Assembly: GCA_019638595.1 (NCBI GenBank)
Contig: JAHBTJ010000007.1
Span: forward strand, 1-64,000
From: Chitinophagaceae bacterium
GTDB taxonomy: Bacteria; Bacteroidota; Bacteroidia; Chitinophagales; Chitinophagaceae
Direction of reading: 5' to 3'
Length of the DNA stretch: 64,000 nucleotides
The position numbers and the translations under genes are program-made. The notes beneath the pieces were generated by a model. It saw only the letters and a program-made list of their open reading frames with translations. It did not search any database and was not told where the DNA came from. Positions 1 through 64,000 of this stretch are shown in pieces (position 1 is the stretch's first letter; each line of letters opens with the position of its first letter).

Positions 1-1301
1 CGGTGATGGTTCAGCTCCGCCCCGGCATACAACCAAAAGCCCCCTCCAACTCCCCCGAAGGGGGAGGGTGCCTTCCACTCGGCAAACAAACGTGCGCCGA
101 TAGATTCCCCGGTGAGTTTGATGTGCTTCCAGCCATTGCCCCAGCCTGCCCTGCCGGAAACACCGAGACCCAGCTTTGTTTTGGCATCCGGCTTATAGGC
201 AACTGTTACAGCAATGTCGGTGGTAGTGGGGAAATAGTTCGTAGCCCGCTGGCTTTGGATCGTAGCTCCCACCTGTACCCGTTTTAAAAATGACTTCGTT
301 TTTTCAGGGTTGGGCGTAAAGTTTTCAGGCATGGTCATATTGCTGCTACCGCCACTGTTAATACCCAGTTGGTTCAGTTTATCCTTTAGCTTTGAAAGTT
401 CACCCTGCGCCTGCTGTATTTGCTGCTGCAGGTATTGGGCGGGATTGGCATTGGTTCCGTTGGTAGCGGGTATTCCAATCTGTTGTTGCAGTAATTGCTG
501 CACATTCGCCCTGGTTTGCAAGCCTGCCAGCGCCTGCGGGGTGCCGTAATTATCCGGCGTGGGGAACATCCGGCTTAACATGGAATGTTTTTTCCAGAAA
601 TTTGAAAAGGCAGGAATATTTTTCAGTACCGCCAGTGTTTTAGCAATGAGCTTATCGGGCTGGTCCAGGCTTTCCTTTAAATTGTTCAATTGTTGCGAAT
701 AGTAAAACGCTTCACGCTGGTATTTGCCAAAATGCCTGCTGATATCTTTAGGCAGGTTACTGTAGTTGCCCAGTAACTGTTTGAGCTGTTGCTGCCGCTG
801 CTGCACATACTGCTGAATGGCTTCGGCTTCGTTCAACTTACCTTGTAATATATCCAGGTTCTCCAGCGATTTGCCGAGCTGCTGCCGGATGTCTTTTGAT
901 CTGGAAACTACATTGCCCGCGTCTTTTAAAAAGCTGAGCGAAGTAGCCAGCGAATCCATACCGGCAAGATATTTACCGGGAAGCAACTTGCCGGCTTTGC
1001 CGTTGGCGGTGCTGAGCTTTTTATTGAGCTGTTGGTATTTCTTTTTGCCCGGCTTCAGCAGGGATGCCGCCGCGGATGAATCAACCGCTGCCAGTTTTTT
1101 CAACAATTTTTCTTCCTGGCGGGAAAGGCTTTTTAAATACTTTTCACTTTGCCGGGTAAGCTGGTTATCCAGCCCGTTTATTTTTTTATTGATATGGGAA
1201 GCATAATTAGAAGGCAGCTCTACAACGCCTGCGGACAGGCTATCCTGGGCATATAGTCCTGTGCAGGCGAGCAATAGTATAATGGTTAAAGTGATCTTCA
1301 T
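1..1301 (-). CDS. Secreted coiled-coil protein of unknown function (3' end outside window)
   Basis: The minus strand is open from the ATG at 1299-1301 to the left edge, about 433 codons, so the C-terminus is missing. The product starts with a clear signal peptide (MKITLTIILLLACTGLYAQ, cleavage after YAQ). A long Lys/Gln/Leu-rich helical region follows with clusters such as YVQQRQQQLKQLL and LQQQIQQAQGELSKLKDKL that look like coiled coil. The visible C-terminal part (KTKLGLGVSGRAGWGNGWKH, then LFAEW) alternates like outer-membrane beta-strands, so a helical periplasmic or surface part joined to a small barrel is possible. I do not recognise a family. The reading frame runs through a palindromic repeat near position 50-66, which is translated as a Ser-Pro-Phe-Gly-Gly segment. 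Confidence 0.8.
   Translation of the reverse strand, partial: MKITLTIILLLACTGLYAQDSLSAGVVELPSNYASHINKKINGLDNQLTRQSEKYLKSLSRQEEKLLKKLAAVDSSAAASLLKPGKKKYQQLNKKLSTANGKAGKLLPGKYLAGMDSLATSLSFLKDAGNVVSRSKDIRQQLGKSLENLDILQGKLNEAEAIQQYVQQRQQQLKQLLGNYSNLPKDISRHFGKYQREAFYYSQQLNNLKESLDQPDKLIAKTLAVLKNIPAFSNFWKKHSMLSRMFPTPDNYGTPQALAGLQTRANVQQLLQQQIGIPATNGTNANPAQYLQQQIQQAQGELSKLKDKLNQLGINSGGSSNMTMPENFTPNPEKTKSFLKRVQVGATIQSQRATNYFPTTTDIAVTVAYKPDAKTKLGLGVSGRAGWGNGWKHIKLTGESIGARLFAEWKAPSPFGGVGGGFWLYAGAELNHH
50..66. repeat. CTCCCCC-GAA-GGGGGAG palindrome inside a coding region
   Basis: A perfect 7-bp inverted repeat with a three-base loop lies inside the minus-strand gene, with extra CCCTCC/GGAGGG bases around it. 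On the minus strand it reads in frame as SPFGGVGGG. I associate this sequence type with dispersed intergenic repeats in Bacteroidota (recollection, not checked), which would make this copy an insertion into a gene. Confidence 0.6.
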
Positions 1302-1478
1302 GATAACAACAAAAGGGATGAAGGGATACCCGTTGGTTATTTACGGCAAAGAAAGGATAAATTATCAAATATCAACGCATGACTATTGTCACCCCCATGG
1401 AGGCAAAAAATATAAGTTACTGGTTATCAGTCAAAGACGTTCAAAAAAATATTGCATCATCACAAAAAAACCGTCTTT

Positions 1479-1558
1479 TAACGGTATAGCAGTACCGCTA
1501 AATAACGGTAGACAGCTACCGTTAAAAAACGGTATAAAAAAACGGTGTTTTATTTTTG
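1479..1558. repeat. Cluster of ACGGT/ACCGT pentamers with a 9-bp inverted repeat
   Basis: About 80 bp of AT-rich sequence hold six copies of the pentamer ACGGT or its complement, plus an imperfect ACCGC. The centre is a perfect inverted repeat, TAACGGTAG (1503-1511) and CTACCGTTA (1516-1524), with a 4-base loop. The cluster lies about 180-260 bp upstream of the start of the minus-strand secreted-protein gene. It could be a protein-binding array or a structured RNA. No function is assigned. Confidence 0.55.
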
Positions 1559-1562
1559 GTAG

Positions 1563-1790
1563 TGTCAGGGGAAATCACAGGTCTCTGAAATACGTGTTTT
1601 AATTGGGGAATATTGTATAGGTCGCCGGAGACGACAACAAATCCGTACGAAGCGGGGACGCTTCGCACAGCGGGATAATGTCAGGGGAAATCACAGGTCT
1701 CTGAAATACGTGTTTTAATTGGGGAATATTATATAGGTCGCCGGAGACGACAACAGATCCGTACGAAGCGGGGACGCTTCGCACAGCGGG
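1563..1790. repeat. Two tandem 116-bp repeat units with internal hairpins
   Basis: Units begin at 1563 and 1679 with TGTCAGGGG and are nearly identical over about 112 bases (for example TATTGTATAGG against TATTATATAGG). Each unit ends in two hairpins: GTCGCCGGAGACGAC, and a longer one with arms CGAAGCG and CGCTTCG (1648-1665 in unit 1). A diverged relative of the hairpin part occurs at 57768-57814, so this is a dispersed family and not only a local duplication. Stop codons interrupt all frames, so it is not coding. Confidence 0.9.
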
Positions 1791-1822
1791 GATATCGGAA
1801 AGATCATTCATTGTTTCCCGGG

Positions 1823-1864
1823 ATGCCGGTGTTCCGGCATTGTTCCCCGGCAGCCAAACCGGGG
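1823..1864. other. Two adjacent GC-rich hairpins
   Basis: ATGCCGG-TGTT-CCGGCAT (1823-1840) is followed by CCCCGG-(8 bases)-CCGGGG (1845-1864). Both stems are perfect. No T-run follows on either strand, so they are not classic intrinsic terminators. They sit just after the tandem repeat and before the small gene at 1969. Confidence 0.55.
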
Positions 1865-1968
1865 CAAAAATTTCACAGTGCTATCAGCTATCTCTTACAT
1901 TCCTTTAAATATCTGCACTCTAGAATATGGCACGTTATTATAAGTAATTATTTTTAAAACAGGGTCAT

Positions 1969-2178
1969 ATGAGCAGCAAACGATCGCGTCCATATTTTCA
2001 AAGGAAAAAAGGCGCTACGCATCCTATTCGTAAAAAAGAAGATGTCCGGGAAAATCCGGATAACAGGATTGACCAGGATTTCCCGGGTTTTCCGCATGCG
2101 CCTGCAAAGGAAGAGCTTATTCACCCCAGGACGAAGCAGGATAAAAAAACTGCTGATGCCGACGGTAAGAGCGGATGA
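1969..2178 (+). CDS. Small basic hydrophilic protein, unknown function
   Basis: This 69-residue product is rich in Lys, Arg, Asp and Pro and has no hydrophobic segment, signal peptide or Cys. Its N-terminus (MSSKRSRPYFQRKKG) is strongly basic and the remainder alternates acidic and basic residues, which suggests an intrinsically disordered cytoplasmic protein that may bind nucleic acid (inference). An overlapping frame at 2042 is open but has no protein-like character. The composition is orderly and unlike random translation, and similar small proteins seem familiar from Chitinophagaceae, but I cannot name a family. It converges with the VOC gene that ends at 2194. Confidence 0.65.
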   Translation: MSSKRSRPYFQRKKGATHPIRKKEDVRENPDNRIDQDFPGFPHAPAKEELIHPRTKQDKKTADADGKSG

Positions 2179-2193
2179 TATGTATGATTGCGC

Positions 2194-2616
2194 TTATAGT
2201 ACCTGGTTAAACTCCAGCCGTTCACCATCGGGGCCCGTGATATTGAAATATTTGCAGCCATTTTTCCAGAATTGTAAAAAAACAGGCGCCGGCTCCAGGA
2301 TGTTAAATCCTGCTTTCAACAGGCTGTTGTACGTCGCATCAATATCACTCACGTCAAAAGCAATGTGATCAATATGCCCGTCCTTCCTGTTTTTAACTTC
2401 CTGCAACTGCGCTCCGGGCAACTGGTAAAGCTCAATAATAATAGCGCCCTGCTGCATCATAATACAGGTGCCTTTTCCTTCGGACTGTGTAAATTCAGCC
2501 TCCATTACATTGGAGAAACCAAGCGACTGGTAAAAATTTTCTGACCTTCGGATATCCGTTACGGGAATGCCGATGTGCTGAATGGCTTTCAGCGGTAACT
2601 GTACGGGTAATGACAT
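2194..2616 (-). CDS. VOC (glyoxalase/bleomycin-resistance) superfamily protein
   Basis: This 140-residue protein contains both halves of a vicinal oxygen chelate fold: IQHIGIPVTDIRRSENFYQSLGF near the N-terminus and HIDHIAFDVSDIDATYNSLLKAGF in the middle, ending in ITGPDGERLEFNQ. The metal-ligand pattern is visible (His in QHIG, Glu in IIIELYQ, His in HIDHIAF, Glu in RLEFNQ), so a metal-dependent lyase, isomerase or dioxygenase is possible; the substrate is unknown. The frame extends upstream to 2865, but that would overlap the divergent exonuclease gene and add unrelated sequence, so I start at the ATG at 2614-2616 (MSLPVQLPLKAIQH). A 96-bp gap separates it from the divergent gene. Confidence 0.85.
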   Translation of the reverse strand: MSLPVQLPLKAIQHIGIPVTDIRRSENFYQSLGFSNVMEAEFTQSEGKGTCIMMQQGAIIIELYQLPGAQLQEVKNRKDGHIDHIAFDVSDIDATYNSLLKAGFNILEPAPVFLQFWKNGCKYFNITGPDGERLEFNQVL

Positions 2617-2712
2617 TATTTTTAAAGGGCTTTTATGAATGAAACCTGCTGACACCATTAAATTAACCAGAATTTTTTTACGGCATGTAATTTTCTTTAA
2701 CGAGGGCATAAA

Positions 2713-3759
2713 ATGGAACTTATAGAATTTACAGATAAAGGGCTTTATTGCAGCGCCGGAGATTTTTACATTGATCCCTGGGCGCCTGTTAATAAAGCGG
2801 TGATCACTCATGCGCACAGCGACCATGCCCGCCCGGGGAATGCACATTATCTCTGTCATACGCAAACGGCCCCTGTTTTAAAGCTCAGGTTGGGAGATGT
2901 AAGTATACAAACAACGGAATGGGGAGCGCCTGTTTATATTAATAGTGCAAAAGTATCGCTGCACCCGGCGGGGCATATCATCGGTTCATCGCAGGTAAGG
3001 GTTGAGCACAACGGTGAAGTATGGGTAGTAAGCGGTGATTATAAAATTGAAAACGATGGCTTAAGCGGGGCGTTTGAACCGGTCCGTTGTCATGTTTTTA
3101 TTTCCGAATCCACCTTCGGATTGCCCGTTTACCGCTGGAAGCCGCAGCAGGAAATTTTTGCTGATATACAGCGCTGGATCAGCGGGAACCGGCAGGCTGG
3201 AAAAACCTCCGTGGTCATTGCCTACAGCCTGGGCAAGGCGCAACGGGTTTTGAAATGCATAGCGGAAACTACCGACAGGATATTTGTGCATGGCGCCGTG
3301 TGGAATGTGCACCAGGCGCTGCTGGCAGCAGGTTCGGCACTGCCCGCCGTGCAGAGAATTACGCCCGAAACGAACAAAAGCGCTTTTAAAAATGCGGTTA
3401 TCATTGCTCCTCCCGGCGCTGACGGAACACCGTGGATGAAAAAATTTAATCCTTACAGTGTGGGCGTATGCAGCGGCTGGATGCAGGTGCGCGGCAACGT
3501 GAGGCGCGGGAACGCGGATGCCGGTTTTGCATTGAGCGATCATGCAGACTGGGAAGGGTTACTGGCGGCAGTAAAAGAAACCCGTGCTGAAAAAGTTTTT
3601 GTAACCCACGGTTTCCAGGCTGCCTTCAGCCGTTATTTAAATGAAAACGGTATACGATCGGAAGAAGTAAAAACAGCGTACGGAGGTGAGGAGGAAGAGC
3701 AGGAAAAGCCCTCTGCTTCCAAAGAGCAGGAAGAGGAAATGACAGGAGGTAACATATGA
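2713..3759 (+). CDS. Ligase-associated DNA exonuclease (metallo-beta-lactamase fold, SNM1/Pso2-like)
   Basis: The 348-residue protein has the MBL Zn-binding signature HAHSDH at residues 33-38, then HPAGHIIGS (84-92), SGDY with Asp109, SESTFG (131-136), and the late motif SDHADW with a final THGF. This is the pattern of the beta-CASP/SNM1-like exonuclease found beside bacterial ATP-dependent ligases. It should trim DNA ends in repair together with the ligase encoded next. The C-terminus is an unusual Glu-rich tail (EEEEQEKPSASKEQEEEMTGG), probably disordered. Its stop overlaps the ligase start by 4 bp (ATGA), so translation is coupled. The helicase and phosphoesterase often found in the same four-gene repair cluster are absent from this window. 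Confidence 0.9.
   Translation: MELIEFTDKGLYCSAGDFYIDPWAPVNKAVITHAHSDHARPGNAHYLCHTQTAPVLKLRLGDVSIQTTEWGAPVYINSAKVSLHPAGHIIGSSQVRVEHNGEVWVVSGDYKIENDGLSGAFEPVRCHVFISESTFGLPVYRWKPQQEIFADIQRWISGNRQAGKTSVVIAYSLGKAQRVLKCIAETTDRIFVHGAVWNVHQALLAAGSALPAVQRITPETNKSAFKNAVIIAPPGADGTPWMKKFNPYSVGVCSGWMQVRGNVRRGNADAGFALSDHADWEGLLAAVKETRAEKVFVTHGFQAAFSRYLNENGIRSEEVKTAYGGEEEEQEKPSASKEQEEEMTGGNI
3744..3750 (+). promoter_or_regulatory. Strong Shine-Dalgarno (AGGAGGT) for the DNA ligase
   Basis: AGGAGGT lies 5 bases before the ligase ATG at 3756, inside the last codons of the exonuclease. Such a full-strength site is uncommon in this window and supports both the chosen ligase start and coupled re-initiation. Confidence 0.75.
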
Positions 3760-5351
3760 AAACCTTTGCTTCACTGATCGCCCGGTTAGGCGCCAGTACC
3801 AAAACCAACGAAAAGCTGGATGCATTGACGGAATATTTTGCAACGGCCGGTGATCCGGATAAGGTATGGGTAATAGCTTTATTCAGCGGCAGACGTCCCA
3901 AAAGGGTTATCAGCTCAGCCCTTTTGCAATTATGGTGCATGGAAGCCGCCAACCTGCCAGCGTGGTTATTTGAAGAATGTTATCATACGGTAGGCGACCT
4001 GGGAGAAACCATTGCCTTGCTTTTGCCGCCCCCAAACCTCGAACGCAATGATACCACTCTTTCGTCTGTTATAGGCACACTGATGGCTGTTGAGAAAGAA
4101 GAGGAGGCTGTTAAAAAAGCCTTTGTAATGGATACCTGGATGCAACTGGACAAGGACGAACGCTTTGTTTTTAATAAGCTGCTTACAGGTAATTTCAGGA
4201 TCGGTGTTTCACAAAAAATGATCGTGAACGCATTGGCAAAAACAGTACAACTGGAGCCCAGTGTAATAGCGCATCGCATCAGCGGTAACTGGAACCCCGC
4301 CACCACTTCATTTGAAGCATTACTGAGCGAAAAGTCTTCCGCTGCCGATCATTCAAAGCCATACCCTTTTTACCTGGCTTATGCCATAGATGGCGAAGTG
4401 AGCGCTATAGGTAACGAAGACGAATGGCAGGCGGAATGGAAATGGGATGGCATACGCGGACAGCTTATTAAACGCAATCATGAAATTTTTGTGTGGAGCA
4501 GGGGCGAAGAGCTGATGACGGAAAAGTTCCCTGAATATCATGCACTAAAGAACATGCTGCCGGAGGGGTTGGTGCTGGATGGGGAAATTATTCCCAGCAT
4601 TGAGAATAAGCCCCTGCCCTTTGCCCTGTTACAAACGCGCATAGGTCGAAAAAATATCACCGGGAAAAATTTACGGGAAGCCCCTATTGCGTTTTTCGCC
4701 TATGATGTGCTGGAGCACAATGGAAACGATATAAGGGGGCAACCCTTAAGCATGCGCCGCATTTTACTGGAAGAAATAGTAAGCGCTGTCAATTACCCTG
4801 TACTGATCATTTCCCCGGTTATTGAGTTCACATCCTGGAGCCAACTGGAGCAGATCCGGAACGGCTCACGTAATATGGGCGCCGAAGGTATTATGCTCAA
4901 GCGAAGATCTTCTGCCTACCAGGTAGGACGTAAGGTGGGCGATTGGTGGAAATGGAAAGTAGATCCGCTGGTAATTGATGCTGTTATGATATATGCGCAG
5001 AAGGGGCATGGACGCAGAAGTAACTTGTATACAGACTATACGTTCGCCGTAAAAGACGGGGACAGGCTGATAAGCTTTACGAAAGCCTACTCCGGCTTAA
5101 CAGATAAAGAGTTTACACAGGTGGATGCTTTCGTAAAAAAGAACTCACTTGAAAAATTCGGACCTGTAAGAACAGTTAAGCCGGAGCTTGTTTTTGAAAT
5201 AGCATTTGAAGGAATAGCTGCCAGCAACCGGCACAAATCGGGTGTGGCATTGCGTTTTCCACGTATTAACCGCTGGAGAAAAGATAAGAAGCCGGATGAG
5301 ATCAACACGCTGGATGATCTGAAAAAAATGCTGCAGACCTATGGCAAATGA
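3756..5351 (+). CDS. ATP-dependent DNA ligase, bacterial LigB/LigC-like repair type
   Basis: The 531-residue protein has an N-terminal alpha-helical DNA-binding domain (about 1-200), the adenylation domain and an OB-fold. Motif I is EWKWDGIRGQ with the adenylated Lys229. Later motifs are visible as WSRGEEL, LDGEI, FFAYDVLEHNG, EGIMLKRRSSAYQVGRK and WWKWK, and the OB part has FAVKDGDRLISFTKAYSGLTDKE. It seals nicks using ATP and acts with the exonuclease encoded upstream (4-bp overlap). This family is separate from the NAD-dependent replicative ligase and from Ku/LigD end joining; no Ku gene is seen here. The cluster is complete as a two-gene operon because the following 127 bp hold no helicase gene. 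Confidence 0.93.
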   Translation: MKTFASLIARLGASTKTNEKLDALTEYFATAGDPDKVWVIALFSGRRPKRVISSALLQLWCMEAANLPAWLFEECYHTVGDLGETIALLLPPPNLERNDTTLSSVIGTLMAVEKEEEAVKKAFVMDTWMQLDKDERFVFNKLLTGNFRIGVSQKMIVNALAKTVQLEPSVIAHRISGNWNPATTSFEALLSEKSSAADHSKPYPFYLAYAIDGEVSAIGNEDEWQAEWKWDGIRGQLIKRNHEIFVWSRGEELMTEKFPEYHALKNMLPEGLVLDGEIIPSIENKPLPFALLQTRIGRKNITGKNLREAPIAFFAYDVLEHNGNDIRGQPLSMRRILLEEIVSAVNYPVLIISPVIEFTSWSQLEQIRNGSRNMGAEGIMLKRRSSAYQVGRKVGDWWKWKVDPLVIDAVMIYAQKGHGRRSNLYTDYTFAVKDGDRLISFTKAYSGLTDKEFTQVDAFVKKNSLEKFGPVRTVKPELVFEIAFEGIAASNRHKSGVALRFPRINRWRKDKKPDEINTLDDLKKMLQTYGK

Positions 5352-5478
5352 ACCGGCTTTAATCATTGTTCTTTATGCAAATAATTCGCATGGTGAAGCG
5401 CCAATTTATTGGATGTGAAAAATATAATGTGCGGTTATTAAATAAATGAGCTAACTTAATACGACTAAAGCTCTTTTT

Positions 5479-5877
5479 ATGATACACCTAACGATTTCCC
5501 GCATTGCCATTTTATTGCTGGCGCTCGTCATGATTGTCTTTGGTATTCAGCATTTCCTAAAGCCAGACAACATGCTTGTATATGTGCCGCTTTACCTCCC
5601 GCAAGGAATAGTTTGGGTTTACCTGGTAGGAATCGCGTTTATCCTTGCCGCACTCGCTTTTATAACCAACCGGTATGTTTCTATTGCCGGGTACATGCTT
5701 GCTGTTTTGCTGATTTTGTTTGTGCTGTTGATCCACATCCCTAACCACCTCAATTCCGGCGATCCGGTAATGAGGCAGATAGCGCTGGTAAATGCGTTGA
5801 AAGATACTGCCCTGGCAGGATTTGCCATGTATATTGCCAGCACCGCCAAACATCAGCGGCTAACCGCTTCTAATTAA
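5479..5877 (+). CDS. Small DoxX-like integral membrane protein
   Basis: This 132-residue protein has four hydrophobic segments (about 7-25, 43-62, 68-88 and 107-122) and the short motifs FGIQHFLKPD and HIPNHLNSGDPVMRQ, which fit the DoxX/DoxD-like four-helix family. Function in this family is poorly defined; links to redox or quinone-dependent processes exist for some members. It is transcribed alone, with a 127-bp gap from the ligase and a convergent metalloprotease gene downstream. I see no partner gene that narrows its job. Confidence 0.75.
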   Translation: MIHLTISRIAILLLALVMIVFGIQHFLKPDNMLVYVPLYLPQGIVWVYLVGIAFILAALAFITNRYVSIAGYMLAVLLILFVLLIHIPNHLNSGDPVMRQIALVNALKDTALAGFAMYIASTAKHQRLTASN

Positions 5878-6008
5878 GCTGCCGGTTCCTGTTTGCAATA
5901 ACTGTTTCCGTGTAATGGTATTTTCATGGAAAGAAAAAGCTGTATGCTTATGCCACGATAAGCCCGGGTATCACTCCCCTTTTTTTCGTTGGGCATTTGC
6001 GGATAGCA

Positions 6009-6045
6009 ATAAAAAAGAGGAAATATGATATACATATTTCCTCTT
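6009..6045 (-). terminator. Intrinsic terminator of the metalloprotease gene
   Basis: A perfect 13-bp stem (AAGAGGAAATATG at 6015-6027 with CATATTTCCTCTT at 6033-6045, 5-base loop) ends on the minus strand in a run of six T. It lies 23 bp past the stop of the minus-strand gene and could also slow plus-strand readthrough from the DoxX-like gene. Confidence 0.85.
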
Positions 6046-6067
6046 CCGTTAGCCGTATGCGAAATGT

Positions 6068-8701
6068 TTATTTTACAGACAGCGCTTTATCAATAAGGAA
6101 ATTGAGATTGGTACGATGCGCTTTTGTTTGCTCGTTGCCGGAAACCGCGGTAGCCAGCATGGCTTTTATTTTCTTTAAAGAAGCCAGCGCAGCAGCTTTA
6201 GAGGCATTATCATAAGCGCTGGGTTGAATGCCGGTAGCAATTGCCGTGAGCCCTTTTACATACTCTGTCTGCAGGTTGATCCTGTAAAGGTTTACATTGG
6301 TCGTTAAGTCTTCCGCAAAAAAGTATTTATTAAGATCTGCCGTAAGGTCGGCGGTAGTATACGTATTGCCGTAAAGGCTGCTGTTATTGATACGCTGTAA
6401 TGTTACAGGATGCATCAGTTGGGCAAGCAGCATCAACTGGATGCTTTGTACCGTTGATTGTGGTTTATAATCTTCAGTAGATCCAAAGAAATTAAAGCCA
6501 CGGCGTTGCAATTGCAGGTAAGGGAACAGCGAGGCGTCTGCATTGAACGTATTGGGCGAGAAAATGTATTTATTCAGCAACGCCAGCGCCTTTTTCTGCA
6601 ACTCAGGAGAAACCGGCATAAAAGGCCGGGCTGCCGCATTTTGGCCGGCAAAGCTCCTGTCTACATACACCCCGCCAATATAACGGCTAACCGCGTTGGC
6701 CATTTGCGCACGCTGGCTCTGGAGCATCAAATAACGCTGGCGCAGCAACTGGTAGCTTTGTCCCGGCTGGCTGTACTTTGCCCTGAGCCTGGGTATAAGG
6801 GCATTCACCAGCTTAAAGCGATCTTCGGCGTAAGTGATCATGTCATTGCTCATATCGTTGATCATAACACGCGGATCAATGCCGCCGCCGGGTGATCGCA
6901 TGTCGTCGGCATCATTCCCGAATGTAAGGTGCGGGTCGGTGCTGCGGCTGAGTATCTTATTCAGCCCGGCTTCTTCATTGGCTGGGCCGAAAGGCGTATA
7001 GCCATATTCAATGGCCCATAAATCGTAAGGTCCGGCCTTGGTGGTATAATATTCACCCTGTTTGCTGCGGTCAAAGCTTACGTTTATAGAAGGATAGTCC
7101 ATAACCGAACCGATCATCCCTATTTTTTGGGTAATGCTTTTATCGTTTATTTCAGCCGGCGATAACATCTGGCTTGCCTTCATATTGTGGTTCAGTCCAA
7201 GTGTATGTCCCATTTCGTGCATAATAAGGTATACCAGGAAGTCGCGATGCAAATCCTTAACTGCTTCAGGCTTATCGTCCAGTGCTTCCAGCACGGTCAG
7301 TCCGGTAATATATTGGCCCTGTAGCTCACGCGCGATATTACAATGCTGCAAGTGCGATTTGCCAAAGCTTACATGAGGAATGTTTGTGTCTGTATGGGTT
7401 TCCCAGGGCAATTGAACTTCGGGTAATCCCGCGGCGCCGGCGCTTCCGTTAAACAGGTCATCGTAGTTAGCAGAACCGGCGCCGCTTTTCCATTCAACCG
7501 TAATATCCGCTCCCAGTATCTGCCCGGTGCGGGGGTTAAAGAAGCTGGGGCCTATGGCTCCATAGGCAGGATAAGCGCTGCTTACCCAGCGAATAACGTT
7601 GTAGCGGATATCCGCCGGATCCCAACTGGCGGTATCGGGCATGATCTTCATTACAACCGCGTTTTTAAAGCCCGCTTTTTCAAAAGCTTCATTCCATTTT
7701 TCGCCGGCTTCTTTAATGATCTGGCGGTACTCAGCCGGCGTTGTATTTTCTATCCAGTATACAATGGGCTCCACAGGTTCGCTAATGGCTGCCGAAGGGT
7801 CTTTTTTTACCAGGTGCCAGCGGCTGATGAAATCTTTGTAAGGGGTAGCGGAAACAGAGGTAAGATCCTGTACCTGGGCGCCAAAATAACCAACACGCGG
7901 ATCATCACGGCGGGGCCTGTAATCGTTTTCCGGTACTGCCAGGAAAGAATGTTGCAGCTTTATCCGGTTATACCGGGCATCTGTAATATCCGCCCCGCCC
8001 TGGTTAAAAGGCATTGGATTTTCGTATGCCAGCTCCACCACAATGTCGGTATTATCGGGATACGACCGGATAGAATTGTATTTTGATCTTGCTGAGTTTA
8101 ACATCCCCAGGTTAAAATACACAGTAGGCGGAATGCCGGGCGGAATAAGCGGTTTTACCGGGTCCAGCCGCTCGCTCAAAAACAACCCGTCGGCGGTAAC
8201 TAAATAACCCAGCGAATCTTCAGCCACTACTTTATCGGAATAAAATACCGCCGGCGCCGCATCTACATTGGCAGCTTTACTTACAGCATTGGCAGGGTCG
8301 TAGTAAAGATTGGTGTTTTGCTGCGCGAACTCAAGCTTGTCGAACGCTTTGGTAATATTAAATACAAAAGTGGACCGTATCATGTTCTGGTTCAGGTAAA
8401 GCATGGTAGGGCCGCCCAGCGAAAAGCTCTGGTAAATAAAATCTTTTCCCAACTGGTTTTTTTTGATATACAACTGAACGCTTCCGGTTGCCGTATCCTG
8501 GTAAACAACAAAAAGCCCCTCGCTTTTTTTGCTCGATTTTGTTTTTTCGGTAATAGACGGCTTGGGTGGCGCCGGCGGCGTTTTTTTTACGGTGGTATCA
8601 GGCGGCGCCGGTGCGACCGCGGTTTTCTTTTGGGCTGTACAGGCTACGCCAAGTGTACAGCAGGTTGCAATAATGAAAGCAGATATTCTCAACATAAACA
8701 A
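6068..8701 (-). CDS. Secreted zinc-dependent metalloprotease with DUF5117-type N-terminal region
   Basis: The 877-residue protein opens with a signal sequence ending in GVACTAQ, so it may be a lipoprotein, although the -3 residue is not ideal. A Lys/Pro-rich linker (KKTPPAPPKPS) follows, then a long all-beta region beginning KSEGLFVVYQDTATG, as in the DUF5117/DUF5118 metalloproteases. The catalytic zinc motif is HEMGHTLGLNHN, the extended HExxHxxGxxH form of metzincins, followed about 35 residues later by SVMDYP, which looks like a Met-turn (VMDYP). The C-terminal 250 residues are helical. It should cleave proteins or peptides outside the inner membrane; substrates are unknown. It is monocistronic with its own terminator. 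Confidence 0.88.
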   Translation of the reverse strand: MFMLRISAFIIATCCTLGVACTAQKKTAVAPAPPDTTVKKTPPAPPKPSITEKTKSSKKSEGLFVVYQDTATGSVQLYIKKNQLGKDFIYQSFSLGGPTMLYLNQNMIRSTFVFNITKAFDKLEFAQQNTNLYYDPANAVSKAANVDAAPAVFYSDKVVAEDSLGYLVTADGLFLSERLDPVKPLIPPGIPPTVYFNLGMLNSARSKYNSIRSYPDNTDIVVELAYENPMPFNQGGADITDARYNRIKLQHSFLAVPENDYRPRRDDPRVGYFGAQVQDLTSVSATPYKDFISRWHLVKKDPSAAISEPVEPIVYWIENTTPAEYRQIIKEAGEKWNEAFEKAGFKNAVVMKIMPDTASWDPADIRYNVIRWVSSAYPAYGAIGPSFFNPRTGQILGADITVEWKSGAGSANYDDLFNGSAGAAGLPEVQLPWETHTDTNIPHVSFGKSHLQHCNIARELQGQYITGLTVLEALDDKPEAVKDLHRDFLVYLIMHEMGHTLGLNHNMKASQMLSPAEINDKSITQKIGMIGSVMDYPSINVSFDRSKQGEYYTTKAGPYDLWAIEYGYTPFGPANEEAGLNKILSRSTDPHLTFGNDADDMRSPGGGIDPRVMINDMSNDMITYAEDRFKLVNALIPRLRAKYSQPGQSYQLLRQRYLMLQSQRAQMANAVSRYIGGVYVDRSFAGQNAAARPFMPVSPELQKKALALLNKYIFSPNTFNADASLFPYLQLQRRGFNFFGSTEDYKPQSTVQSIQLMLLAQLMHPVTLQRINNSSLYGNTYTTADLTADLNKYFFAEDLTTNVNLYRINLQTEYVKGLTAIATGIQPSAYDNASKAAALASLKKIKAMLATAVSGNEQTKAHRTNLNFLIDKALSVK

Positions 8702-8913
8702 TATTTTTTACAAGATAGAGAGATTGCATGTTAACATGCCAGGATTTTTTTAAGAGGTTTATTAACGGGTTGTACGGATCGTGGCAGTAAAACAGGAAAG
8801 ACCCCGGGCTTTTAATTAGCGCCGGCAGCTTTTTCCGCAACAAGGTAACAAAGGGAAGCGCCGGGACTATAATTGAAAGAATGCTGCGTGCGACCCCGTT
8901 GAAGGATACAAAT

Positions 8914-9834
8914 TTAATTTTTATTATCCCCCCCAAAAAAGCCTGCGGGAGCATCTTCTATTTTATTCGGCGCATATTCGTCTGTGTATTCAAACTTCCA
9001 GCGGTTATGGCTCCACAGGTATATTTCGGGCTGTTTGCGTATTACTTCCTCCAGGTATCTTACATAGGCCAATGTAAGCTCACCTTCTTTCATTTCGGCG
9101 GGATGAAGCGCAGCCAGCTTTGATTCAATTACATAATAACCCCGCCTGGGTTTTGAGAATCGGGCAAAAACAACGGGGATATCATTGAACCGGGCGTTTT
9201 TTTCAGGACCTGTTACAAAAGGGGTCCACCGGTCAAAAAATTTTATCCAGTATGCTTTATCGGGCCGCCCGGGATTTTGATCCGCTACCAGCGCTAACAG
9301 GTATTGCCGGTTGCGGTAAGGAAGCATGGCATTGCGCATATCCGTAGCGGGTAGCAGTATACTGCCGGTTTTTTCCCTGAAATGTTTAAACAGCCTGTCA
9401 ATCAGCTTACTTCCAATGGGCATGTATACAACCAGGAAGGGATAAGCCAACTGTTTGGTTACTCTTACATTTACCCATTCCCAGTTAAAATTGTGCCCCA
9501 GGTGTACCTGGCAGCTTTTGCCGGTATTGTACAGTTCATTAAAAATAGCGGGGTCGAAGTGTACTCTTTTTCTCAGGCTCTTTTCCGACATAGACAGCAG
9601 CTTGATCGCTTCCAGGAGCGTATCGGTAAAGTTCCTGTAAAATTTCCGGATGATCTTTTTCTTTTCCGCTTCGGTTTTTTCGGGAAACGCGATGCTGAGG
9701 TTCTTCATCAGCACCTTACGGCGGTAGCCAAGTACATGGCAAAGTATAAAATAAAAAAAGTCGGATACGCGGTAAATAACCCACAATGGTAAAAAAGAAA
9801 ACAGGTATAGGATCCCCAGCACTATATAATACAT
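8914..9834 (-). CDS. Lipid A biosynthesis (LpxL/HtrB-like) acyltransferase
   Basis: The 306-residue protein has an N-terminal membrane anchor (YYIVLGILYLFSFLPLWVIYRVSDFFYFIL) and the acyltransferase signature HLGHNFNWE (H-x4-D/E form), with VVYMPIGSKLID, LVADQNPGRPDKAYWIKFFDRWTPFVTGPEK and LWSHNRWKFE, which are the conserved blocks of the LpxL/LpxM family. It probably adds a secondary acyl chain to lipid A, or acts on a related lysolipid, at the inner membrane. The length matches the family. It stands alone between the metalloprotease and a two-component pair. Its last residues (APAGFFGGDNKN) are unconserved. Confidence 0.9.
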   Translation of the reverse strand: MYYIVLGILYLFSFLPLWVIYRVSDFFYFILCHVLGYRRKVLMKNLSIAFPEKTEAEKKKIIRKFYRNFTDTLLEAIKLLSMSEKSLRKRVHFDPAIFNELYNTGKSCQVHLGHNFNWEWVNVRVTKQLAYPFLVVYMPIGSKLIDRLFKHFREKTGSILLPATDMRNAMLPYRNRQYLLALVADQNPGRPDKAYWIKFFDRWTPFVTGPEKNARFNDIPVVFARFSKPRRGYYVIESKLAALHPAEMKEGELTLAYVRYLEEVIRKQPEIYLWSHNRWKFEYTDEYAPNKIEDAPAGFFGGDNKN

Positions 9835-9876
9835 CCGGCAAAGATAGAGTGAAGCTTAGTTCTTTTACAACGTTCT

Positions 9877-10509
9877 TTACTTTTCAAAATATTTATTAAT
9901 GGCTTCCACTTTATTGCTTACCTGTAACTTTTCATACGTATTGTATATGTGCGATTTGAGTGTGCTGAGGCTGATGAACATCCTGTCCGCTACTTCCTGG
10001 TATGTCATGCCTTCCGCCAGGTATTTAAGCATTTCATCTTCCCGCTTTGAAATGCCAAATCCCTTTTTTTTAGCTGTTTGTTTTTCGTGCTGAACAGAAA
10101 ACCGGTTAATGATCTTCCGGGCTATATCACTGCTGATAGGAGAGCCCCCGTTATGAACTTCTTTTATCGCTTTGATCAATTCGTCTGGAGGAGTGGATTT
10201 CATGAGATAGGATGTTGCCCCGGTTTTTAATGCTTCAAACACTACTTCATCTTCATCAGAAACCGTAAAAGCCACAAACTCTGTACCGGCACATTGAGGC
10301 TTTAATCGGGCAATACATTCTACTCCTGAAATATCCGGCAATCCTATATCCATTAATACAACATCCGGCTGGAGTGCAGGAATATGCAGCAAGGCGTCTT
10401 TTCCATTGTCTGCCGCCCCCGTTAAGCTGAACTCCGGACTGTGCTGAAAAAGCCGGACCAGGAGGTTTTGGAAGCTCTTATTATCTTCTACAATAAATAT
10501 CGAGATCAT
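9877..10509 (-). CDS. LuxR/NarL-family response regulator
   Basis: The 210-residue protein has a receiver domain (about 1-120) with Asp9-Asn10 acid region (VEDN), phosphoacceptor Asp54 in VVLMDIGLPDISG, and the conserved Lys in SYLMKSTPPDEL. The C-terminal LuxR helix-turn-helix runs through GISKREDEMLKYLAEGMTYQEVADRMFISLSTLKSHIYNTYEKLQVSNKVEAI. It lies 48 bp downstream of a TPR histidine kinase on the same strand and is almost certainly its partner. Target genes are not visible. Confidence 0.93.
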   Translation of the reverse strand: MISIFIVEDNKSFQNLLVRLFQHSPEFSLTGAADNGKDALLHIPALQPDVVLMDIGLPDISGVECIARLKPQCAGTEFVAFTVSDEDEVVFEALKTGATSYLMKSTPPDELIKAIKEVHNGGSPISSDIARKIINRFSVQHEKQTAKKKGFGISKREDEMLKYLAEGMTYQEVADRMFISLSTLKSHIYNTYEKLQVSNKVEAINKYFEK

Positions 10510-10557
10510 ATTTCCCGGGGGTTGACAATTATTAACAGTTTAATGCCTTTGCAAAAT

Positions 10558-12513
10558 TTAGCTTAAAGGAACAGACATTTGTATCAGGAAACCGTTGTTA
10601 TTTTCCCAATATACTTTTCCGTTCATTTTAATAATATTCTCTTTTATATTATTCAAACCGTTGCCATAGCTGATATTTTCCGGCAGTCCCCAGCCATTGT
10701 CCTGGATCTTTATAGCAAAGAGGCTGCTTTCCTTCACAATGCTCATATTTATTTGAGAGGCATTGGAGTACTTAACCGCATTATTCAGCACTTCCTTAAC
10801 GGAATGATAAAGGTTTCTTCTTTTGTATCCTTCCAGGATATGATTGTTCCCGTTCAGGTCAGATTCGAAATTCAGCCGGATGCCGGCGGTTTGTAAAAAA
10901 GTGACTGCAAACTTCCTGATATGAGCTACCAGGCTTTGCAGGTTGTCGTTATTGCTGTTCAGGCTCCATATAATTTCGTTGATCTGGTTATTGATTGATT
11001 TGGTGTTTTGTGTAATGATGGATACGACCTGTTGGTCATTACCGGCCTTTGCCGTGTTGATCATGTTAGCGGCCATGCTAAGCGTTGTTAAGGCAGGTCC
11101 TATATCATCGTGGATCTCTTTCGCGATTCTTTTCCGCTCTTCATTTTCCGCCTGGATCTTTAATGCCGTTTTTTCTATGATTGTCTGTTGTTCCAATGCT
11201 TTGATCCGCTGTGTTTCCAGGAGTTTTTTCCTGCGCTGGTTGAGATAAAGGAGCAGGCCGATAACCGCGCTTAAACAGGCGGTAACAGCAAAGCTTACAG
11301 TGTATAATTTCTGTTGGTGGATCTTTTGTTCTTTCTCGGAAATGGTTGCTTCCGCACGGGCCTGTGTAAGCCGTTCTTCCAGCGCCGCCAATTCCGTGCT
11401 TTTCTCCTGTGCGTGTATTTCGTTTTCAATTTTTCGTGCCGCTTCTATTGCCGAAAGCGCCGAAACATAATTTCGCGCATGCTTATTGAGCTCATATTGA
11501 GTATCATAGTACTCTAATCTTGATCTGCCAATGATCTCATCAGTCGGGTCTCCTTCCTTTTCCGCAATACTTAAAAGCTCCCGCGCTTTATCGTAATCCT
11601 TCATTTTGGCATACACTTTCGCTTTTAGTATATAGGGGATGATCTGCATTTTACCGGTTCTTGTTTCCGCTATGCGCTTTTCATATCCTTTGTAAAAAAA
11701 CAGGGCGCTGTCGGGCATATTCTTCTCAAAATAATAATCTCCCATAGAACGGTAAATCGTTTCATCTCCTTTACCATTCAGCGAGTCCATCATTATTCGA
11801 TACGCCTTGTTCAGTATGGTGAACGCCGCCACGGTATCTTTTAACCCCATTTCGCACAAATAGAAATATTGAAAAAAATGGATTTCATTGAGCAGCCTGT
11901 TGTCAAAGGTTTCAAGGTGGGTAAGTTGCAGCGCTTTTTCAGCGTACATTTTCGCTTCTTTGTAAAAAGCCTTTGTAATATAAGTCCTGCTAAGGTTCGA
12001 ATACAGGATCCGTTTGTATATATCCGGCAGGTATGTGGTATCCGGCAATGCGGCTTTATAGTAAAACAACGCGCTGTCTGTACCAATATTTTTAGGCTTT
12101 GCGGCAAAGGCTAAATTCAGTTGCGCTTTTAATTGAAAAAGATTAAAGTGATCAACTACCCATGCCGCAGAATCAAGATACCTGTCTCCCCGATCAATTT
12201 CCCCGTAGCTATACAATCTTTGAGAATAGATGTTGTATACCTGGAACAGGTAGATGTAATATTTATGCTCCCTGCAAAAAGCGGCAGCCTCATCCAACGC
12301 CTCAAATTCAGCGGTTAAATCTCCCTTTAAGCCGGCTTTATCAACTTTTGTAACAATGGCTGCCCATTGAGTGGAGTCGCCGGGAGGCAGCTCATCGTAT
12401 AGCATATAAGTATGAGAAAGCTGGTTGTTTGACCTGCAGCTTACAAGTGCATTTACTGATATTAGCAGGAGCATTGTGGTAAGCAGTTGGATGGGGCGGA
12501 ATTTTTTAGGCAT
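10558..12513 (-). CDS. TPR-containing lipoprotein-type sensor histidine kinase (HisKA_3)
   Basis: The start at 12511-12513 (MPKKFRPIQLL) puts a good lipobox, NALVSC with Cys26, directly after one hydrophobic stretch; the longer frame would add 16 residues before the signal. The N-terminal 400 residues are TPR-like helical pairs (for example LFYYKAALPDTTYLPDIYKRILYSNLSRTYI), presumably periplasmic. A transmembrane segment (SFAVTACLSAVIGLLLYL) and coiled coil lead to the phosphoacceptor region RKRIAKEIHDDIGPALTTL and a HATPase_c domain with NAVKYSNASQ, DNGWGLP and GNGLNNIKENI. It signals to the LuxR regulator encoded 48 bp downstream. The signal sensed is unknown. Confidence 0.92.
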   Translation of the reverse strand: MPKKFRPIQLLTTMLLLISVNALVSCRSNNQLSHTYMLYDELPPGDSTQWAAIVTKVDKAGLKGDLTAEFEALDEAAAFCREHKYYIYLFQVYNIYSQRLYSYGEIDRGDRYLDSAAWVVDHFNLFQLKAQLNLAFAAKPKNIGTDSALFYYKAALPDTTYLPDIYKRILYSNLSRTYITKAFYKEAKMYAEKALQLTHLETFDNRLLNEIHFFQYFYLCEMGLKDTVAAFTILNKAYRIMMDSLNGKGDETIYRSMGDYYFEKNMPDSALFFYKGYEKRIAETRTGKMQIIPYILKAKVYAKMKDYDKARELLSIAEKEGDPTDEIIGRSRLEYYDTQYELNKHARNYVSALSAIEAARKIENEIHAQEKSTELAALEERLTQARAEATISEKEQKIHQQKLYTVSFAVTACLSAVIGLLLYLNQRRKKLLETQRIKALEQQTIIEKTALKIQAENEERKRIAKEIHDDIGPALTTLSMAANMINTAKAGNDQQVVSIITQNTKSINNQINEIIWSLNSNNDNLQSLVAHIRKFAVTFLQTAGIRLNFESDLNGNNHILEGYKRRNLYHSVKEVLNNAVKYSNASQINMSIVKESSLFAIKIQDNGWGLPENISYGNGLNNIKENIIKMNGKVYWENNNGFLIQMSVPLS

Positions 12514-13052
12514 ATTGAAAGTAGTTTGAAGCCAGCGATTTGAAATGATGGCAGGAAACAAAGATCAGTCAGGATATTTCATCGGCTTGAGTATGTGGAT
12601 TTGATTTTTAACAGGTGTCTTTTGCAAAAACGTAATAAAACATCCACAGGAACATTCAAAAATAGTACTTAAGTACTATTTTTCGCCGGTTACATTCTGA
12701 TAATTTTGTGGTTTGAACTTCAGGAAGCCGTAGCTGAACATGTAAATATATCTTTTGTACGGAGCTGTCAAAAGGCAGGCTTGTATTTGGATAGCCGTTG
12801 CTGCCTATGGCAAGATGGTATTTGTGCGCACAGGATTTTTAAGCCTGCATACACTGACGGAATTATTTACATGGAGAAGCGGACAAAAAAATGAACTGAT
12901 ATGATGTAAAGTAGTACCGTTATGAACAGTTTGCGAAGGAGCGCCGGCACAAAATGGGATATGAAAAACGGGTGCTATTCATATACTCAGCAGCCGGCCA
13001 CTCGCATCTTTGTAGCGTATGTAATTCCACCTGCTGTACTGTTTGCCTTTGT
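12514..13052. other. 539-bp gene-free region
   Basis: No convincing coding frame exists; a 62-codon plus-strand frame at 12706-12894 has no protein-like features. The region holds a 26-bp perfect palindrome (12658-12683) and a TAATTTTG box (12701-12708) that matches the Bacteroidota -7 consensus, yet nothing recognisable is encoded downstream on that strand before the convergent gene. Confidence 0.6.
12658..12683. promoter_or_regulatory. 26-bp perfect palindrome with a possible -7 box downstream
   Basis: The half-site AAAAATAGTACTT is repeated in perfect inverted form around the centre at 12670/12671. It lies 145 bp upstream of the histidine kinase start and 17 bp before TAATTTTG. A dimeric regulator site or a small terminator-like hairpin are both possible. 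Confidence 0.5.
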
Positions 13053-14150
13053 TTAGCATAACAGCCTGAACGGTTTAATGGCCTTTTCTGCCCCGTTTAC
13101 AATAATGGAAATTTTGTGCGTGCCCGGGTAAAATTTTCTTGTAGTAACAGGCCTAAAGGATTGTTTTCGTTGAATACGTGCTTTTTCACCGGCATTAAAT
13201 ACCCGCTCACTGATCTTAAATACTTTTTTAGCGAGCTGGCCGTTGGCCTTGTTGTAGTATACGCCGTATTCCAGGCGTACTGTTTGTTTTTGCAAAGACC
13301 TGTTTTGCACGGTATACGAAAAGCTAACGGCATCGCCCGTTCGTATTTCCGGGCTGTTTATTGTAAAGCCGGTTACAAATATTTCATTACTGTTCAGCCC
13401 GTAATGTTTTAAAATATCGCTGTGCCCCGCTTTTAGCAGTGTTCGGGAGCCATGTTTAATAATGGCGTCGGTCTCTTTGCTCAGGCCTTTCCAGCGGGCA
13501 GCGATTTCCAGCACTATGCGGGGATTATCTTTGGCAATATCATTCAGGTTATTGGCCACACTTCGTCTTACAAATTCTGAAGGATCATTTTTAAGATTTT
13601 CGAGAATGGGCAGTATAGGCGAAGGATCTTTTTTAAGATCAGGGATGGCCAGTCCCCAGGGCAGCCGCGGCCGCGAACCTTCGCTGGCAAAACGCCTTAC
13701 ATGGTAGCTTGTATGCAGCGACCATGCAAGCATTTGATCCAGCATTTTTTGCTTGTATTTTAATATAAAAGGCCGCACGGCAAATTCACAACTCATGAAC
13801 TGCGTAATATTTTCCATGGCTTTTACCGAGCTGTTAAAATCATCCAGTCCATAGGTTTCAATGTAATCGGGTAAAAACATGAAAGCAATACCGTATCCGT
13901 CAAATTTTTCCTGCTTCAGCTTTGTAATAAGCCGGTTGATGAGTTTTGTGGCTTTCGAAAAATCACCGGGCATAAAGTGGTGAAGCACTTTTGTTGTGTG
14001 CTTCATACGTTCTTTCCATTCTTTACCGGCAAACTCCTTGTTGAAGATTTTATCGAAAAATATTTTTTTATTGATAGAAGGAATGACCGTTATAGCTACA
14101 TCAAGGAACTGGTTATAAAACGCGGGGGAGTAAACATCTTTTATAAGCAT
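13053..14150 (-). CDS. DNA alkylation repair protein, AlkC-like (HEAT repeats plus Ig-like domain)
   Basis: The 365-residue protein begins MLIKDVYSPAFYNQF and consists of helical ALK/HEAT-like repeats up to about residue 255, including HTSYHVRRFASEGSRPRLPWG and PSEFVRRSVANNLNDIAKDNP. After that comes a beta-rich Ig-like domain (TGFTINSPEIRTGDAVSFSYTVQNRS through FYPGTHKISIIVNG). HEAT repeats followed by an Ig-like domain are the layout of AlkC, a glycosylase that removes cationic alkylated bases such as 3-methyladenine and 3-methylcytosine. The RFASEG(x)RPRLPWG block is the most conserved part of this family. It is divergent from the sigma factor gene with 144 bp between, and is otherwise alone. 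Confidence 0.85.
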   Translation of the reverse strand: MLIKDVYSPAFYNQFLDVAITVIPSINKKIFFDKIFNKEFAGKEWKERMKHTTKVLHHFMPGDFSKATKLINRLITKLKQEKFDGYGIAFMFLPDYIETYGLDDFNSSVKAMENITQFMSCEFAVRPFILKYKQKMLDQMLAWSLHTSYHVRRFASEGSRPRLPWGLAIPDLKKDPSPILPILENLKNDPSEFVRRSVANNLNDIAKDNPRIVLEIAARWKGLSKETDAIIKHGSRTLLKAGHSDILKHYGLNSNEIFVTGFTINSPEIRTGDAVSFSYTVQNRSLQKQTVRLEYGVYYNKANGQLAKKVFKISERVFNAGEKARIQRKQSFRPVTTRKFYPGTHKISIIVNGAEKAIKPFRLLC

Positions 14151-14294
14151 AGTATTTGTTTAATAACAGGCAAATGCAAGTTTCGTTTATTTTCAAAAGA
14201 AATTTGCCATTCTTCCAATAAAAAGATCATTTGGCGGGTACCGTTTTTGTTGCAAATTAATTTTTCTAACTTGCACCCTAACGATTGTGTGGTA

Positions 14295-14921
14295 ATGGTG
14301 GCAGCAAGCGACACTCAAATACAAGCATGGCAACAACAGATAGCGGAGGGCAATGAAAATGCCTTTAATAATCTTTTCCGCCATTTCTATATGAACCTGG
14401 TGCATTTTGCAATGGACCTGGTACATTCCAGGACGGCCGCAGAAGAGATTGTATCCGATGTTTTTGTGAGGATATGGCAGCAGCGGCAGGAAATTACCCG
14501 CGTTGAAAAAATGCGCGTATTCCTTTTTGTAGCCGTAAAAAACCAGTCGTATAATTACCTGCGCAGGCATTCTGTATGGTCGGTTGAATTAACCGGGAAC
14601 AATACTTCCATACTGGTAACCGATACCAACCCCGAAGAAGATATGATGTTCCGTGAGCTGCAGCTTCAATTATATAAAGTTGTTGAACAACTGCCCGATC
14701 AATGCAGGCAGGTATATAAATTAATAAAAGAGGATGGGCTAAAATATAAAGAAGTGGCGGAAATATTGCAGATATCTCCCCGTACAGTAGAAACCCAGCT
14801 ATTCCGTGCCATAAAGAAAATAAGAAAAGTGTTATTGCCGGAAGAAGAAAAGAAACAAGAAAACCCCAACGCGCCCTATGCCGGCAACGCCATAGTCCTG
14901 TGTCTTTTATTCTTTTCCTGA
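14295..14921 (+). CDS. ECF RNA polymerase sigma factor (FecI/RagA-locus type)
   Basis: I start at 14295 (MVAASDTQIQAW), giving 208 residues; the frame is open further upstream but overlaps the divergent gene. Region 2 is visible as AFNNLFRHFYMNLVHFAMDLVHSRTAAEEIVSDVFVRIWQQR, and region 4 as LPDQCRQVYKLIKEDGLKYKEVAEILQISPRTVETQLFRAIKKIRKVL. This is the Bacteroidota sigma family that pairs with FecR-like anti-sigmas. It lies 71 bp upstream of such an anti-sigma gene and heads the mannan utilization locus, so it should switch on the SusC operon when the receptor is loaded. Confidence 0.92.
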   Translation: MVAASDTQIQAWQQQIAEGNENAFNNLFRHFYMNLVHFAMDLVHSRTAAEEIVSDVFVRIWQQRQEITRVEKMRVFLFVAVKNQSYNYLRRHSVWSVELTGNNTSILVTDTNPEEDMMFRELQLQLYKVVEQLPDQCRQVYKLIKEDGLKYKEVAEILQISPRTVETQLFRAIKKIRKVLLPEEEKKQENPNAPYAGNAIVLCLLFFS

Positions 14922-14992
14922 TTTTTTTTGAACGCTTGTACGTAATTCTTTCCGCAATCGTGTCCTTATAGTACAAAACCATCGTTTGTCGT

Positions 14993-15991
14993 ATGAATAA
15001 GGATCAATTCCTGTTTCTGGCAGCCCGGATATTTTCGGCAGAAGCTTCACCCGAAGAAAAAGCGCAGGTGGAAGCTGCCATGCAACAGGATGCCTCCCTG
15101 AAAGCCGCATACGAAAAATTCAAAAGACACTGGTACGGCTCATCCAACACCGCATCCGCCTTCACCGAGCAGGCACTACAAAATACATGGAATAAGATCA
15201 ACGCCGCCGGGTCAGAATACAACCCTTTACAGCCTGTTAGTATGGCTCGAAAAAAATATGCCTGGTGGCGCATAGCCGCAGCCGCAGCATTGGTTATAGG
15301 GCTTGGTATTACATGGGTGCTCGTAAATACAAAAGCTTTATCGGGTGTGGAATATGTTGAGATGGAGAATAAAATGGGTGTTCGTTCCAATGTAATATTA
15401 CCTGATGGCACAAAAGCATTGCTGGCGGCGGGCAGCAGTCTGAAATATCCCAATGCATTTAAAAGCGCAAAAAGAGAGATCACGTTAAAAGGGGAAGCTT
15501 TTTTTGAAGTGTACCGCGATACGCTTCATCCTTTTATTGTACATACGGCTTCGGGCGATGTAACAGTTTTAGGTACATCCTTTAACGTGAGCGCCTACCC
15601 CGAAGACGGGGAAGTAATAACAGCCGTTGCTACCGGAAAAGTTTCCTTTACTACGCCCGGCAGCGATCAAACCATCGTGCTGCTACCGGGTAAAAAAGCG
15701 CGATACCGTATAAGAGAAAACCAGGTATTGCTGGAAGCCGTGAAGGAAGAAGCGGAATGGGCCTGGACCAAAGGAAAAATCGTTTTCCAGGCAGACAGCC
15801 TGGGCCGGATAGCAACAGCCCTGCATCGCTATTTTGGTAAGCCTGTATATTTTAAAAGTGATGAATACAAAGCGTACAGGTACACGGGCACATTCAGCAA
15901 TCATTCGCAGGCGGAAATACTGGAAATGTTGAACAAAACCAAGCCATTCCCATTTAAGATTACAGATACCTCCATTATTATAGAAAAGTAA
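14993..15991 (+). CDS. FecR-family anti-sigma factor
   Basis: The 332-residue inner-membrane protein has an N-terminal cytoplasmic part (LFLAARIFSAEASPEEKAQVEAAM) that would bind the sigma factor, one transmembrane helix (WWRIAAAAALVIGLGITWVLV, about residues 91-111), and a periplasmic FecR domain (VEMENKMGVRSNVILPDGTKALLAAGSSLKYPNAF, GEAFFEVYRDTLHPFIVHTASGDVTVLGTSFNVSAY). The DUF4974-like C-terminus (GKPVYFKSDEYKAYRYTGTFSNHSQAEILEMLNKT) receives the signal from the STN domain of the adjacent SusC protein. The gene lies between the sigma factor and susC on the same strand. Confidence 0.94.
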   Translation: MNKDQFLFLAARIFSAEASPEEKAQVEAAMQQDASLKAAYEKFKRHWYGSSNTASAFTEQALQNTWNKINAAGSEYNPLQPVSMARKKYAWWRIAAAAALVIGLGITWVLVNTKALSGVEYVEMENKMGVRSNVILPDGTKALLAAGSSLKYPNAFKSAKREITLKGEAFFEVYRDTLHPFIVHTASGDVTVLGTSFNVSAYPEDGEVITAVATGKVSFTTPGSDQTIVLLPGKKARYRIRENQVLLEAVKEEAEWAWTKGKIVFQADSLGRIATALHRYFGKPVYFKSDEYKAYRYTGTFSNHSQAEILEMLNKTKPFPFKITDTSIIIEK

Positions 15992-16022
15992 ATATGTATT
16001 AATCATTAAACATTAGCTGCGT

Positions 16023-19000
16023 ATGAAATGTAAACAACGTTCAAAGGTTGGAGTACTATGCGTTATAAATAGCTTCAGGTATATGCAATTTATAATGATA
16101 TTACTACTCCAGGTATTGTTTTTACTGCCGGGGAAGGCGGAGGGCAATGCTGGTGATAAGTTGGTAAATGACCAAAGCAAACGGGTAAGCATTGTTTGCA
16201 AACACCGGGAGCTGCGTTGGGTAATCAAACAACTGGAAGAGCAATCCGGGTTGCATTTTGTGTATTCCGACGATGACCTGCAACCCAACAGGAGCGTAAC
16301 CCTGCGTGTGAGGAACAGCAAATTGCAGGAAGCGTTATCCGCTATTTTTCAACCGCTGGATATCGCTTTCGAGATAACCGGCAATAATATCCTGCTGAAG
16401 TCGCAGAATGCACAACCGCCCTCCGGAAAAAAGATACATACTGTCGGTGCCATAGCCGCTGCGGAAATTAAAGGAAAAGTGACAGATGAAAGCGGCAATC
16501 CTGTTGAAGGCGCTTCTGTAACACTGAAAGAAACCAATATCAGCACCATTACCAACGCTGCCGGTGAGTTTAGCCTTACCGTGAATGCTGTGAACGGTAC
16601 GCTACTGGTAAGTTTTGTGGGATTTAAAACACAGGAAGTTCCGGTTTCTGATAATATGCTGGTAAAATTGGTGCCGGCCGATAACCGGCTGAGCGAAGTG
16701 GTTGTAGTAGGCTACGGTACACAGCGAAAAGCCAGCCTTACCGGCGCGGTAGACCAGATTAAGCCTGCTGCGTTGGAAGGCCGGGCCAATGGCTTTTTAA
16801 CACAATCCCTGCAGGGTGCATCTCCCAACCTTATTATTCAGCAAACCAACTCCGAGCCCGGCGCCCGGCCTACACTCAATATACGAGGGGTTAGCACATT
16901 GGGCAATAATGAACCGTTGGTGGTAATTGATGGTATTGCCGGCGGCGACCTTAATTTATTGAACCCATCTGATATTGAAAGCATTTCCGTGTTAAAGGAT
17001 GCGGGCAGCGCGGCTATATACGGCTCGCGTTCCGCTAACGGAGTATTGCTCATCACTACAAAAAAAGGCCGCAAGAATGCAGGAATGGCTGTAAACTATA
17101 ATGGTATTGTAGGAGTACAGCAACCTAAAGTTTGGTACAGACCGGTAGAAAGTTATGAAAATGCTACCCTGCGTAACGATGCAAATGTAAATGCAGGACT
17201 GGCGCCTATTTATTCGCCTGATCAAATTCGCGACTTTTATGAAAAAGGCAGCGAGCCCTGGTTCCTGGATGAGATTCTGCAGCCTGCTGTGCAGCAAAAT
17301 CATAACATCAGTGTATCGGGAGGCAACGCTAATACTACTTATCTTGTTTCTGCGGGTTATGTAAACCAGGGCAATAATCTTGTTGGGCCGGGTTTTGGAA
17401 TGAACCGTTATAACTACCGGATCAATGTAACCACCGAAGCCGGCCGTTTGAAATTAACAGGCACACTGGCATATACCCGCAACCAGATTAAAGAACACAG
17501 CTCAACCACCCAAACATTAATTGTAGATGCCGGCCGTGTACCTACCTATTATCGCTTAAAGGATGAAGAAGGCCGCTATCTGACCAATGATGTGCTGGCT
17601 GAATTCAATCCATTAGGTATACTGGAACAAGGCGGCTACCGTAAATACGACGATGACAATATTTTCGGGAACATCAGCGCCGACCTGGATATTTATAAAG
17701 GATTAAAATTACGTGGTGTGGTAGGAGGTACCTTAACTGCCAACCATATGTTTGAATTTCGCCGCCAGGTAAATTTTTATCCCAAAGGCGTATATGGTCC
17801 CGATAGAAATGCCAACGACCGTACCAACAAAAACCTGTTTTTAAATACCCAGTTGATGCTGGATTACAGTACCAATATCAGTAATCATCGCATCAATGCA
17901 TTGGTTGGCATTGCTAACGAATCAGTAACCGATCAAACCACGGAAGTAAAAAAGAAATATGTAGATAATGACCTGGGTACGCCTACCACGGGTACTGTAA
18001 TAGATCCCGGCACCATCAACTCCGTAAACGGTACTTACGAATCCAGCCTGAATTCCTTGTTCGGAAGGCTGGGATACAACTATAGTGATAAATATTATGT
18101 AGAAGCTAATTTTCGTGTAGACGGGTCTTCCAAATTCAACCGCGATAACCGGTGGGGTTTCTTTCCTTCCATTGCAGCAAGCTGGATGCTTTCGGACGAA
18201 AGCTTTATGAGCGGCTATGCAGACAGGATGGGAACCTTAAAGCTGCGGGCTTCTTATGGTATTTTAGGTAACCAGAACGTAGGTAACTACCAGTTCCAGA
18301 CTACCTATTCTAACTATAACAATGCTTACGGGTTCAACAATGTGGCGCTGTCGGGTACAGGCTTTACATTCGCAAACCCCGACCTGCGCTGGGAAAGAGC
18401 CGCTACCTTTAATGCGGGTGTAGACGCGGCATTTTTCCAGAACAGGCTGCAGGTCAATTTTGATTATTTTGACAAATTAACGTCCGACATCCTCATTGCC
18501 CCGGCCATACCGGGCTTATACGGCGCTTCTATTTCCGATTACAATGCAGGTAAAGTGCGCAACCAGGGCTGGGAGCTGAATGTAAATTATCGTTTACCCG
18601 GCAGCAGGAATTTTAAGCACAATGCAGGATTTAATATCGGCGATTCCAGGAATAAGGTAGTGTATTTTGAAGGCAATGAAAGAATAAGCGGTGCAGATGA
18701 AATGCAGTACATACTTAAAGAAGGCTTACCATTCAACAGTTATATAGGTCTTAAAACAAACGGTTATTTTCAAAATCTTGATGAAGTCATAAACGATCCC
18801 CGACCGGTAGGCGTAGAGGTAATGCCTGGCGACCTGAGATTTGTAGACCGCAATAAAGACGGCATCATCAACGATGAAGACCGTTTTGTGCTCGGTCATC
18901 CCTTTCCCAGGTTTACTTATGGCCTGAACTACAATGCCAGCTACAAAAATTTTGACTTTTATGTGTTCTTCCAGGGTGTTGGTAAAAGAGACATGTTCCT

Positions 19001-19427
19001 GAGAGGCGAGCTGGTGGAACCTTTTCACTATAACTACGGGCAGGTAATGTACCAGCACCAGCTTGATTACTGGACGCCGCTGAATCCTGATGCCAGGTTC
19101 CCGCGCCTGGCGTCAAATGGCAGCGCTTCTAATACCAACAACTTTCGCAGGGGGTCTGATGTGTATCTTTTTAATGCCGCTTACCTGCGCCTGAAAAACA
19201 TCCAGTTGGGGTACAACTTTGCTAATGCCTGGGTGCAGAAAGCAGGGCTGCAAAAGCTTCGTTTATACGCGGTGGCGCAAAACCTGTTTACGGTTTCCAA
19301 AATGGATTTCCTGGATCCGGAAATTTCAGAATTTAACGGCAGCCTCAAAAATGCCGGTGCCAACAGCGGAAGATCCTATCCTACACCGGTATTTTATGGT
19401 ATTGGCTTAGACGTAAATTTTAAATAG
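16023..19427 (+). CDS. SusC/RagA TonB-dependent receptor with N-terminal STN signalling domain
   Basis: The 1134-residue outer-membrane protein has a signal segment (about 21-42), then a secretin/TonB short N-terminal domain (ELRWVIKQLEEQSGLHFVYSDDDL ... LQEALSAIFQPLDIAFEI), a CarboxypepD_reg-like domain (IKGKVTDESGNPVEGASVTLKETN), and the SusC plug with VVVVGYGTQRKASLTGAV and the NEPLVVIDGI and GSAAIYGSRSANGVLLITTKKG blocks. The rest is a 22-strand barrel. It imports the oligosaccharide bound by SusD. The STN domain makes it a signal transducer acting through the FecR/sigma pair just upstream. The susD start is 7 bp downstream of its stop. Confidence 0.95.
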   Translation: MKCKQRSKVGVLCVINSFRYMQFIMILLLQVLFLLPGKAEGNAGDKLVNDQSKRVSIVCKHRELRWVIKQLEEQSGLHFVYSDDDLQPNRSVTLRVRNSKLQEALSAIFQPLDIAFEITGNNILLKSQNAQPPSGKKIHTVGAIAAAEIKGKVTDESGNPVEGASVTLKETNISTITNAAGEFSLTVNAVNGTLLVSFVGFKTQEVPVSDNMLVKLVPADNRLSEVVVVGYGTQRKASLTGAVDQIKPAALEGRANGFLTQSLQGASPNLIIQQTNSEPGARPTLNIRGVSTLGNNEPLVVIDGIAGGDLNLLNPSDIESISVLKDAGSAAIYGSRSANGVLLITTKKGRKNAGMAVNYNGIVGVQQPKVWYRPVESYENATLRNDANVNAGLAPIYSPDQIRDFYEKGSEPWFLDEILQPAVQQNHNISVSGGNANTTYLVSAGYVNQGNNLVGPGFGMNRYNYRINVTTEAGRLKLTGTLAYTRNQIKEHSSTTQTLIVDAGRVPTYYRLKDEEGRYLTNDVLAEFNPLGILEQGGYRKYDDDNIFGNISADLDIYKGLKLRGVVGGTLTANHMFEFRRQVNFYPKGVYGPDRNANDRTNKNLFLNTQLMLDYSTNISNHRINALVGIANESVTDQTTEVKKKYVDNDLGTPTTGTVIDPGTINSVNGTYESSLNSLFGRLGYNYSDKYYVEANFRVDGSSKFNRDNRWGFFPSIAASWMLSDESFMSGYADRMGTLKLRASYGILGNQNVGNYQFQTTYSNYNNAYGFNNVALSGTGFTFANPDLRWERAATFNAGVDAAFFQNRLQVNFDYFDKLTSDILIAPAIPGLYGASISDYNAGKVRNQGWELNVNYRLPGSRNFKHNAGFNIGDSRNKVVYFEGNERISGADEMQYILKEGLPFNSYIGLKTNGYFQNLDEVINDPRPVGVEVMPGDLRFVDRNKDGIINDEDRFVLGHPFPRFTYGLNYNASYKNFDFYVFFQGVGKRDMFLRGELVEPFHYNYGQVMYQHQLDYWTPLNPDARFPRLASNGSASNTNNFRRGSDVYLFNAAYLRLKNIQLGYNFANAWVQKAGLQKLRLYAVAQNLFTVSKMDFLDPEISEFNGSLKNAGANSGRSYPTPVFYGIGLDVNFK

Positions 19428-19433
19428 ACAATC

Positions 19434-21059
19434 ATGAAAATATTTTCGAAAAATATATTGCCTGCATTGGTACTGGTGGTATTGGCGGTGTCCTGTAAAA
19501 AACTGGACCTCGTGCCTGCCGACAGGTTTACCGAGGCCAATTACTGGACTACCCAGGAACGTGCCGAAACGGTATTGAATACTGCTTATTCCAACATGTT
19601 CAACTCCAATCATTTCTTTTATAACGAGGCCCTGTCCGATAATGCTTATAACGGTCGCGGCGATAATGAAGGTGTAATGAGCATTTCCGCCGGGTTAGCC
19701 GATGCATCTCTTGGCAGGTTCAGTGGTGAATGGAATGCACATTATGCCTGTATTAAAACAACACATATCTTCCTGGAGAATATTCACCGTGTAACTGCTA
19801 TAAAAGAAGATGTAAGGAACCGCATGATCGCAGAAGCGCGATTCATCCGGGCGTACCAGTATTTTCAGTTGTATACATGGTATGGCGATGTGCCTTTGTT
19901 TGACAAAGATATTTCGGTACAGGAATCGCAAACTATTGGCAGAACAGCAAGAGCGGAGGTAGTGAATTTTGTATTGAATGAATTAACGGATGTTGAGGGC
20001 ATGCTGCCTGCCAATAATGAATATGAGGCTGCCGACAGGGGCAGGATCACCAAAGGCGCCGCCGCGGCGCTAAGAGCGAGAGCTTTATTATACGAGGGAA
20101 GATGGGCGGAAGCGGGGGCCATTACTCAAAAATTTTTGAATGGCGATTTTGGAGTATATGGCTTGTTGAATACTTATGAAGAAGTATTTCTACCCCAGAA
20201 TGAATACAGCAAAGAAGTAATTTTTGATCATGGCTATGTGCCGGAACTAAGAACCTACAGCAACTTTTTTGATATGGCGCCTTTAGCTGCAGGGGCGCGG
20301 TTAAATGCGCTCGCTCCCACGCAGGAGCTGGCGGATGACTATATTATGCTGAATGGAAAGGGTATTAACGAAACCGGCTCCGGTTATGACGAAGAAACGC
20401 CTTACGCCGGTCGCGATCCGCGCTTCACTCATACAATAGTATACCATGGTTCCCAATGGAAACTGCCCAATGGCAGTACGCGCACTATTTACACAAAACC
20501 CGGTACCGACCCCGACGACAGCCGTGTAGATGAATATGCGCCCGGCAGCGTAAGCAGTCCTACCGGTTATTATTTCCGTAAATATTACGATCCCACATCG
20601 GTAGGTAATTTCAATTCCGGTTTAAACCTTATCCTTATCCGTTATGCCGATATTTTATTGATGCATGCAGAAGCGCTGAACGAGGATGATAAATTAACCG
20701 CGGATATATGGAACCAAACGATCCGCGCTTTGCGTGAACGGGCCGGTTTTACAGATGCCGCTGCTTTGCAGTTCAACAACAGCTTAAACAAAGACCAGCT
20801 ACGGAATATCATTCGCCGGGAAAGAAGATCGGAACTTGCTATGGAAGGCTTACGCATTTTTGATATACGTCGCTGGCGTATTGCTGAAACCGTATTGAAT
20901 GGCTGGATACATGGCGCCCGGTTCGGTGATCCCACTATAGATAACGGCTATATCCGTGTAAATCAAAGAAGCTTCGATCCTAATAAACATTATGTATGGC
21001 CCATACCGCGCGACGAAAGGAATCGCAACCCCAACCTCACTCAAAATAACGGCTGGTAA
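19434..21059 (+). CDS. SusD/RagB-type glycan-binding lipoprotein
   Basis: The 541-residue protein starts with a lipoprotein signal (LVLVVLAVSCKKLDLVP, Cys22). The SusD fold is clear: an N-terminal helical block (NYWTTQERAETVLNTAYSNMF), the TPR-like part (VRNRMIAEARFIRAYQYFQLYTWYGDVPLF) and the conserved C-terminal motif NLILIRYADILLMHAEALNE followed by IRRERRSELAMEGLRIFDIRRW. It forms the lid over the SusC channel at the cell surface and binds the glycan. It is the second structural gene of the predicted mannan locus. Confidence 0.95.
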   Translation: MKIFSKNILPALVLVVLAVSCKKLDLVPADRFTEANYWTTQERAETVLNTAYSNMFNSNHFFYNEALSDNAYNGRGDNEGVMSISAGLADASLGRFSGEWNAHYACIKTTHIFLENIHRVTAIKEDVRNRMIAEARFIRAYQYFQLYTWYGDVPLFDKDISVQESQTIGRTARAEVVNFVLNELTDVEGMLPANNEYEAADRGRITKGAAAALRARALLYEGRWAEAGAITQKFLNGDFGVYGLLNTYEEVFLPQNEYSKEVIFDHGYVPELRTYSNFFDMAPLAAGARLNALAPTQELADDYIMLNGKGINETGSGYDEETPYAGRDPRFTHTIVYHGSQWKLPNGSTRTIYTKPGTDPDDSRVDEYAPGSVSSPTGYYFRKYYDPTSVGNFNSGLNLILIRYADILLMHAEALNEDDKLTADIWNQTIRALRERAGFTDAAALQFNNSLNKDQLRNIIRRERRSELAMEGLRIFDIRRWRIAETVLNGWIHGARFGDPTIDNGYIRVNQRSFDPNKHYVWPIPRDERNRNPNLTQNNGW

Positions 21060-21084
21060 TCATCAAAACAAAAACAATTTATTT

Positions 21085-22215
21085 ATGAAACATATATTCA
21101 ACATTTTCCTGGCAGCTATCATCCTGTTACTGGCTTCCTGTAATAAAGAAAAAAAGCTGGATCACACCGCAGTTACAACTGTTGAGAACTTTTTCATTCC
21201 GGAAGACAACAAGTTTGTAAAGCTGTTACCTACCACTTCTGCAAGTGTAGAATTTGAATGGGAACAGGCCAGGGCCGAAGATGGCGGCGTGGTATTATAT
21301 GAGGTAGCTTTTATAGCAGAAGGGGGTGATTTTAACAGCCCGGCTTATAAAATGGTTTCCGATAACAACGGCTTATATAACAAAGCCACCATTTCACATA
21401 AGGTATTAAATACTATTGCTAACCTGGCAGGTATCGGATCACTGGAAACCGGCAAATTAAAATGGACCGTGTTTTCTTCCAGGAGTATTAACACCAAACA
21501 GTCTCCTGTAGTACGTACCATTGAAGTAGAGCGCCCGGCGGGTTTTGCTGAAATTCCTACTGACCTCTTTCTTACCGGTTCTGCTACCGAAGGAGGAGAA
21601 ACGCTTGCTGATGCTATCCACCTGAAACAAACAGCCAATGGCGTATTTGAAGTATATACTTCCTTACAAGAAGGCAGTTACCACTTTGTAGACCGTACTA
21701 CCGGAACGCCTGTAAGTTATTATATAGACGGGAATGTTATACGCCTGGATGGCAGTACAGAAGTTAGCGGCGCTGCCAAAGTATACCGCATACGGCTCGA
21801 CTTTAATAATATAGCCGTAGAGTTTACCGAAATTAAGAAAGTTGAATTGTGGTTTGCTCCTGATAATACCACCAAGTTTGAGCTGCCTTATGCCGGCAAC
21901 AGCCGTTTTACAGCAGAAAATGCCAAAATAGATTTTAAGCAGGAAAGTTGGGGCCGGGATGAACGTTATAAGTTCAAATTTACCACCAGCGATGGTACTA
22001 CCGATAAGGAAGAATGGTGGGGCAGCTCGAATGCAGACAACTCCCGCCCGGACGATAATACTGCTGAAAGCTTCTGGCAGATGTTTCCCATTAACAACAA
22101 TGACCAATGGAACTATTGTTTCAAGTTTAAAACACAGGTTGACGGTGCACCTTCGGACTTTACCGTTATTATGGGAGCTGATGCTCCGTATACACACCAG
22201 GTAGTGGTTAGATAG
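21085..22215 (+). CDS. SusE-like outer-membrane glycan-binding lipoprotein
   Basis: I start at 21085 (MKHIFNIFLAAIILLLASC), which gives 376 residues and a clean lipobox with Cys19; the frame extends into susD but that part is unlikely. The N-terminal SusE domain is visible (VTTVENFFIPEDNKFVKLLPTTSASVEFEWEQARAEDGGVVLYEVAF). It is followed by carbohydrate-binding-like beta domains with ELWFAPDNTTKFELPYAGNSRF and WWGSSNADNSRPDD. It should sit on the cell surface beside SusC/SusD and help bind the polysaccharide. It lies 25 bp after susD and 5 bp before the first GH76 gene. Confidence 0.85.
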   Translation: MKHIFNIFLAAIILLLASCNKEKKLDHTAVTTVENFFIPEDNKFVKLLPTTSASVEFEWEQARAEDGGVVLYEVAFIAEGGDFNSPAYKMVSDNNGLYNKATISHKVLNTIANLAGIGSLETGKLKWTVFSSRSINTKQSPVVRTIEVERPAGFAEIPTDLFLTGSATEGGETLADAIHLKQTANGVFEVYTSLQEGSYHFVDRTTGTPVSYYIDGNVIRLDGSTEVSGAAKVYRIRLDFNNIAVEFTEIKKVELWFAPDNTTKFELPYAGNSRFTAENAKIDFKQESWGRDERYKFKFTTSDGTTDKEEWWGSSNADNSRPDDNTAESFWQMFPINNNDQWNYCFKFKTQVDGAPSDFTVIMGADAPYTHQVVVR

Positions 22216-22220
22216 TTAAA

Positions 22221-23381
22221 ATGCAAAACATGAATGTAAAATTAATTATAATAGTTGCCGGAGTAATGGTTACGGGCTGCACCAAAAATTATGACGACGT
22301 GGTGATCGGCAGCAGCCAGTCTGCCTTGCAGAAATACAATGTAAGCTGGGATGCCGCGGCGGATAGCGCGGCAACGGCTGTAACAACCTTGTTCTGGAAT
22401 GTGCAGGATAAATATTTTAATAAGAACAATGTCAACGATCCTGAGTTCCATTACTGGCCACAGGCACATGCCCTGGATGTAGTGCTGGACGCGCAGCTAA
22501 GAAAACCTTCATCGAAATATACCGACCTGATGACGGATTGGCTGACCGGTGTGAAAGTAAAAAACGGTAACACTTATATCAACGAGTTTTACGATGATAT
22601 GCAATGGATTGCCCTGGCCACTTTAAGAGCCTACGATGTAACCGGTAATGCGGCTTTTAAAGCAGTAGCCGATGAGCTGTGGACAGACATTAAAGGCGGA
22701 TGGAATGAAACGGTGGGTGGCGGTATCAGTTGGCGCAAAGCGCAACCCTATTATAAAAATACCCCCGCCAATGCACCGGCAGTTATTTTGGCCGCCAGGT
22801 TGTACCAGCACTCCAACAGTGCAGATGATCTGCAATGGGCGCAAAAGATATATGACTGGTTAAAGAACAATTTGTATGAACCGGGCAGCGGACTGGTGTA
22901 TGATGGCATTAACAGGGAGAACAATGGCGCGCTGGATAACTGGAAGTTTACTTACAACCAGGGTGTATTTATTGGTGCGGCGCTGGAATTGTATAATGCC
23001 ACGAAAAACACGATGTACCTGAACGATGCAATTAAAGCAGCCGGCTATACACTTTCGGATAATACCTATACCAATTCCACCGACAGGTTGCTGAGAGATG
23101 AGGGCGGAGGTGATGGAGGGTTATTTAAGGGTATATTTATCCGTTACTTTACACAGTTGATCCTGCATCCTGATCTGCCGGATTCCTACCGGCAAAGGTT
23201 TATTTATTTTGTAAAGCACAATGCAGAGTGGTTATGGTTTAACGGTACTAACAAGCAACAGGTATTGTTTGGCTCCTACTGGAAAAACAAACCCGGGAAC
23301 GAAACCGATTTAACCATTCAGCTAAGCGGCGCCATGCTGATCGAAGCCGCTGCCCTGTTAAACAAAAACGAGTTATTTTAA
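22221..23381 (+). CDS. GH76 family glycoside hydrolase (endo-alpha-1,6-mannanase type), lipoprotein
   Basis: The 386-residue protein has a lipoprotein signal (AGVMVTGCTKN, Cys20). The fold is an (alpha/alpha)6 barrel, with the GH76 catalytic pair Asp125-Asp126 in NEFYDDMQWIALATLRAYDV. Other family blocks are GGWNETVGGGISWRKAQPYYKNTPANAPAVILAARLY and FTYNQGVFIGAALELY. Known GH76 enzymes cut alpha-1,6-mannan backbones such as those of yeast cell walls. Lipid anchoring and the position right after the SusE gene suggest that it acts at the outer membrane to make oligosaccharides for import. No alpha-1,2- or alpha-1,3-mannosidase is present, so debranched mannan or a simple alpha-1,6-linked glycan is the likely substrate (inference). 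Confidence 0.9.
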   Translation: MQNMNVKLIIIVAGVMVTGCTKNYDDVVIGSSQSALQKYNVSWDAAADSAATAVTTLFWNVQDKYFNKNNVNDPEFHYWPQAHALDVVLDAQLRKPSSKYTDLMTDWLTGVKVKNGNTYINEFYDDMQWIALATLRAYDVTGNAAFKAVADELWTDIKGGWNETVGGGISWRKAQPYYKNTPANAPAVILAARLYQHSNSADDLQWAQKIYDWLKNNLYEPGSGLVYDGINRENNGALDNWKFTYNQGVFIGAALELYNATKNTMYLNDAIKAAGYTLSDNTYTNSTDRLLRDEGGGDGGLFKGIFIRYFTQLILHPDLPDSYRQRFIYFVKHNAEWLWFNGTNKQQVLFGSYWKNKPGNETDLTIQLSGAMLIEAAALLNKNELF

Positions 23382-23387
23382 GAACAT

Positions 23388-24470
23388 ATGAGGAACATTT
23401 TTTTTCAACTGGTAACCATTGCCGTTACCAGTTGTTTCCTTTTTGTGCAGGCATCGGCGCAAAGCAAATACGATGCATCCGGTACGAACCTTCGTGCAGC
23501 TATTGACCGGTATTTTTATATGCCCGATTCCGGCTATTACAGGGAACATGCCGAAAGAAGGCCTAATGACAAAGCGGTATCGTACCTGTGGCCGCTATGC
23601 GCGCTAATACAGGCCGACCGCGAAGAGCAGGCTTTGCGAAAGGAAAACGGGCTGTTGGATAAGACGCTCACCATCATAAAAAAATATTACGACGATCGCC
23701 CTCCCCGTGCCGGCTATGCATCGTATCCTCCCCCGCTGGGGGGTGGCGACCGCTTTTATGACGATAACCAGTGGGTTGGCATTGCCATGATGGATGCCTG
23801 GGCAGATAATAAAAATCCGGAGTATTTATCGCTGAGCCGGGGCATTTATGATTTTATGATGACAGCCTGGGATACCGTAGGTGGGGGCGGATTGTATTGG
23901 GAAGAAGGAAAGCCCACTAAAAATACCTGCTCCAATGGACCCGGTATAATACTGGCTCTGCAGTTATATAAAGCCACCGGCGAAAAAGGGTTCCTGGACA
24001 CCGCCATTTTGCTCTATGACTGGGTGAATAAAAACCTGCGTGATCCACAGGGCTTGTACCTCGATAATATTGAATATCCTTCGCGTAAGGTGGATCAAAG
24101 GAGATACTCTTATAATACCGGCACCATGATGCAGTCTGCCCTTTACCTTTACGGGATTACCGGGAATAAAAAATATTTGCAGGAAGCCCTGGTTTCAGCT
24201 AAGTCCGCCTGCAACTATTTCTGGGGCAGCGGTACCTTGCGTGACAGTTACTGGTTTAACGCGGTGTTATTAAGAGCCTACCAGCATTTGTTAAAGCACG
24301 ATAGCGATCCCTTTTATATCAATACTTTTAAAACCTGCATTGATGCAGAACTGAAAAATAATCTGCAATCCAACGGGTTGTTTAAGGGCAAAAGAGGCAC
24401 GCTTAACCTGGTAGACCACGGGGGGATGCTGGAAATACTCAACCGGCTGGCTTTAATAGAAAATAAATAA
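23388..24470 (+). CDS. Second GH76 family glycoside hydrolase, probably periplasmic or secreted
   Basis: The 360-residue protein has a signal ending FLFVQASAQ, best read as a signal peptidase I site after ASAQ; an earlier Cys16 in VTSC is a less likely lipobox. The catalytic pair is Asp125-Asp126 in DRFYDDNQWVGIAMMDAW, with GGGGLYWEEGKPTKNTCSNGPGIILALQLY and YNTGTMMQSALYLYG as further GH76 blocks. It is clearly related in layout to the upstream GH76 but not a recent duplicate. One enzyme being lipid-anchored and one probably soluble suggests division of labour between cell surface and periplasm. It is the last gene of the locus. Confidence 0.88.
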   Translation: MRNIFFQLVTIAVTSCFLFVQASAQSKYDASGTNLRAAIDRYFYMPDSGYYREHAERRPNDKAVSYLWPLCALIQADREEQALRKENGLLDKTLTIIKKYYDDRPPRAGYASYPPPLGGGDRFYDDNQWVGIAMMDAWADNKNPEYLSLSRGIYDFMMTAWDTVGGGGLYWEEGKPTKNTCSNGPGIILALQLYKATGEKGFLDTAILLYDWVNKNLRDPQGLYLDNIEYPSRKVDQRRYSYNTGTMMQSALYLYGITGNKKYLQEALVSAKSACNYFWGSGTLRDSYWFNAVLLRAYQHLLKHDSDPFYINTFKTCIDAELKNNLQSNGLFKGKRGTLNLVDHGGMLEILNRLALIENK

Positions 24471-24519
24471 AAAGGACCGGGGTTTTGGATGTTCAGGAAT
24501 AATGATCAGCGTTGCTGCT

Positions 24520-24747
24520 TTACTTTTTTAATAGTTTGAGTATGGTTTGCTGATTTTTAAGGATCTGGCTTAACATTTTCTGGTTTTTAATTATGTTTTT
24601 CTGGTTGCTGATGATTGTTTTTTGATTGGTGAGAATAGCGCTTTGGCTTGTTTTAATTATACCCTGGTTTTTAAGAATGGTACCCTGGTTGTCTTTAATT
24701 ATTTTCTGGTTGGTAATAACCAGTTTGTCATTTTGAATAGCGGCCAT
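24520..24747 (-). CDS. 75-residue heptad-repeat coiled-coil protein with Asn core layers
   Basis: After the N-terminus MAAIQNDK the protein is made of consecutive seven-residue repeats of the form I-x-x-N-Q-x-x (VITNQKI, IKDNQGT, ILKNQGI, IKTSQSA, ILTNQKT, IISNQKN, IIKNQKM), then a stretch with hydrophobic residues at both core positions (LSQILKN, QQTILKL) and LKK. Taking Ile as position a, Asn falls at position d in six of seven heptads, a pattern like the Asn-at-d layers of trimeric coiled coils. The DNA shows the same 21-base periodicity. There is no signal peptide. Function is unknown. It lies convergent to the mannan locus and upstream of the ABC importer on the same strand. Confidence 0.7.
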   Translation of the reverse strand: MAAIQNDKLVITNQKIIKDNQGTILKNQGIIKTSQSAILTNQKTIISNQKNIIKNQKMLSQILKNQQTILKLLKK

Positions 24748-24834
24748 AGTTGTTGAGCTTTAGTAGATGAAAAAATGTGATTTATTGCAAATGTTAATGT
24801 TGGCTTATACTGTTACCCCATTGCTGGTGTGGCA

Positions 24835-25917
24835 TTATTGTTTTTTAATGGTTGAAGGATCCGGTATCCATGCTTCATCAATGGGTGCGGGCGTTATTAC
24901 CTGCGGTACAAATTTGCGATCTATCAGCTCGTTCATAGGGATGTTTTTTGTCAGCAGCTTTAACTTTAATCCCTGATCCTGTATTTGCTGCAGGTCTTTA
25001 TCAGTAGGTGTAAGTTCCAGGTAACTTACTCTTTTGGGGTCAGCGGTCAGCACATAGTTCAGCACTTTTTGATCCTGCCTGAAATACGGCGCCGCTAATT
25101 TAGCGGCTTCTTCCCTGTGGGTTTCGGCCCATGCGCCCGACTCCGCTATACCCCTTACCAGGTCTTCCACCACACCCGGGTTTTGCTGTATCAGGTCTTC
25201 GTGCACCACCAACGCGCACGAAATAAAGTTAGGCCAAATATCGCGGGCGTAATATAAAACCCTTCCTATTCCGTCCAGCTCAGCTTTGGCGCAAAAGGGC
25301 TCTCCCACAATATAGGCGTCTATAGCTCCCGAAGCCAGGGATGTAGGCATATCCGGAGGAGGTAATATTATAAATTCAAGATCGTTGGGCTGCATACCAA
25401 AGTCTTCCATCAGCTTATGGATCACAAAATGCTGGTTGCTGTATAAGCTGGGTATTGCCATCTTCTTTCCCTTCAGGTCTTTCAGGCTTCTCGCTTTGCT
25501 GTTTTTTGCCACTATTACCTCTGTTCCATCCCTGTGCCCCAGGTAGCAGATCTTAACGGGAACGCCCTGTTCCCGGAGTTTCATGGCCAGGGGTACTATC
25601 ATAAAAGTCGCCTGTACCTGTTTGGCTTCCAGCGCGCTTACTACGGTAGGAAAATCGGTAAATACCCTTGAATTGAAATTGGTATTGGTTTGAGTGGTTT
25701 TAGAGGCAAAATCCGTAACCGGACAGGTAAGATGGCAGGTAACCGGTAAATAGCCCACCGTTAGCTCCCGGGTAGCTTTTTTATTTACGCCTTCATGTAT
25801 CACATCCCTGCTGCTTACAACCTTGCTTTTTCTCCACGGCTTATAGCGCAACAGGCCCAGGGTGGTTAGCACCACCACCACGCCCAGTATCAGCTTGCTG
25901 AAAGTAAATTTCATCAC
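24835..25917 (-). CDS. ABC transporter substrate-binding protein (NMT1/SsuA/NrtA-like)
   Basis: The 360-residue protein has one N-terminal membrane anchor (SKLILGVVVVLTTLGLLRY) and then the periplasmic-binding fold starting LTVGYLPVTCHLTCPVTDFASKT. The blocks QVQATFMIVPLAMKLREQGVPVKICYLGHRDGTEVIVAKNS, LKGKKMAIPSLYSNQHFVIHKL and LASGAIDAYIVGEPFCAKAE are typical of the nitrate/sulfonate/taurine/bicarbonate binding family. The GYLPxTCHL start resembles NrtA/CmpA-like members more than SsuA, but the ligand cannot be read. It is the last gene of a three-gene minus-strand operon (permease, ATPase, binding protein). No assimilation enzymes for nitrate, sulfonates or taurine are nearby. Confidence 0.88.
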   Translation of the reverse strand: MMKFTFSKLILGVVVVLTTLGLLRYKPWRKSKVVSSRDVIHEGVNKKATRELTVGYLPVTCHLTCPVTDFASKTTQTNTNFNSRVFTDFPTVVSALEAKQVQATFMIVPLAMKLREQGVPVKICYLGHRDGTEVIVAKNSKARSLKDLKGKKMAIPSLYSNQHFVIHKLMEDFGMQPNDLEFIILPPPDMPTSLASGAIDAYIVGEPFCAKAELDGIGRVLYYARDIWPNFISCALVVHEDLIQQNPGVVEDLVRGIAESGAWAETHREEAAKLAAPYFRQDQKVLNYVLTADPKRVSYLELTPTDKDLQQIQDQGLKLKLLTKNIPMNELIDRKFVPQVITPAPIDEAWIPDPSTIKKQ

Positions 25918-25975
25918 TATCGGTTTTTCCTGAAGTTCAAATGTAGTTCAATTATTTTTTTAAAGCGTACGTGTG

Positions 25976-26701
25976 TTATTGCGGTAATCCCAATGCCTGT
26001 AATATCTCCTTCATGGTTTCAATAACGGTGCCGCTTGTAAGATCCCTCGGGCGGGCTGTACCTATCACCAGTTCCCTGCATATGGTTGCCGGGCGATTCG
26101 ATAATACCAACACCCGGTCTGCCAGTTGTGCCGCTTCTTCAATATCATGCGTTACAAAAACAACGGTACGCGGCCGTTGCTTTAATATTCTCACCAGTTC
26201 CAAACGCATCCGCAATCTCGTCTGGTAGTCCAAAGCCGAAAAAGGCTCATCCATCAGTAATATATCCGATCGCCCCGCCAGTGCTCTTGCCAGCTCTACC
26301 CGCTGCCTCATTCCTCCCGATAATTCGTGGGGATAGTGGTTTTCAAACCCTTCCAGGTGAATTAATTCAACCAGTTCCTTTCTTTCTTTTGTACGTTGCG
26401 TGGTATTGCCAATGGGTTGTAAGCCCATATCTATATTCTCCGACACGGTAAGCCAGGGAAAAAGCCCATCCTGCTGGTATACTGTTCGTATAATGCCTGT
26501 TTTATGTACGGTGCCCGATGAGGGTTGTATATAACCAGACAACAGGTTGAGTATAGTTGTTTTTCCACAGCCGGAAGGGCCCACCAAAACAACCACTTCT
26601 CCTGCATTCACCTGCAGGGTTAATTCTTTTAATACAGCAGTAGCGCCGTAGCTGTGCGATACATTTTGCAATACCAGGCTCGCTTCTTTTTTATCGTTCA
26701 T
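25976..26701 (-). CDS. ABC transporter ATP-binding protein (SsuB/TauB/NrtD class)
   Basis: The 241-residue protein has Walker A GPSGCGKTT, the signature LSGGMRQR, Walker B ILLMDEPFSALD and the H-loop FVTHDIEEA, with the family-typical LSNRPATI near the end. It powers import of the ligand delivered by the neighbouring binding protein. Its start overlaps the end of the permease gene by 11 bp (26691-26701), which indicates coupled translation; the binding-protein gene follows after 58 bp. Length and motifs are normal for a nitrate/sulfonate/taurine importer ATPase. Confidence 0.93.
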   Translation of the reverse strand: MNDKKEASLVLQNVSHSYGATAVLKELTLQVNAGEVVVLVGPSGCGKTTILNLLSGYIQPSSGTVHKTGIIRTVYQQDGLFPWLTVSENIDMGLQPIGNTTQRTKERKELVELIHLEGFENHYPHELSGGMRQRVELARALAGRSDILLMDEPFSALDYQTRLRMRLELVRILKQRPRTVVFVTHDIEEAAQLADRVLVLSNRPATICRELVIGTARPRDLTSGTVIETMKEILQALGLPQ

Positions 26702-27485
26702 ATCCCCATCTTACATTTGGAAGTTTAGTTAATTGGGCCAGCAACCTGTCAATTCCCATGCCCAGCACGCCAATTACTATCATATAACATACGGCCGAGT
26801 CCAGCCGCAATCCATTGCGGGCTTCCCATATGCCATAGCCCAGTCCATCCTGGCATCCTACCATTTCTGCCGCCACAATTACTACCCACGAAATTCCGTA
26901 GCTTACACGCAACGCCGTTATTACCTGCGGTAAAACGGAGGGAAAAGTAACTTTCGTCAGCAGATCCCAACCGGTATAATTATACTCTTTTGCTACCCTG
27001 AAATAAATGCTGGGTATGGTAGCCACTGCCGACATGGTAGCCAGTGCCAGCGGGAAAAAAGTTGCCATAAATATCAGGAAGATGGCCGGCTTATCGCCAA
27101 TATGGAACCATAGTATGGCAAAAGGGATCCAGGCTAGTGGCGACAGGAATCGGAAAAAATTCAGCATGGGCACAAAAGCCTTGCGGGCATACACATGCTG
27201 TCCCAGCCACAAACCTAAGGGAATACCCAATGCGGCGGACAAAACAAAGCCTACAGCTACCCTCCATAACGACGCGATTATATCGTTTACCAGGCGTCCC
27301 GCCTGAAATTCTTCTTTAAAGCTTTTTACTACCGAAGCAGGAGAGGGTAAGGCATATGCAGGGAACAGGTTGGTATAGGACACAATGAACCATAACAGGA
27401 TAAAACCAACGAGCACGGCAACGGGTAATAGAATGCCGGCCGTCTTTCTTTTCCGGATCGCATTTTCGGGATTGATCATACGCAC
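26691..27485 (-). CDS. ABC transporter permease (SsuC/TauC/NrtB class)
   Basis: The 264-residue inner-membrane protein has about six transmembrane segments and the binding-protein-dependent permease motif (EYNYTGWDLLTKVTFPSVLPQVITALRVSYGISWVVIVAAEM), which contacts the ATPase. The LSPLAWIPFAILWFHIGDKPAIFLIFMATFFP block is typical of sulfonate, taurine and nitrate permeases. It is the first gene of the operon. Two start codons are possible, 27485 (MRMINPEN) or 27479 (MINPEN), and the sequence does not decide. The tRNA-Arg gene lies 62 bp upstream on the same strand. Confidence 0.92.
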   Translation of the reverse strand: MRMINPENAIRKRKTAGILLPVAVLVGFILLWFIVSYTNLFPAYALPSPASVVKSFKEEFQAGRLVNDIIASLWRVAVGFVLSAALGIPLGLWLGQHVYARKAFVPMLNFFRFLSPLAWIPFAILWFHIGDKPAIFLIFMATFFPLALATMSAVATIPSIYFRVAKEYNYTGWDLLTKVTFPSVLPQVITALRVSYGISWVVIVAAEMVGCQDGLGYGIWEARNGLRLDSAVCYMIVIGVLGMGIDRLLAQLTKLPNVRWGYER

Positions 27486-27546
27486 TTTTGTTTTGGTATT
27501 ACAGCTTTCGCCCAGGCCGCTGAGGATGATGATTGGTGGGGTAGTG

Positions 27547-27618
27547 TAGCCTCGACAGGAATCGAACCTGTATCTGGAGCTTCGGAAACTCTTATACTAT
27601 CCATTGTACTACGAGGCC
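27547..27618 (-). tRNA. tRNA-Arg (anticodon CCG)
   Basis: On the minus strand the sequence folds as a cloverleaf: acceptor GGCCTCG pairing with CGAGGCT (one G-U), D-arm region GTACAATGGATAGTAT, anticodon loop TTCCGAA giving anticodon CCG, and T-arm ACAGG-TTCGATT-CCTGT. The 3' CCA is not encoded. It should decode CGG. A damaged second copy lies immediately upstream at 27681-27814. Confidence 0.93.
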
Positions 27619-27680
27619 TTATGTAAGGCGGAGGTCCTGAGTTATCATTCGGGACGCCAACCTGAATTATTCATTTTCAT

Positions 27681-27814
27681 AGGAATCGAACCTGCCCGCC
27701 CGACTGGCGCCAGTCGAACGGGTATCCGGAGCTTCGTTCCAACCGTAGGCCGGGATCATACTATCCCCGCCCGAACGTTCCGTCCGGTACGGGCGGGCAT
27801 TGTACTGCGAGGCC
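27681..27814 (-). pseudogene. Disrupted tRNA-Arg copy carrying GC-rich palindromic inserts
   Basis: The segment repeats the neighbouring tRNA-Arg in pieces: AGGAATCGAACCTG (27681-27694), a GGAGCTTCG block (27723-27736), ATACTATCC (27758-27766) and ATTGTACTGCGAGGCC (27799-27814) on the plus strand. Between them lie a 28-base insert (27695-27722), a 21-base block replacing 9 bases of the anticodon arm (27737-27757), and a 32-base insert (27767-27798). The first and third are palindromic and GC-rich (arms CCCGCCCG/CGGGCGGG in the third). The 3' acceptor strand is missing and the anticodon is destroyed, so it cannot be a working tRNA. Confidence 0.8.
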
Positions 27815-27845
27815 TTGTGGAATTTCAAAATTTGAAAATGAACTA

Positions 27846-27867
27846 ATTTGAAAATGCATTTTCAAAT
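27846..27867. repeat. 22-bp perfect AT-rich palindrome
   Basis: The half-site ATTTGAAAATG is perfectly inverted around 27856/27857. Further copies of AATTTGAAAAT or ATTTTCAAATT flank it (around 27833 and 27891). It lies just after the marC stop and may form a 3' hairpin, but no T-run typical of an intrinsic terminator is present. Confidence 0.6.
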
Positions 27868-27885
27868 CTTCAAATTGTTTAATTT

Positions 27886-28461
27886 TCAAATTAATCCCGG
27901 TGCATTGCTGGCAAATATTTTTACTGCAATGGCGAGCAATATTACGCCAAAAAATTTACGTACGGCAATTAAACCGGCATTACCCAGCAGCCTGGCTATC
28001 AGTCCCAGCGATTTCAGCACCACAAATATGATGACCAGGTTGATAATAATGGCGGCCAGCAGGGTAGTTTGCCCGTAGTTCGCTTTGAGGGAAATAATGG
28101 TGGTAAGCGTTCCCGAACCGGCTATTAAAGGAAAAGCAATAGGAACCAGCGTAGCGGCTTTCACGTCTTTTTCGCTCTTAAAAAACTCCATCCCCAGCAC
28201 CATTTCCAGTCCCAGGATGAAAATCACTATAGAACCACCTACGGCAAAAGATCTTACATCCAGCCCTAAAATGTGTAAAAACCCTTCCCCGGCATATAAA
28301 AAAACGATCATGAGTGCCCCCGAAATAACAGTGGCCCTTAATTCCTTAATAGGACCCGATTTTTGTTGTATGGAGATGAGGATGGGAATAGAGCCAATAA
28401 TATCAATTACAGCAAACAGTGTAAAAACTACTGTAAGCAACTCATTAAAATCAATGGGCAT
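27886..28461 (-). CDS. MarC family integral membrane protein
   Basis: The protein has six hydrophobic segments over 191 residues from the chosen start (MPIDFNELLTVVFTLFAVIDIIGSIPILISI). The family motif (NELL-V-F-LFAVIDIIGSIPI) and the later VPIAFPLIAGSGTLTTIISL and GVILLAIAVKIFASNAPGLI blocks are characteristic of the MarC/UPF0056 family. These are inner-membrane proteins of uncertain transport role; the early link of MarC to antibiotic resistance was not upheld. An upstream ATG at 28479 would add six residues. It follows a small membrane protein gene on the same strand with a 98-bp gap. Confidence 0.9.
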   Translation of the reverse strand: MPIDFNELLTVVFTLFAVIDIIGSIPILISIQQKSGPIKELRATVISGALMIVFLYAGEGFLHILGLDVRSFAVGGSIVIFILGLEMVLGMEFFKSEKDVKAATLVPIAFPLIAGSGTLTTIISLKANYGQTTLLAAIIINLVIIFVVLKSLGLIARLLGNAGLIAVRKFFGVILLAIAVKIFASNAPGLI

Positions 28462-28559
28462 AATGCTGAATTTGAGCAAAGGTATACGAAAGAAATATCC
28501 CTGAACCGGTAAACAGTATTATCAAAACGTATAATCCCGTTGAAATAGCAGCGGGGAGC

Positions 28560-28775
28560 TTAGCTTCTGTGGCTTTTCCACCAGCGATACATGATAACCC
28601 CCATAGCTGCAAAAGGAACAAGCGCCAGGTAAAGAATTCCTGTATTGAGCGCTTTAGCGGGGGCTTCACCCATTTGCTGAGCCGTTTTTGTACAGATAGA
28701 GCACTGCGCGGCCAGGTTGATCGTACATACCAGCAATACTCCCATGCAAACTAACCTTACAAATGCCCGCTTCAT
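28560..28775 (-). CDS. Small secreted/membrane protein with CxxC motif
   Basis: This 71-residue product has a signal-like N-terminus (RLVCMGVLLVCTINLAAQ), then CSICTKTAQQMGEAPAKALNTG, and one transmembrane segment (ILYLALVPFAAMGVIMYRWW) with a basic tail. The mature CSIC pair just after the signal cleavage site could bind metal or act in redox chemistry (inference). The organised signal, CxxC and anchor layout supports a real gene. I do not know a named family. It is divergent from the NAD synthetase gene (115 bp apart). Confidence 0.7.
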   Translation of the reverse strand: MKRAFVRLVCMGVLLVCTINLAAQCSICTKTAQQMGEAPAKALNTGILYLALVPFAAMGVIMYRWWKSHRS

Positions 28776-28890
28776 AATAAATGTAAATTAATAAGGCAAA
28801 GTTACAACGAATAACAAAACGGGCGACCCTTTTGGCACAGCAATAACAGCAATAAAAAATAGTATATCTGCTAAGCCTTAATTTTGGAGC

Positions 28891-30618
28891 ATGAAAATAG
28901 CACTGGCCCAGCAAAACTACCATATAGGCAATTTTGAAAGCAATACTCATAAAATAATAGCAGCAATACAAAAGGCAAAGGCACAGAAGGCGGACCTGGT
29001 TGTTTTTTCCGAATTAAGTGTATGCGGTTATCCTCCCCGCGATTTCTTGGAATTTGAAGATTTTATTAACCAGTGTTATGCATCGGTAGAAAAGATAAAA
29101 GAAGAAGCGACCGGCATTGCCATTATTATCGGCGCCCCGCAAAGAAACCCGGCTAAGCTGGGCAAAGACCTTTTTAATGCCGCCTGGTTTTTATATAATG
29201 GTGAAGTAACAGGAATTGCCCAAAAAACATTGCTGCCCACCTACGATGTTTTTGATGAATACCGGTATTTTGAACCCGCGTTCGAATGGAATGTAATTAC
29301 GTTTAAAGAACATCGTATAGCTCTTACGATATGCGAAGATATCTGGAACCTGGGCGATAATCCTTTGTACAGGGTTTGCCCTATGGATATACTGGCGCAA
29401 CAGCAGCCGGATATCATGATCAATATTTCAGCATCCCCCTTCGACTACGATCACGACGAAGACCGTAAAGAAGTGGCACGCGCCAACGTGTTAAAATACG
29501 GGCTGCCGCTGCTGTATTGCAACGCGGTAGGATCGCAAACGGAGATTGTATTCGACGGTGGTAGTCTTGCCTATGATGCTGATGGCAACCTGCTGAAAGA
29601 GATGAAATACTTTGAAGAAGATTTTTGCATCATAGATATACCGGCAAAAAACAGCAGCCGGCAGGTAAAGGATGTAGAACGTCAGCCTGCTGTTGCTTCG
29701 GGCCTTACCGATAAGGAAATGCGGGTTTCTAAGGTAAGTAATCCTGATAAGATCATCGGGTTTCTCACTGCTGAAAATAACATCAGGCAAATACATGAAG
29801 CATTGGTGCTGGGCATTAAAGACTATTTCAGCAAAATGGGCTTTACCAAAGCTATACTGGGCAGCAGCGGCGGTATAGACAGCGCTGTAACGCTTGCACT
29901 GGCTTGTGAAGCGTTGGGGACTGAAAATGTTCGCGCCATATTAATGCCTTCTCCCTTTTCATCAGATCATTCGGTAAACGATGCGGTGCAACTGAGCGAA
30001 ACATTAGGCAATCCTTACGATATCATTCCCATTAAAAATGTATACGATTCTTTTCTTGATACATTAAAACCTGTATTTAAAGATCTGCCGTTCAGCCTTG
30101 CCGAAGAAAATATACAAAGCCGCTCAAGAGGTAACCTGCTGATGGCGATAGCTAATAAGTTTGGATATATATTGCTCAATACTTCCAACAAAAGCGAGCT
30201 GGCAACAGGCTACGGCACTTTGTACGGCGACATGGCGGGTGGACTGAGCGTATTGGGCGATGTGTATAAAATGCAGGTATACGCATTAGCGAGGTATATC
30301 AACCGTGAAAAGGAGATCATTCCGGGAAATATCATCACAAAAGCGCCTTCCGCGGAATTGCGTCCCAATCAAAAGGACAGCGACAGCCTGCCTGAATACG
30401 ATATACTGGATAAAGTATTATACCAGTATATTGAAAGACGGCAGGGTCCTAAAGAGATCATAGCAATGGGCGTAACACCCGCATTAGTAACACGTATACT
30501 AAAGCTGGTAAACAGCAACGAGTACAAACGCAACCAGTTTTGTCCTATAATAAGGGTAAGCTCCAAGGCGTTTGGTGTGGGCAGAAGAGTACCCATAGTA
30601 GGCAAATACCTGAGTTAA
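28891..30618 (+). CDS. nadE: Glutamine-dependent NAD+ synthetase
   Basis: The 575-residue protein is a two-domain enzyme. The N-terminal nitrilase-fold glutaminase has the Glu-Lys-Cys triad at Glu41 (VVFSELSVCGYPPRD), Lys112 (QKTLLPTYDVFDEYRYFEP) and Cys148 (TICEDIW). The C-terminal synthetase has the ATP pyrophosphatase loop GSSGGIDSAVT (SGGIDS at 326-331), plus NTSNKSELATGYGTLYGDMAGGLS and APSAELRPNQKDSDSLPEYDILD. It converts deamido-NAD to NAD in the cytoplasm using glutamine or ammonia. It is followed after 26 bp by the asparagine synthetase gene, another glutamine amidotransferase. Confidence 0.96.
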   Translation: MKIALAQQNYHIGNFESNTHKIIAAIQKAKAQKADLVVFSELSVCGYPPRDFLEFEDFINQCYASVEKIKEEATGIAIIIGAPQRNPAKLGKDLFNAAWFLYNGEVTGIAQKTLLPTYDVFDEYRYFEPAFEWNVITFKEHRIALTICEDIWNLGDNPLYRVCPMDILAQQQPDIMINISASPFDYDHDEDRKEVARANVLKYGLPLLYCNAVGSQTEIVFDGGSLAYDADGNLLKEMKYFEEDFCIIDIPAKNSSRQVKDVERQPAVASGLTDKEMRVSKVSNPDKIIGFLTAENNIRQIHEALVLGIKDYFSKMGFTKAILGSSGGIDSAVTLALACEALGTENVRAILMPSPFSSDHSVNDAVQLSETLGNPYDIIPIKNVYDSFLDTLKPVFKDLPFSLAEENIQSRSRGNLLMAIANKFGYILLNTSNKSELATGYGTLYGDMAGGLSVLGDVYKMQVYALARYINREKEIIPGNIITKAPSAELRPNQKDSDSLPEYDILDKVLYQYIERRQGPKEIIAMGVTPALVTRILKLVNSNEYKRNQFCPIIRVSSKAFGVGRRVPIVGKYLS

Positions 30619-30644
30619 CCGTATATACTACATAACTTTTATTC

Positions 30645-32504
30645 ATGTGTGGCATTGCCGGTATAATATCTCCCGATACAGGATTGATTGATCCGCAACG
30701 GTTAAAAAAAATGTCGGATGCGCTGGCTCATCGCGGCCCGGATGGAGAAGCTGTATGGATAAACAAAAACGGTACTACCGGTTTTGCTCACCGCCGCCTT
30801 GCTGTTATTGATCTGTCGCCCGCGGGGGCACAACCTATGCATTATCCTTCGGCTGCTGATGCCCGTTACACGATCGTACACAATGGGGAGATATACAATT
30901 ATATTGAACTGAGAGAAACCCTGCAGGCGAAGGGATATATTTTTCATTCACGATCCGATACGGAAGTTATACTGGCAGCCTACGACTGCTATAAAGAAAG
31001 CTGTTTAAACCTGTTTGATGGTATGTTCGCCTTTGCCATTTGGGATGAACAGGAGCAACAATTATTTGCCGCCCGCGACAGGTTTGGCGAAAAGCCTTTT
31101 TTTTATCATTATGATGGCAATACACTGTGCTTTGGCAGTGAAATGAAAGCTTTATGGGCGATAAAGATAGAAAAGCGTATAGACGAGCAGGTGCTGCTGT
31201 ATTACCTGGCCTCGGGGTCTGTACAGTCGCCTGTATATAAGCATAGAACTTTTTACAGGAGCATACAGTCGCTGCCCGCCGCTCACTCATTGGTTTTTAG
31301 CCCGGCAAAAAACGGTATTGAAACAAAGCAATGGTGGAATATGGATGTTAACGCGAAGGAGTATACGGAGGGTGAGGCGATTGACCGGTTCAGGTCGCTT
31401 TTTTCGCTTTCGGTAAAACGACGGTTACGAAGCGATGTTCCTGCAGGCACCAACCTGAGCGGGGGATTGGACAGCGCTTCTATTGCGGCTGTAGTAAAGG
31501 AGCTGGCTGGCAGCGGCAATTATAACAGCTTTTCGGTAGTTTTTCCCGGCTTTGAAAAAGATGAATCAAAATACATAAAAGAGGTAACAGGCAGCTTACA
31601 TATCCCCAACTTCAGCATATCTCCTGCCGCCGGTGATTTTATAAATGATTTTGAAGAGCTGTGTTATCACCAGGAGCTTCCTTTTGATTCGGCAGGCGTT
31701 TACCTGCAGTTCGCGTTAAGCAGGCTTGCCAAACAGCACAATACAAAAGTATTGCTCGACGGGCAGGGAGCCGATGAGATCCTGGCCGGGTATACCAAAT
31801 ATTTTCATTACTACCTGCAGGAGCTGATCCGCGGAGGATCGTGGAGGCGCTTCGGGAATGAGCGAAAGGGGTTGCTGAGCAACAATATTCATATAAAGTG
31901 GGGTTACAAAAACTACCTGGCAGCTTTTCTGCCCGGTGTTGCCGCTTCTTTTCTTCGAAAAAAAGAAATACGAAGACTGGAACATACGGATGGCGAGATA
32001 GAGGAAGATTTTTTGAATGAATTTCTTGACGATAACATGTTTTTTAAGCCTGTTGTAAAAGGGCTGCACGATATATTGCATTACAATGCTTTTCAATCGG
32101 GACTGGAAGACCTGCTGCGGTATGCAGATCGCAATTCAATGGCTTTTGGCAGGGAACTAAGGCTTCCTTTTCTGGATCATGAACTGGTAACGTTTATTTT
32201 TTCGTTACCCGCGCAGTATAAAATACGCAACGGATATTCAAAATGGATATTGAGAGAAGCCATGAAAAACAGTCTCCCTCCTTCTGTAACAGGACGAAAA
32301 GATAAAACCGGCTTTGAACCACCGCAACTGCAATGGATGAAGGCGCCGGCAGTGCAGGAACGTATATATGCCTGCAGGAAAAAACTTTCGGAAGCCGGCA
32401 TTCTTAAAAAAAGCAAAGTAGGTATTCCTGTGCGCCCCGTTACCGCTTATGCGGCGGATAATATGGATTGGCGATACCTGGTAACCGGCGCCCTGCTTCC
32501 CTGA
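30645..32504 (+). CDS. asnB: Asparagine synthetase (glutamine-hydrolysing) family
   Basis: The 619-residue protein starts MCGIAG, exposing the catalytic Cys2 of a class II glutaminase after Met removal; the glutaminase domain includes LAHRGPDGE, FAHRRLAVIDLSPAGAQPM and the IVHNGEIYNYIELR block. The C-terminal synthase domain has the PP-loop LSGGLDSASIAAV (SGGLDS 272-277), LLDGQGADEILAGY, and DRNSMAFGRELRLPFLDHELV. It makes asparagine from aspartate. Relatives of this length also serve in envelope polysaccharide or peptide amidation, so the exact acceptor is less sure than the chemistry. The stop codon lies in the loop of the hairpin at 32491-32516. Confidence 0.88.
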   Translation: MCGIAGIISPDTGLIDPQRLKKMSDALAHRGPDGEAVWINKNGTTGFAHRRLAVIDLSPAGAQPMHYPSAADARYTIVHNGEIYNYIELRETLQAKGYIFHSRSDTEVILAAYDCYKESCLNLFDGMFAFAIWDEQEQQLFAARDRFGEKPFFYHYDGNTLCFGSEMKALWAIKIEKRIDEQVLLYYLASGSVQSPVYKHRTFYRSIQSLPAAHSLVFSPAKNGIETKQWWNMDVNAKEYTEGEAIDRFRSLFSLSVKRRLRSDVPAGTNLSGGLDSASIAAVVKELAGSGNYNSFSVVFPGFEKDESKYIKEVTGSLHIPNFSISPAAGDFINDFEELCYHQELPFDSAGVYLQFALSRLAKQHNTKVLLDGQGADEILAGYTKYFHYYLQELIRGGSWRRFGNERKGLLSNNIHIKWGYKNYLAAFLPGVAASFLRKKEIRRLEHTDGEIEEDFLNEFLDDNMFFKPVVKGLHDILHYNAFQSGLEDLLRYADRNSMAFGRELRLPFLDHELVTFIFSLPAQYKIRNGYSKWILREAMKNSLPPSVTGRKDKTGFEPPQLQWMKAPAVQERIYACRKKLSEAGILKKSKVGIPVRPVTAYAADNMDWRYLVTGALLP

Positions 32505-32516
32505 ATGAAAGCAGGG
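32491..32516 (+). terminator. Terminator-like hairpin overlapping the asnB stop
   Basis: CCCTGCTT (32491-32498) pairs with AAGCAGGG (32509-32516). The asnB stop TGA (32502-32504) lies in the loop, so the left arm is coding. Only four T follow after CCGGC, so it is a weak intrinsic terminator or an mRNA 3'-end stabiliser. Confidence 0.55.
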
Positions 32517-32526
32517 CCGGCTTTTG

Positions 32527-32970
32527 TTATGGCTGTTTCTTAAGCTTTTCGTAAAGCTCACTTTCGCCGGTTCCGTTGAACCGGATACTGTACCAGTACC
32601 TGTTGTCTTCCGCTTTAATAAAATAGGCGGTGTTTTCACCCGAAGTAATTTCAGTAACGCCAAAAGCTGTTTTATTTGCGTAAGAATGCTGCAAAGCGTT
32701 CAGGATGGGAGTGGGCAGTAAAGCGGGCTTATAAAAACGCATGGAGCTGGTAATATTTCCATGCGCATCATAATAAACGATATATCTTACATCTCCCTGG
32801 AAGAAACGGACAGTATAACTCTGGTCGTTTTCATACCATTTTACCTGCTCGGCGCTTGTAAAAGTTGCTTTAAACGATCTTAAAACTTTTTCATTCACTT
32901 TGGTGGGGCCGCCGGCAAATACACTTGCTGTAAGCAGTGTAAACAATGACAAGACAAATAACCTTTTCAT
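32527..32970 (-). CDS. Small secreted protein, PepSY-like
   Basis: This 147-residue protein has a signal peptide (MKRLFVLSLFTLLTASVFAGG) and a single alpha/beta domain with VLRSFKATFTSAEQVKWYENDQSYTVRFFQGDVRYIVYYDAHGNITSSMRFY. The layout (helix, xxVKWxxxxxxYxVxFxxxxxRxxxxYDxxGxxxxxxR) matches the short periplasmic proteins of Bacteroidota related to PepSY-like and beta-lactamase-inhibitor-like folds. The role is unknown. The gene is convergent with asnB and stands alone, with a 307-bp gap to the next gene. Confidence 0.78.
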   Translation of the reverse strand: MKRLFVLSLFTLLTASVFAGGPTKVNEKVLRSFKATFTSAEQVKWYENDQSYTVRFFQGDVRYIVYYDAHGNITSSMRFYKPALLPTPILNALQHSYANKTAFGVTEITSGENTAYFIKAEDNRYWYSIRFNGTGESELYEKLKKQP

Positions 32971-33277
32971 AACATGGTTTTTTTAACAAGAGAAAAAATA
33001 ATTAGTGATTCAAAAGTATGTCTGGACTTTACAGCGTAAAAGGTAATTTACGCAGGCGGGTGTATCATGATAACAATAGGAGCTGGCTTTTGTTACCGTA
33101 TAAAAAAAATAAAAAATAACCAGCCTTGAAACGCTTAGCTGTACTGCATTTTAAAGAACCACGCCATTTGTTACTGCACCCCGGTTAAGCTTCTGTTAAA
33201 CTGGAATTCCGGAAAATAACATGATAAGTTTAAACTCGTTTCATTTTCCCATCTTTGCAATTCATTTTATACCAGAT
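32971..33277. other. 307-bp intergenic region
   Basis: This separates divergent genes. A CATCTTTG box (33250-33257), one base off the TAnnTTTG consensus, lies 21 bp before the chosen start of the PLP enzyme gene, which argues against the upstream ATG at 33221. No clear -33 element, hairpin or small gene was seen. Confidence 0.4.
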
Positions 33278-34423
33278 ATGAGACCAGCTACAAAATTCAT
33301 TCACGCGGGTGTATTTCCGGATCCTTCCACAGGTGCCATCATGACGCCCATTTATCAAACATCCACGTACGTACAGGATGGTCCCGGCAAACACAAGGGA
33401 TATGAGTATGCAAGAACGCAGAATCCTACCCGCACTCAATTGCAGAACGCGTTGGCTGCTGCCGAAAACGGGCTGTATGGTATTAGCTTTGGCAGCGGGC
33501 TTGCAGCTACCGATACCCTCCTTAAGCTGTTTCAGCCGGGCGATGAAATTATAAGCACCAACGATTTGTATGGAGGAACTTATCGTTTAATGCGCCGTAT
33601 ATGGGAGGGATACGGGCTGAAATTCCGCTTTATTGATATGCAGGATGCATCGAATATTGCCAGGTATGTTACGGCGGCTACCAAAATGATATGGGTTGAA
33701 ACGCCTACGAACCCGCTGATAAGAATTATTGATATTAAAGCATGCGCGGCCGAAGCTAAAAAGGCGGGCGCATTGCTGGCGGTAGACAATACTTTTGCTT
33801 CGCCTTACCTGCAAAATCCTATTGACCTGGGTGCGGACATTGTGATGCATTCGGCAACCAAATATATAGGGGGGCATAGCGATGTGGTACATGGCTGCCT
33901 GATCACCAGTAATAAAGAAATAGCCGATCAATTGTATTTTTTACAAAATGCATGTGGAGCCGTTCCGGGGCCACAGGATTGCTTTTTATTGCTGCGCGGA
34001 TTAAAAACCCTGCATGTGCGCATGCAGCGCCATTGCGAGAACGGAGAAAAAATGGCTCATTTTCTCAGGGATCATCCGCTGGTATCTAAAGTACATTGGT
34101 GCGGGTTTTTGGATCATCCGAACCATGCAATAGCCAAAACGCAGATGAAAGGTTTTGGTGGGATGATCAGCTTTGAGCTGAAAAATGATACTGTGGCCGC
34201 GGCGGAAAAAGTGTTGTCGTCTACAAAAATTTTTGCGTGCGCGGAATCGTTGGGCGGGGTTGAGTCGCTGATAGGCCACCCGGCCAGCATGACACATGCC
34301 TCTATTCCAAGGGAAGAGCGTATTGCGAACGGGCTGGCAGACGGATTGATACGGTTAAGCGTGGGTATTGAAGATATAGATGACCTGGTAGCAGACATGA
34401 AGCAGGCTATAGAGAATGTATGA
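33278..34423 (+). CDS. Cystathionine gamma-synthase/lyase family PLP enzyme
   Basis: I start at 33278 (MRPATKFIHAG), giving 381 residues. Family blocks are PIYQTSTYVQ, YEYARTQNPTR, FGSGLAATDTLL, DDLYGGTYR-like NDLYGGTYRLM, ETPTNPLIRIID, VDNTFASPYLQNP and the PLP lysine Lys195 in HSATKYIGGHSDVVHG, with ESLGGVESLIGHPASMTHASI near the end. The enzyme acts in trans-sulfuration between cysteine, homocysteine and cystathionine. Synthase and lyase activities cannot be told apart from sequence. It overlaps the next gene by 4 bp (ATGA), so it is the first gene of a three-gene operon. Confidence 0.93.
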   Translation: MRPATKFIHAGVFPDPSTGAIMTPIYQTSTYVQDGPGKHKGYEYARTQNPTRTQLQNALAAAENGLYGISFGSGLAATDTLLKLFQPGDEIISTNDLYGGTYRLMRRIWEGYGLKFRFIDMQDASNIARYVTAATKMIWVETPTNPLIRIIDIKACAAEAKKAGALLAVDNTFASPYLQNPIDLGADIVMHSATKYIGGHSDVVHGCLITSNKEIADQLYFLQNACGAVPGPQDCFLLLRGLKTLHVRMQRHCENGEKMAHFLRDHPLVSKVHWCGFLDHPNHAIAKTQMKGFGGMISFELKNDTVAAAEKVLSSTKIFACAESLGGVESLIGHPASMTHASIPREERIANGLADGLIRLSVGIEDIDDLVADMKQAIENV

Positions 34424-35196
34424 ATGCGATAAATGATCTTAAAGAATTCCTGGACAGGAAAACAGAAGAATACAACCGGCCCTCTTTTATTAAAAGCGAT
34501 CCTGTTAGTATACCACACGCGTTTGTAAAAAAGCAGGATATTGAAATAGCCGGTTTTTTTGCCGCTATACTGGCATGGGGTAACCGCACTACCATTATCA
34601 ATAAAAGCAGGGAGCTGATGCAATGGATGGACAACGCGCCTTATGAATTTTGCCTGTCTCCCTCATCGTCGGGTTTAAAAAAATTAACATCGTTTAAGCA
34701 CCGTACCTTTAACGCTACAGATATCCTGTATTTTATTGAATTTTTGCATCATCATTACAGCCACTCCCCATCGTTGGAAACAGCTTTTACAAAGGGCATG
34801 CTGGAAGAGGATGAAAATACCGGTAACGCGCTGCGGGGATTTTACAGCTACTTTTTTTCGCTGGAGGATGCGCCTAAAAGAACACAAAAGCATATTGCTA
34901 CACCCGACAGAAAATCTACCTGTAAAAGACTGAATATGTTTTTGCGGTGGATGGTGCGAAAGGATAAAGCGGGTGTTGATTTTGGCTTATGGAAGCAAAT
35001 AGTACCATCGCAATTAATCTGCCCGATAGATGTGCATGTGGCCAGGGTTGCAAAAAGGTTTAACCTGGTATCGCGCACACAAACAGACTGGCTGGCAGCG
35101 CTGGAATTAACGGAACGGTTGAAGCAACTCTGTCCCGATGACCCGGTAAAATATGATTACGCATTATTCGGGTTGGGAGTGATGGAGAAATTTTAA
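34420..35196 (+). CDS. TIGR02757 family protein
   Basis: The 258-residue protein has the blocks FLDRKTEEYNRPSFIKSDPVSIPHAF, DIEIAGFFAAILAWGNRTTIINKS and CKRLNMFLRWMVRKDKAGVDFGLWKQIVPSQLICPIDVHVARVAKRFNLV, which mark the TIGR02757 family of Bacteroidota and related phyla. The CPIDVHVARVA segment with an HhH-glycosylase-like flavour (ending YDYALFGLGVMEKF) suggests a distant relationship to DNA glycosylase folds (inference). The function is not established. It is translationally coupled to the trans-sulfuration enzyme (4-bp overlap) and followed after 4 bp by a small gene. Confidence 0.9.
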   Translation: MNAINDLKEFLDRKTEEYNRPSFIKSDPVSIPHAFVKKQDIEIAGFFAAILAWGNRTTIINKSRELMQWMDNAPYEFCLSPSSSGLKKLTSFKHRTFNATDILYFIEFLHHHYSHSPSLETAFTKGMLEEDENTGNALRGFYSYFFSLEDAPKRTQKHIATPDRKSTCKRLNMFLRWMVRKDKAGVDFGLWKQIVPSQLICPIDVHVARVAKRFNLVSRTQTDWLAALELTERLKQLCPDDPVKYDYALFGLGVMEKF

Positions 35197-35200
35197 TGTT

Positions 35201-35521
35201 ATGGAAAAGGAACTGATACAGATCCTGCAAAATGAGTTAAGCCTTCAACTGAATGAAAGCGTTACTGAAGATAAAATAAAGGCGCTTATTGCGGCGAGGG
35301 TTAATGATCTTATCCGGCATGATTTTTCACAGCTTACCCAACTTTTATATCGCATTGATATTAATGAGCATCGTTTGAAAAAATTATTGAATGAAGCCGG
35401 GGAGAAAGATGCCGCTGATATTATTGCTGCATTGATTATTGAGCGACAGGTGGAGAAATTGGAAAGCAGGAAAAAATTCAGATCGGGTAATCCGAATATC
35501 AGCGGTGAAGAAAAGTGGTAA
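35201..35521 (+). CDS. Small conserved-looking cytoplasmic protein, unknown function
   Basis: This 106-residue helical protein begins MEKELIQILQNELSLQLNESVTEDKIKALIAARVNDLIRHDFSQLTQLLYRIDINEHRLKKLL. It has no signal or membrane segment. The layout suggests a helical bundle. It starts 4 bp after the TIGR02757 gene and is probably co-transcribed with it and the PLP enzyme. I recall similar short proteins in Bacteroidota but cannot give a function. Confidence 0.8.
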   Translation: MEKELIQILQNELSLQLNESVTEDKIKALIAARVNDLIRHDFSQLTQLLYRIDINEHRLKKLLNEAGEKDAADIIAALIIERQVEKLESRKKFRSGNPNISGEEKW

Positions 35522-35668
35522 ACTGTTGCTTTACCTGCAACCGGCCTGCTTTTCGAAATCCGGTGTTTTTTTTACGCAATGAGTAAATTGATATTTCCAT
35601 GACTAAACTTATTGATGATCCCGATATTTTTGGAGCTATTCATATAGCTATATTATATAAAGATACAA

Positions 35669-36208
35669 ATGGAAGAAGGAGATCGCATTTCTTATCAGGT
35701 TATTGATGAGGCCAATTTTACTAACTTGTTTAATTGTTATTGGAAAAAACTGTACCTCATTTGTCTTCGGCAGGTTGTAGATGAAGATAAGGCTAAGGAC
35801 ATGGTACAGGATATTTATCGTTCCCTCTGGGAGAATCGCGATAAAATAAGAATAAGGGGCAATATTGAACATTATCTTGTGCGTGCCGCAAAAAATAAAG
35901 TGTGTGAGTATTTTCAGAGGAAGGCAATACAGGAGCAAAATAAACAACAGTTAATACACTCTTCTTCTGTTTCCATCTCTGCAACCGAACAGGATGTTGC
36001 ATTTAATGAACTTTCTTTTCATCTTGAAACAATGGTCAGCAATTTGTCTCATCAGCGCAGGCAGGTATATAATATGAGCCGGGAGGAAGGTTTGCGAAAC
36101 CGGGAAATTGCAGACAGGCTCTGCATTTCGGAAAAAACAGTGTCCTATCACTTATCGAGTGCCAAAGAAATATTGCAGCAAAAAATCGCACAGCTTTACG
36201 AAGTATGA
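35669..36208 (+). CDS. ECF sigma factor (second FecI-like)
   Basis: The 179-residue protein has sigma region 2 (NFTNLFNCYWKKLYLICLRQVVDEDKAKDMVQDIYRSLWENRDKI) and region 4 (LSHQRRQVYNMSREEGLRNREIADRLCISEKTVSYHLSSAKEILQQKI). It belongs to the Bacteroidota RagA-locus type. The next genes are a membrane anti-sigma candidate (start 36294), a TonB-dependent receptor and a DUF4374 lipoprotein, so it most likely controls that uptake system. Confidence 0.92.
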   Translation: MEEGDRISYQVIDEANFTNLFNCYWKKLYLICLRQVVDEDKAKDMVQDIYRSLWENRDKIRIRGNIEHYLVRAAKNKVCEYFQRKAIQEQNKQQLIHSSSVSISATEQDVAFNELSFHLETMVSNLSHQRRQVYNMSREEGLRNREIADRLCISEKTVSYHLSSAKEILQQKIAQLYEV

Positions 36209-36293
36209 TTTTCCTTCTTTAAAAATTTTTTTTTCAATTACACCAGGAATTTTTGCGGGTTGCGCTACTATAATAAAAATAAACTATGCAACT

Positions 36294-37031
36294 ATGCAGA
36301 TCACACCCGGATTATTAGAAAAATATTACCACGGACGATGCACTCCGTATGAAATTGAACAGGTGGAAGCCTGGATGGTATCTGACGCGGAAGATAATGC
36401 CGATACTGAAGAAGTTAAGGATGAACAATCATTAAAAGAATCTATATGGATGCCATTGGAACGCCTGGTGCAACAGGATGTTCAACTGAAAAGACCCGCG
36501 GGATTGTTCCGGCTGAGCAGAAGGGCTATTGTAAAATATACTGTTGCTGCGGGAATATTAGTATGCTTTTCAACACTGGGATATAATGTAATATTTGACA
36601 AAGCAAAGCAACCTGTGCAGGTGCTTCTTAGCAATACGGATGTTATGAATGTTATGAGGAAAGATGTGGGGGATTTATTAATTACTGCTTTGCCAAATAC
36701 TGAGGTAAAATTTTCTTCGCCGGCGAAAGGGAAGGTTGCCGGAGAGGTTAATTTTTGTAATGCTGTAATGATCCGGAACGTTGGTGCAAACGATATAGTT
36801 TTGCGATTTGCGCAAAACTGCAGAGACGAAGAAACCATCACCAAAGACTTTTTATGTAAAAAAGAAGTGGATTACCTGGCAATATATTTAAAAGGCGATG
36901 TATGCAGTGTCGGGCAACAATTTCTTTGGGTGGAAAAAGATAAATTGAAACTGATCCCTCCTGATGAAAAAATCCGGCAGTTGGCCCAACAGTTAAATAA
37001 TATAGAAAAACAATTGCCTGCGGGCAGTTGA
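36294..37031 (+). CDS. Putative anti-sigma factor with divergent periplasmic domain
   Basis: I start at 36294 (MQITPGLLEKYYHGRCTPYEIEQVEAWM), giving 245 residues; the open frame extends back into the sigma gene. The N-terminus (LLEKYYHGRCTPYEIEQVEAWM) is the sigma-binding start typical of FecR-like proteins in this phylum. A transmembrane helix follows (IVKYTVAAGILVCFSTLGYNVIF). The periplasmic part (VQVLLSNTDVMNVMRKDVGDLLITALPNTEVKFSSPAKGKVAGEVNF) does not show the FecR core or the DUF4974 tail, and is short and Cys-containing. It lies between the sigma gene and a TonB receptor without an obvious STN domain, so the signal route is unclear. Confidence 0.78.
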   Translation: MQITPGLLEKYYHGRCTPYEIEQVEAWMVSDAEDNADTEEVKDEQSLKESIWMPLERLVQQDVQLKRPAGLFRLSRRAIVKYTVAAGILVCFSTLGYNVIFDKAKQPVQVLLSNTDVMNVMRKDVGDLLITALPNTEVKFSSPAKGKVAGEVNFCNAVMIRNVGANDIVLRFAQNCRDEETITKDFLCKKEVDYLAIYLKGDVCSVGQQFLWVEKDKLKLIPPDEKIRQLAQQLNNIEKQLPAGS

Positions 37032-37052
37032 TAGTATAAACAAAAATTAAAA

Positions 37053-37093
37053 GGGTGCATTGCGGCTAACAATGCACCCACCCCTGAAAGGGG
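37053..37093 (+). promoter_or_regulatory. Two consecutive hairpins between anti-sigma and receptor genes
   Basis: GGGTGCATTG (37053-37062) pairs perfectly with CAATGCACCC (37070-37079), and CCCCT (37081-37085) pairs with AGGGG (37089-37093). They lie 26 bp before the receptor start at 37119. No T-run follows, so a processing site, attenuator or translation-control structure is more likely than a terminator. Confidence 0.55.
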
Positions 37094-37118
37094 CGCTTTA
37101 ATACTGAATAAAAAAGCA

Positions 37119-39548
37119 ATGCAAATTAATAAAGTTTTGCTGACGGCATTACTATGCCTGTTCAACATATTCCTTTTCGCTCAGAAGCCCGGACACATCA
37201 CTATTTCCGGGTATATCCGGGACCCGTTCGGCAGGGCTATAGCAGGAGCTTCTGTTATAATTGATGGCAGCACCCGGGGAACCGTTACCGATGACGAAGG
37301 TTTCTATAAGCTGGAAAAATCAGCTCCGGGAAAACTTCTTTTAAAAATAAGTATGCTGGGCTATGTTGCCCAGGAAAAATGGATAACAATTGGAGATAAC
37401 GCCAATGTTACACATGATTTCAAGCTCAAAGAAGACCGCGGCAAATTATCGGAGATAGTAGTGTATGGTAAAACGGTTAATCAAACAAAAGTAGAGGATA
37501 TTAAACGCTCCGGTTTTAATGTTAATGTCATTGATCTCAACAAACATAGTAACGAAGCTGCCAATATTAACCAGGTGATTCGCCGTACCACGGGTATTAC
37601 CGTTCGCGAGAGTGGCGGCATGGGTAGCGATTTTGTATTCCGCATAAACGGGCTGGATGCAAAAATTTATATTGATGGTATACCAATGGACAACTTCGGA
37701 AGCTCCATGACGCTTAATAATATTCCGGTTAACCTGGTTGATCGGGTAGAAATATATAAAGGAGTTGTGCCCGCATTCCTTGGGTCTGATGCGCTTGGCG
37801 GTGCGGTGAACATTATAACTAAAAGACGTAACCGCAGATTTATTGATCTCAGCTACAGCTATGGTTCTTTTAATACACACCAGGCTTCATTAGTAAGCAC
37901 ATTTGCCCATCCTAAAAACGGATTGTCTGTAAAAGTAAACGGCTTTTATAACCTGTCAGACAATAACTATACTATGTATACAGAGGAGAAATATAATGTG
38001 ATACTGGAAACTACAGAAAACAACAGGTACATACCCATAGAAAAAGCGAGACGGTTTTACGACAGGTACGAGTCTGCAATGGGGCAGGTAGAAGTTGGTG
38101 CTCAAAACCGTAAATGGGCCGATCGTTTTTTTGCAGGACTCACATATTCCCAGAATAAAAAAGAAAATCAATTAGGAGCCACTGTTAATACGGTAAGAGG
38201 GGGCAATTGGTCTGAGAGTAATTATATAATGCCTACACTTACTTATGTAAAAAATAATTTTTTGATTAAAGGATTATATGCAGACGTATTTGCCAGTTAT
38301 TCTAATGAAATACGACATGTGAGAGATACCGCGCTGCATAATTATGATTGGTCGGGCAAGTGGATATCAAATACATTAAACAGTGAGCCGAACGAGCCTG
38401 TTCACATGCGTTATAATAATAACAACTACCTGGCCAGAACAAATTTTAATTATGATTTCAATGAAGAAAGAACACAAAGCCTTAACCTGAACTATAATTT
38501 CAATACAAGCAGGCAACGTAGTTACGACCTGGTAGAGAACCGTGATGTGAACGGGCTTCCTAATCGTCTTGGCAGGCATATAGCAGGGCTGTCGTGGCAG
38601 GGACAGTGGCTGAAGAAGCGGTTGATAAGCATGCTCTCTGTTAAATATTATGGAATGGATACTTACAAACAGGTTGACGAGCGTGTGTTTGGAAATAATA
38701 ATACAGTTGTTAGCGGGGAAATAAAAAGCTACAATAATTTCTGGAATTACTATAGTGGCAACCTGGCATTGCGCTACAGATTTGCAAAAGATGCAGGCGT
38801 TAAATTTTCGTTGGAGCGGGCATATAATATGCCTGGTATGACAGCTATTTTTGGCGATGGACAAAACTATTTGGCCAATTGGGATATACAGCCGGAACGT
38901 AGCGATAACCTGAACGTTGGAGGATATTACAATACATTTATCAAAGTAAATCATTTTCTCAATCTCGATGCTTCTGTTTTTTACAGAAGAGCGGCAAACT
39001 TTATCAATACAAGGATAGTAACGCAATCAGATGGATCGCTTTTTCAATTCTATAATGTACCGGGCGTTAACTTATATGGCTTTGAAGCAGAAATAAAATA
39101 TGGCTACAAAGATTTGATTGCGCTTACTTTAAATGGCAGTTATGACAAAGCGGTGGACAATCAGAAGTATACTGATGATACCAATCAACAGGTTAGTCTT
39201 ACATACAAAAGCCAACTACCCAATCGCCCCTGGGTATATGGAAATACGGATCTGACTTTAGCAAAAAATGACTGGCTGGGTAAAGGGAGCCGTATACAGT
39301 TAAGCTGGCTTTACCAGTATACACATTGGTTTTACCTGAGCTGGGCGCACCTCGGCACACTGGCAAGTAAAGACCATATCCCTTCGCAGATGGTGCAAAG
39401 CGTTATCATCAGTTATTCCTGGAAGCGGAACAAATATAATATATCAGGTGAGGCACGCAATCTTACTAACGAGCGGGTTTATGATAATTTCCGTTTGCAA
39501 AAGCCGGGCAGGGCATTTTACCTGAAGCTAAGAGTATCAATTATGTAA
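37119..39548 (+). CDS. TonB-dependent receptor with CarboxypepD_reg-like domain
   Basis: The 809-residue outer-membrane protein has a signal peptide (LLTALLCLFNIFLFAQ), a carboxypeptidase-regulatory-like domain (GHITISGYIRDPFGRAIAGASVIIDGSTRGTVTDDEGFYKLE), a plug (NINQVIRRTTGITVRESGGMGSDFVFRINGLDAKIYIDGIP ... VDRVEIYKGVVPAFLGSDALGGAVNIITKR) and a barrel ending in LKLRVSIM. The plug is of siderophore/vitamin type and not SusC type, and no SusD follows. With the DUF4374 lipoprotein downstream, ferric-siderophore or other iron-complex uptake is the best guess (inference). It is likely controlled by the upstream sigma/anti-sigma pair. Confidence 0.92.
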   Translation: MQINKVLLTALLCLFNIFLFAQKPGHITISGYIRDPFGRAIAGASVIIDGSTRGTVTDDEGFYKLEKSAPGKLLLKISMLGYVAQEKWITIGDNANVTHDFKLKEDRGKLSEIVVYGKTVNQTKVEDIKRSGFNVNVIDLNKHSNEAANINQVIRRTTGITVRESGGMGSDFVFRINGLDAKIYIDGIPMDNFGSSMTLNNIPVNLVDRVEIYKGVVPAFLGSDALGGAVNIITKRRNRRFIDLSYSYGSFNTHQASLVSTFAHPKNGLSVKVNGFYNLSDNNYTMYTEEKYNVILETTENNRYIPIEKARRFYDRYESAMGQVEVGAQNRKWADRFFAGLTYSQNKKENQLGATVNTVRGGNWSESNYIMPTLTYVKNNFLIKGLYADVFASYSNEIRHVRDTALHNYDWSGKWISNTLNSEPNEPVHMRYNNNNYLARTNFNYDFNEERTQSLNLNYNFNTSRQRSYDLVENRDVNGLPNRLGRHIAGLSWQGQWLKKRLISMLSVKYYGMDTYKQVDERVFGNNNTVVSGEIKSYNNFWNYYSGNLALRYRFAKDAGVKFSLERAYNMPGMTAIFGDGQNYLANWDIQPERSDNLNVGGYYNTFIKVNHFLNLDASVFYRRAANFINTRIVTQSDGSLFQFYNVPGVNLYGFEAEIKYGYKDLIALTLNGSYDKAVDNQKYTDDTNQQVSLTYKSQLPNRPWVYGNTDLTLAKNDWLGKGSRIQLSWLYQYTHWFYLSWAHLGTLASKDHIPSQMVQSVIISYSWKRNKYNISGEARNLTNERVYDNFRLQKPGRAFYLKLRVSIM

Positions 39549-39611
39549 CCATTAATACCGATTTCCGAATCTGCTCCAAAATAAAATTTTAAACAATTAA
39601 TATCAAGTAAA

Positions 39612-40832
39612 ATGAAGACAAATGGATTTTTGAAAACCTGGCTTACTGTTGGATTGATGTCAGGTTTATTTTTTACTTCCTGTAAACATTCACCGGAAGA
39701 TACTGTAACACCGGAAACACCGGCAGAACGAAAATATGGATTGTGGGTAACTGCTACCGATGGATCTTATATTTTAACCACCGGCGACCTGATGAAGGAT
39801 ACACTCCTTACTCCTGCCAATAACCAGGGTGTTGATATTACAAGTTACCTGCCTGCGGCTTATTATGGAGTATACGCTTATTGCTACAATGGTTATTATT
39901 ACTTAAGCGCTGATGGAACCCGCTTCAGTCAATACGAAATAACTGATGCCGGAAGATTTTCTGAAGTAAACAATTATGCTTTCAGCTCCACATTCTATAT
40001 AGGAAAAGTTGCAGCTAACCTGAGCAGTGATGATGAGTTGGTTTTTACAGCTACTTCAGGTAAAGAAAATACTGAAGAAAATGTGTTGGAGCAACCTATT
40101 TACTTTATGAATACAAATACTATGACCATGAATAAAACGCTGATCGCAAAACTTCCATTTCTGGATTATACTGTAAAGCAGGCTAATGGTGAGCCGGATG
40201 ATTTATACATGGTGCCAACAAGCATGACCATTCGTAACGATAAAGTATTTTTTGGTTACAAGTTCAGAAGCAATATTAATTATAACGATGTAATAGATAC
40301 CGCCTTTATATATGTATGTGATTATCCCGGCATGGAAAATGGCAAACTATTAAAAGATACAAGGGGTGGTAAAGTAGCAGGTCACTGGCAGGTTAATTCT
40401 ACTTCGTTTGTTGACGATAACGGAGACCTTTATCTCTTAACTCAAAACCTGAGCAGCAAATATGGCCTGATAAGGATTAAAAGCGGCGAAACAGAAATAG
40501 ATCCGGGTTATTTTTTCAATTTAGGTGATTATAATATTTTTCAGAACGGATCAAGCCAGATACAATTATTGGGTGAAGGAAGAGCTTACATCAGTCCGTT
40601 TGTAATAAACCCCAGCCAGCAAAAAATTGTAGCAGATTTAAGGATCCTTACCGACGCTATACCAAGAACAACAATGAATTTTGTTGAAGACGGGAAATTG
40701 TATGATGTTTTCAAAACTTCCGATTCAAAATGGTATGTATATGAGTATGACCCTGCAACCAACACTGTAAAAAAAGGCGCGGAAATTGATAGTGGTGTTT
40801 CCTGGGTATACCATGTTAACCGGTTAAAATAA
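39612..40832 (+). CDS. DUF4374-type outer-envelope lipoprotein
   Basis: The 406-residue protein has a lipobox (LFFTSCKHSPED, Cys24) and a beta-propeller-like body with regularly spaced strands: KYGLWVTATDGSYILTTGDLM, YYGVYAYCYNGYYYLSADGTRFSQYEI, NDKVFFGYKFRS and AYISPFVINPSQQKIVADLRIL. This fits the DUF4374 family that accompanies TonB receptors in iron-related loci of Bacteroidota. It probably works with the receptor encoded 63 bp upstream, either capturing the ligand or handling it after uptake. A strong terminator follows. Confidence 0.8.
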   Translation: MKTNGFLKTWLTVGLMSGLFFTSCKHSPEDTVTPETPAERKYGLWVTATDGSYILTTGDLMKDTLLTPANNQGVDITSYLPAAYYGVYAYCYNGYYYLSADGTRFSQYEITDAGRFSEVNNYAFSSTFYIGKVAANLSSDDELVFTATSGKENTEENVLEQPIYFMNTNTMTMNKTLIAKLPFLDYTVKQANGEPDDLYMVPTSMTIRNDKVFFGYKFRSNINYNDVIDTAFIYVCDYPGMENGKLLKDTRGGKVAGHWQVNSTSFVDDNGDLYLLTQNLSSKYGLIRIKSGETEIDPGYFFNLGDYNIFQNGSSQIQLLGEGRAYISPFVINPSQQKIVADLRILTDAIPRTTMNFVEDGKLYDVFKTSDSKWYVYEYDPATNTVKKGAEIDSGVSWVYHVNRLK

Positions 40833-40845
40833 TCAATATGTTTTT

Positions 40846-40886
40846 AGCAAAAGAGTATCTGTCAAAAGCAGGTACTCTTTGCTTTT
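40846..40886 (+). terminator. Intrinsic terminator of the receptor/lipoprotein operon
   Basis: AGCAAAAGAGTATCTG (40846-40861) pairs with CAGGTACTCTTTGCT (40869-40883), with one bulged A and one G-T pair and a 7-base loop. A run of four T follows. It lies 13 bp after the stop. Confidence 0.85.
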
Positions 40887-40940
40887 AGAATATTTGCCTG
40901 AAAGAGAGTGATATAGCTATACCATTACAGATTTTTTAAT

Positions 40941-41105
40941 ATGGAAGGGAAGAAGGAAAAAGAAAGCGACAAAAACATGGCTGCATATTTAACGGTATTA
41001 CCTGAACCGAAGAATAGCGCAAGGAATATTCGGATGAAACGGAAACATACGGATATTATCCGCGCCCGTCAGTATAATCTGTGTATTCCGTGTGCCATAC
41101 TATAG
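40941..41105 (+). CDS. Possible 54-residue basic protein
   Basis: An ATG frame encodes MEGKKEKESDKNMAAYLTVLPEPKNSARNIRMKRKHTDII and ends in NLCIPCAIL, overlapping the convergent NRAMP gene by 6 bp. It is Lys/Arg-rich with a C-terminal Cys pair. No Shine-Dalgarno sequence is seen, but most genes here lack one. It is downstream of a strong terminator and has no recognised relative, so this is a candidate only. Confidence 0.25.
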   Translation: MEGKKEKESDKNMAAYLTVLPEPKNSARNIRMKRKHTDIIRARQYNLCIPCAIL

Positions 41106-42296
41106 CAACTCCCCCATATTATTTCTGATCGTTGCCCAGCTCATCCAGGTCATGATCGCAACAATTAACCAGCCGGTAACCTGTAACCACAACGGATGCT
41201 TATATTGATTAAGAAGCTGTGGTTTTGCTGCTACTATCAATATAACGGCTAATGCAACCGGAAGAATTATTCCGTTAAAAGCTCCCGCCAAAATCAATAA
41301 TGTTACCGGGTTGCCGGACACCATAAAAACCAGGGTTGAGCAGACAATAAAAAAACTGATAATAATTTTTTCATGCTTTGCAATGGCGGGGTGAAATGTT
41401 TTCCAGAATGAAACAGATGTATATGATGCCCCGATTACAGAAGTGATGGCGGCACACCATAATACAATGCCGAAAAATAAATACCCGGCTCTTCCGGCTG
41501 CAATCCTGAACACTTCTCCTGCTGGGTTTTGGTTACCCAGTGTTGCACCATGCCAAACCACACCCAGTGCCGCAAGAAATAATATAAACCGCATTAACGA
41601 GGTAACAAGAATGCCGCTCACCGCGCTTTTGCTAACATCTTTAATGGCTGATCTGCCGCTTACGCCTGCATCGAGCAAACGATGTGCGCCCGCAAAAGAA
41701 ATATATCCGCCAACGGTTCCGCCAACCAGCGTTACAATTTTCATTACCTCAATTGTATCCGGCAAAAATGTTTTATGGATCGCTTCTGCAAGCGGCGGCC
41801 GGGAAACAAAAGCAATGTATATGGTAAGCCCTATCATCAAAAGCCCAAGCAGCTTCACAATCGTATCAACTACTTTGCTCGCATCTTTAGACCAGAAAAT
41901 CAATAACGCAAATACACAACTTATTACCGCCCCGGCTTGTGTATTCATTCCCGTCAAAACTTCCAGGCCTAAACCGCAACCTGCCATATTTCCCACATTA
42001 AATACAATGCCACCCAATGCTATCAGCAAAGCAAGAAAATAGCCAAGCCCGGGTAATAAATTATTGGCAAGATCCTGGGCGCGTTGGTTGCTTGCGGTAA
42101 CGATGCGCCATATATTTAACTGAACACCTATATCAAGCAAAACAGAAATCAGGATGATAAAACCAAAGTTGGCTGACAGCTCCTCCGTGAACTTAGCCGT
42201 TTGCGTAAGAAACCCCGGGCCGATCGCTGAGGTAGCCATAAGGAATGCGGCGCCCGTTAAAGCACCGCCTGTAGCCGGAGATCTAAATAGTTTCAA
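41100..42296 (-). CDS. NRAMP-fold transporter of the 5-oxoprolinase operon (YcsG-like)
   Basis: The 398-residue membrane protein has about eleven hydrophobic segments and an overall NRAMP layout. The TM1 position that carries DPGN in metal-transporting NRAMPs reads SAIGPGFLTQT here, and the TM6 MPH position reads GGYISFAGAH, so the known Mn/Fe ligands are missing. Its start overlaps the pxpA end by 14 bp and it closes the pxpB-pxpC-pxpA operon. The NRAMP-like ycsG gene sits in the same neighbourhood in Bacillus subtilis (established knowledge). Import of 5-oxoproline or a related organic acid is therefore more likely than metal import (inference). Confidence 0.85.
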   Translation of the reverse strand: MKLFRSPATGGALTGAAFLMATSAIGPGFLTQTAKFTEELSANFGFIILISVLLDIGVQLNIWRIVTASNQRAQDLANNLLPGLGYFLALLIALGGIVFNVGNMAGCGLGLEVLTGMNTQAGAVISCVFALLIFWSKDASKVVDTIVKLLGLLMIGLTIYIAFVSRPPLAEAIHKTFLPDTIEVMKIVTLVGGTVGGYISFAGAHRLLDAGVSGRSAIKDVSKSAVSGILVTSLMRFILFLAALGVVWHGATLGNQNPAGEVFRIAAGRAGYLFFGIVLWCAAITSVIGASYTSVSFWKTFHPAIAKHEKIIISFFIVCSTLVFMVSGNPVTLLILAGAFNGIILPVALAVILIVAAKPQLLNQYKHPLWLQVTGWLIVAIMTWMSWATIRNNMGELL

Positions 42297-43023
42297 TTTT
42301 TATATTTTCTTTTTGCAATGTTTCATAAATAGTTCTTGCAAAGCTTGCAGCATGCGTCCCATCACCATGAACACAAATGGTATCTGCTTTTACAGGAATA
42401 GTTTTGCCGGAAACTGTATTGACTTTGTTCCCGGTTATTAATTGTACTGCCTGCTCAACAGCGATATTTATATCTGTTATTAAAGCATTATCCCGGCTTC
42501 TCGGCGTAAGCGTGCCATCATCCTGGTAGGTTCTGTCTGCAAACACTTCGCTGGCGGCTTTAATATGCAATGTTGCTGCTTCTTCAATCATATATGAATT
42601 ACCAAGCCCGTAAAAAATAAGATTGGCATCTGCATCTTTAGCAGCCTTTACAATGATTTTTGCATATACGCTATCAGTAGCGGCCATATTGTATAATGCG
42701 CCGTGTGGTTTTACGTGATGTAATAGCGCTCCCATTTTCATTGCAATATCTTTTACCAGTAAAATTTGTGAATGAAACAAATCGTACAGCTCCGTTTCGC
42801 TCAGCTTTATGGCAACTCTTCCAAAATTTTTTTTATCGGCAAAACCGGGATGAGCGCCGATGGCTACATTATATTTCAGGCAAAGCGCTATCGTTTTTTT
42901 GATAGTATCTTCATTGCCCGCATGATACCCGCAGGCTATATTAGCCGAACTGATATAGGGCATGATGGCTGCATCAGTGCTCATACCTTCACCCATATCG
43001 CAATTCAAATCAATGGTTGGCAT
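42283..43023 (-). CDS. pxpA: 5-oxoprolinase subunit A (LamB/YcsF family)
   Basis: The 246-residue cytoplasmic protein has the family start PTIDLNCDMGEGMSTDAAIMPYISSANIACGYHAGNEDTIKKTI, then GAHPGFADKKNFGR, LLHHVKPHGALYNMAA, EVFADRTYQDDGTLTPRSRDNALI and ICVHGDGTHAASFARTI. With PxpB and PxpC it hydrolyses 5-oxoproline (pyroglutamate) to glutamate using ATP, clearing a product that forms spontaneously from glutamine and glutamate. It lies 96 bp after pxpC and overlaps the transporter gene. Confidence 0.95.
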   Translation of the reverse strand: MPTIDLNCDMGEGMSTDAAIMPYISSANIACGYHAGNEDTIKKTIALCLKYNVAIGAHPGFADKKNFGRVAIKLSETELYDLFHSQILLVKDIAMKMGALLHHVKPHGALYNMAATDSVYAKIIVKAAKDADANLIFYGLGNSYMIEEAATLHIKAASEVFADRTYQDDGTLTPRSRDNALITDINIAVEQAVQLITGNKVNTVSGKTIPVKADTICVHGDGTHAASFARTIYETLQKENIKIETI

Positions 43024-43119
43024 TGGCTTTTCGTATAACTTCAGGAACTACTGTTGTGTAAATAATAATTTTATTTTTCGTTGTGAAAAGTGAGCCTTTC
43101 ACGTTTATCGTTTTACCTT

Positions 43120-44121
43120 TCACGTTGACATACATTGCTTTTTTAAATAATCACTCCACATCATTGAGCAGCCATTTTTAAGTATGGTAAGATGATGTTC
43201 CTGTTTCAAAAATAATTGTTCCGCAGTTTGTATATCAGTTATCCTGAAGCATAATGGCTTATCCTCTTTCAATTGCGCAATCTTTGTGCGATGTGCTTTA
43301 ATAACATGAGCGATACGCGGATAACCACCTGTTGTTTGATGGCCGGCCATCAGAACGATCATCTGCCCACCGGGTAATAATTGAATAGTACCATAGTCAA
43401 CAACCGAAGAAATAAGCTCGCATTGTGTGGCGGTTGATATGGCTGGTCCATCCAGGGTATATCCCATCCTATCTGAAGTACGGCTTACGGAAAATGCTTC
43501 CTGTCCAAAAATACGTTTGCCGTCATCGCTTATATAATCCCATTCATTTCCCGTCAATACATAAATTTCATTCGGCAGCGCGTCATCATAAAAGGGAACA
43601 GCCTTCCATTTCAGCACTTCATGTTTTTTATCAGCCATGCTTTGCACGCCGGTAAGGTTGGTGAAAGGAATGATATCGCCCTTTTTCAGTAACCTTCCGC
43701 GCCAGCCGCCGGCTTCAATTTTTGTATGGGTAGAATAGCTGCCCAGCCATTTCTCCGCACCCATATTTCCGTTCACGGCAAGATAGCACCATCTACCCTC
43801 TTTCCCTTGCTCAAACTTCAATGTTGAATTAGCGCCAATTAAAACAGGGTGGAATGACGGTACAGGATTTCCGTTGAGTGTTGCAGAAAAATCTGCGCCG
43901 CCTATAGCTATAATGGCAGGTGCATCAAAAAAAACAGACGCTGCAGGAAAGCTCATTTCAATTACAGGGGCATATTCGGGATTGCCTGCGAGCAAATTAA
44001 CTGTACGCATGGAAAACATATCAATTGCGCCGCCGGGATTAATGCCCATATACTGAAATCCATGCCTGCCCCCGTCTTGTATACTATCGCAGATGCCTGC
44101 TTTAATAATTTTCAAATTCAT
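43120..44121 (-). CDS. pxpC: 5-oxoprolinase subunit C (KipA/biotin-dependent carboxyltransferase fold)
   Basis: The 333-residue protein begins LKIIKAGICDSIQDGGRHGFQYMGINPGGAIDMFSMRTVNLLAGNPEYAPVIEMSFPA, the classical KipA/AHS2 start. IAIGGADFSATLNG, LAVNGNMG, SRTSDRMGYTLDGP and the late GGQMIVLMAGHQTTGGYPRIAHVI are further family blocks. It is the partner of PxpB in the ATP-dependent 5-oxoprolinase complex. Its start overlaps the end of pxpB by 20 bp, which indicates coupled expression in equal amounts. Confidence 0.95.
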   Translation of the reverse strand: MNLKIIKAGICDSIQDGGRHGFQYMGINPGGAIDMFSMRTVNLLAGNPEYAPVIEMSFPAASVFFDAPAIIAIGGADFSATLNGNPVPSFHPVLIGANSTLKFEQGKEGRWCYLAVNGNMGAEKWLGSYSTHTKIEAGGWRGRLLKKGDIIPFTNLTGVQSMADKKHEVLKWKAVPFYDDALPNEIYVLTGNEWDYISDDGKRIFGQEAFSVSRTSDRMGYTLDGPAISTATQCELISSVVDYGTIQLLPGGQMIVLMAGHQTTGGYPRIAHVIKAHRTKIAQLKEDKPLCFRITDIQTAEQLFLKQEHHLTILKNGCSMMWSDYLKKQCMST

Positions 44122-44815
44122 CTCGGCTTATTGAATAAAATTGTACAATATCTCCCGGCTGAAAGAATGTGCTGAAATTATCATTGTCCTTTTTCTCATA
44201 TAACCTTATCGGCGTTCTGCCAATGATATGCCAGCCGCCCGGAGAATTTATAGGGTAGATGCCTGTTTGGTTACCTGCTATGCCCACGCTCCCGGCATGT
44301 ACTCTTTGTGGTGTGGGTTTTCTTGGCATTCTTATCTTTTCAACAATTTCACCCATATATGCAAAACCCGGCAGAAAGCCCAGCATATACACCCTGTATT
44401 CAGGCGTACTATGTATGCTGATCAACTCCTGTTTTGAAATTTTCTTTTCCCGTGTAATGTGCCTGATGTCCGGCGCCAGCGCATCGTTGTAACATACCGG
44501 CACTTTAACTGTACGGAACTGGCTGGTTAAAGCACAGCTTTTATTTTCAAGGATCTCTTCTATTTTTTCCCGGGCAATTTCACTTATCGTTTCATTATTT
44601 CTTATTTCCTTTTTAAGCACGCCGGGGTTATAGAATACAGTAAGCGAGCTATAGGCCGGCACACATTCAATAAACCCGTTCAGAGGGTGGGATTGCAGGT
44701 ATTTAAAAATACCCATTACATGCGCACTGAGATCCTGGTCAATACAATTGCCGAAATCTACGGTAAGCGCGGTATCTCCAAGCGGAAATATGGTATACGG
44801 GAAATAAGTTCGCAT
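44102..44815 (-). CDS. pxpB: 5-oxoprolinase subunit B (KipI family)
   Basis: The 237-residue protein carries the AHS1 domain: FPLGDTALTVDFGNCID, IECVPAYSSLTVFYNP, VKVPVCYNDALAPDI and the conserved VYMLGFLPGFAYMGEIVEKIRMPRKPTPQRVHAGSVGIAGNQTGIYPINSPGGWHIIGRTPIRLY. It is the first gene of the pxpBCA-transporter operon. The related B. subtilis KipI inhibits the sporulation kinase KinA, but in this operon context the 5-oxoprolinase role applies. Confidence 0.95.
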   Translation of the reverse strand: MRTYFPYTIFPLGDTALTVDFGNCIDQDLSAHVMGIFKYLQSHPLNGFIECVPAYSSLTVFYNPGVLKKEIRNNETISEIAREKIEEILENKSCALTSQFRTVKVPVCYNDALAPDIRHITREKKISKQELISIHSTPEYRVYMLGFLPGFAYMGEIVEKIRMPRKPTPQRVHAGSVGIAGNQTGIYPINSPGGWHIIGRTPIRLYEKKDNDNFSTFFQPGDIVQFYSISRDEFENY

Positions 44816-44856
44816 AATATAATTAAAGTTGAAAGATACGGTTTCTATTAAACAGG

Positions 44857-44864
44857 TACTTTTG
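44857..44864 (+). promoter_or_regulatory. -7 box (TACTTTTG) before the ArsC/Spx-like gene
   Basis: The sequence matches the Bacteroidota TAnnTTTG -7 consensus and lies 14 bp before the ATG at 44879. No matching -33 TTTG was found at the usual spacing, so the call rests on one element. Confidence 0.4.
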
Positions 44865-44878
44865 CGAAAACTTTTTAC

Positions 44879-45223
44879 ATGATCCTGTACGGAATACCAA
44901 CCTGCGACGCTACTAAAAAAGCAATGGCATGGCTAAAGAAGAAGGAGATCGGCTTTCAGTTTCACGATTACCGTGTTTCGGGTATAGAAGATGACAAACT
45001 GAATGAATGGATAAAAAGGGAAGGCCTTGAAAAAATACTCAATAAGAAAAGCACTACCTGGCGTAATTTATCAAACACAGAACAAGCACGCGCAAACAGC
45101 CAGTCCGGAGCGGTTAAGCTCATGAAGGAGCATACCACACTGATCAAACGCCCGATTGTTGAAAAAGGTAAAACGCTTATTGTTGGGCAGGATGATAAAA
45201 GATATGAAGCAGAGCTGCTGTAA
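44879..45223 (+). CDS. ArsC/Spx family thioredoxin-fold protein
   Basis: The 114-residue protein starts MILYGIPTCDATKKAMAWLKKKEIGFQFHDYR, with a single active-site Cys9 and no second Cys of a CxxC. It has the family block TTWRNLSNTEQA and LIKRPIVEKGKTLIVGQDDKRYEAEL. It matches the ArsC/Spx/YffB type. Short members of this group act in thiol chemistry or glutathione-dependent reduction, and real arsenate reductases keep an RxxR-type signature near the active site that I do not see clearly here, so arsenate reduction is not assigned. It is divergent from pxpB (63 bp). Confidence 0.88.
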   Translation: MILYGIPTCDATKKAMAWLKKKEIGFQFHDYRVSGIEDDKLNEWIKREGLEKILNKKSTTWRNLSNTEQARANSQSGAVKLMKEHTTLIKRPIVEKGKTLIVGQDDKRYEAELL

Positions 45224-45262
45224 TCCGGTTGCCGGCTGTTGATTATTTATTTTAGGGTTACT

Positions 45263-45318
45263 GGTTGCAAGTACTTCAAACTACAAACCAAACAACCTGA
45301 AACCTGCAACTTGCAACC
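45263..45318. repeat. 10-bp inverted repeat in CTGCAAC-rich spacer
   Basis: GGTTGCAAGT (45263-45272) and ACTTGCAACC (45309-45318) are perfect inverted copies, separated by 36 bases. The spacer contains degenerate CAACCTGAAACCTGCAAC motifs, as in low-complexity spacers I associate with this phylum. It lies between convergent genes and may act as a bidirectional 3' hairpin. Confidence 0.55.
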
Positions 45319-45326
45319 TGCCTCCC

Positions 45327-46274
45327 TTACTCTCCCACTTCCACCAGTGTCCAGTTGCCGCGGCGCCTGTTCCACAGGATGCTGTAGTCTTTGCCGTGCA
45401 TCAGCTTGTACGTGCGGTACCCGTTAAAATATTTTAGCCGCAGCCAGCCGTAATTGTATATCTCAAACTTAAAAACAAAAGGCTGTCCTGCTTTAATTTC
45501 CGCCTGCTGAAAATTCCGCCCGTCGTCACTTAACAGCACTGTTTCAGTTTTGTTGCTTTGAATGGTAAGCCATATCCAGCTTGGATCAGCATTAGGATCG
45601 GTTTGTGTGTTGCCCGGTACAGGAGCGGGAGGCGGAGAAGGGATAGTGGGTACATTACCTGTATTTTCAGGAATGGTAGGCCGGGGGTTGGAGGGCGTTG
45701 TATTTCCCTGGTTTCCTTTCACTTCGTTCCAGCCGCGGGTAATAGCATTTACCCGGTCGTTTTTTCCGGGGTGGCTGCTGCTGGCTTTATCGGAAGCGAT
45801 GGCCTGCATAGCCGCTATAGATTCCTGCAGGGTAGCGCCGAGCTTTGCCAGCACATACCCCGAAAAAGCATCGGCTTCAATTTCTTTAGGCGGAGTGCTT
45901 CCGCTGCTGCTAACTACATGATTGTAGTAATGATGCCCTACTTCATGCGCCAGCACACTGATAGACGCCCATTTGGTAGCGGTATAGCTATCAAGATTTT
46001 CAAGAAAATCATTGTCGTATACGATCCACCGGGCGCGGTTTATAATAGTGGCGTAAGCGTTTTGAATACCATTTTGTTCCCTGATGTTGAAGTTTTCTTT
46101 CCAGCTAATGGCCAGCAGCATATTGTTCAGTATATCCTTTGCTTCATAAACGGAGCTGAAGTTTGAACGGAGGGAACGGGGCGGTACTTTAAATCCGCAG
46201 CCTGTAACTTTCTGCGCGTGAGAAACCACGGATGAGCATAGCAGGCAAAAAAGCAGTAAAAGTTTTGTACGCAT
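45327..46274 (-). CDS. Secreted HExxH metallopeptidase-like protein
   Basis: The 315-residue protein has a signal peptide (LLLLFCLLCSSVVSHAQ), an N-terminal domain with a zinc motif VLAHEVGHHYYNH preceded by YTATKWASISV and followed by KEIEADAFSGYVLAKLGATL, where Glu in EIEADAF is the usual third zinc ligand of gluzincin-type (M48-like) peptidases. A Pro-rich linker (NTTPSNPRPTIPENTGNVPTIPSPPPAPVPG) leads to a C-terminal beta domain (WIWLTIQSNKTETVLLSDDGRNF). It should act outside the cytoplasm. The linker plus beta domain looks like a substrate- or surface-binding module. No neighbour points to a substrate. Confidence 0.82.
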   Translation of the reverse strand: MRTKLLLLFCLLCSSVVSHAQKVTGCGFKVPPRSLRSNFSSVYEAKDILNNMLLAISWKENFNIREQNGIQNAYATIINRARWIVYDNDFLENLDSYTATKWASISVLAHEVGHHYYNHVVSSSGSTPPKEIEADAFSGYVLAKLGATLQESIAAMQAIASDKASSSHPGKNDRVNAITRGWNEVKGNQGNTTPSNPRPTIPENTGNVPTIPSPPPAPVPGNTQTDPNADPSWIWLTIQSNKTETVLLSDDGRNFQQAEIKAGQPFVFKFEIYNYGWLRLKYFNGYRTYKLMHGKDYSILWNRRRGNWTLVEVGE

Positions 46275-46378
46275 TCTTATCAGGTTATGGATCTAAAAAT
46301 ATGGTTTTATCGTCAAATTCCCGAGGTGTACCACAAATTCCGGATAACAAATCATTAACTCAATACCGGGGTTAAACG

Positions 46379-46409
46379 TTTGTTTAAATTAAACAATTGT
46401 TTAACTTTG
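46379..46409 (+). promoter_or_regulatory. Promoter of the efflux operon (TTTG-N19-TAACTTTG)
   Basis: TTTG at 46379-46382 and TAACTTTG at 46402-46409 are spaced by 19 bases, which fits the Bacteroidota housekeeping promoter (-33 TTTG, -7 TAnnTTTG). The predicted transcript would begin a few bases before the TetR start at 46425. Confidence 0.8.
46389..46404. promoter_or_regulatory. Likely TetR operator (16-bp palindrome TTAAACAATTGTTTAA)
   Basis: The perfect palindrome lies between the -33 and -7 elements and overlaps the first bases of the -7 box, 21 bp before the TetR start codon. Binding there would block RNA polymerase, so autorepression of the whole operon by the encoded TetR protein is the natural reading. 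Confidence 0.72.
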
Positions 46410-46424
46410 TGCCGTCATTATAAA

Positions 46425-47051
46425 ATGTCAGACAAAAGGGCTCATATACTTGATTCAGCGGAAATTCTTTTTGCAGAAAAAGGGTTCGACGGCACGTCGG
46501 TGAGGGATATCGCTGGTCATGCCAATGTTAACCTTGCAATGATTTCCTATTACTTCGGGTCGAAGGAAAAGCTGCTGGCATCCCTGATAGAGCACCGGGC
46601 CGGGTATACGCGCGGTATTATAGAGGAGCTGGCAAAAGATGAGAGCCTCACTCCTTTTGAAAAAATTGATAAGCTGATTGACCTGTATGTAGACAAGATA
46701 TTTAACAACTCCAGGTTCCATTGTATAGTTACAACGCATTTGCCTACCATGCAGTCAGACGAAATTAAGGGAATGATGGCGGATATTAAATTCATGAACC
46801 TGGAGCAGATAAAAAAAATAATTATTGACGGTCAAAAGAAAAAGGTTTTCGGTAAGGTGGATATGGAATTGACCGTAGCCAGCATTATGGGCACTATTAC
46901 ACAGGTAACATCATCAAAGGCGCTTTATTACAGGATATTCAATATTGAAAAAAGCAACGAAGAGCTGTACAATAAAAAACTGATACCCAAATTGAAAACA
47001 CATCTTAAACAATTGCTTCGCGCTCATTTAAGTTTTAATCACCACGAATAG
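46425..47051 (+). CDS. TetR/AcrR family repressor of the efflux operon
   Basis: I start at 46425 (MSDKRAHILDSAEILFAEKG), giving 208 residues; the upstream ATG at 46380 lies within the promoter. The N-terminal helix-turn-helix is typical: FDGTSVRDIAGHANVNLAMISYYFGSKEKLLASLIEHRAG. The C-terminal helical domain would bind the inducer. It is the first gene of the tolC-hlyD-MFS operon (25 bp to the next gene), and a palindromic operator lies in its promoter. Loss of repression should raise drug export. Confidence 0.93.
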   Translation: MSDKRAHILDSAEILFAEKGFDGTSVRDIAGHANVNLAMISYYFGSKEKLLASLIEHRAGYTRGIIEELAKDESLTPFEKIDKLIDLYVDKIFNNSRFHCIVTTHLPTMQSDEIKGMMADIKFMNLEQIKKIIIDGQKKKVFGKVDMELTVASIMGTITQVTSSKALYYRIFNIEKSNEELYNKKLIPKLKTHLKQLLRAHLSFNHHE

Positions 47052-47075
47052 CATTTTTCAATAACAACCAAAAGC

Positions 47076-48398
47076 ATGAAAAAATATGCAGGCATCGTAA
47101 TGCTCCTTACGACGGCCATTACCTCTTATGCCCAGAACCGAACTCTTTCCCTGCAGGAGGCGGTAACCATGGGCTTGCAGAACAGTAAGCAGTTAACATT
47201 GGCAAACCATGCAATTGACAAAGCCGGTTCGGCACTGGAGCAGGCAAAGGACGCTTCTTTGCCATCTGCCAAAATAAGCGCGGGATACAGTCATGCATTA
47301 ATGCTTGCAAGAAGCTTTTACATGCCCTCTTCCGATGGCAGTGAGCCTAAAAAGCTCACTTTGCCTTTTGACAATAGTGTTTATATGGCAACGCTCAGCA
47401 TCAGTCAGCCGGTGTTTTCGGGCAATCAATTCCGCTATGCCAGGAAGTCGGCAGAGCTGGTGATAGAAGTAAGCAAGCTGGATGCCGAAGCTGATAAGGA
47501 AGAGATCGTTTTCAACATCATCAACGCTTATATCAATTATTATAAGCTGAAGCAAAATCAAAAAATACTGGCGCAAAACCTTTCGGATATTGAAAGCAAA
47601 CTGCAGGAAATTAAAAAATTTGAAAGCCAGGGTTTAGCTACAAGGAACGATGTGTTGCGCTTTGAGCTGGAAAAATCGAATATGAAATTATCGGCGATCG
47701 AGCTGGAAAATAACCGCAAAATTGTAAACTATAACCTTGATATAATGCTGGGCCTGCCCGAAAACACCGTAATTGAAGAGCAGGATGTAAGCTATAAGCT
47801 GGATATGAACGACAGCTTTGAAGATTATCTTGCCCGCGCATTGAAAGACAGGAAAGAGCTTACTGGATTAAAGTACCAGGATAAAATATCTGATATCAAT
47901 ATCCGGAAAGTAAAAGATGAAAAGCTTCCTACAGTAGGTGTTGGAGGCAACCTGTATTATATCAATCCTTCAAAAGATATTATTCCTAAAAACGGGGCCT
48001 ACCTCGCGCCATTTATGATAGGTGTAAATGTGGGCTGGGATATATCAACCTTATATAAAAATAAAAATAAGCTTACAGAGGCTAAAATTCAGAAGCAGGA
48101 AGTGGCAGACCAAAATGAGATCATTAAAGACCAGGTACGAACAGAAGTATACAAAAGCTACATACAATATAAGCAGGCGCTGGAAAAAATCACCGTATTA
48201 CAGGAGGCTATTGTGCAGGCTGCGGAAAACGAGCGGATAACAGAATCTAAATTTCAAAACAATCTCGCTACTACTACCGACAGGATAGATGCACAGACAT
48301 TATTATATCAGTCGCGCATCAATCTTGAGCTGGCAAAGTCTGATGCAACTGCTGCGTATTATGCACTACTGAAATCAACTGGTCATATTCAACCATAA
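47076..48398 (+). CDS. TolC-family outer membrane efflux protein
   Basis: The 440-residue protein has a signal peptide (AGIVMLLTTAITSYAQ) and two copies of the outer membrane efflux protein repeat: LSLQEAVTMGLQNSKQLTLANHAIDKAGSALEQAKDASLPSAKISAGYSH and, in the second half, YLARALKDRKELTGLKYQDKISDINIRKVKDEKLPTVGVGGNLYYI. Long alpha-helical stretches such as YKSYIQYKQALEKITVLQEAIVQAAENERITESKFQNNLATTTDRIDAQTLLYQSRINLELAKSDATAAYYALLKSTG build the periplasmic tunnel. It is the exit duct of the tripartite pump encoded by this operon. Confidence 0.93.
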   Translation: MKKYAGIVMLLTTAITSYAQNRTLSLQEAVTMGLQNSKQLTLANHAIDKAGSALEQAKDASLPSAKISAGYSHALMLARSFYMPSSDGSEPKKLTLPFDNSVYMATLSISQPVFSGNQFRYARKSAELVIEVSKLDAEADKEEIVFNIINAYINYYKLKQNQKILAQNLSDIESKLQEIKKFESQGLATRNDVLRFELEKSNMKLSAIELENNRKIVNYNLDIMLGLPENTVIEEQDVSYKLDMNDSFEDYLARALKDRKELTGLKYQDKISDINIRKVKDEKLPTVGVGGNLYYINPSKDIIPKNGAYLAPFMIGVNVGWDISTLYKNKNKLTEAKIQKQEVADQNEIIKDQVRTEVYKSYIQYKQALEKITVLQEAIVQAAENERITESKFQNNLATTTDRIDAQTLLYQSRINLELAKSDATAAYYALLKSTGHIQP

Positions 48399-48430
48399 TT
48401 AACAACAACGCAAAGTATAAAAACTATTAT

Positions 48431-49477
48431 ATGAGTAATAATCATAAAAAGCCAAAAGGTAAAAAAATAATTTTCCCTGTTCTGCTGGGTCTTGTGCTGG
48501 TAGTTGCGTTAATTATTACGCTTAAAGAATATTTTTATTCGCAAAGTCATGAAGAAACAGACAATGCCCAGGTTGATGCCGACATCAGCCCTGTTATCAG
48601 CAGGGTACAGGGTTATGTAAAGGAGATCCGCTTTAAAGATAACCAGGTTGTAAAAGCTGGCGATACGCTGGTAATACTGGATGACCGTGATTATATAATA
48701 AAATTGAACCAGGCAGAAGCGGCGCTTGCATCCGTAAAACAATCTGTAAATGTTGCCCGCTATGCCATAGCAGAAACAAAATCGAATATTGCTACAGCAC
48801 AGGCAAATGTGCAGGCTGCCAAAGTAAGGGTATGGAAAGCAACAGAAGATTATAACCGGTATAAAAACCTGTACGATGACCATGCTATTACCAAGGCGCA
48901 GTTTGATGCGATGAAGGCGGAAAAGGAATCTGCGGAAGCGGCTTTGCTGGCGGCACAAACACAGGTACCGGTAATTCATACAAGAGTAAATACCAATAAG
49001 CAACAGGCAGATGCTACCGAAACCAATATAGCGCCGCACCAGTCTGATGTTGATTTTGCAAAACTGCAATTATCCTATACCGTTATTACGGCGCCGGCGG
49101 ATGGCATTGCTTCAAAAAGGAATGTTCAGTTAGGACAACTGGTGCAGGCAGGGCAATCGCTGCTTTCTATTGTGAACGATAATGGCATATACATCACCGC
49201 CAATTTTAAGGAAACACAACTGGAACACTTAAAGGTTGGTGAAAAAGTAGATATACAGGTTGATGCGTATAAGCATAGTCCGGTGCAGGGAACAGTGGAA
49301 TCATTAGCAGGAGCAACAGGCGCTAAGTTTTCACTGCTTCCCCCGGATAACGCCACCGGTAACTTTGTAAAAGTGGTGCAGCGCGTTCCGGTAAGAATAA
49401 AGCTCAATGCCGCCCCTGATTTTGTTGCACAGCTTCGCCCGGGCATGAGCGTTAAAGTGGTGGTGCACACGAAGTAG
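48431..49477 (+). CDS. HlyD/EmrA-type membrane fusion protein
   Basis: The 348-residue protein has one N-terminal transmembrane anchor (IIFPVLLGLVLVVALIITLKEYFY), the barrel-lipoyl pattern (ETDNAQVDADISPVISRVQGYVKEIRFKDNQVVKAGDTLVILDDRDY), a coiled-coil hairpin (LNQAEAALASVKQSVNVARYAIAETKSNIATAQANVQAAKVRVW), and a closing part (LSYTVITAPADGIASKRNVQLGQLVQAGQSLLSIVND). It links the inner-membrane MFS pump to the TolC-like protein. It begins 32 bp after the tolC-like gene. The TDNAQVD motif is typical of EmrA-like adaptors that pair with DHA2 pumps. Confidence 0.94.
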   Translation: MSNNHKKPKGKKIIFPVLLGLVLVVALIITLKEYFYSQSHEETDNAQVDADISPVISRVQGYVKEIRFKDNQVVKAGDTLVILDDRDYIIKLNQAEAALASVKQSVNVARYAIAETKSNIATAQANVQAAKVRVWKATEDYNRYKNLYDDHAITKAQFDAMKAEKESAEAALLAAQTQVPVIHTRVNTNKQQADATETNIAPHQSDVDFAKLQLSYTVITAPADGIASKRNVQLGQLVQAGQSLLSIVNDNGIYITANFKETQLEHLKVGEKVDIQVDAYKHSPVQGTVESLAGATGAKFSLLPPDNATGNFVKVVQRVPVRIKLNAAPDFVAQLRPGMSVKVVVHTK

Positions 49478-49556
49478 GGGGCAAGTGATAAGTGGTAAGC
49501 GTGAGGCTGACAGCTCAAAGCTCAATTAAAACATTTATACGTCAAATTGATATACA

Positions 49557-51104
49557 ATGGCCGAGCATGGTTTAAGAAAGTGGATCATAACCCTTACGGT
49601 GATCATGGCATCGCTGCTGGAGCTGATTGATACCACGATAGTGAATGTGGCGCTGCCCGATATTATGGGTAACCTGGGTGCAACGCTCGAAGATGCGGGC
49701 TGGCTGGTTACGGGTTATGCTGTTGCAAATGTAATTGTGCTTCCCATGTCGGGCTGGTTAGGCGATCGTTTTGGCAGGAAGAATTATTTTTTAACATCCA
49801 TTATAGTGTTTACGCTCGCATCAATACTTTGCGGAAATTCAACAAGCCTTGAAGAATTAGTGGCTTTCAGGATATTGCAGGGGTTGGCCGGCGGCGGATT
49901 GCTATCTACCGCCCAGGCAATTTTACTCGAAACCTGGCCACGCGAAGAAGTGGGTATGGCAACGGCCTTGTTTGGATTGGGGGCTGTATTTGGACCTACC
50001 GTAGGACCTACGATCGGCGGTTTTATTGTAGACAATAAAAGCTGGCCTTATATATTTTATGTGAATATACCGGTTGGTGCATTGGCTGCTTTTTTGGTAA
50101 CCACCTTTGTAAAAGAATCTCCAAAATATGGTAAAGGGCAGCCGGTTGACTGGTGGGGGATATTACTGCTGGCAATAGGCGTTGGCAGCCTGCAGGTGGT
50201 GTTAGAAAAAGGAGAAACAGAAGACTGGTTTGCCACGCCGTATATTGCTGTGCTTACCGTTGCCACCATCCTGTCTGCCATTGCTTTTATATGGAGAGAG
50301 CTGAGCACAGATCACCCGGTAGTGAATTTCCGTATTCTTAAATACCGGAGCTTTACCATTGGTATATTCACTTCGTTTGCGTTAGGCTTTGCGTTGTATG
50401 GCTCAATGTTCACGTTCCCGGTTTTTTGTCAAAATCTTTTAGGCTTTACGGCACAGCAAACAGGTGAGCTGATGTTTCCCGGGGGGGTAGCCACCATATG
50501 CATGATGCCCTTTGTGGGCATGATGCTCAAGAAGGGAGTGCCGGCACAAATTCTTGCAACGGGGGGCTTTATACTGTTTTTTGTGTTTAGCTGGATGCTG
50601 GCATCTTCCACATTAGATTCCGGTACCGGCGATTTCTTTTGGCCGCTGATCATCCGCGGATTGGGAATGAGCATCTTGTTTGTACCGCTTACTACATTAG
50701 GTATACAGGATCTGCATGGTAAAGATATCGGGCAGGGAGCAGGTTTAAATAATATGATGCGGCAACTGGGCGGCTCGTTTGGCGTAGCTATTCTTACCAC
50801 GCTTATTCATGTTAACGGTGGTAAAAACAGGAATATCCTGCTGGAAAATATCAATAACTATAATACACCTTTTTTAGAAAGAAAGCAGGCATACTTACAG
50901 GGTTTTATGAGCAAAGGGTTCAGCGCGTTCGATGCGGAGCAAATGGCAAACAGGGCAATGGAAGGCGCAATAACCAAACAAACCATGCTGGTAACATACG
51001 ATAATATTTACCTGCTGGTAGGGGTGTTTGTGCTGTGCTGTATTCCGCTGGTATACCTGCAAAAATTTAAGAAAAGGGCAGTAATACCGGCAGATGTACA
51101 TTGA
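49557..51104 (+). CDS. DHA2-family (EmrB-like) drug efflux MFS transporter
   Basis: The 515-residue protein has 14 predicted membrane segments, the size of DHA2 pumps. Motif D1-like LIDTTIVNVALPDI, motif A GWLGDRFGRKNYF, motif C-like GLGAVFGPTVGPTIGGFIVD and FYVNIPVGALAAFL are visible. It exports hydrophobic drugs or bile-salt-like compounds by proton exchange, passing them to the HlyD/TolC partners encoded upstream. An 80-bp spacer with degenerate GTGATAAGTGGTAAG-type sequence precedes it. It is the last gene of the operon. Confidence 0.95.
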   Translation: MAEHGLRKWIITLTVIMASLLELIDTTIVNVALPDIMGNLGATLEDAGWLVTGYAVANVIVLPMSGWLGDRFGRKNYFLTSIIVFTLASILCGNSTSLEELVAFRILQGLAGGGLLSTAQAILLETWPREEVGMATALFGLGAVFGPTVGPTIGGFIVDNKSWPYIFYVNIPVGALAAFLVTTFVKESPKYGKGQPVDWWGILLLAIGVGSLQVVLEKGETEDWFATPYIAVLTVATILSAIAFIWRELSTDHPVVNFRILKYRSFTIGIFTSFALGFALYGSMFTFPVFCQNLLGFTAQQTGELMFPGGVATICMMPFVGMMLKKGVPAQILATGGFILFFVFSWMLASSTLDSGTGDFFWPLIIRGLGMSILFVPLTTLGIQDLHGKDIGQGAGLNNMMRQLGGSFGVAILTTLIHVNGGKNRNILLENINNYNTPFLERKQAYLQGFMSKGFSAFDAEQMANRAMEGAITKQTMLVTYDNIYLLVGVFVLCCIPLVYLQKFKKRAVIPADVH

Positions 51105-51182
51105 GGGGATTACCGGGCAGGTTTTAGAACCCCTTCATTTGTTCGGTGGCTATTCAAATTAAGCCCCATTCAGGGTATTTTA

Positions 51183-51593
51183 TTACGCAAGCGTTGCATC
51201 GAGTGTAATGTCGGTATTCAGCAATTTGCTGATCGGGCAATTGGTTTTGGCATCTGCTGCGGCAGCATCAAATTTTTCTTTGCTAATTCTGGGTATAGTA
51301 GCTTTCAGCTCCAGGTGAGAAGAAACAATGGCCCCGTTCTCGAAAGTGATCACACAGTTGGTATAGATTTCATCGGCGGTAAATCCTGCTTCCTGCAGCA
51401 CAAAGCTCAGTTTCATGCTAAAACAGCCCGCATGCGCCGCGGCTATCAATTCTTCTGGGTTGGTACCAATGCCGCTTTCAAACCTCGACCCGAAAGAATA
51501 TTGTGTTTTTTCCAGCACTCCGCTTTGTGTGCTTAATATGCCTTTGCCTTCTTTTCCTGAGCCGTTCCATACGGCTGTAGCTGAACGTTTCAT
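51183..51593 (-). CDS. OsmC family peroxiredoxin
   Basis: The 136-residue protein shows the OsmC pattern: KRSATAVWNGSGKEGKGILSTQSGVL, GTNPEELIAAAHAGCFSMKLSFVL with the peroxidatic Cys57, and KTNCPISKLLNTDITL with the resolving Cys119. It reduces organic hydroperoxides in the cytoplasm, as in the OsmC subgroup. It is transcribed alone, convergent with the MFS gene and divergent from the aminotransferase gene. Confidence 0.93.
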   Translation of the reverse strand: MKRSATAVWNGSGKEGKGILSTQSGVLEKTQYSFGSRFESGIGTNPEELIAAAHAGCFSMKLSFVLQEAGFTADEIYTNCVITFENGAIVSSHLELKATIPRISKEKFDAAAADAKTNCPISKLLNTDITLDATLA

Positions 51594-51698
51594 ATATTCA
51601 GTTTAAAATGTTATAAAATAAATTCCTGAAGGTTCGAAAAGTTTTAAACGGTAATGAACGAACCAATAATTTTACTTATTCAAAAACCAAACCATTTA

Positions 51699-52844
51699 AT
51701 GCGGGATATTGTATCAAAGTTACCGGAAGTAGGTACTACTATTTTTACTGTAATGAGTTCCCTGGCGGCAACATACAATGCCGTAAACCTTGGACAGGGA
51801 TTCCCTGATTTCCAGATGAATGAAGAGCTGATAGCGCGGGTAAGCGAAGCTATGCGCAAAGGCTTTAACCAGTATGTGCATATGAATGGGTATATCCCGT
51901 TACGCGAAACGCTGGCGGAGAAAATAGGAACGTTGTATAATGCTACTGTTGATCCCGGTACGGAAATTACGGTTACTCCCGGGGGCACCTATGCTATTTA
52001 CACCGCGCTCACCACCGTGCTGCAGCCGGGTGATGAAGTGATCGTTTTTCAACCCGGGTATGATAGTTATGTACCCAATATAGTGATCAATGGAGCCAGG
52101 CCTGTGCTGATCCCGTTGCAATATCCCGGTTATACAATTGACTGGCAAGCGGTACGCAATGCCGTTAGTCCACGCACGCGCATGATCATGCTTAATTCGC
52201 CTCATAACCCTACCGGCGCTGTTTTGCGGGAAGAAGATATCTGTGAGCTGAGGCAGATAGTAAAGGATAGCGATATATGGATATTGAGTGACGAAGTGTA
52301 TGAGCATGTAATTTTTGATGGTGAGCCGCACCGCAGCATGTTGCGCTATCCCGACCTGCTGGAAAGGAGTTTCGTATGTTTTTCATTCGGGAAAATATAC
52401 CATTGCACCGGCTGGAAGATCGGCTATTGTGTGGCGCCTGCCGCTGCCATGGCGGAGTTCAGGAAAGTGCACCAATTCAATTGTTTTTCGGTGGATAGCC
52501 CCAAGCAGGTAGCGCTCGCCAGCTTCCTGGAGCAAAGGGAGCAGTATGAACAGCTTGGCGCTTTCGTGCAACAGAAGCGCGATTATTTCCTGGAGCTGAT
52601 GAAGGCGACAAGATTCAGGATGCATCCCTCCTTCGGCAGCTATTTTATATTGGGCAGCTACGAACATTTCAGCGATGAATCAGAAAAAGATCTTGCCATC
52701 CGCATTACGAAGGAATATGGCGTAGCTTCCATACCTGTTTCCGCTTTTTATCAAAACCCTGTTGATAATAAAGTGCTGCGTTTCTGCTTTTGCAAAAAAG
52801 AAGAAACCCTGGAAAAAGCGGTGGAGCGGTTGAGGAGAGTGTGA
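51699..52844 (+). CDS. Class I/II PLP aminotransferase, methionine aminotransferase type
   Basis: I start at 51699 (MRDIVSKLPEVGTTIFTVMSSLA), giving 381 residues as usual for this group; an ATG at 51654 would add 15 unconserved residues. Family blocks are AVNLGQGFPDF, VTPGGTYAIYTALTTVLQPGDEVIVFQPGYDSY, NSPHNPTGAVL, LSDEVYEHVIFDG and the PLP lysine Lys232 in SFGKIYHCTGWKIGY. It resembles YbdL-like methionine/aromatic aminotransferases, which act on 2-oxo-4-methylthiobutanoate in methionine salvage. Substrate is inferred from family only. Confidence 0.9.
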   Translation: MRDIVSKLPEVGTTIFTVMSSLAATYNAVNLGQGFPDFQMNEELIARVSEAMRKGFNQYVHMNGYIPLRETLAEKIGTLYNATVDPGTEITVTPGGTYAIYTALTTVLQPGDEVIVFQPGYDSYVPNIVINGARPVLIPLQYPGYTIDWQAVRNAVSPRTRMIMLNSPHNPTGAVLREEDICELRQIVKDSDIWILSDEVYEHVIFDGEPHRSMLRYPDLLERSFVCFSFGKIYHCTGWKIGYCVAPAAAMAEFRKVHQFNCFSVDSPKQVALASFLEQREQYEQLGAFVQQKRDYFLELMKATRFRMHPSFGSYFILGSYEHFSDESEKDLAIRITKEYGVASIPVSAFYQNPVDNKVLRFCFCKKEETLEKAVERLRRV

Positions 52845-52868
52845 AGCGGCGCAGGAAGACTTCGGGAG

Positions 52869-53696
52869 TTACTCCTTTTGCCAAACCCTCACGTAATCCA
52901 CCTCCATCCGCCGGGGAAATTTTGTTTGCGAAGGATCGCCGCCATTGTCGCCGCCTACCGCCACATTCAGCAGCATATAATGCGGTTGCCTGAATGGATT
53001 AAATCCGCTGCCGTCTTTATTTTCTAAATTTTTAACAGGTACTTTGTTCAGCAGGGAATCATCCACGTACAAGGCAACATATTCTTCGGTCCAGTCCAGC
53101 CGCCATGTATGAAATTTTTCCGACCATGCTTTTCCACCCAATACCTGCATGCCTGTTTTGGTAGTATACCATTCATTGGAATGATCAATGCCACGACAAA
53201 GAAAATTTGCCAGGAGGGTATCGCGATAAAATTCCATGATATCAATCTCCCCGTTTTCCGGCCAGTTTTTTTCGATGCCCAGTGTCCACCATGCCGGCCA
53301 CATGCCCGGATCAATGTCAATGCGGGCATGCATTTCAAAGCGTCCGTATTTCCAGTGATGTTTACCTTTTGTTATAAGACAGGAAGAAGTGTACTCAATA
53401 TTTTCACGCCTCGTTGTCCAGTGGCTGCTTCCTTTACTATATACAGGGTTGGCTTTTCTTTCGCGCCTTGATTCAATGATCAGCAAGCCATTGCTGCAGC
53501 GCGCGTTTTCCGGCTGGTACCATTGCAGCTCATTGTTACGCATAAATCCTGTTTCGTAACTCCATTTGGCAGTATCAGGTGTGCCATCTTTGTTAAACTC
53601 ATCGCTCCAAACAAGCTTGTAGGTATCCTGGGCATGTAATAGTGTACCGTATAAAATAAGGCAGCCCGCTAAAGCTGTTGTTTTGAAAAAGGTCAT
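52869..53696 (-). CDS. GH16 family glycoside hydrolase (beta-1,3-glucanase-like), secreted
   Basis: I start at 53696 (MTFFKTTALAGCLILYGTLLHAQ), giving a 275-residue protein with a signal peptide; the frame extends 24 codons upstream without signal logic. The GH16 catalytic signature is E-x-D-x-x-E at Glu150, Asp152 and Glu155 (NGEIDIMEF). KLVWSDEFN, KWSYETGFMRNNELQWY and the C-terminal PHYMLLNVAVGGDNGGDPSQTKFPRRMEVDYVRVWQ are typical of laminarinase-type members. It should cut beta-1,3- or mixed-linked glucans outside the cell. It is not joined to a SusC/D locus. Confidence 0.92.
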   Translation of the reverse strand: MTFFKTTALAGCLILYGTLLHAQDTYKLVWSDEFNKDGTPDTAKWSYETGFMRNNELQWYQPENARCSNGLLIIESRRERKANPVYSKGSSHWTTRRENIEYTSSCLITKGKHHWKYGRFEMHARIDIDPGMWPAWWTLGIEKNWPENGEIDIMEFYRDTLLANFLCRGIDHSNEWYTTKTGMQVLGGKAWSEKFHTWRLDWTEEYVALYVDDSLLNKVPVKNLENKDGSGFNPFRQPHYMLLNVAVGGDNGGDPSQTKFPRRMEVDYVRVWQKE

Positions 53697-53840
53697 GGTA
53701 GCTGTTTGTACTTTCAAAATACTGAAAATGTTTGAAATGCGCCTATATACAAATGAAGCCGGTATCATACATTCTACTGGTTTCCCGGTATATTTATACA
53801 GCCTGTTGTAATTTTCGGTATTTGCTTTTTAGCTTTGGGC

Positions 53841-55862
53841 ATGCGGAAGCTCATCCTGCTGATATTTGTTTTACATAGTATGGCAAATGCCTGCGCTCAA
53901 ACCATTGCCAGCCAGGCAGACAGTCTTTTAAAACGCCTGCAGATCACTTCTTCTTACGACGACAGGATCACTTTGCTGGGAGAGATCTCCGATGTATACT
54001 CCTATTCCGATTCGGCAAAAGCGGTGTACTATGCTTTACAAATAAAGAAGCTGGCAGAAGAAAAAAATGATAAAAGAGGAATGGGGATTGCCTATTACCG
54101 CCTGGGCGGCGCATACCTTGAAATAAATGAATTGGATAAGGCGGCTGAGCATTATATTAAGGCGGAAGCGGTTTTAGAAAATGATACCAGCCGGCTTGCC
54201 CGGCAAATTTTAGGCAGAACATGGTCGAACCACGGAATGGTATACCAGCGCAAAGGCGATATTGATACACATTTGAGGTATTTGCTGGAGAAGACGATCC
54301 CTGTTAATGAAAGCCTGAAAGACTCTGTGAACTTAGGAAAGAACTATTACAATATCGGTATAATATTTCAGAATATAAGAGAATACCATAAGGCTGTTGA
54401 CTATTTCAAAAAGTCAATAGCCATGCTAAAAAAGACGGACTGGGTGCCGGAGCTTAAAGATAATTATGTGAAGCTTGTAGAATCCATGTTGTATGTTGAT
54501 ATTGATGATAGCTTTAAGGACTCGGCGTTTAATTTGTTAAAGCAGGCGGCGCAATTGATAAAGCGGTACCCCGATGCCATTTCGGAAATAATGTACCTGC
54601 AGGCTATGGGAATGGCTAACGAATATTTCGATGGTAATATTAACAAAGCGGATGAGTTCTATGCAGCCGCGTTTGATATGGCGGAGCAAAATAATATACG
54701 GACCTTTAAAACCGCGCTGCTGCTGCGCAGGTATTATATAAAAGAAAAACAGGGAAGTTATGCAGAGGCGCTTGCGATTTCAAAAAAAATTTATTTTGGC
54801 TACAATGAGTTTCTCACGCCAAAAGATAAGCTGCTGCAGTTGAAGCACATAATGGAAATGGAAGACAGGCTGGGAAACAGTAAGGCCTCGCTTGATCTGC
54901 ATAAGCAATATATACGCATGAATGACAGCATCCAGGCAAATAACATTTCGCTGAAGGTGCAGGAACTGGAAAAAAAATACGAGGCCAAAGAAAAAGAAAC
55001 ACAGATCATTAAGCTGAACCAGGTAGCCCAGGCGCAGCAACTACAAATCCAGAAAAACAGGTTGTGGACCTACCTGCTTGGTGCGGCAACATTATTCCTG
55101 GTGGGTTTTTTTGTTGCCCGGCAGATCATCAACCGAAATAAAAATAAAATAGCGGTGCAGGAGGCGGAACTTTTGCAGCAGCGCATTGATAAGATGAAGC
55201 AGGAGCAGCACATCAGCCATTTTGCCGCTGTACTGGAAGGGCAGGAGCAGGAACGAAAGCGGCTGGCAATTGATCTGCATGACGGGTTGGGCGGCTCGCT
55301 TTCCGGCTTACGGCTGAAGCTGTCTAAAATTATCCGGGATGAAAAGCAGCAAACTTCCGATGATAACAGGGATAGCCCTTTAAAGGGTATTGCCGACGGG
55401 CTTGACAGATCCATCAACGACCTCAGGCATATTGCCAGGAATATGATGCCCGAGTCGCTATTGAAATACGGGCTTATTGCTGCCATTAAAGATTTTTGCA
55501 AAAGCATGGAAACAGGCAATGCCGCTATTACATTCCAGTCGTACGGCGTGCAGGAAAACCTGGCGCAGTCAACGCAGATAATGATCTTTCGTATTGTGCA
55601 GGAGCTGATCACCAACGCAGTTAAGCATGCAAAAGCCAATCATATACTGGCGGAATGCCTTCAGCAGCAAAATACTTTTTTGATAACAGTGGAAGATGAC
55701 GGAAATGGGTTTGATACTACCGGCGATTTTGAAGGGATCGGATTGACAACACTCAGGAACCGGGTAAAGTTTTTAGACGGTAAGCTGGATATTCATTCAG
55801 AAAAGGAAGTAGGTACTACCATTAATATTGAATTTGAAGTTGAAGATGAACAACAAAATTGA
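53841..55862 (+). CDS. TPR-containing sensor histidine kinase (HisKA_3)
   Basis: The start at 53841 (MRKLILLIFVLHSMANACAQ) gives 673 residues with a signal peptide. The periplasmic part (about 30-390) is made of TPR pairs such as GIAYYRLGGAYLEINELDKAAEHYIKAEAVLE and NLGKNYYNIGIIFQNIREYHKAVDYFKKSIAML. A coiled coil and a transmembrane helix (LWTYLLGAATLFLVGFFVARQI) lead to the phosphoacceptor in RKRLAIDLHDGLGGSLSGL and a HATPase_c domain with NAVKHAKANHI, DDGNGF and GIGLTTLRNRV. It overlaps its response-regulator gene by 17 bp. It parallels the kinase at 10558-12513 but the pair is in the opposite order relative to the window. Confidence 0.92.
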   Translation: MRKLILLIFVLHSMANACAQTIASQADSLLKRLQITSSYDDRITLLGEISDVYSYSDSAKAVYYALQIKKLAEEKNDKRGMGIAYYRLGGAYLEINELDKAAEHYIKAEAVLENDTSRLARQILGRTWSNHGMVYQRKGDIDTHLRYLLEKTIPVNESLKDSVNLGKNYYNIGIIFQNIREYHKAVDYFKKSIAMLKKTDWVPELKDNYVKLVESMLYVDIDDSFKDSAFNLLKQAAQLIKRYPDAISEIMYLQAMGMANEYFDGNINKADEFYAAAFDMAEQNNIRTFKTALLLRRYYIKEKQGSYAEALAISKKIYFGYNEFLTPKDKLLQLKHIMEMEDRLGNSKASLDLHKQYIRMNDSIQANNISLKVQELEKKYEAKEKETQIIKLNQVAQAQQLQIQKNRLWTYLLGAATLFLVGFFVARQIINRNKNKIAVQEAELLQQRIDKMKQEQHISHFAAVLEGQEQERKRLAIDLHDGLGGSLSGLRLKLSKIIRDEKQQTSDDNRDSPLKGIADGLDRSINDLRHIARNMMPESLLKYGLIAAIKDFCKSMETGNAAITFQSYGVQENLAQSTQIMIFRIVQELITNAVKHAKANHILAECLQQQNTFLITVEDDGNGFDTTGDFEGIGLTTLRNRVKFLDGKLDIHSEKEVGTTINIEFEVEDEQQN

Positions 55863-56469
55863 AATTATTATTGTGGATGATCACCCCATGGTGATTGAGG
55901 GATTGAAATCGTTGCTGTCCAATTACGACATACTATCGGTTACGCATACCTTTACCAGGGGGAAGGACGCGTATGAATATCTTTCGGCACATGCAGGGGG
56001 TGTTGTTTTAATGGATATCAATTTGCCGGATATAAATGGTATTGAGCTTTGCGATAAATTATGCTCGGTGAATCCTGTAATTAAAATACTGGGCATGAGC
56101 ACGCATAACGACGCCTCTATTATAAAGCAGATGGTTCACAAAGGCGCGAGAGGCTATCTTATTAAAAACGCGTCGGCGGAGGAACTGTATGCTGCTATTG
56201 AAAATGTGTATAAAGGAAGCACCTATTTCAGCGCCGAAGTACAGGGGATACTGGCGGAATCTTCCTTAAAAAATATCCCGCGCTTAACACGCAGGGAAAA
56301 AGAGATCCTGAGCCTGATCGCTTCCGGCGAAACTACCCAGCAAATTGCGGATAAGCTGTATCTCAGTCCTTTAACGGTAGAAACACACCGGCGGAATCTG
56401 ATGCAGAAATTTGGTGTAAGCAATGCCCCCGCGCTGATTAAAATGGCAATTGATCATAAACTGCTTTAA
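55846..56469 (+). CDS. LuxR/NarL-family response regulator
   Basis: I start at 55846 (MNNKIEIIIVDDHPMVIEG), giving 207 residues; the open frame begins 18 bases earlier, inside the kinase gene. The receiver has Asp57 in VVLMDINLPDINGIEL and the conserved Lys in GARGYLIKNASAEEL. The LuxR output domain is RLTRREKEILSLIASGETTQQIADKLYLSPLTVETHRRNLMQKFGVSNAPALIKMA. The 17-bp overlap with the kinase gene makes the pairing certain. Confidence 0.94.
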   Translation: MNNKIEIIIVDDHPMVIEGLKSLLSNYDILSVTHTFTRGKDAYEYLSAHAGGVVLMDINLPDINGIELCDKLCSVNPVIKILGMSTHNDASIIKQMVHKGARGYLIKNASAEELYAAIENVYKGSTYFSAEVQGILAESSLKNIPRLTRREKEILSLIASGETTQQIADKLYLSPLTVETHRRNLMQKFGVSNAPALIKMAIDHKLL

Positions 56470-56784
56470 AGTTGGTGCAGGAGGATAGATGCTTTGACGC
56501 CGGGCGTAAAACAAATCGCTTTACCACCTTCGCGAGCGCCCTCATGAATATATCTCCGTGTCCCGTATCTTTTGTAATCATCCATTAAACATAGCCCTTT
56601 ACCGTTTTCTCAAAATATGCTGCCGTTCCCTCATTGTGCCTTTTCGACAATAACCGGTTGCAGTAGATTTATGCCAGGTATATATATTATCCATACCCTT
56701 TGTCTTTCCTGTAAGTGACTCTTTTTACTCCCTGAACGCTGACATGAGAAAATATTCTTATAAAGATTAATACATTGTAAAGAC
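56470..56784. other. 315-bp gene-free region
   Basis: Between the response regulator and the next lipoprotein gene on the same strand I see no coding frame with protein character, no clear hairpin with T-run and no complete TTTG/TAnnTTTG promoter. Confidence 0.45.
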
Positions 56785-57759
56785 ATGAAAAATAAACTGA
56801 TTTTTTGCTGCCTGGCTTTTGTGCTGGCAGCCTGCTCCAAGAATAACAACTTAACGGATGATCAAAATGATTTACCCCTTACCATTACTGAAATAACTCC
56901 CGAAGCTGCCTTTGAGGGAGATGAAATAACTATTAAAGGCAAAGGCTTTGGCACTGACCCTTCAAAAATAAAAGTGTATTTCTATGGAGAGAATGAGTGC
57001 CCGGTCGTATCTCTTAAAGATACCGTTGTGGTAGTTACGTTGCCTGTTGGCATATGGTATGGATTGAACAATTACGGGCATTTTAAAATAGTACGGGGAA
57101 TTAAAGATTTTACTTTTGATAAGGTGCTTACCGTTAAAAAAGATCTTCAGTTGGTGAACGTAAATAATCTCAGTGATAACACAAGCCGTATACGGCCTGA
57201 TAATGTAATGGAGTTTGAAACTATAGAAGCAGACAGAATTTTTATTTCCCTGGATGGCGTTGAGAAAGAAGTAACAGGTGCTACGATTACTGAGAATCAT
57301 TATAAAACATTTACTGTTAATCTTCCGCCGGATTTTTATGACACAGACAGGTTTGAAGATACGGCTACCGCATGGGTAAAGGTAACTGCGGCTGCAGGAA
57401 GCAAGCGTGTATCTAAAGATTATAAAACAAGGCTTATGCCCGAAACCTTTATTAACAGGATTGCGGTTACCTCGGATACATGGAGCCTTAAGCAATTGTT
57501 AGCAGGCGGAAAAGTGCTTGGATTGAGGGTTGAAGGCAGGAATTTATTTTCAAGGTGTTATTTCAAGATCATGAACACCACGTCAAATACTTTAATATAC
57601 AGTGATGTGCTGGGTGCTTCCAATTCAGGGCTCTTTTATAGTGAACTTGAAAAAGGGATTGCGGTAACCAGCTTTACCCAGGGCGCCTACCGGCTGTCGC
57701 TGTATACACCGGAAGGCAAGTGGATGGGTGACGCTAATTCCTTTACGCTTTTAAAATAG
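56785..57759 (+). CDS. Lipoprotein with IPT/TIG domain
   Basis: The 324-residue protein has a lipoprotein signal (LIFCCLAFVLAACSKNNN, Cys17). An IPT/TIG-like Ig fold follows at about 34-110: LPLTITEITPEAAFEGDEITIKGKGFGTDPSKIKVYF. The remaining 200 residues are beta-rich and unrecognised. In this phylum, such lipoproteins often lie at the cell surface and bind glycans in SusE-like positions, but no susC/D is nearby, so the ligand is unknown. It is monocistronic and followed by a repeat element. Confidence 0.78.
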   Translation: MKNKLIFCCLAFVLAACSKNNNLTDDQNDLPLTITEITPEAAFEGDEITIKGKGFGTDPSKIKVYFYGENECPVVSLKDTVVVVTLPVGIWYGLNNYGHFKIVRGIKDFTFDKVLTVKKDLQLVNVNNLSDNTSRIRPDNVMEFETIEADRIFISLDGVEKEVTGATITENHYKTFTVNLPPDFYDTDRFEDTATAWVKVTAAAGSKRVSKDYKTRLMPETFINRIAVTSDTWSLKQLLAGGKVLGLRVEGRNLFSRCYFKIMNTTSNTLIYSDVLGASNSGLFYSELEKGIAVTSFTQGAYRLSLYTPEGKWMGDANSFTLLK

Positions 57760-57767
57760 TGTTGTAA

Positions 57768-57814
57768 TCGCCGGAGGCGATAATATAGTAGTGCGAAGCG
57801 AGGGACGCTTCGCA
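57768..57814. repeat. Single copy of the hairpin repeat family seen at 1563-1790
   Basis: TCGCC-GGA-GGCGA (57768-57780) is followed by TGCGAAGCG (57792-57800), a 5-base loop and CGCTTCGCA (57806-57814). The two-hairpin order and core sequences match the end of each 116-bp unit at 1563-1790 (GTCGCCGGAGACGAC, then CGAAGCG/CGCTTCG). Here both stems are perfect. It lies 8 bp after a stop codon. Confidence 0.75.
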
Positions 57815-57884
57815 TAGCAAAATAACAAAGGGACGCTTTTTATGACCCCTCATTTTTTTGCCGTTGCGTTTGCAGTATGATCCA

Positions 57885-57925
57885 TAAAAAAAGCAACCTG
57901 ATCATTATCAAATGACCGGTTGCTT
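57885..57925 (-). terminator. Intrinsic terminator of the papain-fold protease gene
   Basis: AAGCAACC (57891-57898) pairs with GGTTGCTT (57918-57925), with inner TCATT/AATGA pairing. Read on the minus strand, the hairpin is followed by a T-run of seven. It lies 20 bp past the stop of the minus-strand gene. Confidence 0.85.
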
Positions 57926-57944
57926 ATGTTGCACCCTGGTAATA

Positions 57945-59585
57945 CTATTCAGCTTTGCCTCTTTCTGATGTAAATTGTTGGATCGCTTCTTTTAGTTTCC
58001 CGTTTTGTTTCAATGTTTTGATCATGCCACCGATTTCCCTTGGCGTATACATGTTATTATTGCCGGTCAGGTCTTTTGGTGTAACCGCATCTATTTTCCT
58101 GCCGGAAGCAGGAGCTGGTCCATCCTGCATTTTGCCGGCCACCCTGCCGCTGATAACACCATTTTGAATTTTCAAAGGCCAGCCAACAGGGTCTGTTACA
58201 AAATAATAGTTGTTGGCTTCATCGCTCTCCTTTATTACATCAAATGCGTCTGCCAGGCATACCAGGTAGTAATAGCCGTTTATGTTAGGCATAGTGTAGG
58301 TCCATTGTATCCTGTCGTCGTCGTACAGTACTTCTGCTATACCGGTTCCACCTGGGAGGTTGATATTATTCCACCAGTTGCCGGCCTGCCCTATACCGTT
58401 TTCCAGGCTTCCATTATCTCCTAACGAGCCGTACCGGTCTGTATACTCATCGTATAGTAAAATGCCGAAGTCGTTGGCATCAAAAGCATTGTAGTACAGG
58501 TATACGATGTTCCACCGGTTGCTGGCAGAAATAGATTGTGTGCCGGTGTTATATACATTGTAATACATTTTCCTTTTTTTGCTGTTGCCGGAGCCATTGG
58601 ATACATCTTCCACGTTCCAGGGAACCAGGTCATAATTTCCCGTTACATTTTCATCCGGCGGATCAACCGGGTTATAGTCGTCAGAAACGGCATTGGTAGC
58701 AACAAATGCCATCATACCAAATTGCGGATTGATCATAAAATTGTAATCAATCCATATAAAGCCTTTATCGCCCCATACATTGCCCCAGGAGTTAATTACC
58801 TGGAAGGCGCCATTCGGCCCTTTATTATCATCATACCCTGTTATCATCATTGCATGACGTGCATGTTGGCCAACATTTGTAAAGCTGGAGTGGCTGGTCA
58901 ATACCTGGTCTCCTCTCCATGTCATGAAGTTATCGCTCAGCTTCGCGCCAAAAACAACCGGCCTGTTTTGCGAAATATAGGTTTTGATTTCCGCAACGTC
59001 CATTGATATTTTACGGAAGTTGCTGAGCTTGTTGTTACCGGCTTCGGCAGACGCTCCTGCATCGGGAGACTGTGAGCAATTGCCCATGTTTGTATAGGGA
59101 ACGCTGCTTACAGAAGCCCCGCCCCTGTTAATGAGTTGCTTAAAGGCAGGCTCAAAGCTTGTACCGTTGCAGCCGGATCCTTTGTCCGCGGCAGGGATCG
59201 CTAGAAACAGGTCTTTGGGACTTGTCTGGTTTCTTGCATCGGCTAATGTGGAAGCGCTCCAGTTTTTATCAATAGCATTGAGCGTGGTTTTTAAATTATA
59301 ACCCACAGCCCAGGTAACACAGGTTCCGTATTGTTCCTGGTCGCCAACAGGCGGAAGCCTTGTTTTGATGGAATAGCTCGAAGGCAGGCTGGCATTACCC
59401 ATGCCCAGGAAAATATTAGAGGGAATTTCATCCGGGTTATCCTGCCCGTTCCATCCCATTGCATATGTTGTACCGGCAGGCGGCGTGGGATCCGGATTTT
59501 CATTATGTTCCTTCTGGCAGGCCATCATAGTAATGAGTGCTGATATGAGCGCCACTGCTTTCAAGCTGAAGTTTCGTGTAGTCAT
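57945..59585 (-). CDS. Papain-fold (C1-type) cysteine protease lipoprotein
   Basis: The 546-residue protein has a lipoprotein signal (ALITMMACQKEH, Cys23). The C1 fold begins SSYSIKTRLPPVGDQEQYGTCVTWAVGYNLKT, where Gln85 fits the oxyanion position and Cys89 the nucleophile. His244 lies in QHARHAMMITGYDD and Asn265 in FQVINSWGNVWGDKGFIWIDYN, so the Cys-His-Asn triad is complete. There is no typical inhibitory prodomain. The last 230 residues are a beta-rich region with LPGGTGIAEVLYDDDRIQWTYTMPN. It should be an outer-envelope protease. It is followed by its own terminator. Confidence 0.85.
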   Translation of the reverse strand: MTTRNFSLKAVALISALITMMACQKEHNENPDPTPPAGTTYAMGWNGQDNPDEIPSNIFLGMGNASLPSSYSIKTRLPPVGDQEQYGTCVTWAVGYNLKTTLNAIDKNWSASTLADARNQTSPKDLFLAIPAADKGSGCNGTSFEPAFKQLINRGGASVSSVPYTNMGNCSQSPDAGASAEAGNNKLSNFRKISMDVAEIKTYISQNRPVVFGAKLSDNFMTWRGDQVLTSHSSFTNVGQHARHAMMITGYDDNKGPNGAFQVINSWGNVWGDKGFIWIDYNFMINPQFGMMAFVATNAVSDDYNPVDPPDENVTGNYDLVPWNVEDVSNGSGNSKKRKMYYNVYNTGTQSISASNRWNIVYLYYNAFDANDFGILLYDEYTDRYGSLGDNGSLENGIGQAGNWWNNINLPGGTGIAEVLYDDDRIQWTYTMPNINGYYYLVCLADAFDVIKESDEANNYYFVTDPVGWPLKIQNGVISGRVAGKMQDGPAPASGRKIDAVTPKDLTGNNNMYTPREIGGMIKTLKQNGKLKEAIQQFTSERGKAE

Positions 59586-59626
59586 GTTACGCTTTTTAAA
59601 TATTGTTGAATATGATCAGGAACTTT

Positions 59627-60526
59627 CTACTGCAGGGAAGAGGGTATGAGCTTTTCCATTTGGTTGGTATCTGTATTTCCTTTGAGGTATTGTACGTTTT
59701 CGCGCAGCAGTTCACCGCTTATTTCAATATTACTGAATACAGGTTTTGACAGGAATGTTGTATTACTGAGATCAACGGATTTATGAAACCTGGTTTTATT
59801 CCATTCTGCACGGCTGTTGAAAGCTGCGCCGTTAAAATTCACTTTGTCAAAATACTCGCCGTATTCAAAAAAAGCGGATCGCCTGAAATGAGCCAGGCTA
59901 AAATCTGCGTATTTATGAATGGAAGCCGCGGCTAAAGAAGCCGTTTGCCAGAAGTCTGCCTGCTGAAGCGAAAGCTGCCCATATACATTTGCCTGCTTTG
60001 CCCAAAAGCTTCCCCGGAATACACACTCCTGCATGAGCAGGTTATTGCTGAAAAAAGTTTCATCCGCTCTCACATCATTTTCAAACAGGCAGGCCTGGAA
60101 ATTTGCCGGTTTATCAAAAATGCTTTTTGTAAGTAATAAAATGTGGCTAAAATTTGCGCCGCTGAAATCCACTTCGTCTTTAAAATAACAGTTATTAAAG
60201 CTTACACTATTACCAAACCTGCAAATATTCATGCGGTTGTTCCCGTTTTTAAAGGCAAAGACTTTCCCGGTAAATGTGCAGCTTTCAAAATACAGTGGAA
60301 TATCAACCGTGCTTAGATCCGTGGTATTATTAAAAGGGAAGGCCTGAATTTTGGTAAAATCGAGGCTCCCTTCAATGGTGCAGAAGGTATAGACAACAGC
60401 TTTCTTGTTTTGTATATTACGGAGCACTTCTTCAGCCTTTACTGTTTTGGAGTGGATGCGATTGGTGCTTACGCAACCGGCTCCATTCATCAGCATTGCT
60501 AAAAAAAGCATTGTTATTGTTTTCAT
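59627..60526 (-). CDS. Lipoprotein with pentapeptide-like repeats
   Basis: The 299-residue product from the ATG at 60524-60526 has a lipobox (LMNGAGCVSTNR). The body has repeating short blocks such as FESCTFTGKVF, FNNCYFKDEVDFSGANFSH, FDKPANFQACLFENDVRADETFF and LSNTTFLSKPVF, with Phe or Leu recurring every five residues, as in right-handed pentapeptide-repeat beta-helices of the Pentapeptide_3 type. The function is unknown; such helices usually serve as protein-binding scaffolds. An upstream start at 60532 adds two residues. It is the middle gene of three envelope-protein genes on the same strand. Confidence 0.72.
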   Translation of the reverse strand: MKTITMLFLAMLMNGAGCVSTNRIHSKTVKAEEVLRNIQNKKAVVYTFCTIEGSLDFTKIQAFPFNNTTDLSTVDIPLYFESCTFTGKVFAFKNGNNRMNICRFGNSVSFNNCYFKDEVDFSGANFSHILLLTKSIFDKPANFQACLFENDVRADETFFSNNLLMQECVFRGSFWAKQANVYGQLSLQQADFWQTASLAAASIHKYADFSLAHFRRSAFFEYGEYFDKVNFNGAAFNSRAEWNKTRFHKSVDLSNTTFLSKPVFSNIEISGELLRENVQYLKGNTDTNQMEKLIPSSLQ

Positions 60527-60547
60527 TATCATGTATGATTGTGGTGC

Positions 60548-61252
60548 TTAATCTTTTGTGTAGGCGCGGCCCGCTATGCGGAACACTTTTTGGTCGTTGC
60601 CATAAAAGCAAAAGAACAGGCGCTTTACATCTCCGCTGTTGAACCGGAGCGTGAGCGTATAGCCGTCAATGTTATACTTGCCGGCCGTGGTTAATTTTGA
60701 ATAAGCCGTAACGCTGCTGTTACCGCCGCCGGCAACCTTTTCATTGGTAAACCAGCCGTTTGATGTAAAGCTCATTTTGCTATACGACAAAATACCAACA
60801 GAACCGCCTACTGCCAGGTTGCCACCGCCTGAAATGGAGCTGAATGCGCCCTGCAGCTTTTCATCTTTACCCGCGGCTATGCTGTTATTGCCCGGCCATT
60901 CTTTTTCGGATACATCTCCATTACGCCAGGTAATATTTACTTTATCTCCGGTTTGCTTCCATGTTCCCGAATTGCCTGCTACTTCTTTGGTAACAGCGCC
61001 GGTATTAATTTCATCCACAGGTATATATGGACTTTTAACCACCGTTCCGTTTTTAAAGAACACGTAGGGGTTGTAAACAGGATAGATATATCCACCATAG
61101 CCTGTTTCATAATCCAGCAGCAGCGCTATTCTTTCTACATTTTGGGTGATAGGGCTGTCTGGCTGATCTTTGTCTTTTTTGCATGAAGCGTTCATCCCCC
61201 AAAGCATAAAAACCGTCGCAATGGTAAAAAGGCGGAATATTTTAGTTTTCAT
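60548..61252 (-). CDS. Lipoprotein of unknown function
   Basis: The 234-residue protein has a lipoprotein signal (IATVFMLWGMNASCKKDKDQ, Cys24). The mature part is beta-rich with Gly stretches (GAFSSISGGGNLAVGGSVGILSYSKMSF) and ends KRLFFCFYGNDQKVFRIAGRAYTKD. The repeated pattern GxWKQTGDKVNITWRNGD and YTLTLRFNSGDVKRLFF resembles lipocalin-like or META-type barrels, but I cannot assign a family. It lies 22 bp upstream of the pentapeptide-like lipoprotein gene, so the two may be co-transcribed. A near-palindrome lies 88 bp upstream of its start. Confidence 0.75.
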   Translation of the reverse strand: MKTKIFRLFTIATVFMLWGMNASCKKDKDQPDSPITQNVERIALLLDYETGYGGYIYPVYNPYVFFKNGTVVKSPYIPVDEINTGAVTKEVAGNSGTWKQTGDKVNITWRNGDVSEKEWPGNNSIAAGKDEKLQGAFSSISGGGNLAVGGSVGILSYSKMSFTSNGWFTNEKVAGGGNSSVTAYSKLTTAGKYNIDGYTLTLRFNSGDVKRLFFCFYGNDQKVFRIAGRAYTKD

Positions 61253-61339
61253 ATTGCCTTATTTAAGATGAGGAAATAATAACGGTGTAAAATTATTCCT
61301 GCTTAAAAGAACAGGCAATCGCACGTTGACAGTATATTT

Positions 61340-61361
61340 TTCTACTGGTTAACCGGTAGAA
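61340..61361. promoter_or_regulatory. 22-bp near-perfect palindrome upstream of two lipoprotein genes
   Basis: TTCTACTGGTT is inverted as AACCGGTAGAA, with one mismatched pair (T/G). It lies 88 bp upstream of the start at 61252 and could be a regulator site for that gene. Confidence 0.45.
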
Positions 61362-61490
61362 TGTAATGGCAACGCGTATTTGATACGAAAACAGGAACTA
61401 TACGCAGCAATACAACCTGCGCTGAGACCGGTTATGACGCAAGTGAACGAACCTGTGGTGATGTGGGGAATAAAAAGTATATGGGTAGTA

Positions 61491-62036
61491 CTATCTGCCG
61501 GGCCTGGTAATCATATTGTTCTGTTGTGTGTTAACCTGCTGGTAAGGAAATGTGGAATAACCTCCTTTTTGTACACTGATGCTGCCTGAAATAGAAAATG
61601 TTTTTTCGTCATTTATGTACATAAGCCCCAGCTCAGCTTTTGGATATACACCAAAAGAGTGAGGTCTGTACAAGCTGCTGCCGTACATTCCCTTATTCAT
61701 TCCGGAAAGGGGTACTGGCTGATTGAAGTTGATATAAGTTGGAGCAACAGATACTCCGGCGAAAGCATATACATTATTATTCAATCGCCTGTTTAACTGT
61801 AAACCAATGGGGGCGGAAATAAAATTGAAGCTGCCTCCCCTGAAGAAGCTATAACCGGCAGAAACTGCACTATACCGGCTTACAAACCATTTTTTACCTG
61901 CCAGGTTCTCGTTGGTTATGCTATTGTTCCTTAGCATGTTTTGCTGCAGGTAGCTACCCGGGTAAAAGGGCAGGTAGTTCTGCGCTTTTAGTCCTGTTGA
62001 ACAAAACAATATAAATATTAACAATACTACTCGCAT
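61491..62036 (-). CDS. Secreted, barrel-like envelope protein, unknown function
   Basis: I start at 62036 (MRVVLLIFILFCSTGLKAQNYLPFYPG), giving 181 residues with a signal peptide. The mature part alternates as in outer-membrane beta-barrels: SRYSAVSAGYSFFRGGSFNFISAPIGLQLNRRLNNNVYAFAGVSVAPTYI and FGVYPKAELGLMYINDEKTFSISGSISVQKGG. It is shorter than PorP/SprF proteins, which often accompany proteins with the type IX C-terminal domain, so I do not assign that role. It lies downstream of such a gene (62284 onward), 247 bp apart on the same strand. Confidence 0.75.
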   Translation of the reverse strand: MRVVLLIFILFCSTGLKAQNYLPFYPGSYLQQNMLRNNSITNENLAGKKWFVSRYSAVSAGYSFFRGGSFNFISAPIGLQLNRRLNNNVYAFAGVSVAPTYINFNQPVPLSGMNKGMYGSSLYRPHSFGVYPKAELGLMYINDEKTFSISGSISVQKGGYSTFPYQQVNTQQNNMITRPGR

Positions 62037-62283
62037 ATCATGTGCAATTGGTACTATAAAAATACGGATTGTTTGGATATGATGCATGTTAACCCGCAAT
62101 ACGAAACCACGAACGTCATTTCATGGCACCACGGGTTGTTTGAATGAACGGGCTGTTGCGTTCCTGAGAAAGCTGTTGGGCAGTTGAACAATAGTGCAAG
62201 ATCCGGGCAGATTTCTCCTTCGCGCAAGAATTAATTAAAGTATAGTCTCGTGTTAGCTCAGTCGAAAGGACGCGTATATATTA

Positions 62284-64000
62284 TTATCTTATCAGGGTAA
62301 CAGTTCCCTTTCTTGTAAATATGCCGCCTTCATCACATTCCATTTCAACAAAATACACATAGCTGTCGGTTTGCAATGGCATACCATTTAATGTGCCGTC
62401 CCAGCCTGTGCTCCTGTCGTTGGCAAGAAAGTTACTTCTTTCAAAAACCTTTCGTCCATAGCGATTAAAGATGGTGAGCTTTTTTACATACGAGATACCT
62501 AATATGGTAAACACATCATTTTTCCCGTCGCCGTTGGGAGTGAAAACATTCGGTATATGCACTTTGGCGGCGTCGCACTGCATTTTTATAAATACGTCAT
62601 CTTTCGCGGTACAGCCATTGGCATTGGTTACGGTAACGGTGTAAGTGGTATTGGCCAATGCTTTTGTGGTGGGCGACGGGCAATAGCTGCAGTCGAGATA
62701 AGTAGCGGGGGTCCATTTCCATGAAACCACGTCTGCCGATCCGGTTGGGGATAAAAGCAATGCTGTGCCTGCAATGATCTCCGCGTCTGCCGGCGCTGTT
62801 ACCGAAGGCAGGCTGTATACCTTTATCTCTATCTCGGCAGTATCAGGGAAACAACCGTAACTATCGCTGCCGGTTATGGTGTATACTGTGTTGCTTAAGG
62901 GTTTGGCTACAGGGTTATTGATAGTAGTGCTGCTGAGCCCGGCAGTATTGTTTATCCAAAGATATTTGCTGGTGCCACTGGCGTTCAACTGCACCTGCTC
63001 ACCAAAGCAAATACCTGTATCGGCACGTACTTTCAGGAATTCCGGCTGAACCACCATAACCGTTGTGCTCCCGGTTGCGGTACAGCCAATATCATCTTTG
63101 GCTTCTACCTGGTAGGTAGTAGTAACTATGGGGGTAACTGTAGGGTTGGCAATATTGAGCTGCGCGATACCGTTGGCGGGCTGCCAGGTGTATTGAACGG
63201 CGCCGGCTGCACTGGCTGTGAGCCGTACACGCTCTCCCTGGCATAACCGTGGTTGGCCGGGGGTGATGGTGAGCACAGGCTGGGGCCGTACCCTGATAAT
63301 ATCCCCGGAAGACGCGGCTTGTGTACAGCCATTTTCATCGCTTACCAGCAATTGCGGACTGTATATGCCGGGAGTGGTATAGCTATATTTCAACAGGCTA
63401 TCCGTGCTTATGCCTATGTTACCATCTCCAAAATCGTAAGTATACCGGGTTATTCCGGGGCCGCCGGCTTTTAATTGCGCTTCCTGGCCCAAACAAATGT
63501 CGGCAGGCGTAACCTTAAGGGAGGCTGCCGGCTCTTTTACCACAATCGTGTCTTTATACTCGCCTTTTAAGCCGTTATATCCATATACAGATAATACCAC
63601 TATATAGGTGCCGGCCTGCTTGTATACATGACTGGGATAGTTTACATCCTGCAGCGGCATGCTGTTATCGCCAAAATCCCAGATGATTTTGGTATAATCG
63701 TACGAAGTATTCTGGAAGCTTACTACAGCCGGCGCACATTGGGAGCTTGTAACAAAGGATTTGGTGAATTGGAAGGCCGAATTAAAATACCGGACTACCA
63801 GTGTTTGCTCTGTTTGCGAAGTGCAACCTGTAACCGGGTCTGTAGCCTTGAGCCGTATCGTGTAGGTTCCCGGGTTAGGGTATGTATGTGTTTCGTAAAA
63901 ATTATTGCTTATGGGGCTGCCGTCTCCAAAATCCCATTCGTATACTACATTATCGCATCCGTAGCTGTTGGTATTGTTATAAAAGGTTACGGTGGTGTTT
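62284..64000 (-). CDS. Large PKD-domain protein with gliding-motility type C-terminal sorting domain (5' end outside window)
   Basis: The minus strand is open from the right edge to the stop at 62284 (about 572 codons), so the N-terminus is missing; the ATG at 63660 is internal. PKD domains are visible as YEWDFGDGS ... YPNPGTYTIRLKATD and IIWDFGDNS ... HVYKQAGTYIVVLSVYG, then YTYDFGDGNIG. Several Ig-like repeats follow (LTASAAGAVQYTWQPANGI, LNASGTSKYLWINNTAG). The end VHIPNVFTPNGDGKNDVFTILG ... LTIFNRYGRKVFE ... GTLNGMPLQTDSYVYFVEMEC is the CHU_C/type B C-terminal domain for type IX secretion. The protein should be a surface or secreted adhesin-like molecule. Confidence 0.92.
   Translation of the reverse strand, partial: NTTVTFYNNTNSYGCDNVVYEWDFGDGSPISNNFYETHTYPNPGTYTIRLKATDPVTGCTSQTEQTLVVRYFNSAFQFTKSFVTSSQCAPAVVSFQNTSYDYTKIIWDFGDNSMPLQDVNYPSHVYKQAGTYIVVLSVYGYNGLKGEYKDTIVVKEPAASLKVTPADICLGQEAQLKAGGPGITRYTYDFGDGNIGISTDSLLKYSYTTPGIYSPQLLVSDENGCTQAASSGDIIRVRPQPVLTITPGQPRLCQGERVRLTASAAGAVQYTWQPANGIAQLNIANPTVTPIVTTTYQVEAKDDIGCTATGSTTVMVVQPEFLKVRADTGICFGEQVQLNASGTSKYLWINNTAGLSSTTINNPVAKPLSNTVYTITGSDSYGCFPDTAEIEIKVYSLPSVTAPADAEIIAGTALLLSPTGSADVVSWKWTPATYLDCSYCPSPTTKALANTTYTVTVTNANGCTAKDDVFIKMQCDAAKVHIPNVFTPNGDGKNDVFTILGISYVKKLTIFNRYGRKVFERSNFLANDRSTGWDGTLNGMPLQTDSYVYFVEMECDEGGIFTRKGTVTLIR

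Follow-up and report, generated by a model that had tools for sequence, protein, structure and literature searches.

Why does a bacterial chromosome keep, beside an intact tRNA-Arg(CCG) gene, a spare copy of that gene that is split by GC-rich palindromes? The locus lies in the window, by which we mean the whole stretch of DNA analysed here (64,000 nucleotides from a Chitinophagaceae bacterium). A sequence-only reading had described tRNA blocks kept in order with palindromic inserts, and alignment with relatives bears this out, together with the lengths it gave for the D-arm insert (32 bases, 27766-27797) and the T-arm insert (28 bases, 27695-27722). It had also located the copy, which begins three bases beyond the start given and truly spans 27678-27814(-). 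The substitution that it saw in the anticodon arm is real, but its sizes are a 19-nt palindrome for 7 nt (nt 28-34) and not 21 bases for 9. The features of the locus are as follows.

27546..27618, minus strand: intact tRNA-Arg(CCG), the working copy (ARAGORN; Rfam RF00005, 60.1 bits)
27624..27664, minus strand: spacer from the split copy to the intact tRNA, alignable with G008 and G009 (alignment)
27678..27814, minus strand: spare tRNA-Arg copy, split by three palindromes and lacking the 3′ half of the T-stem and the acceptor strand (alignment with relatives)
27678..27694, minus strand: tRNA block 4, T-loop and part of the T-stem (alignment)
27695..27722, minus strand: 28-bp palindrome in the 5′ strand of the T-stem, no tRNA bases lost (alignment; RNA fold)
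27723..27736, minus strand: tRNA block 3, anticodon nt 35 to the variable region (alignment)
27737..27755, minus strand: 19-nt imperfect palindrome TCCCGGCCTACGGTTGGAA in place of 7 nt of the anticodon arm, nt 28-34 (alignment)
27756..27765, minus strand: tRNA block 2, the remaining D-arm (alignment)
27766..27797, minus strand: 32-bp palindrome CCCGCCCG...CGGGCGGG in the D-loop at nt 17|18, no tRNA bases lost (alignment; empty site in G009 and G011)
27798..27814, minus strand: tRNA block 1, acceptor 5′ strand and 5′ part of the D-arm, nt 1-17 (alignment)

In tRNA orientation, the split copy lies upstream of the intact tRNA, between it and a reading frame (27886-28479(-)) that we take to be marC, for a MarC-like protein. 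Tested as a functional tRNA within the window, the split copy was called neither by ARAGORN nor by Rfam at the gathering score, and it has a counterpart of 76% identity in G008. The pattern of the 32-bp palindrome matches once in the window and in none of 100 shuffles. Folded as RNA, the 28-mer forms a 12-bp hairpin with two G.U pairs (z −4.4, 0 of 200 shuffles as good), the 32-mer folds more weakly (z −2.0, 8 of 200), and the whole copy folds moderately better than shuffles (z −2.1, 5 of 200). For the spacer, a hairpin is predicted in the G009 version only (fold of that version). Short repeats of the TTTTCAAATT type lie at 27820-27890, upstream of the split copy, and similar sequence flanks some dispersed CCTGCCTGCC palindromes.

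We compared the tRNA-Arg(CCG) locus across 12 genomes of a Terrimonas/Agriterribacter-type genus, of which G000 is the window genome. A single tRNA-Arg(CCG) with no copy within the stretch read is found in G003, G004 and G007 and at the second tRNA locus of G010 (C5); G001 has a single tRNA and, by reading of the letters, an apparent nuclease remnant. An upstream copy with the anticodon-arm palindrome and without the two GC-rich inserts is present at the same place in G009, G011 and G010 (C9), in G010 as seven tandem copies. G000 and G008 carry an upstream copy with inserts at both sites, the insert sequences differing between them, and G002 and G006 carry a different upstream copy bearing a D-loop insert. 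The upstream copies in G008, G009, G010 and G011 have variants of the anticodon-arm palindrome at the corresponding position. In the alignment, both the D-loop insert (at nt 17|18) and the T-arm insert are flush, with no target-site duplication beyond one ambiguous base. Because relatives hold a copy without them, comparison of the aligned loci shows the two GC-rich palindromes of the window copy as clean insertions into an older copy that already bore the anticodon-arm palindrome. At L110 (G010:C9, about 73.1-74.2 kb of the contig), seven pseudo-tRNA-Arg units of ~132 bp stand in tandem upstream of the intact tRNA and share a spacer.

A GIY-YIG nuclease gene is absent at the window locus. In G002, G005, G006 and G008 such a gene lies just downstream of the intact tRNA-Arg(CCG), and after it comes another copy of the tRNA whose D-loop and T-arm both contain palindromes; presence or absence of the nuclease at Arg-CCG thus varies among species of the genus. 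Scanning with the window's MarC-like protein as query yielded 80 loci, and extra Arg-CCG copies were found at few of the opened loci beyond the genus (e.g. L167, L183, L210, L218). We also considered a dispersed tRNA-derived element and rejected it: with a 191-nt query against 38 genomes, the unit was found solely at the relatives' tRNA-Arg locus and the palindromes alone elsewhere.

The arrangement is not peculiar to tRNA-Arg. Across the genus, family and phylum sample, spare copies of several tRNAs adjoin the intact one and are split by GC-rich palindromes; by sequence, the palindrome in an extra copy sits in one arm or replaces a short stretch, often of 7-10 nt. A first batch comprised 79 split copies at 144 distinct tRNA loci, most of them fetched for holding a nuclease or palindrome, and a second comprised 64 split copies at 107 loci that overlap in part with those of the first. 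Pooled, the two batches yield 99 unique split segments. Of these, 38 are of the TCCCG type (25 of the 38 replace 7-10 nt), 21 of the CCCGCCCG type (20 of the 21 lose no base, 0 or −1), 9 of the TCCGCC type and 8 of the CCTGCCTGC type (6 of the 8 lose exactly none), and 23 fit no class. By our first palindrome score, 52 of the 79 first-batch copies reach threshold, where letter shuffles would give about 11. When symmetry was compared with that of random stretches, 32 of 56 unique first-batch segments are palindromic at p < 0.05 (2.8 expected), 19 of them below 0.01, and 24 are not significantly palindromic, nested palindromes being among those missed.

Positions repeat by tRNA across genera: D-loop 17|18 for Arg-CCG, nt 31-43 for Val, nt 12-24 for Pro, nt 28-35 for Ser-GGA and the anticodon arm for Ala. 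The Asp position varies, nt 42-50 in the family versus around nt 51-59 in other phylum genomes. For six of 19 tRNA types (Arg-CCG, Asn, Gly-GCC, Ser-GGA, Trp and Lys) the replacement ends right after the first anticodon base; the Lys segment is not a palindrome. Outside tRNA copies the same palindromes are dispersed. G000 has eight CCCGCCCG sites, and at the seven opened outside the window the fetched sequence contains no tRNA. The genus has 34 exact occurrences of CCTGCCTGCCGGCAGGCAGG, of which 14 are in tRNA copies (13 in the D-arm and one in the anticodon arm, flanks by reading), and 20 of 34 CCTGCCTGCC sites lie outside tRNA copies. The palindromes are thus not confined to the window, as the sequence-only reading had allowed they might be: with empty-site copies in relatives, families dispersed in the genus and recurrence in the arms of tRNA copies, its proposal of a small palindromic element is supported, and its question whether inserts recur at tRNA sites is answered positively. 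Its other suggestion, repeated template-switching at hairpins, finds no support; we set aside template switching from neighbouring arms since the palindromes are members of families present elsewhere.

Three further observations concern dispersed palindromes. At L102 and L106 (G004:C40 and G006:C38), TN-type GIY-YIG genes have CCTGCCTGCC palindromes at a distance of 68-72 bp, and the stretch contains no tRNA. At L031 and L032 (G000:C4; e.g. L031:4703-4725), another palindrome, CCCTCTTCCC...GGGAAGAGGG, recurs near tandem genes that are permease-like by reading, beside CCCGCCCG palindromes. At L392 and L396 of G007 (positions 1414 and 1985), a multicopy Y1 transposase gene has TCCCGGTTTTACCGGGA on both sides; this element is a possible carrier of TCCCG-type palindromes.

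Pfam GIY-YIG (PF01541) scores above cut-off in 12 of 12 genus genomes. The residues Y5, Y16, G18, R27, H31 and E63 are invariant in 11 chosen nuclease sequences and include the Tyr, Tyr-x-Gly, Arg and Glu that characterise the catalytic domain of the GIY-YIG superfamily, and the nuclease is free-standing, with its own reading frame beside or between tRNA copies on the same strand. NCBIfam gave no name for any of three nucleases; PHROG gave weak matches for two of the three ('homing endonuclease', E 6.6e-4; 'endonuclease', E 2.7e-5). By sequence profile, the closest solved structures are UPF0213 GIY-YIG proteins and SLX1 (1zg2, 1ywl, 7cq2); we know of no tRNA link for either. From the genus Pfam matches we picked and opened 40 loci with short frames: at 21 of them ARAGORN finds a tRNA in the stretch, always on the nuclease's strand, and the other 19 comprise, by reading, 13 of a second type with a TN motif (ILTN, IITN, IVTN, IMTN), four contig ends and two that are neither. 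We then added family loci, 30 from one scan and 40 chosen from its list, and counted distinct reading frames. Of the 128 short GIY-YIG frames that are not of the ILTN type, 84 have a tRNA no more than 300 bp away (75 loci), in all 84 cases on the same strand, versus one of 15 ILTN-type frames. The remaining 44 include 19 with a tRNA further off, 11 at a contig end without a tRNA in the stretch and five of TN type that were missed by the motif used to set the ILTN type apart (groups may overlap). By reading, the ILTN-type genes resemble UPF0213, and 14 of the 15 are not near tRNAs, unlike the tRNA-linked type. Of 61 genomes sampled from the phylum, a few of them belonging to the same family, 36 have GIY-YIG matches, and 22 of 30 opened loci lie within 300 bp of a tRNA, all on the same strand.

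In most cases, copies of one and the same tRNA flank the nuclease gene on both sides. Among 101 nuclease genes with a tRNA within 1.3 kb, 78 are flanked by same-tRNA blocks both upstream and at the stop codon. A tRNA copy is found at the stop in 79 (60 degenerate, 19 intact), and in 57 the stop codon falls inside the tRNA copy or within 5 nt of it. Where the tRNA at the stop is intact (20 by a separate count), same-tRNA blocks are also found upstream in 20 of 20. Tandem units are seen at L258, L264 and G134:C34, and at the last (G134:C34:6988-9766, another Bacteroidota genome of the same class) eight GIY-YIG units follow one another about 365 bp apart. Beside two GIY-YIG units at L340 (G080:C1, about 4.958 Mb), ARAGORN calls a tRNA with the stop-reading anticodon TTA, possibly an altered tRNA copy or a suppressor.

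By comparison of these loci, nuclease lineage is shown to track the tRNA, and palindrome family to track the lineage, with the nuclease usually between same-tRNA copies and in places in tandem units. On a tree of 78 nucleases, the tRNA label changes 29 times (minimum 21) versus a shuffled mean of 61.5, with 0 of 200 shuffles as low, although the nuclease trees have 86-87 columns and many unresolved forks, near-copies inflate clustering and most loci were fetched for holding a nuclease or palindrome. Asp, Ala, Asn, Leu-CAA and Leu-TAA each make up one clade; 6 of 7 Met and 9 of 10 Arg-CCG nucleases group together; and Arg-TCT, Val, Pro, Ser-GGA, Phe and Lys are each spread over more than one clade. 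In a larger tree, of 108 nucleases, palindrome class (five classes, 52 rows) changes six times, or seven before row L266 was reclassed by hand, versus a shuffled mean of 24.5 and a lowest value of 19 (0 of 500 as low); the classes were defined after the data were seen, and 56 of the 108 rows have no classed copy. Insertion versus replacement changes three times on the nuclease tree against a shuffled mean of 16.8, with L435 and L349 as exceptions to the split. There are three cases in which the tRNA is not the one expected from the nuclease lineage, and in each of them the palindrome matches the nuclease: (i) L210 has an Arg-CCG tRNA, a nuclease of the Arg-TCT/Leu clade and palindrome CCTGCCTGC, (ii) L274 has an Arg-TCT tRNA, a nuclease from the other half of the tree and palindrome TCCCG, and (iii) L332 has an Arg-CCT tRNA, a nuclease of the Arg-CCG clade and palindrome CCCGCCCG. 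That palindrome position and type follow tRNA and GIY-YIG lineage points to the nuclease target and not to hairpins as such, and the earlier suggestion that the element favours structured DNA is to this extent not upheld, though many sites do lie in tRNA arms.

Counts of dispersed palindromes agree with this coupling for one family. CCTGCCTGCCGGCAGGCAGG occurs 8, 4, 5 and 6 times in the four genomes whose nuclease of the matching clade is full-length versus 3, 2, 1, 1, 3, 1, 0 and 0 times in the other eight (p 0.002; p 0.03 with tRNA sites removed), values that are optimistic because the species are related. For CCCGCCCG, counts show no clear trend by eye with presence of the Arg-CCG nuclease among the genus genomes. 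It is plentiful in G000 (8), G004 (7) and G007 (5), where no Arg-CCG nuclease is seen at that locus, so that CCCGCCCG dose does not follow the nuclease there.

We further took unselected censuses of two genomes. The window genome has 48 distinct tRNAs, with a nuclease at four, partial copies at seven and both at two; five of the seven tRNAs with partial copies have no nuclease nearby, and an eighth partial copy, at Ala, is seen by eye only. G007, counted with slightly different cut-offs, has 40 tRNAs, with a nuclease at seven (two of which share the same nuclease matches), copies at 15 (the palindrome check covering part of the set) and both at five; 10 of the 15 have no nuclease nearby. The association of copies with nucleases has a Fisher p of 0.096 in the window genome, 0.055 in G007 and 0.004 when pooled. 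That copies are commoner than nucleases fits relics and is no proof of them. A mixed-identity tRNA cluster in the window genome (G000:C20:5085-7630), one member of which is called SeC, has the look of a mobile-element tRNA array.

We consider it probable, at roughly 0.6, that the split tRNA of the window is a relic of a chromosomal, tRNA-targeting, homing-like GIY-YIG selfish system present in many Bacteroidota chromosomes. With similar assurance, three things make up the core of this system: a tRNA gene, extra, palindrome-bearing copies of that tRNA and, on the strand of the tRNA, a small free-standing GIY-YIG gene. Cleavage, homing, mobility and palindrome insertion are steps that we infer from sequence comparison. 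The nuclease would cut its tRNA gene, and repair from a nuclease-bearing chromosome would copy the nuclease together with a fresh tRNA. The palindrome would mark the spare copy, probably at or near the nuclease's target site, and a copy so marked could neither be cleaved nor decode, the cell being served by the intact one. On this view the window copy would preserve traces of two waves, the older of the TCCCG type in the anticodon arm and the later of the CCCGCCCG type in the D-loop and T-arm, the latter type being the kind that accompanies the Arg-CCG nuclease lineage. Under this mechanism, one would also expect cutting of the intact tRNA next to the nuclease, and differing flanks may be one way in which it escapes. 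Doubtful, but conceivable, is the stronger form in which every GIY-YIG lineage has a palindrome family and a tRNA target of its own and in which the nuclease, or the repair that it provokes, would insert the palindrome at the cut site.

Three other explanations have to be weighed against this relic of a tRNA-targeting nuclease. Short palindromes of the REP kind, which are linked with RAYT (Y1) transposases, might be moved by a transposase of their own (e.g. Y1), land anywhere and survive in redundant tRNA copies, with the nuclease a bystander that merely duplicates tRNAs. The dispersal of the palindromes speaks for this (seven non-window CCCGCCCG sites of G000 without a tRNA, 20 of 34 CCTGCCTGCC sites outside tRNA copies), as do the TCCCG palindrome flanking the multicopy Y1 transposase in G007 and the many split copies without a nuclease. 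Yet landing anywhere accords poorly with the finding that 14 of the 34 exact CCTGCCTGCC sites fall within tRNA copies (D-arm 13, anticodon arm one, flanks by reading) and with positions shared across genera for several tRNAs, and a bystander nuclease with the tracking of nuclease lineage by insertion mode and palindrome class, the latter unmatched in 500 shuffles. No class B palindrome is found at 25 Y1 loci in four genomes. On balance we regard this explanation as unlikely.

The copies might instead be kept as tRNA-like RNAs, acting as decoys or antitoxin-like repeats against a tRNA-cutting nuclease. Type III toxin-antitoxin arrays have a comparable layout, and tandem tRNA-like arrays do occur here (seven units of about 132 bp in G010; Ala, Asp and Asn arrays). 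In Ala and Val, some hairpins stand in for an entire arm and the outline of a cloverleaf would be preserved, and the six of 19 tRNA types whose replacements end right after the first anticodon base have them end where tRNA-cutting toxins cut. Many replacements, however, remove half an arm only (Arg-CCG, Asn, Gly-GCC), palindrome changes do not consistently preserve RNA pairing (A.C on the RNA strand in Asp), the window copy folds moderately better than shuffles (z −2.1, 5 of 200 as good), and copies are often without a nuclease nearby. We regard an RNA function as improbable. Finally, palindromes could break the homology between two tRNA copies and so shield the nuclease gene from recombinational deletion, in which case any heterology would do and palindromes would merely be available. 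The same-tRNA blocks on both sides of 78 of 101 nuclease genes and the lack of any tRNA block longer than 41 nt among 158 in first-batch split copies are in keeping with such a role, but it explains neither the lineage-specific palindrome type nor the copies at tRNAs without a nuclease, and we hold it to be very improbable.

To our knowledge, free-standing GIY-YIG endonucleases beside tRNAs have been known solely from phages, and our literature search, in which subscription papers were mostly outside coverage, found no report of a chromosomal GIY-YIG/tRNA association. SegB of phages T4 and T6 is a free-standing GIY-YIG homing endonuclease beside tRNA genes of a wide isotype range, with tandem amplification of tRNA and nuclease; in T6, the 5′ region of tRNA-Tyr and the 3′ region of segB share microhomology and are proposed to recombine (PMC13096335). 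As far as the accessible part of that source describes it, the system described here resembles SegB in having a GIY-YIG gene adjacent to tRNAs, in its many isotypes and in its tandem tRNA and nuclease units, and the stop codon of the bacterial nuclease in or near a tRNA copy recalls the T6 layout. The SegB motif RAWTSGAAC is, by our own comparison, the complement of the tRNA T-loop. There are also differences: SegB resides in phage genomes and these genes in bacterial chromosomes, the bacterial lineages keep to one or few tRNAs, and the accessible part of the SegB report describes no palindromes in tRNA copies (PMC13096335).

REP palindromes are likewise short, GC-rich and dispersed in the genome, sometimes inside genes, as the accessible part of the source has it (PMC3733652). 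In contrast to them, class B inserts directly abut the tRNA blocks and bear neither a GTAG nor a CGTC tag, and the palindromes here are tied to GIY-YIG lineage and tRNA arms, class B being absent from the 25 Y1 loci. Rickettsia palindromic elements and organelle palindromes are also small palindromes that insert into genes; they share this with the present ones, to the extent that we could compare them, and differ in host, and we know of no nuclease linked to them. The nuclease part of the system thus resembles phage SegB, and the coupling to palindromes and the chromosomal spread are unreported in the literature searched; there is a real chance that the pairing of nuclease and palindrome is a new kind of system.

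If the stronger form of the reading is correct, Bacteroidota would harbour a minimal nuclease-palindrome mobility system, for which we found no precedent, with tRNA genes serving as both landing site and safe haven. A chromosomal system at many tRNAs, with extra tRNA copies and palindromes matched to nuclease lineage, would account for a class of tRNA pseudogenes and of small palindromic repeats in this phylum. The position of the palindrome would predict the cut site of the enzyme, giving a marked target for each nuclease, and the origin of short palindromic repeats, a long-standing question, would become testable with enzymes of about 80-90 residues.
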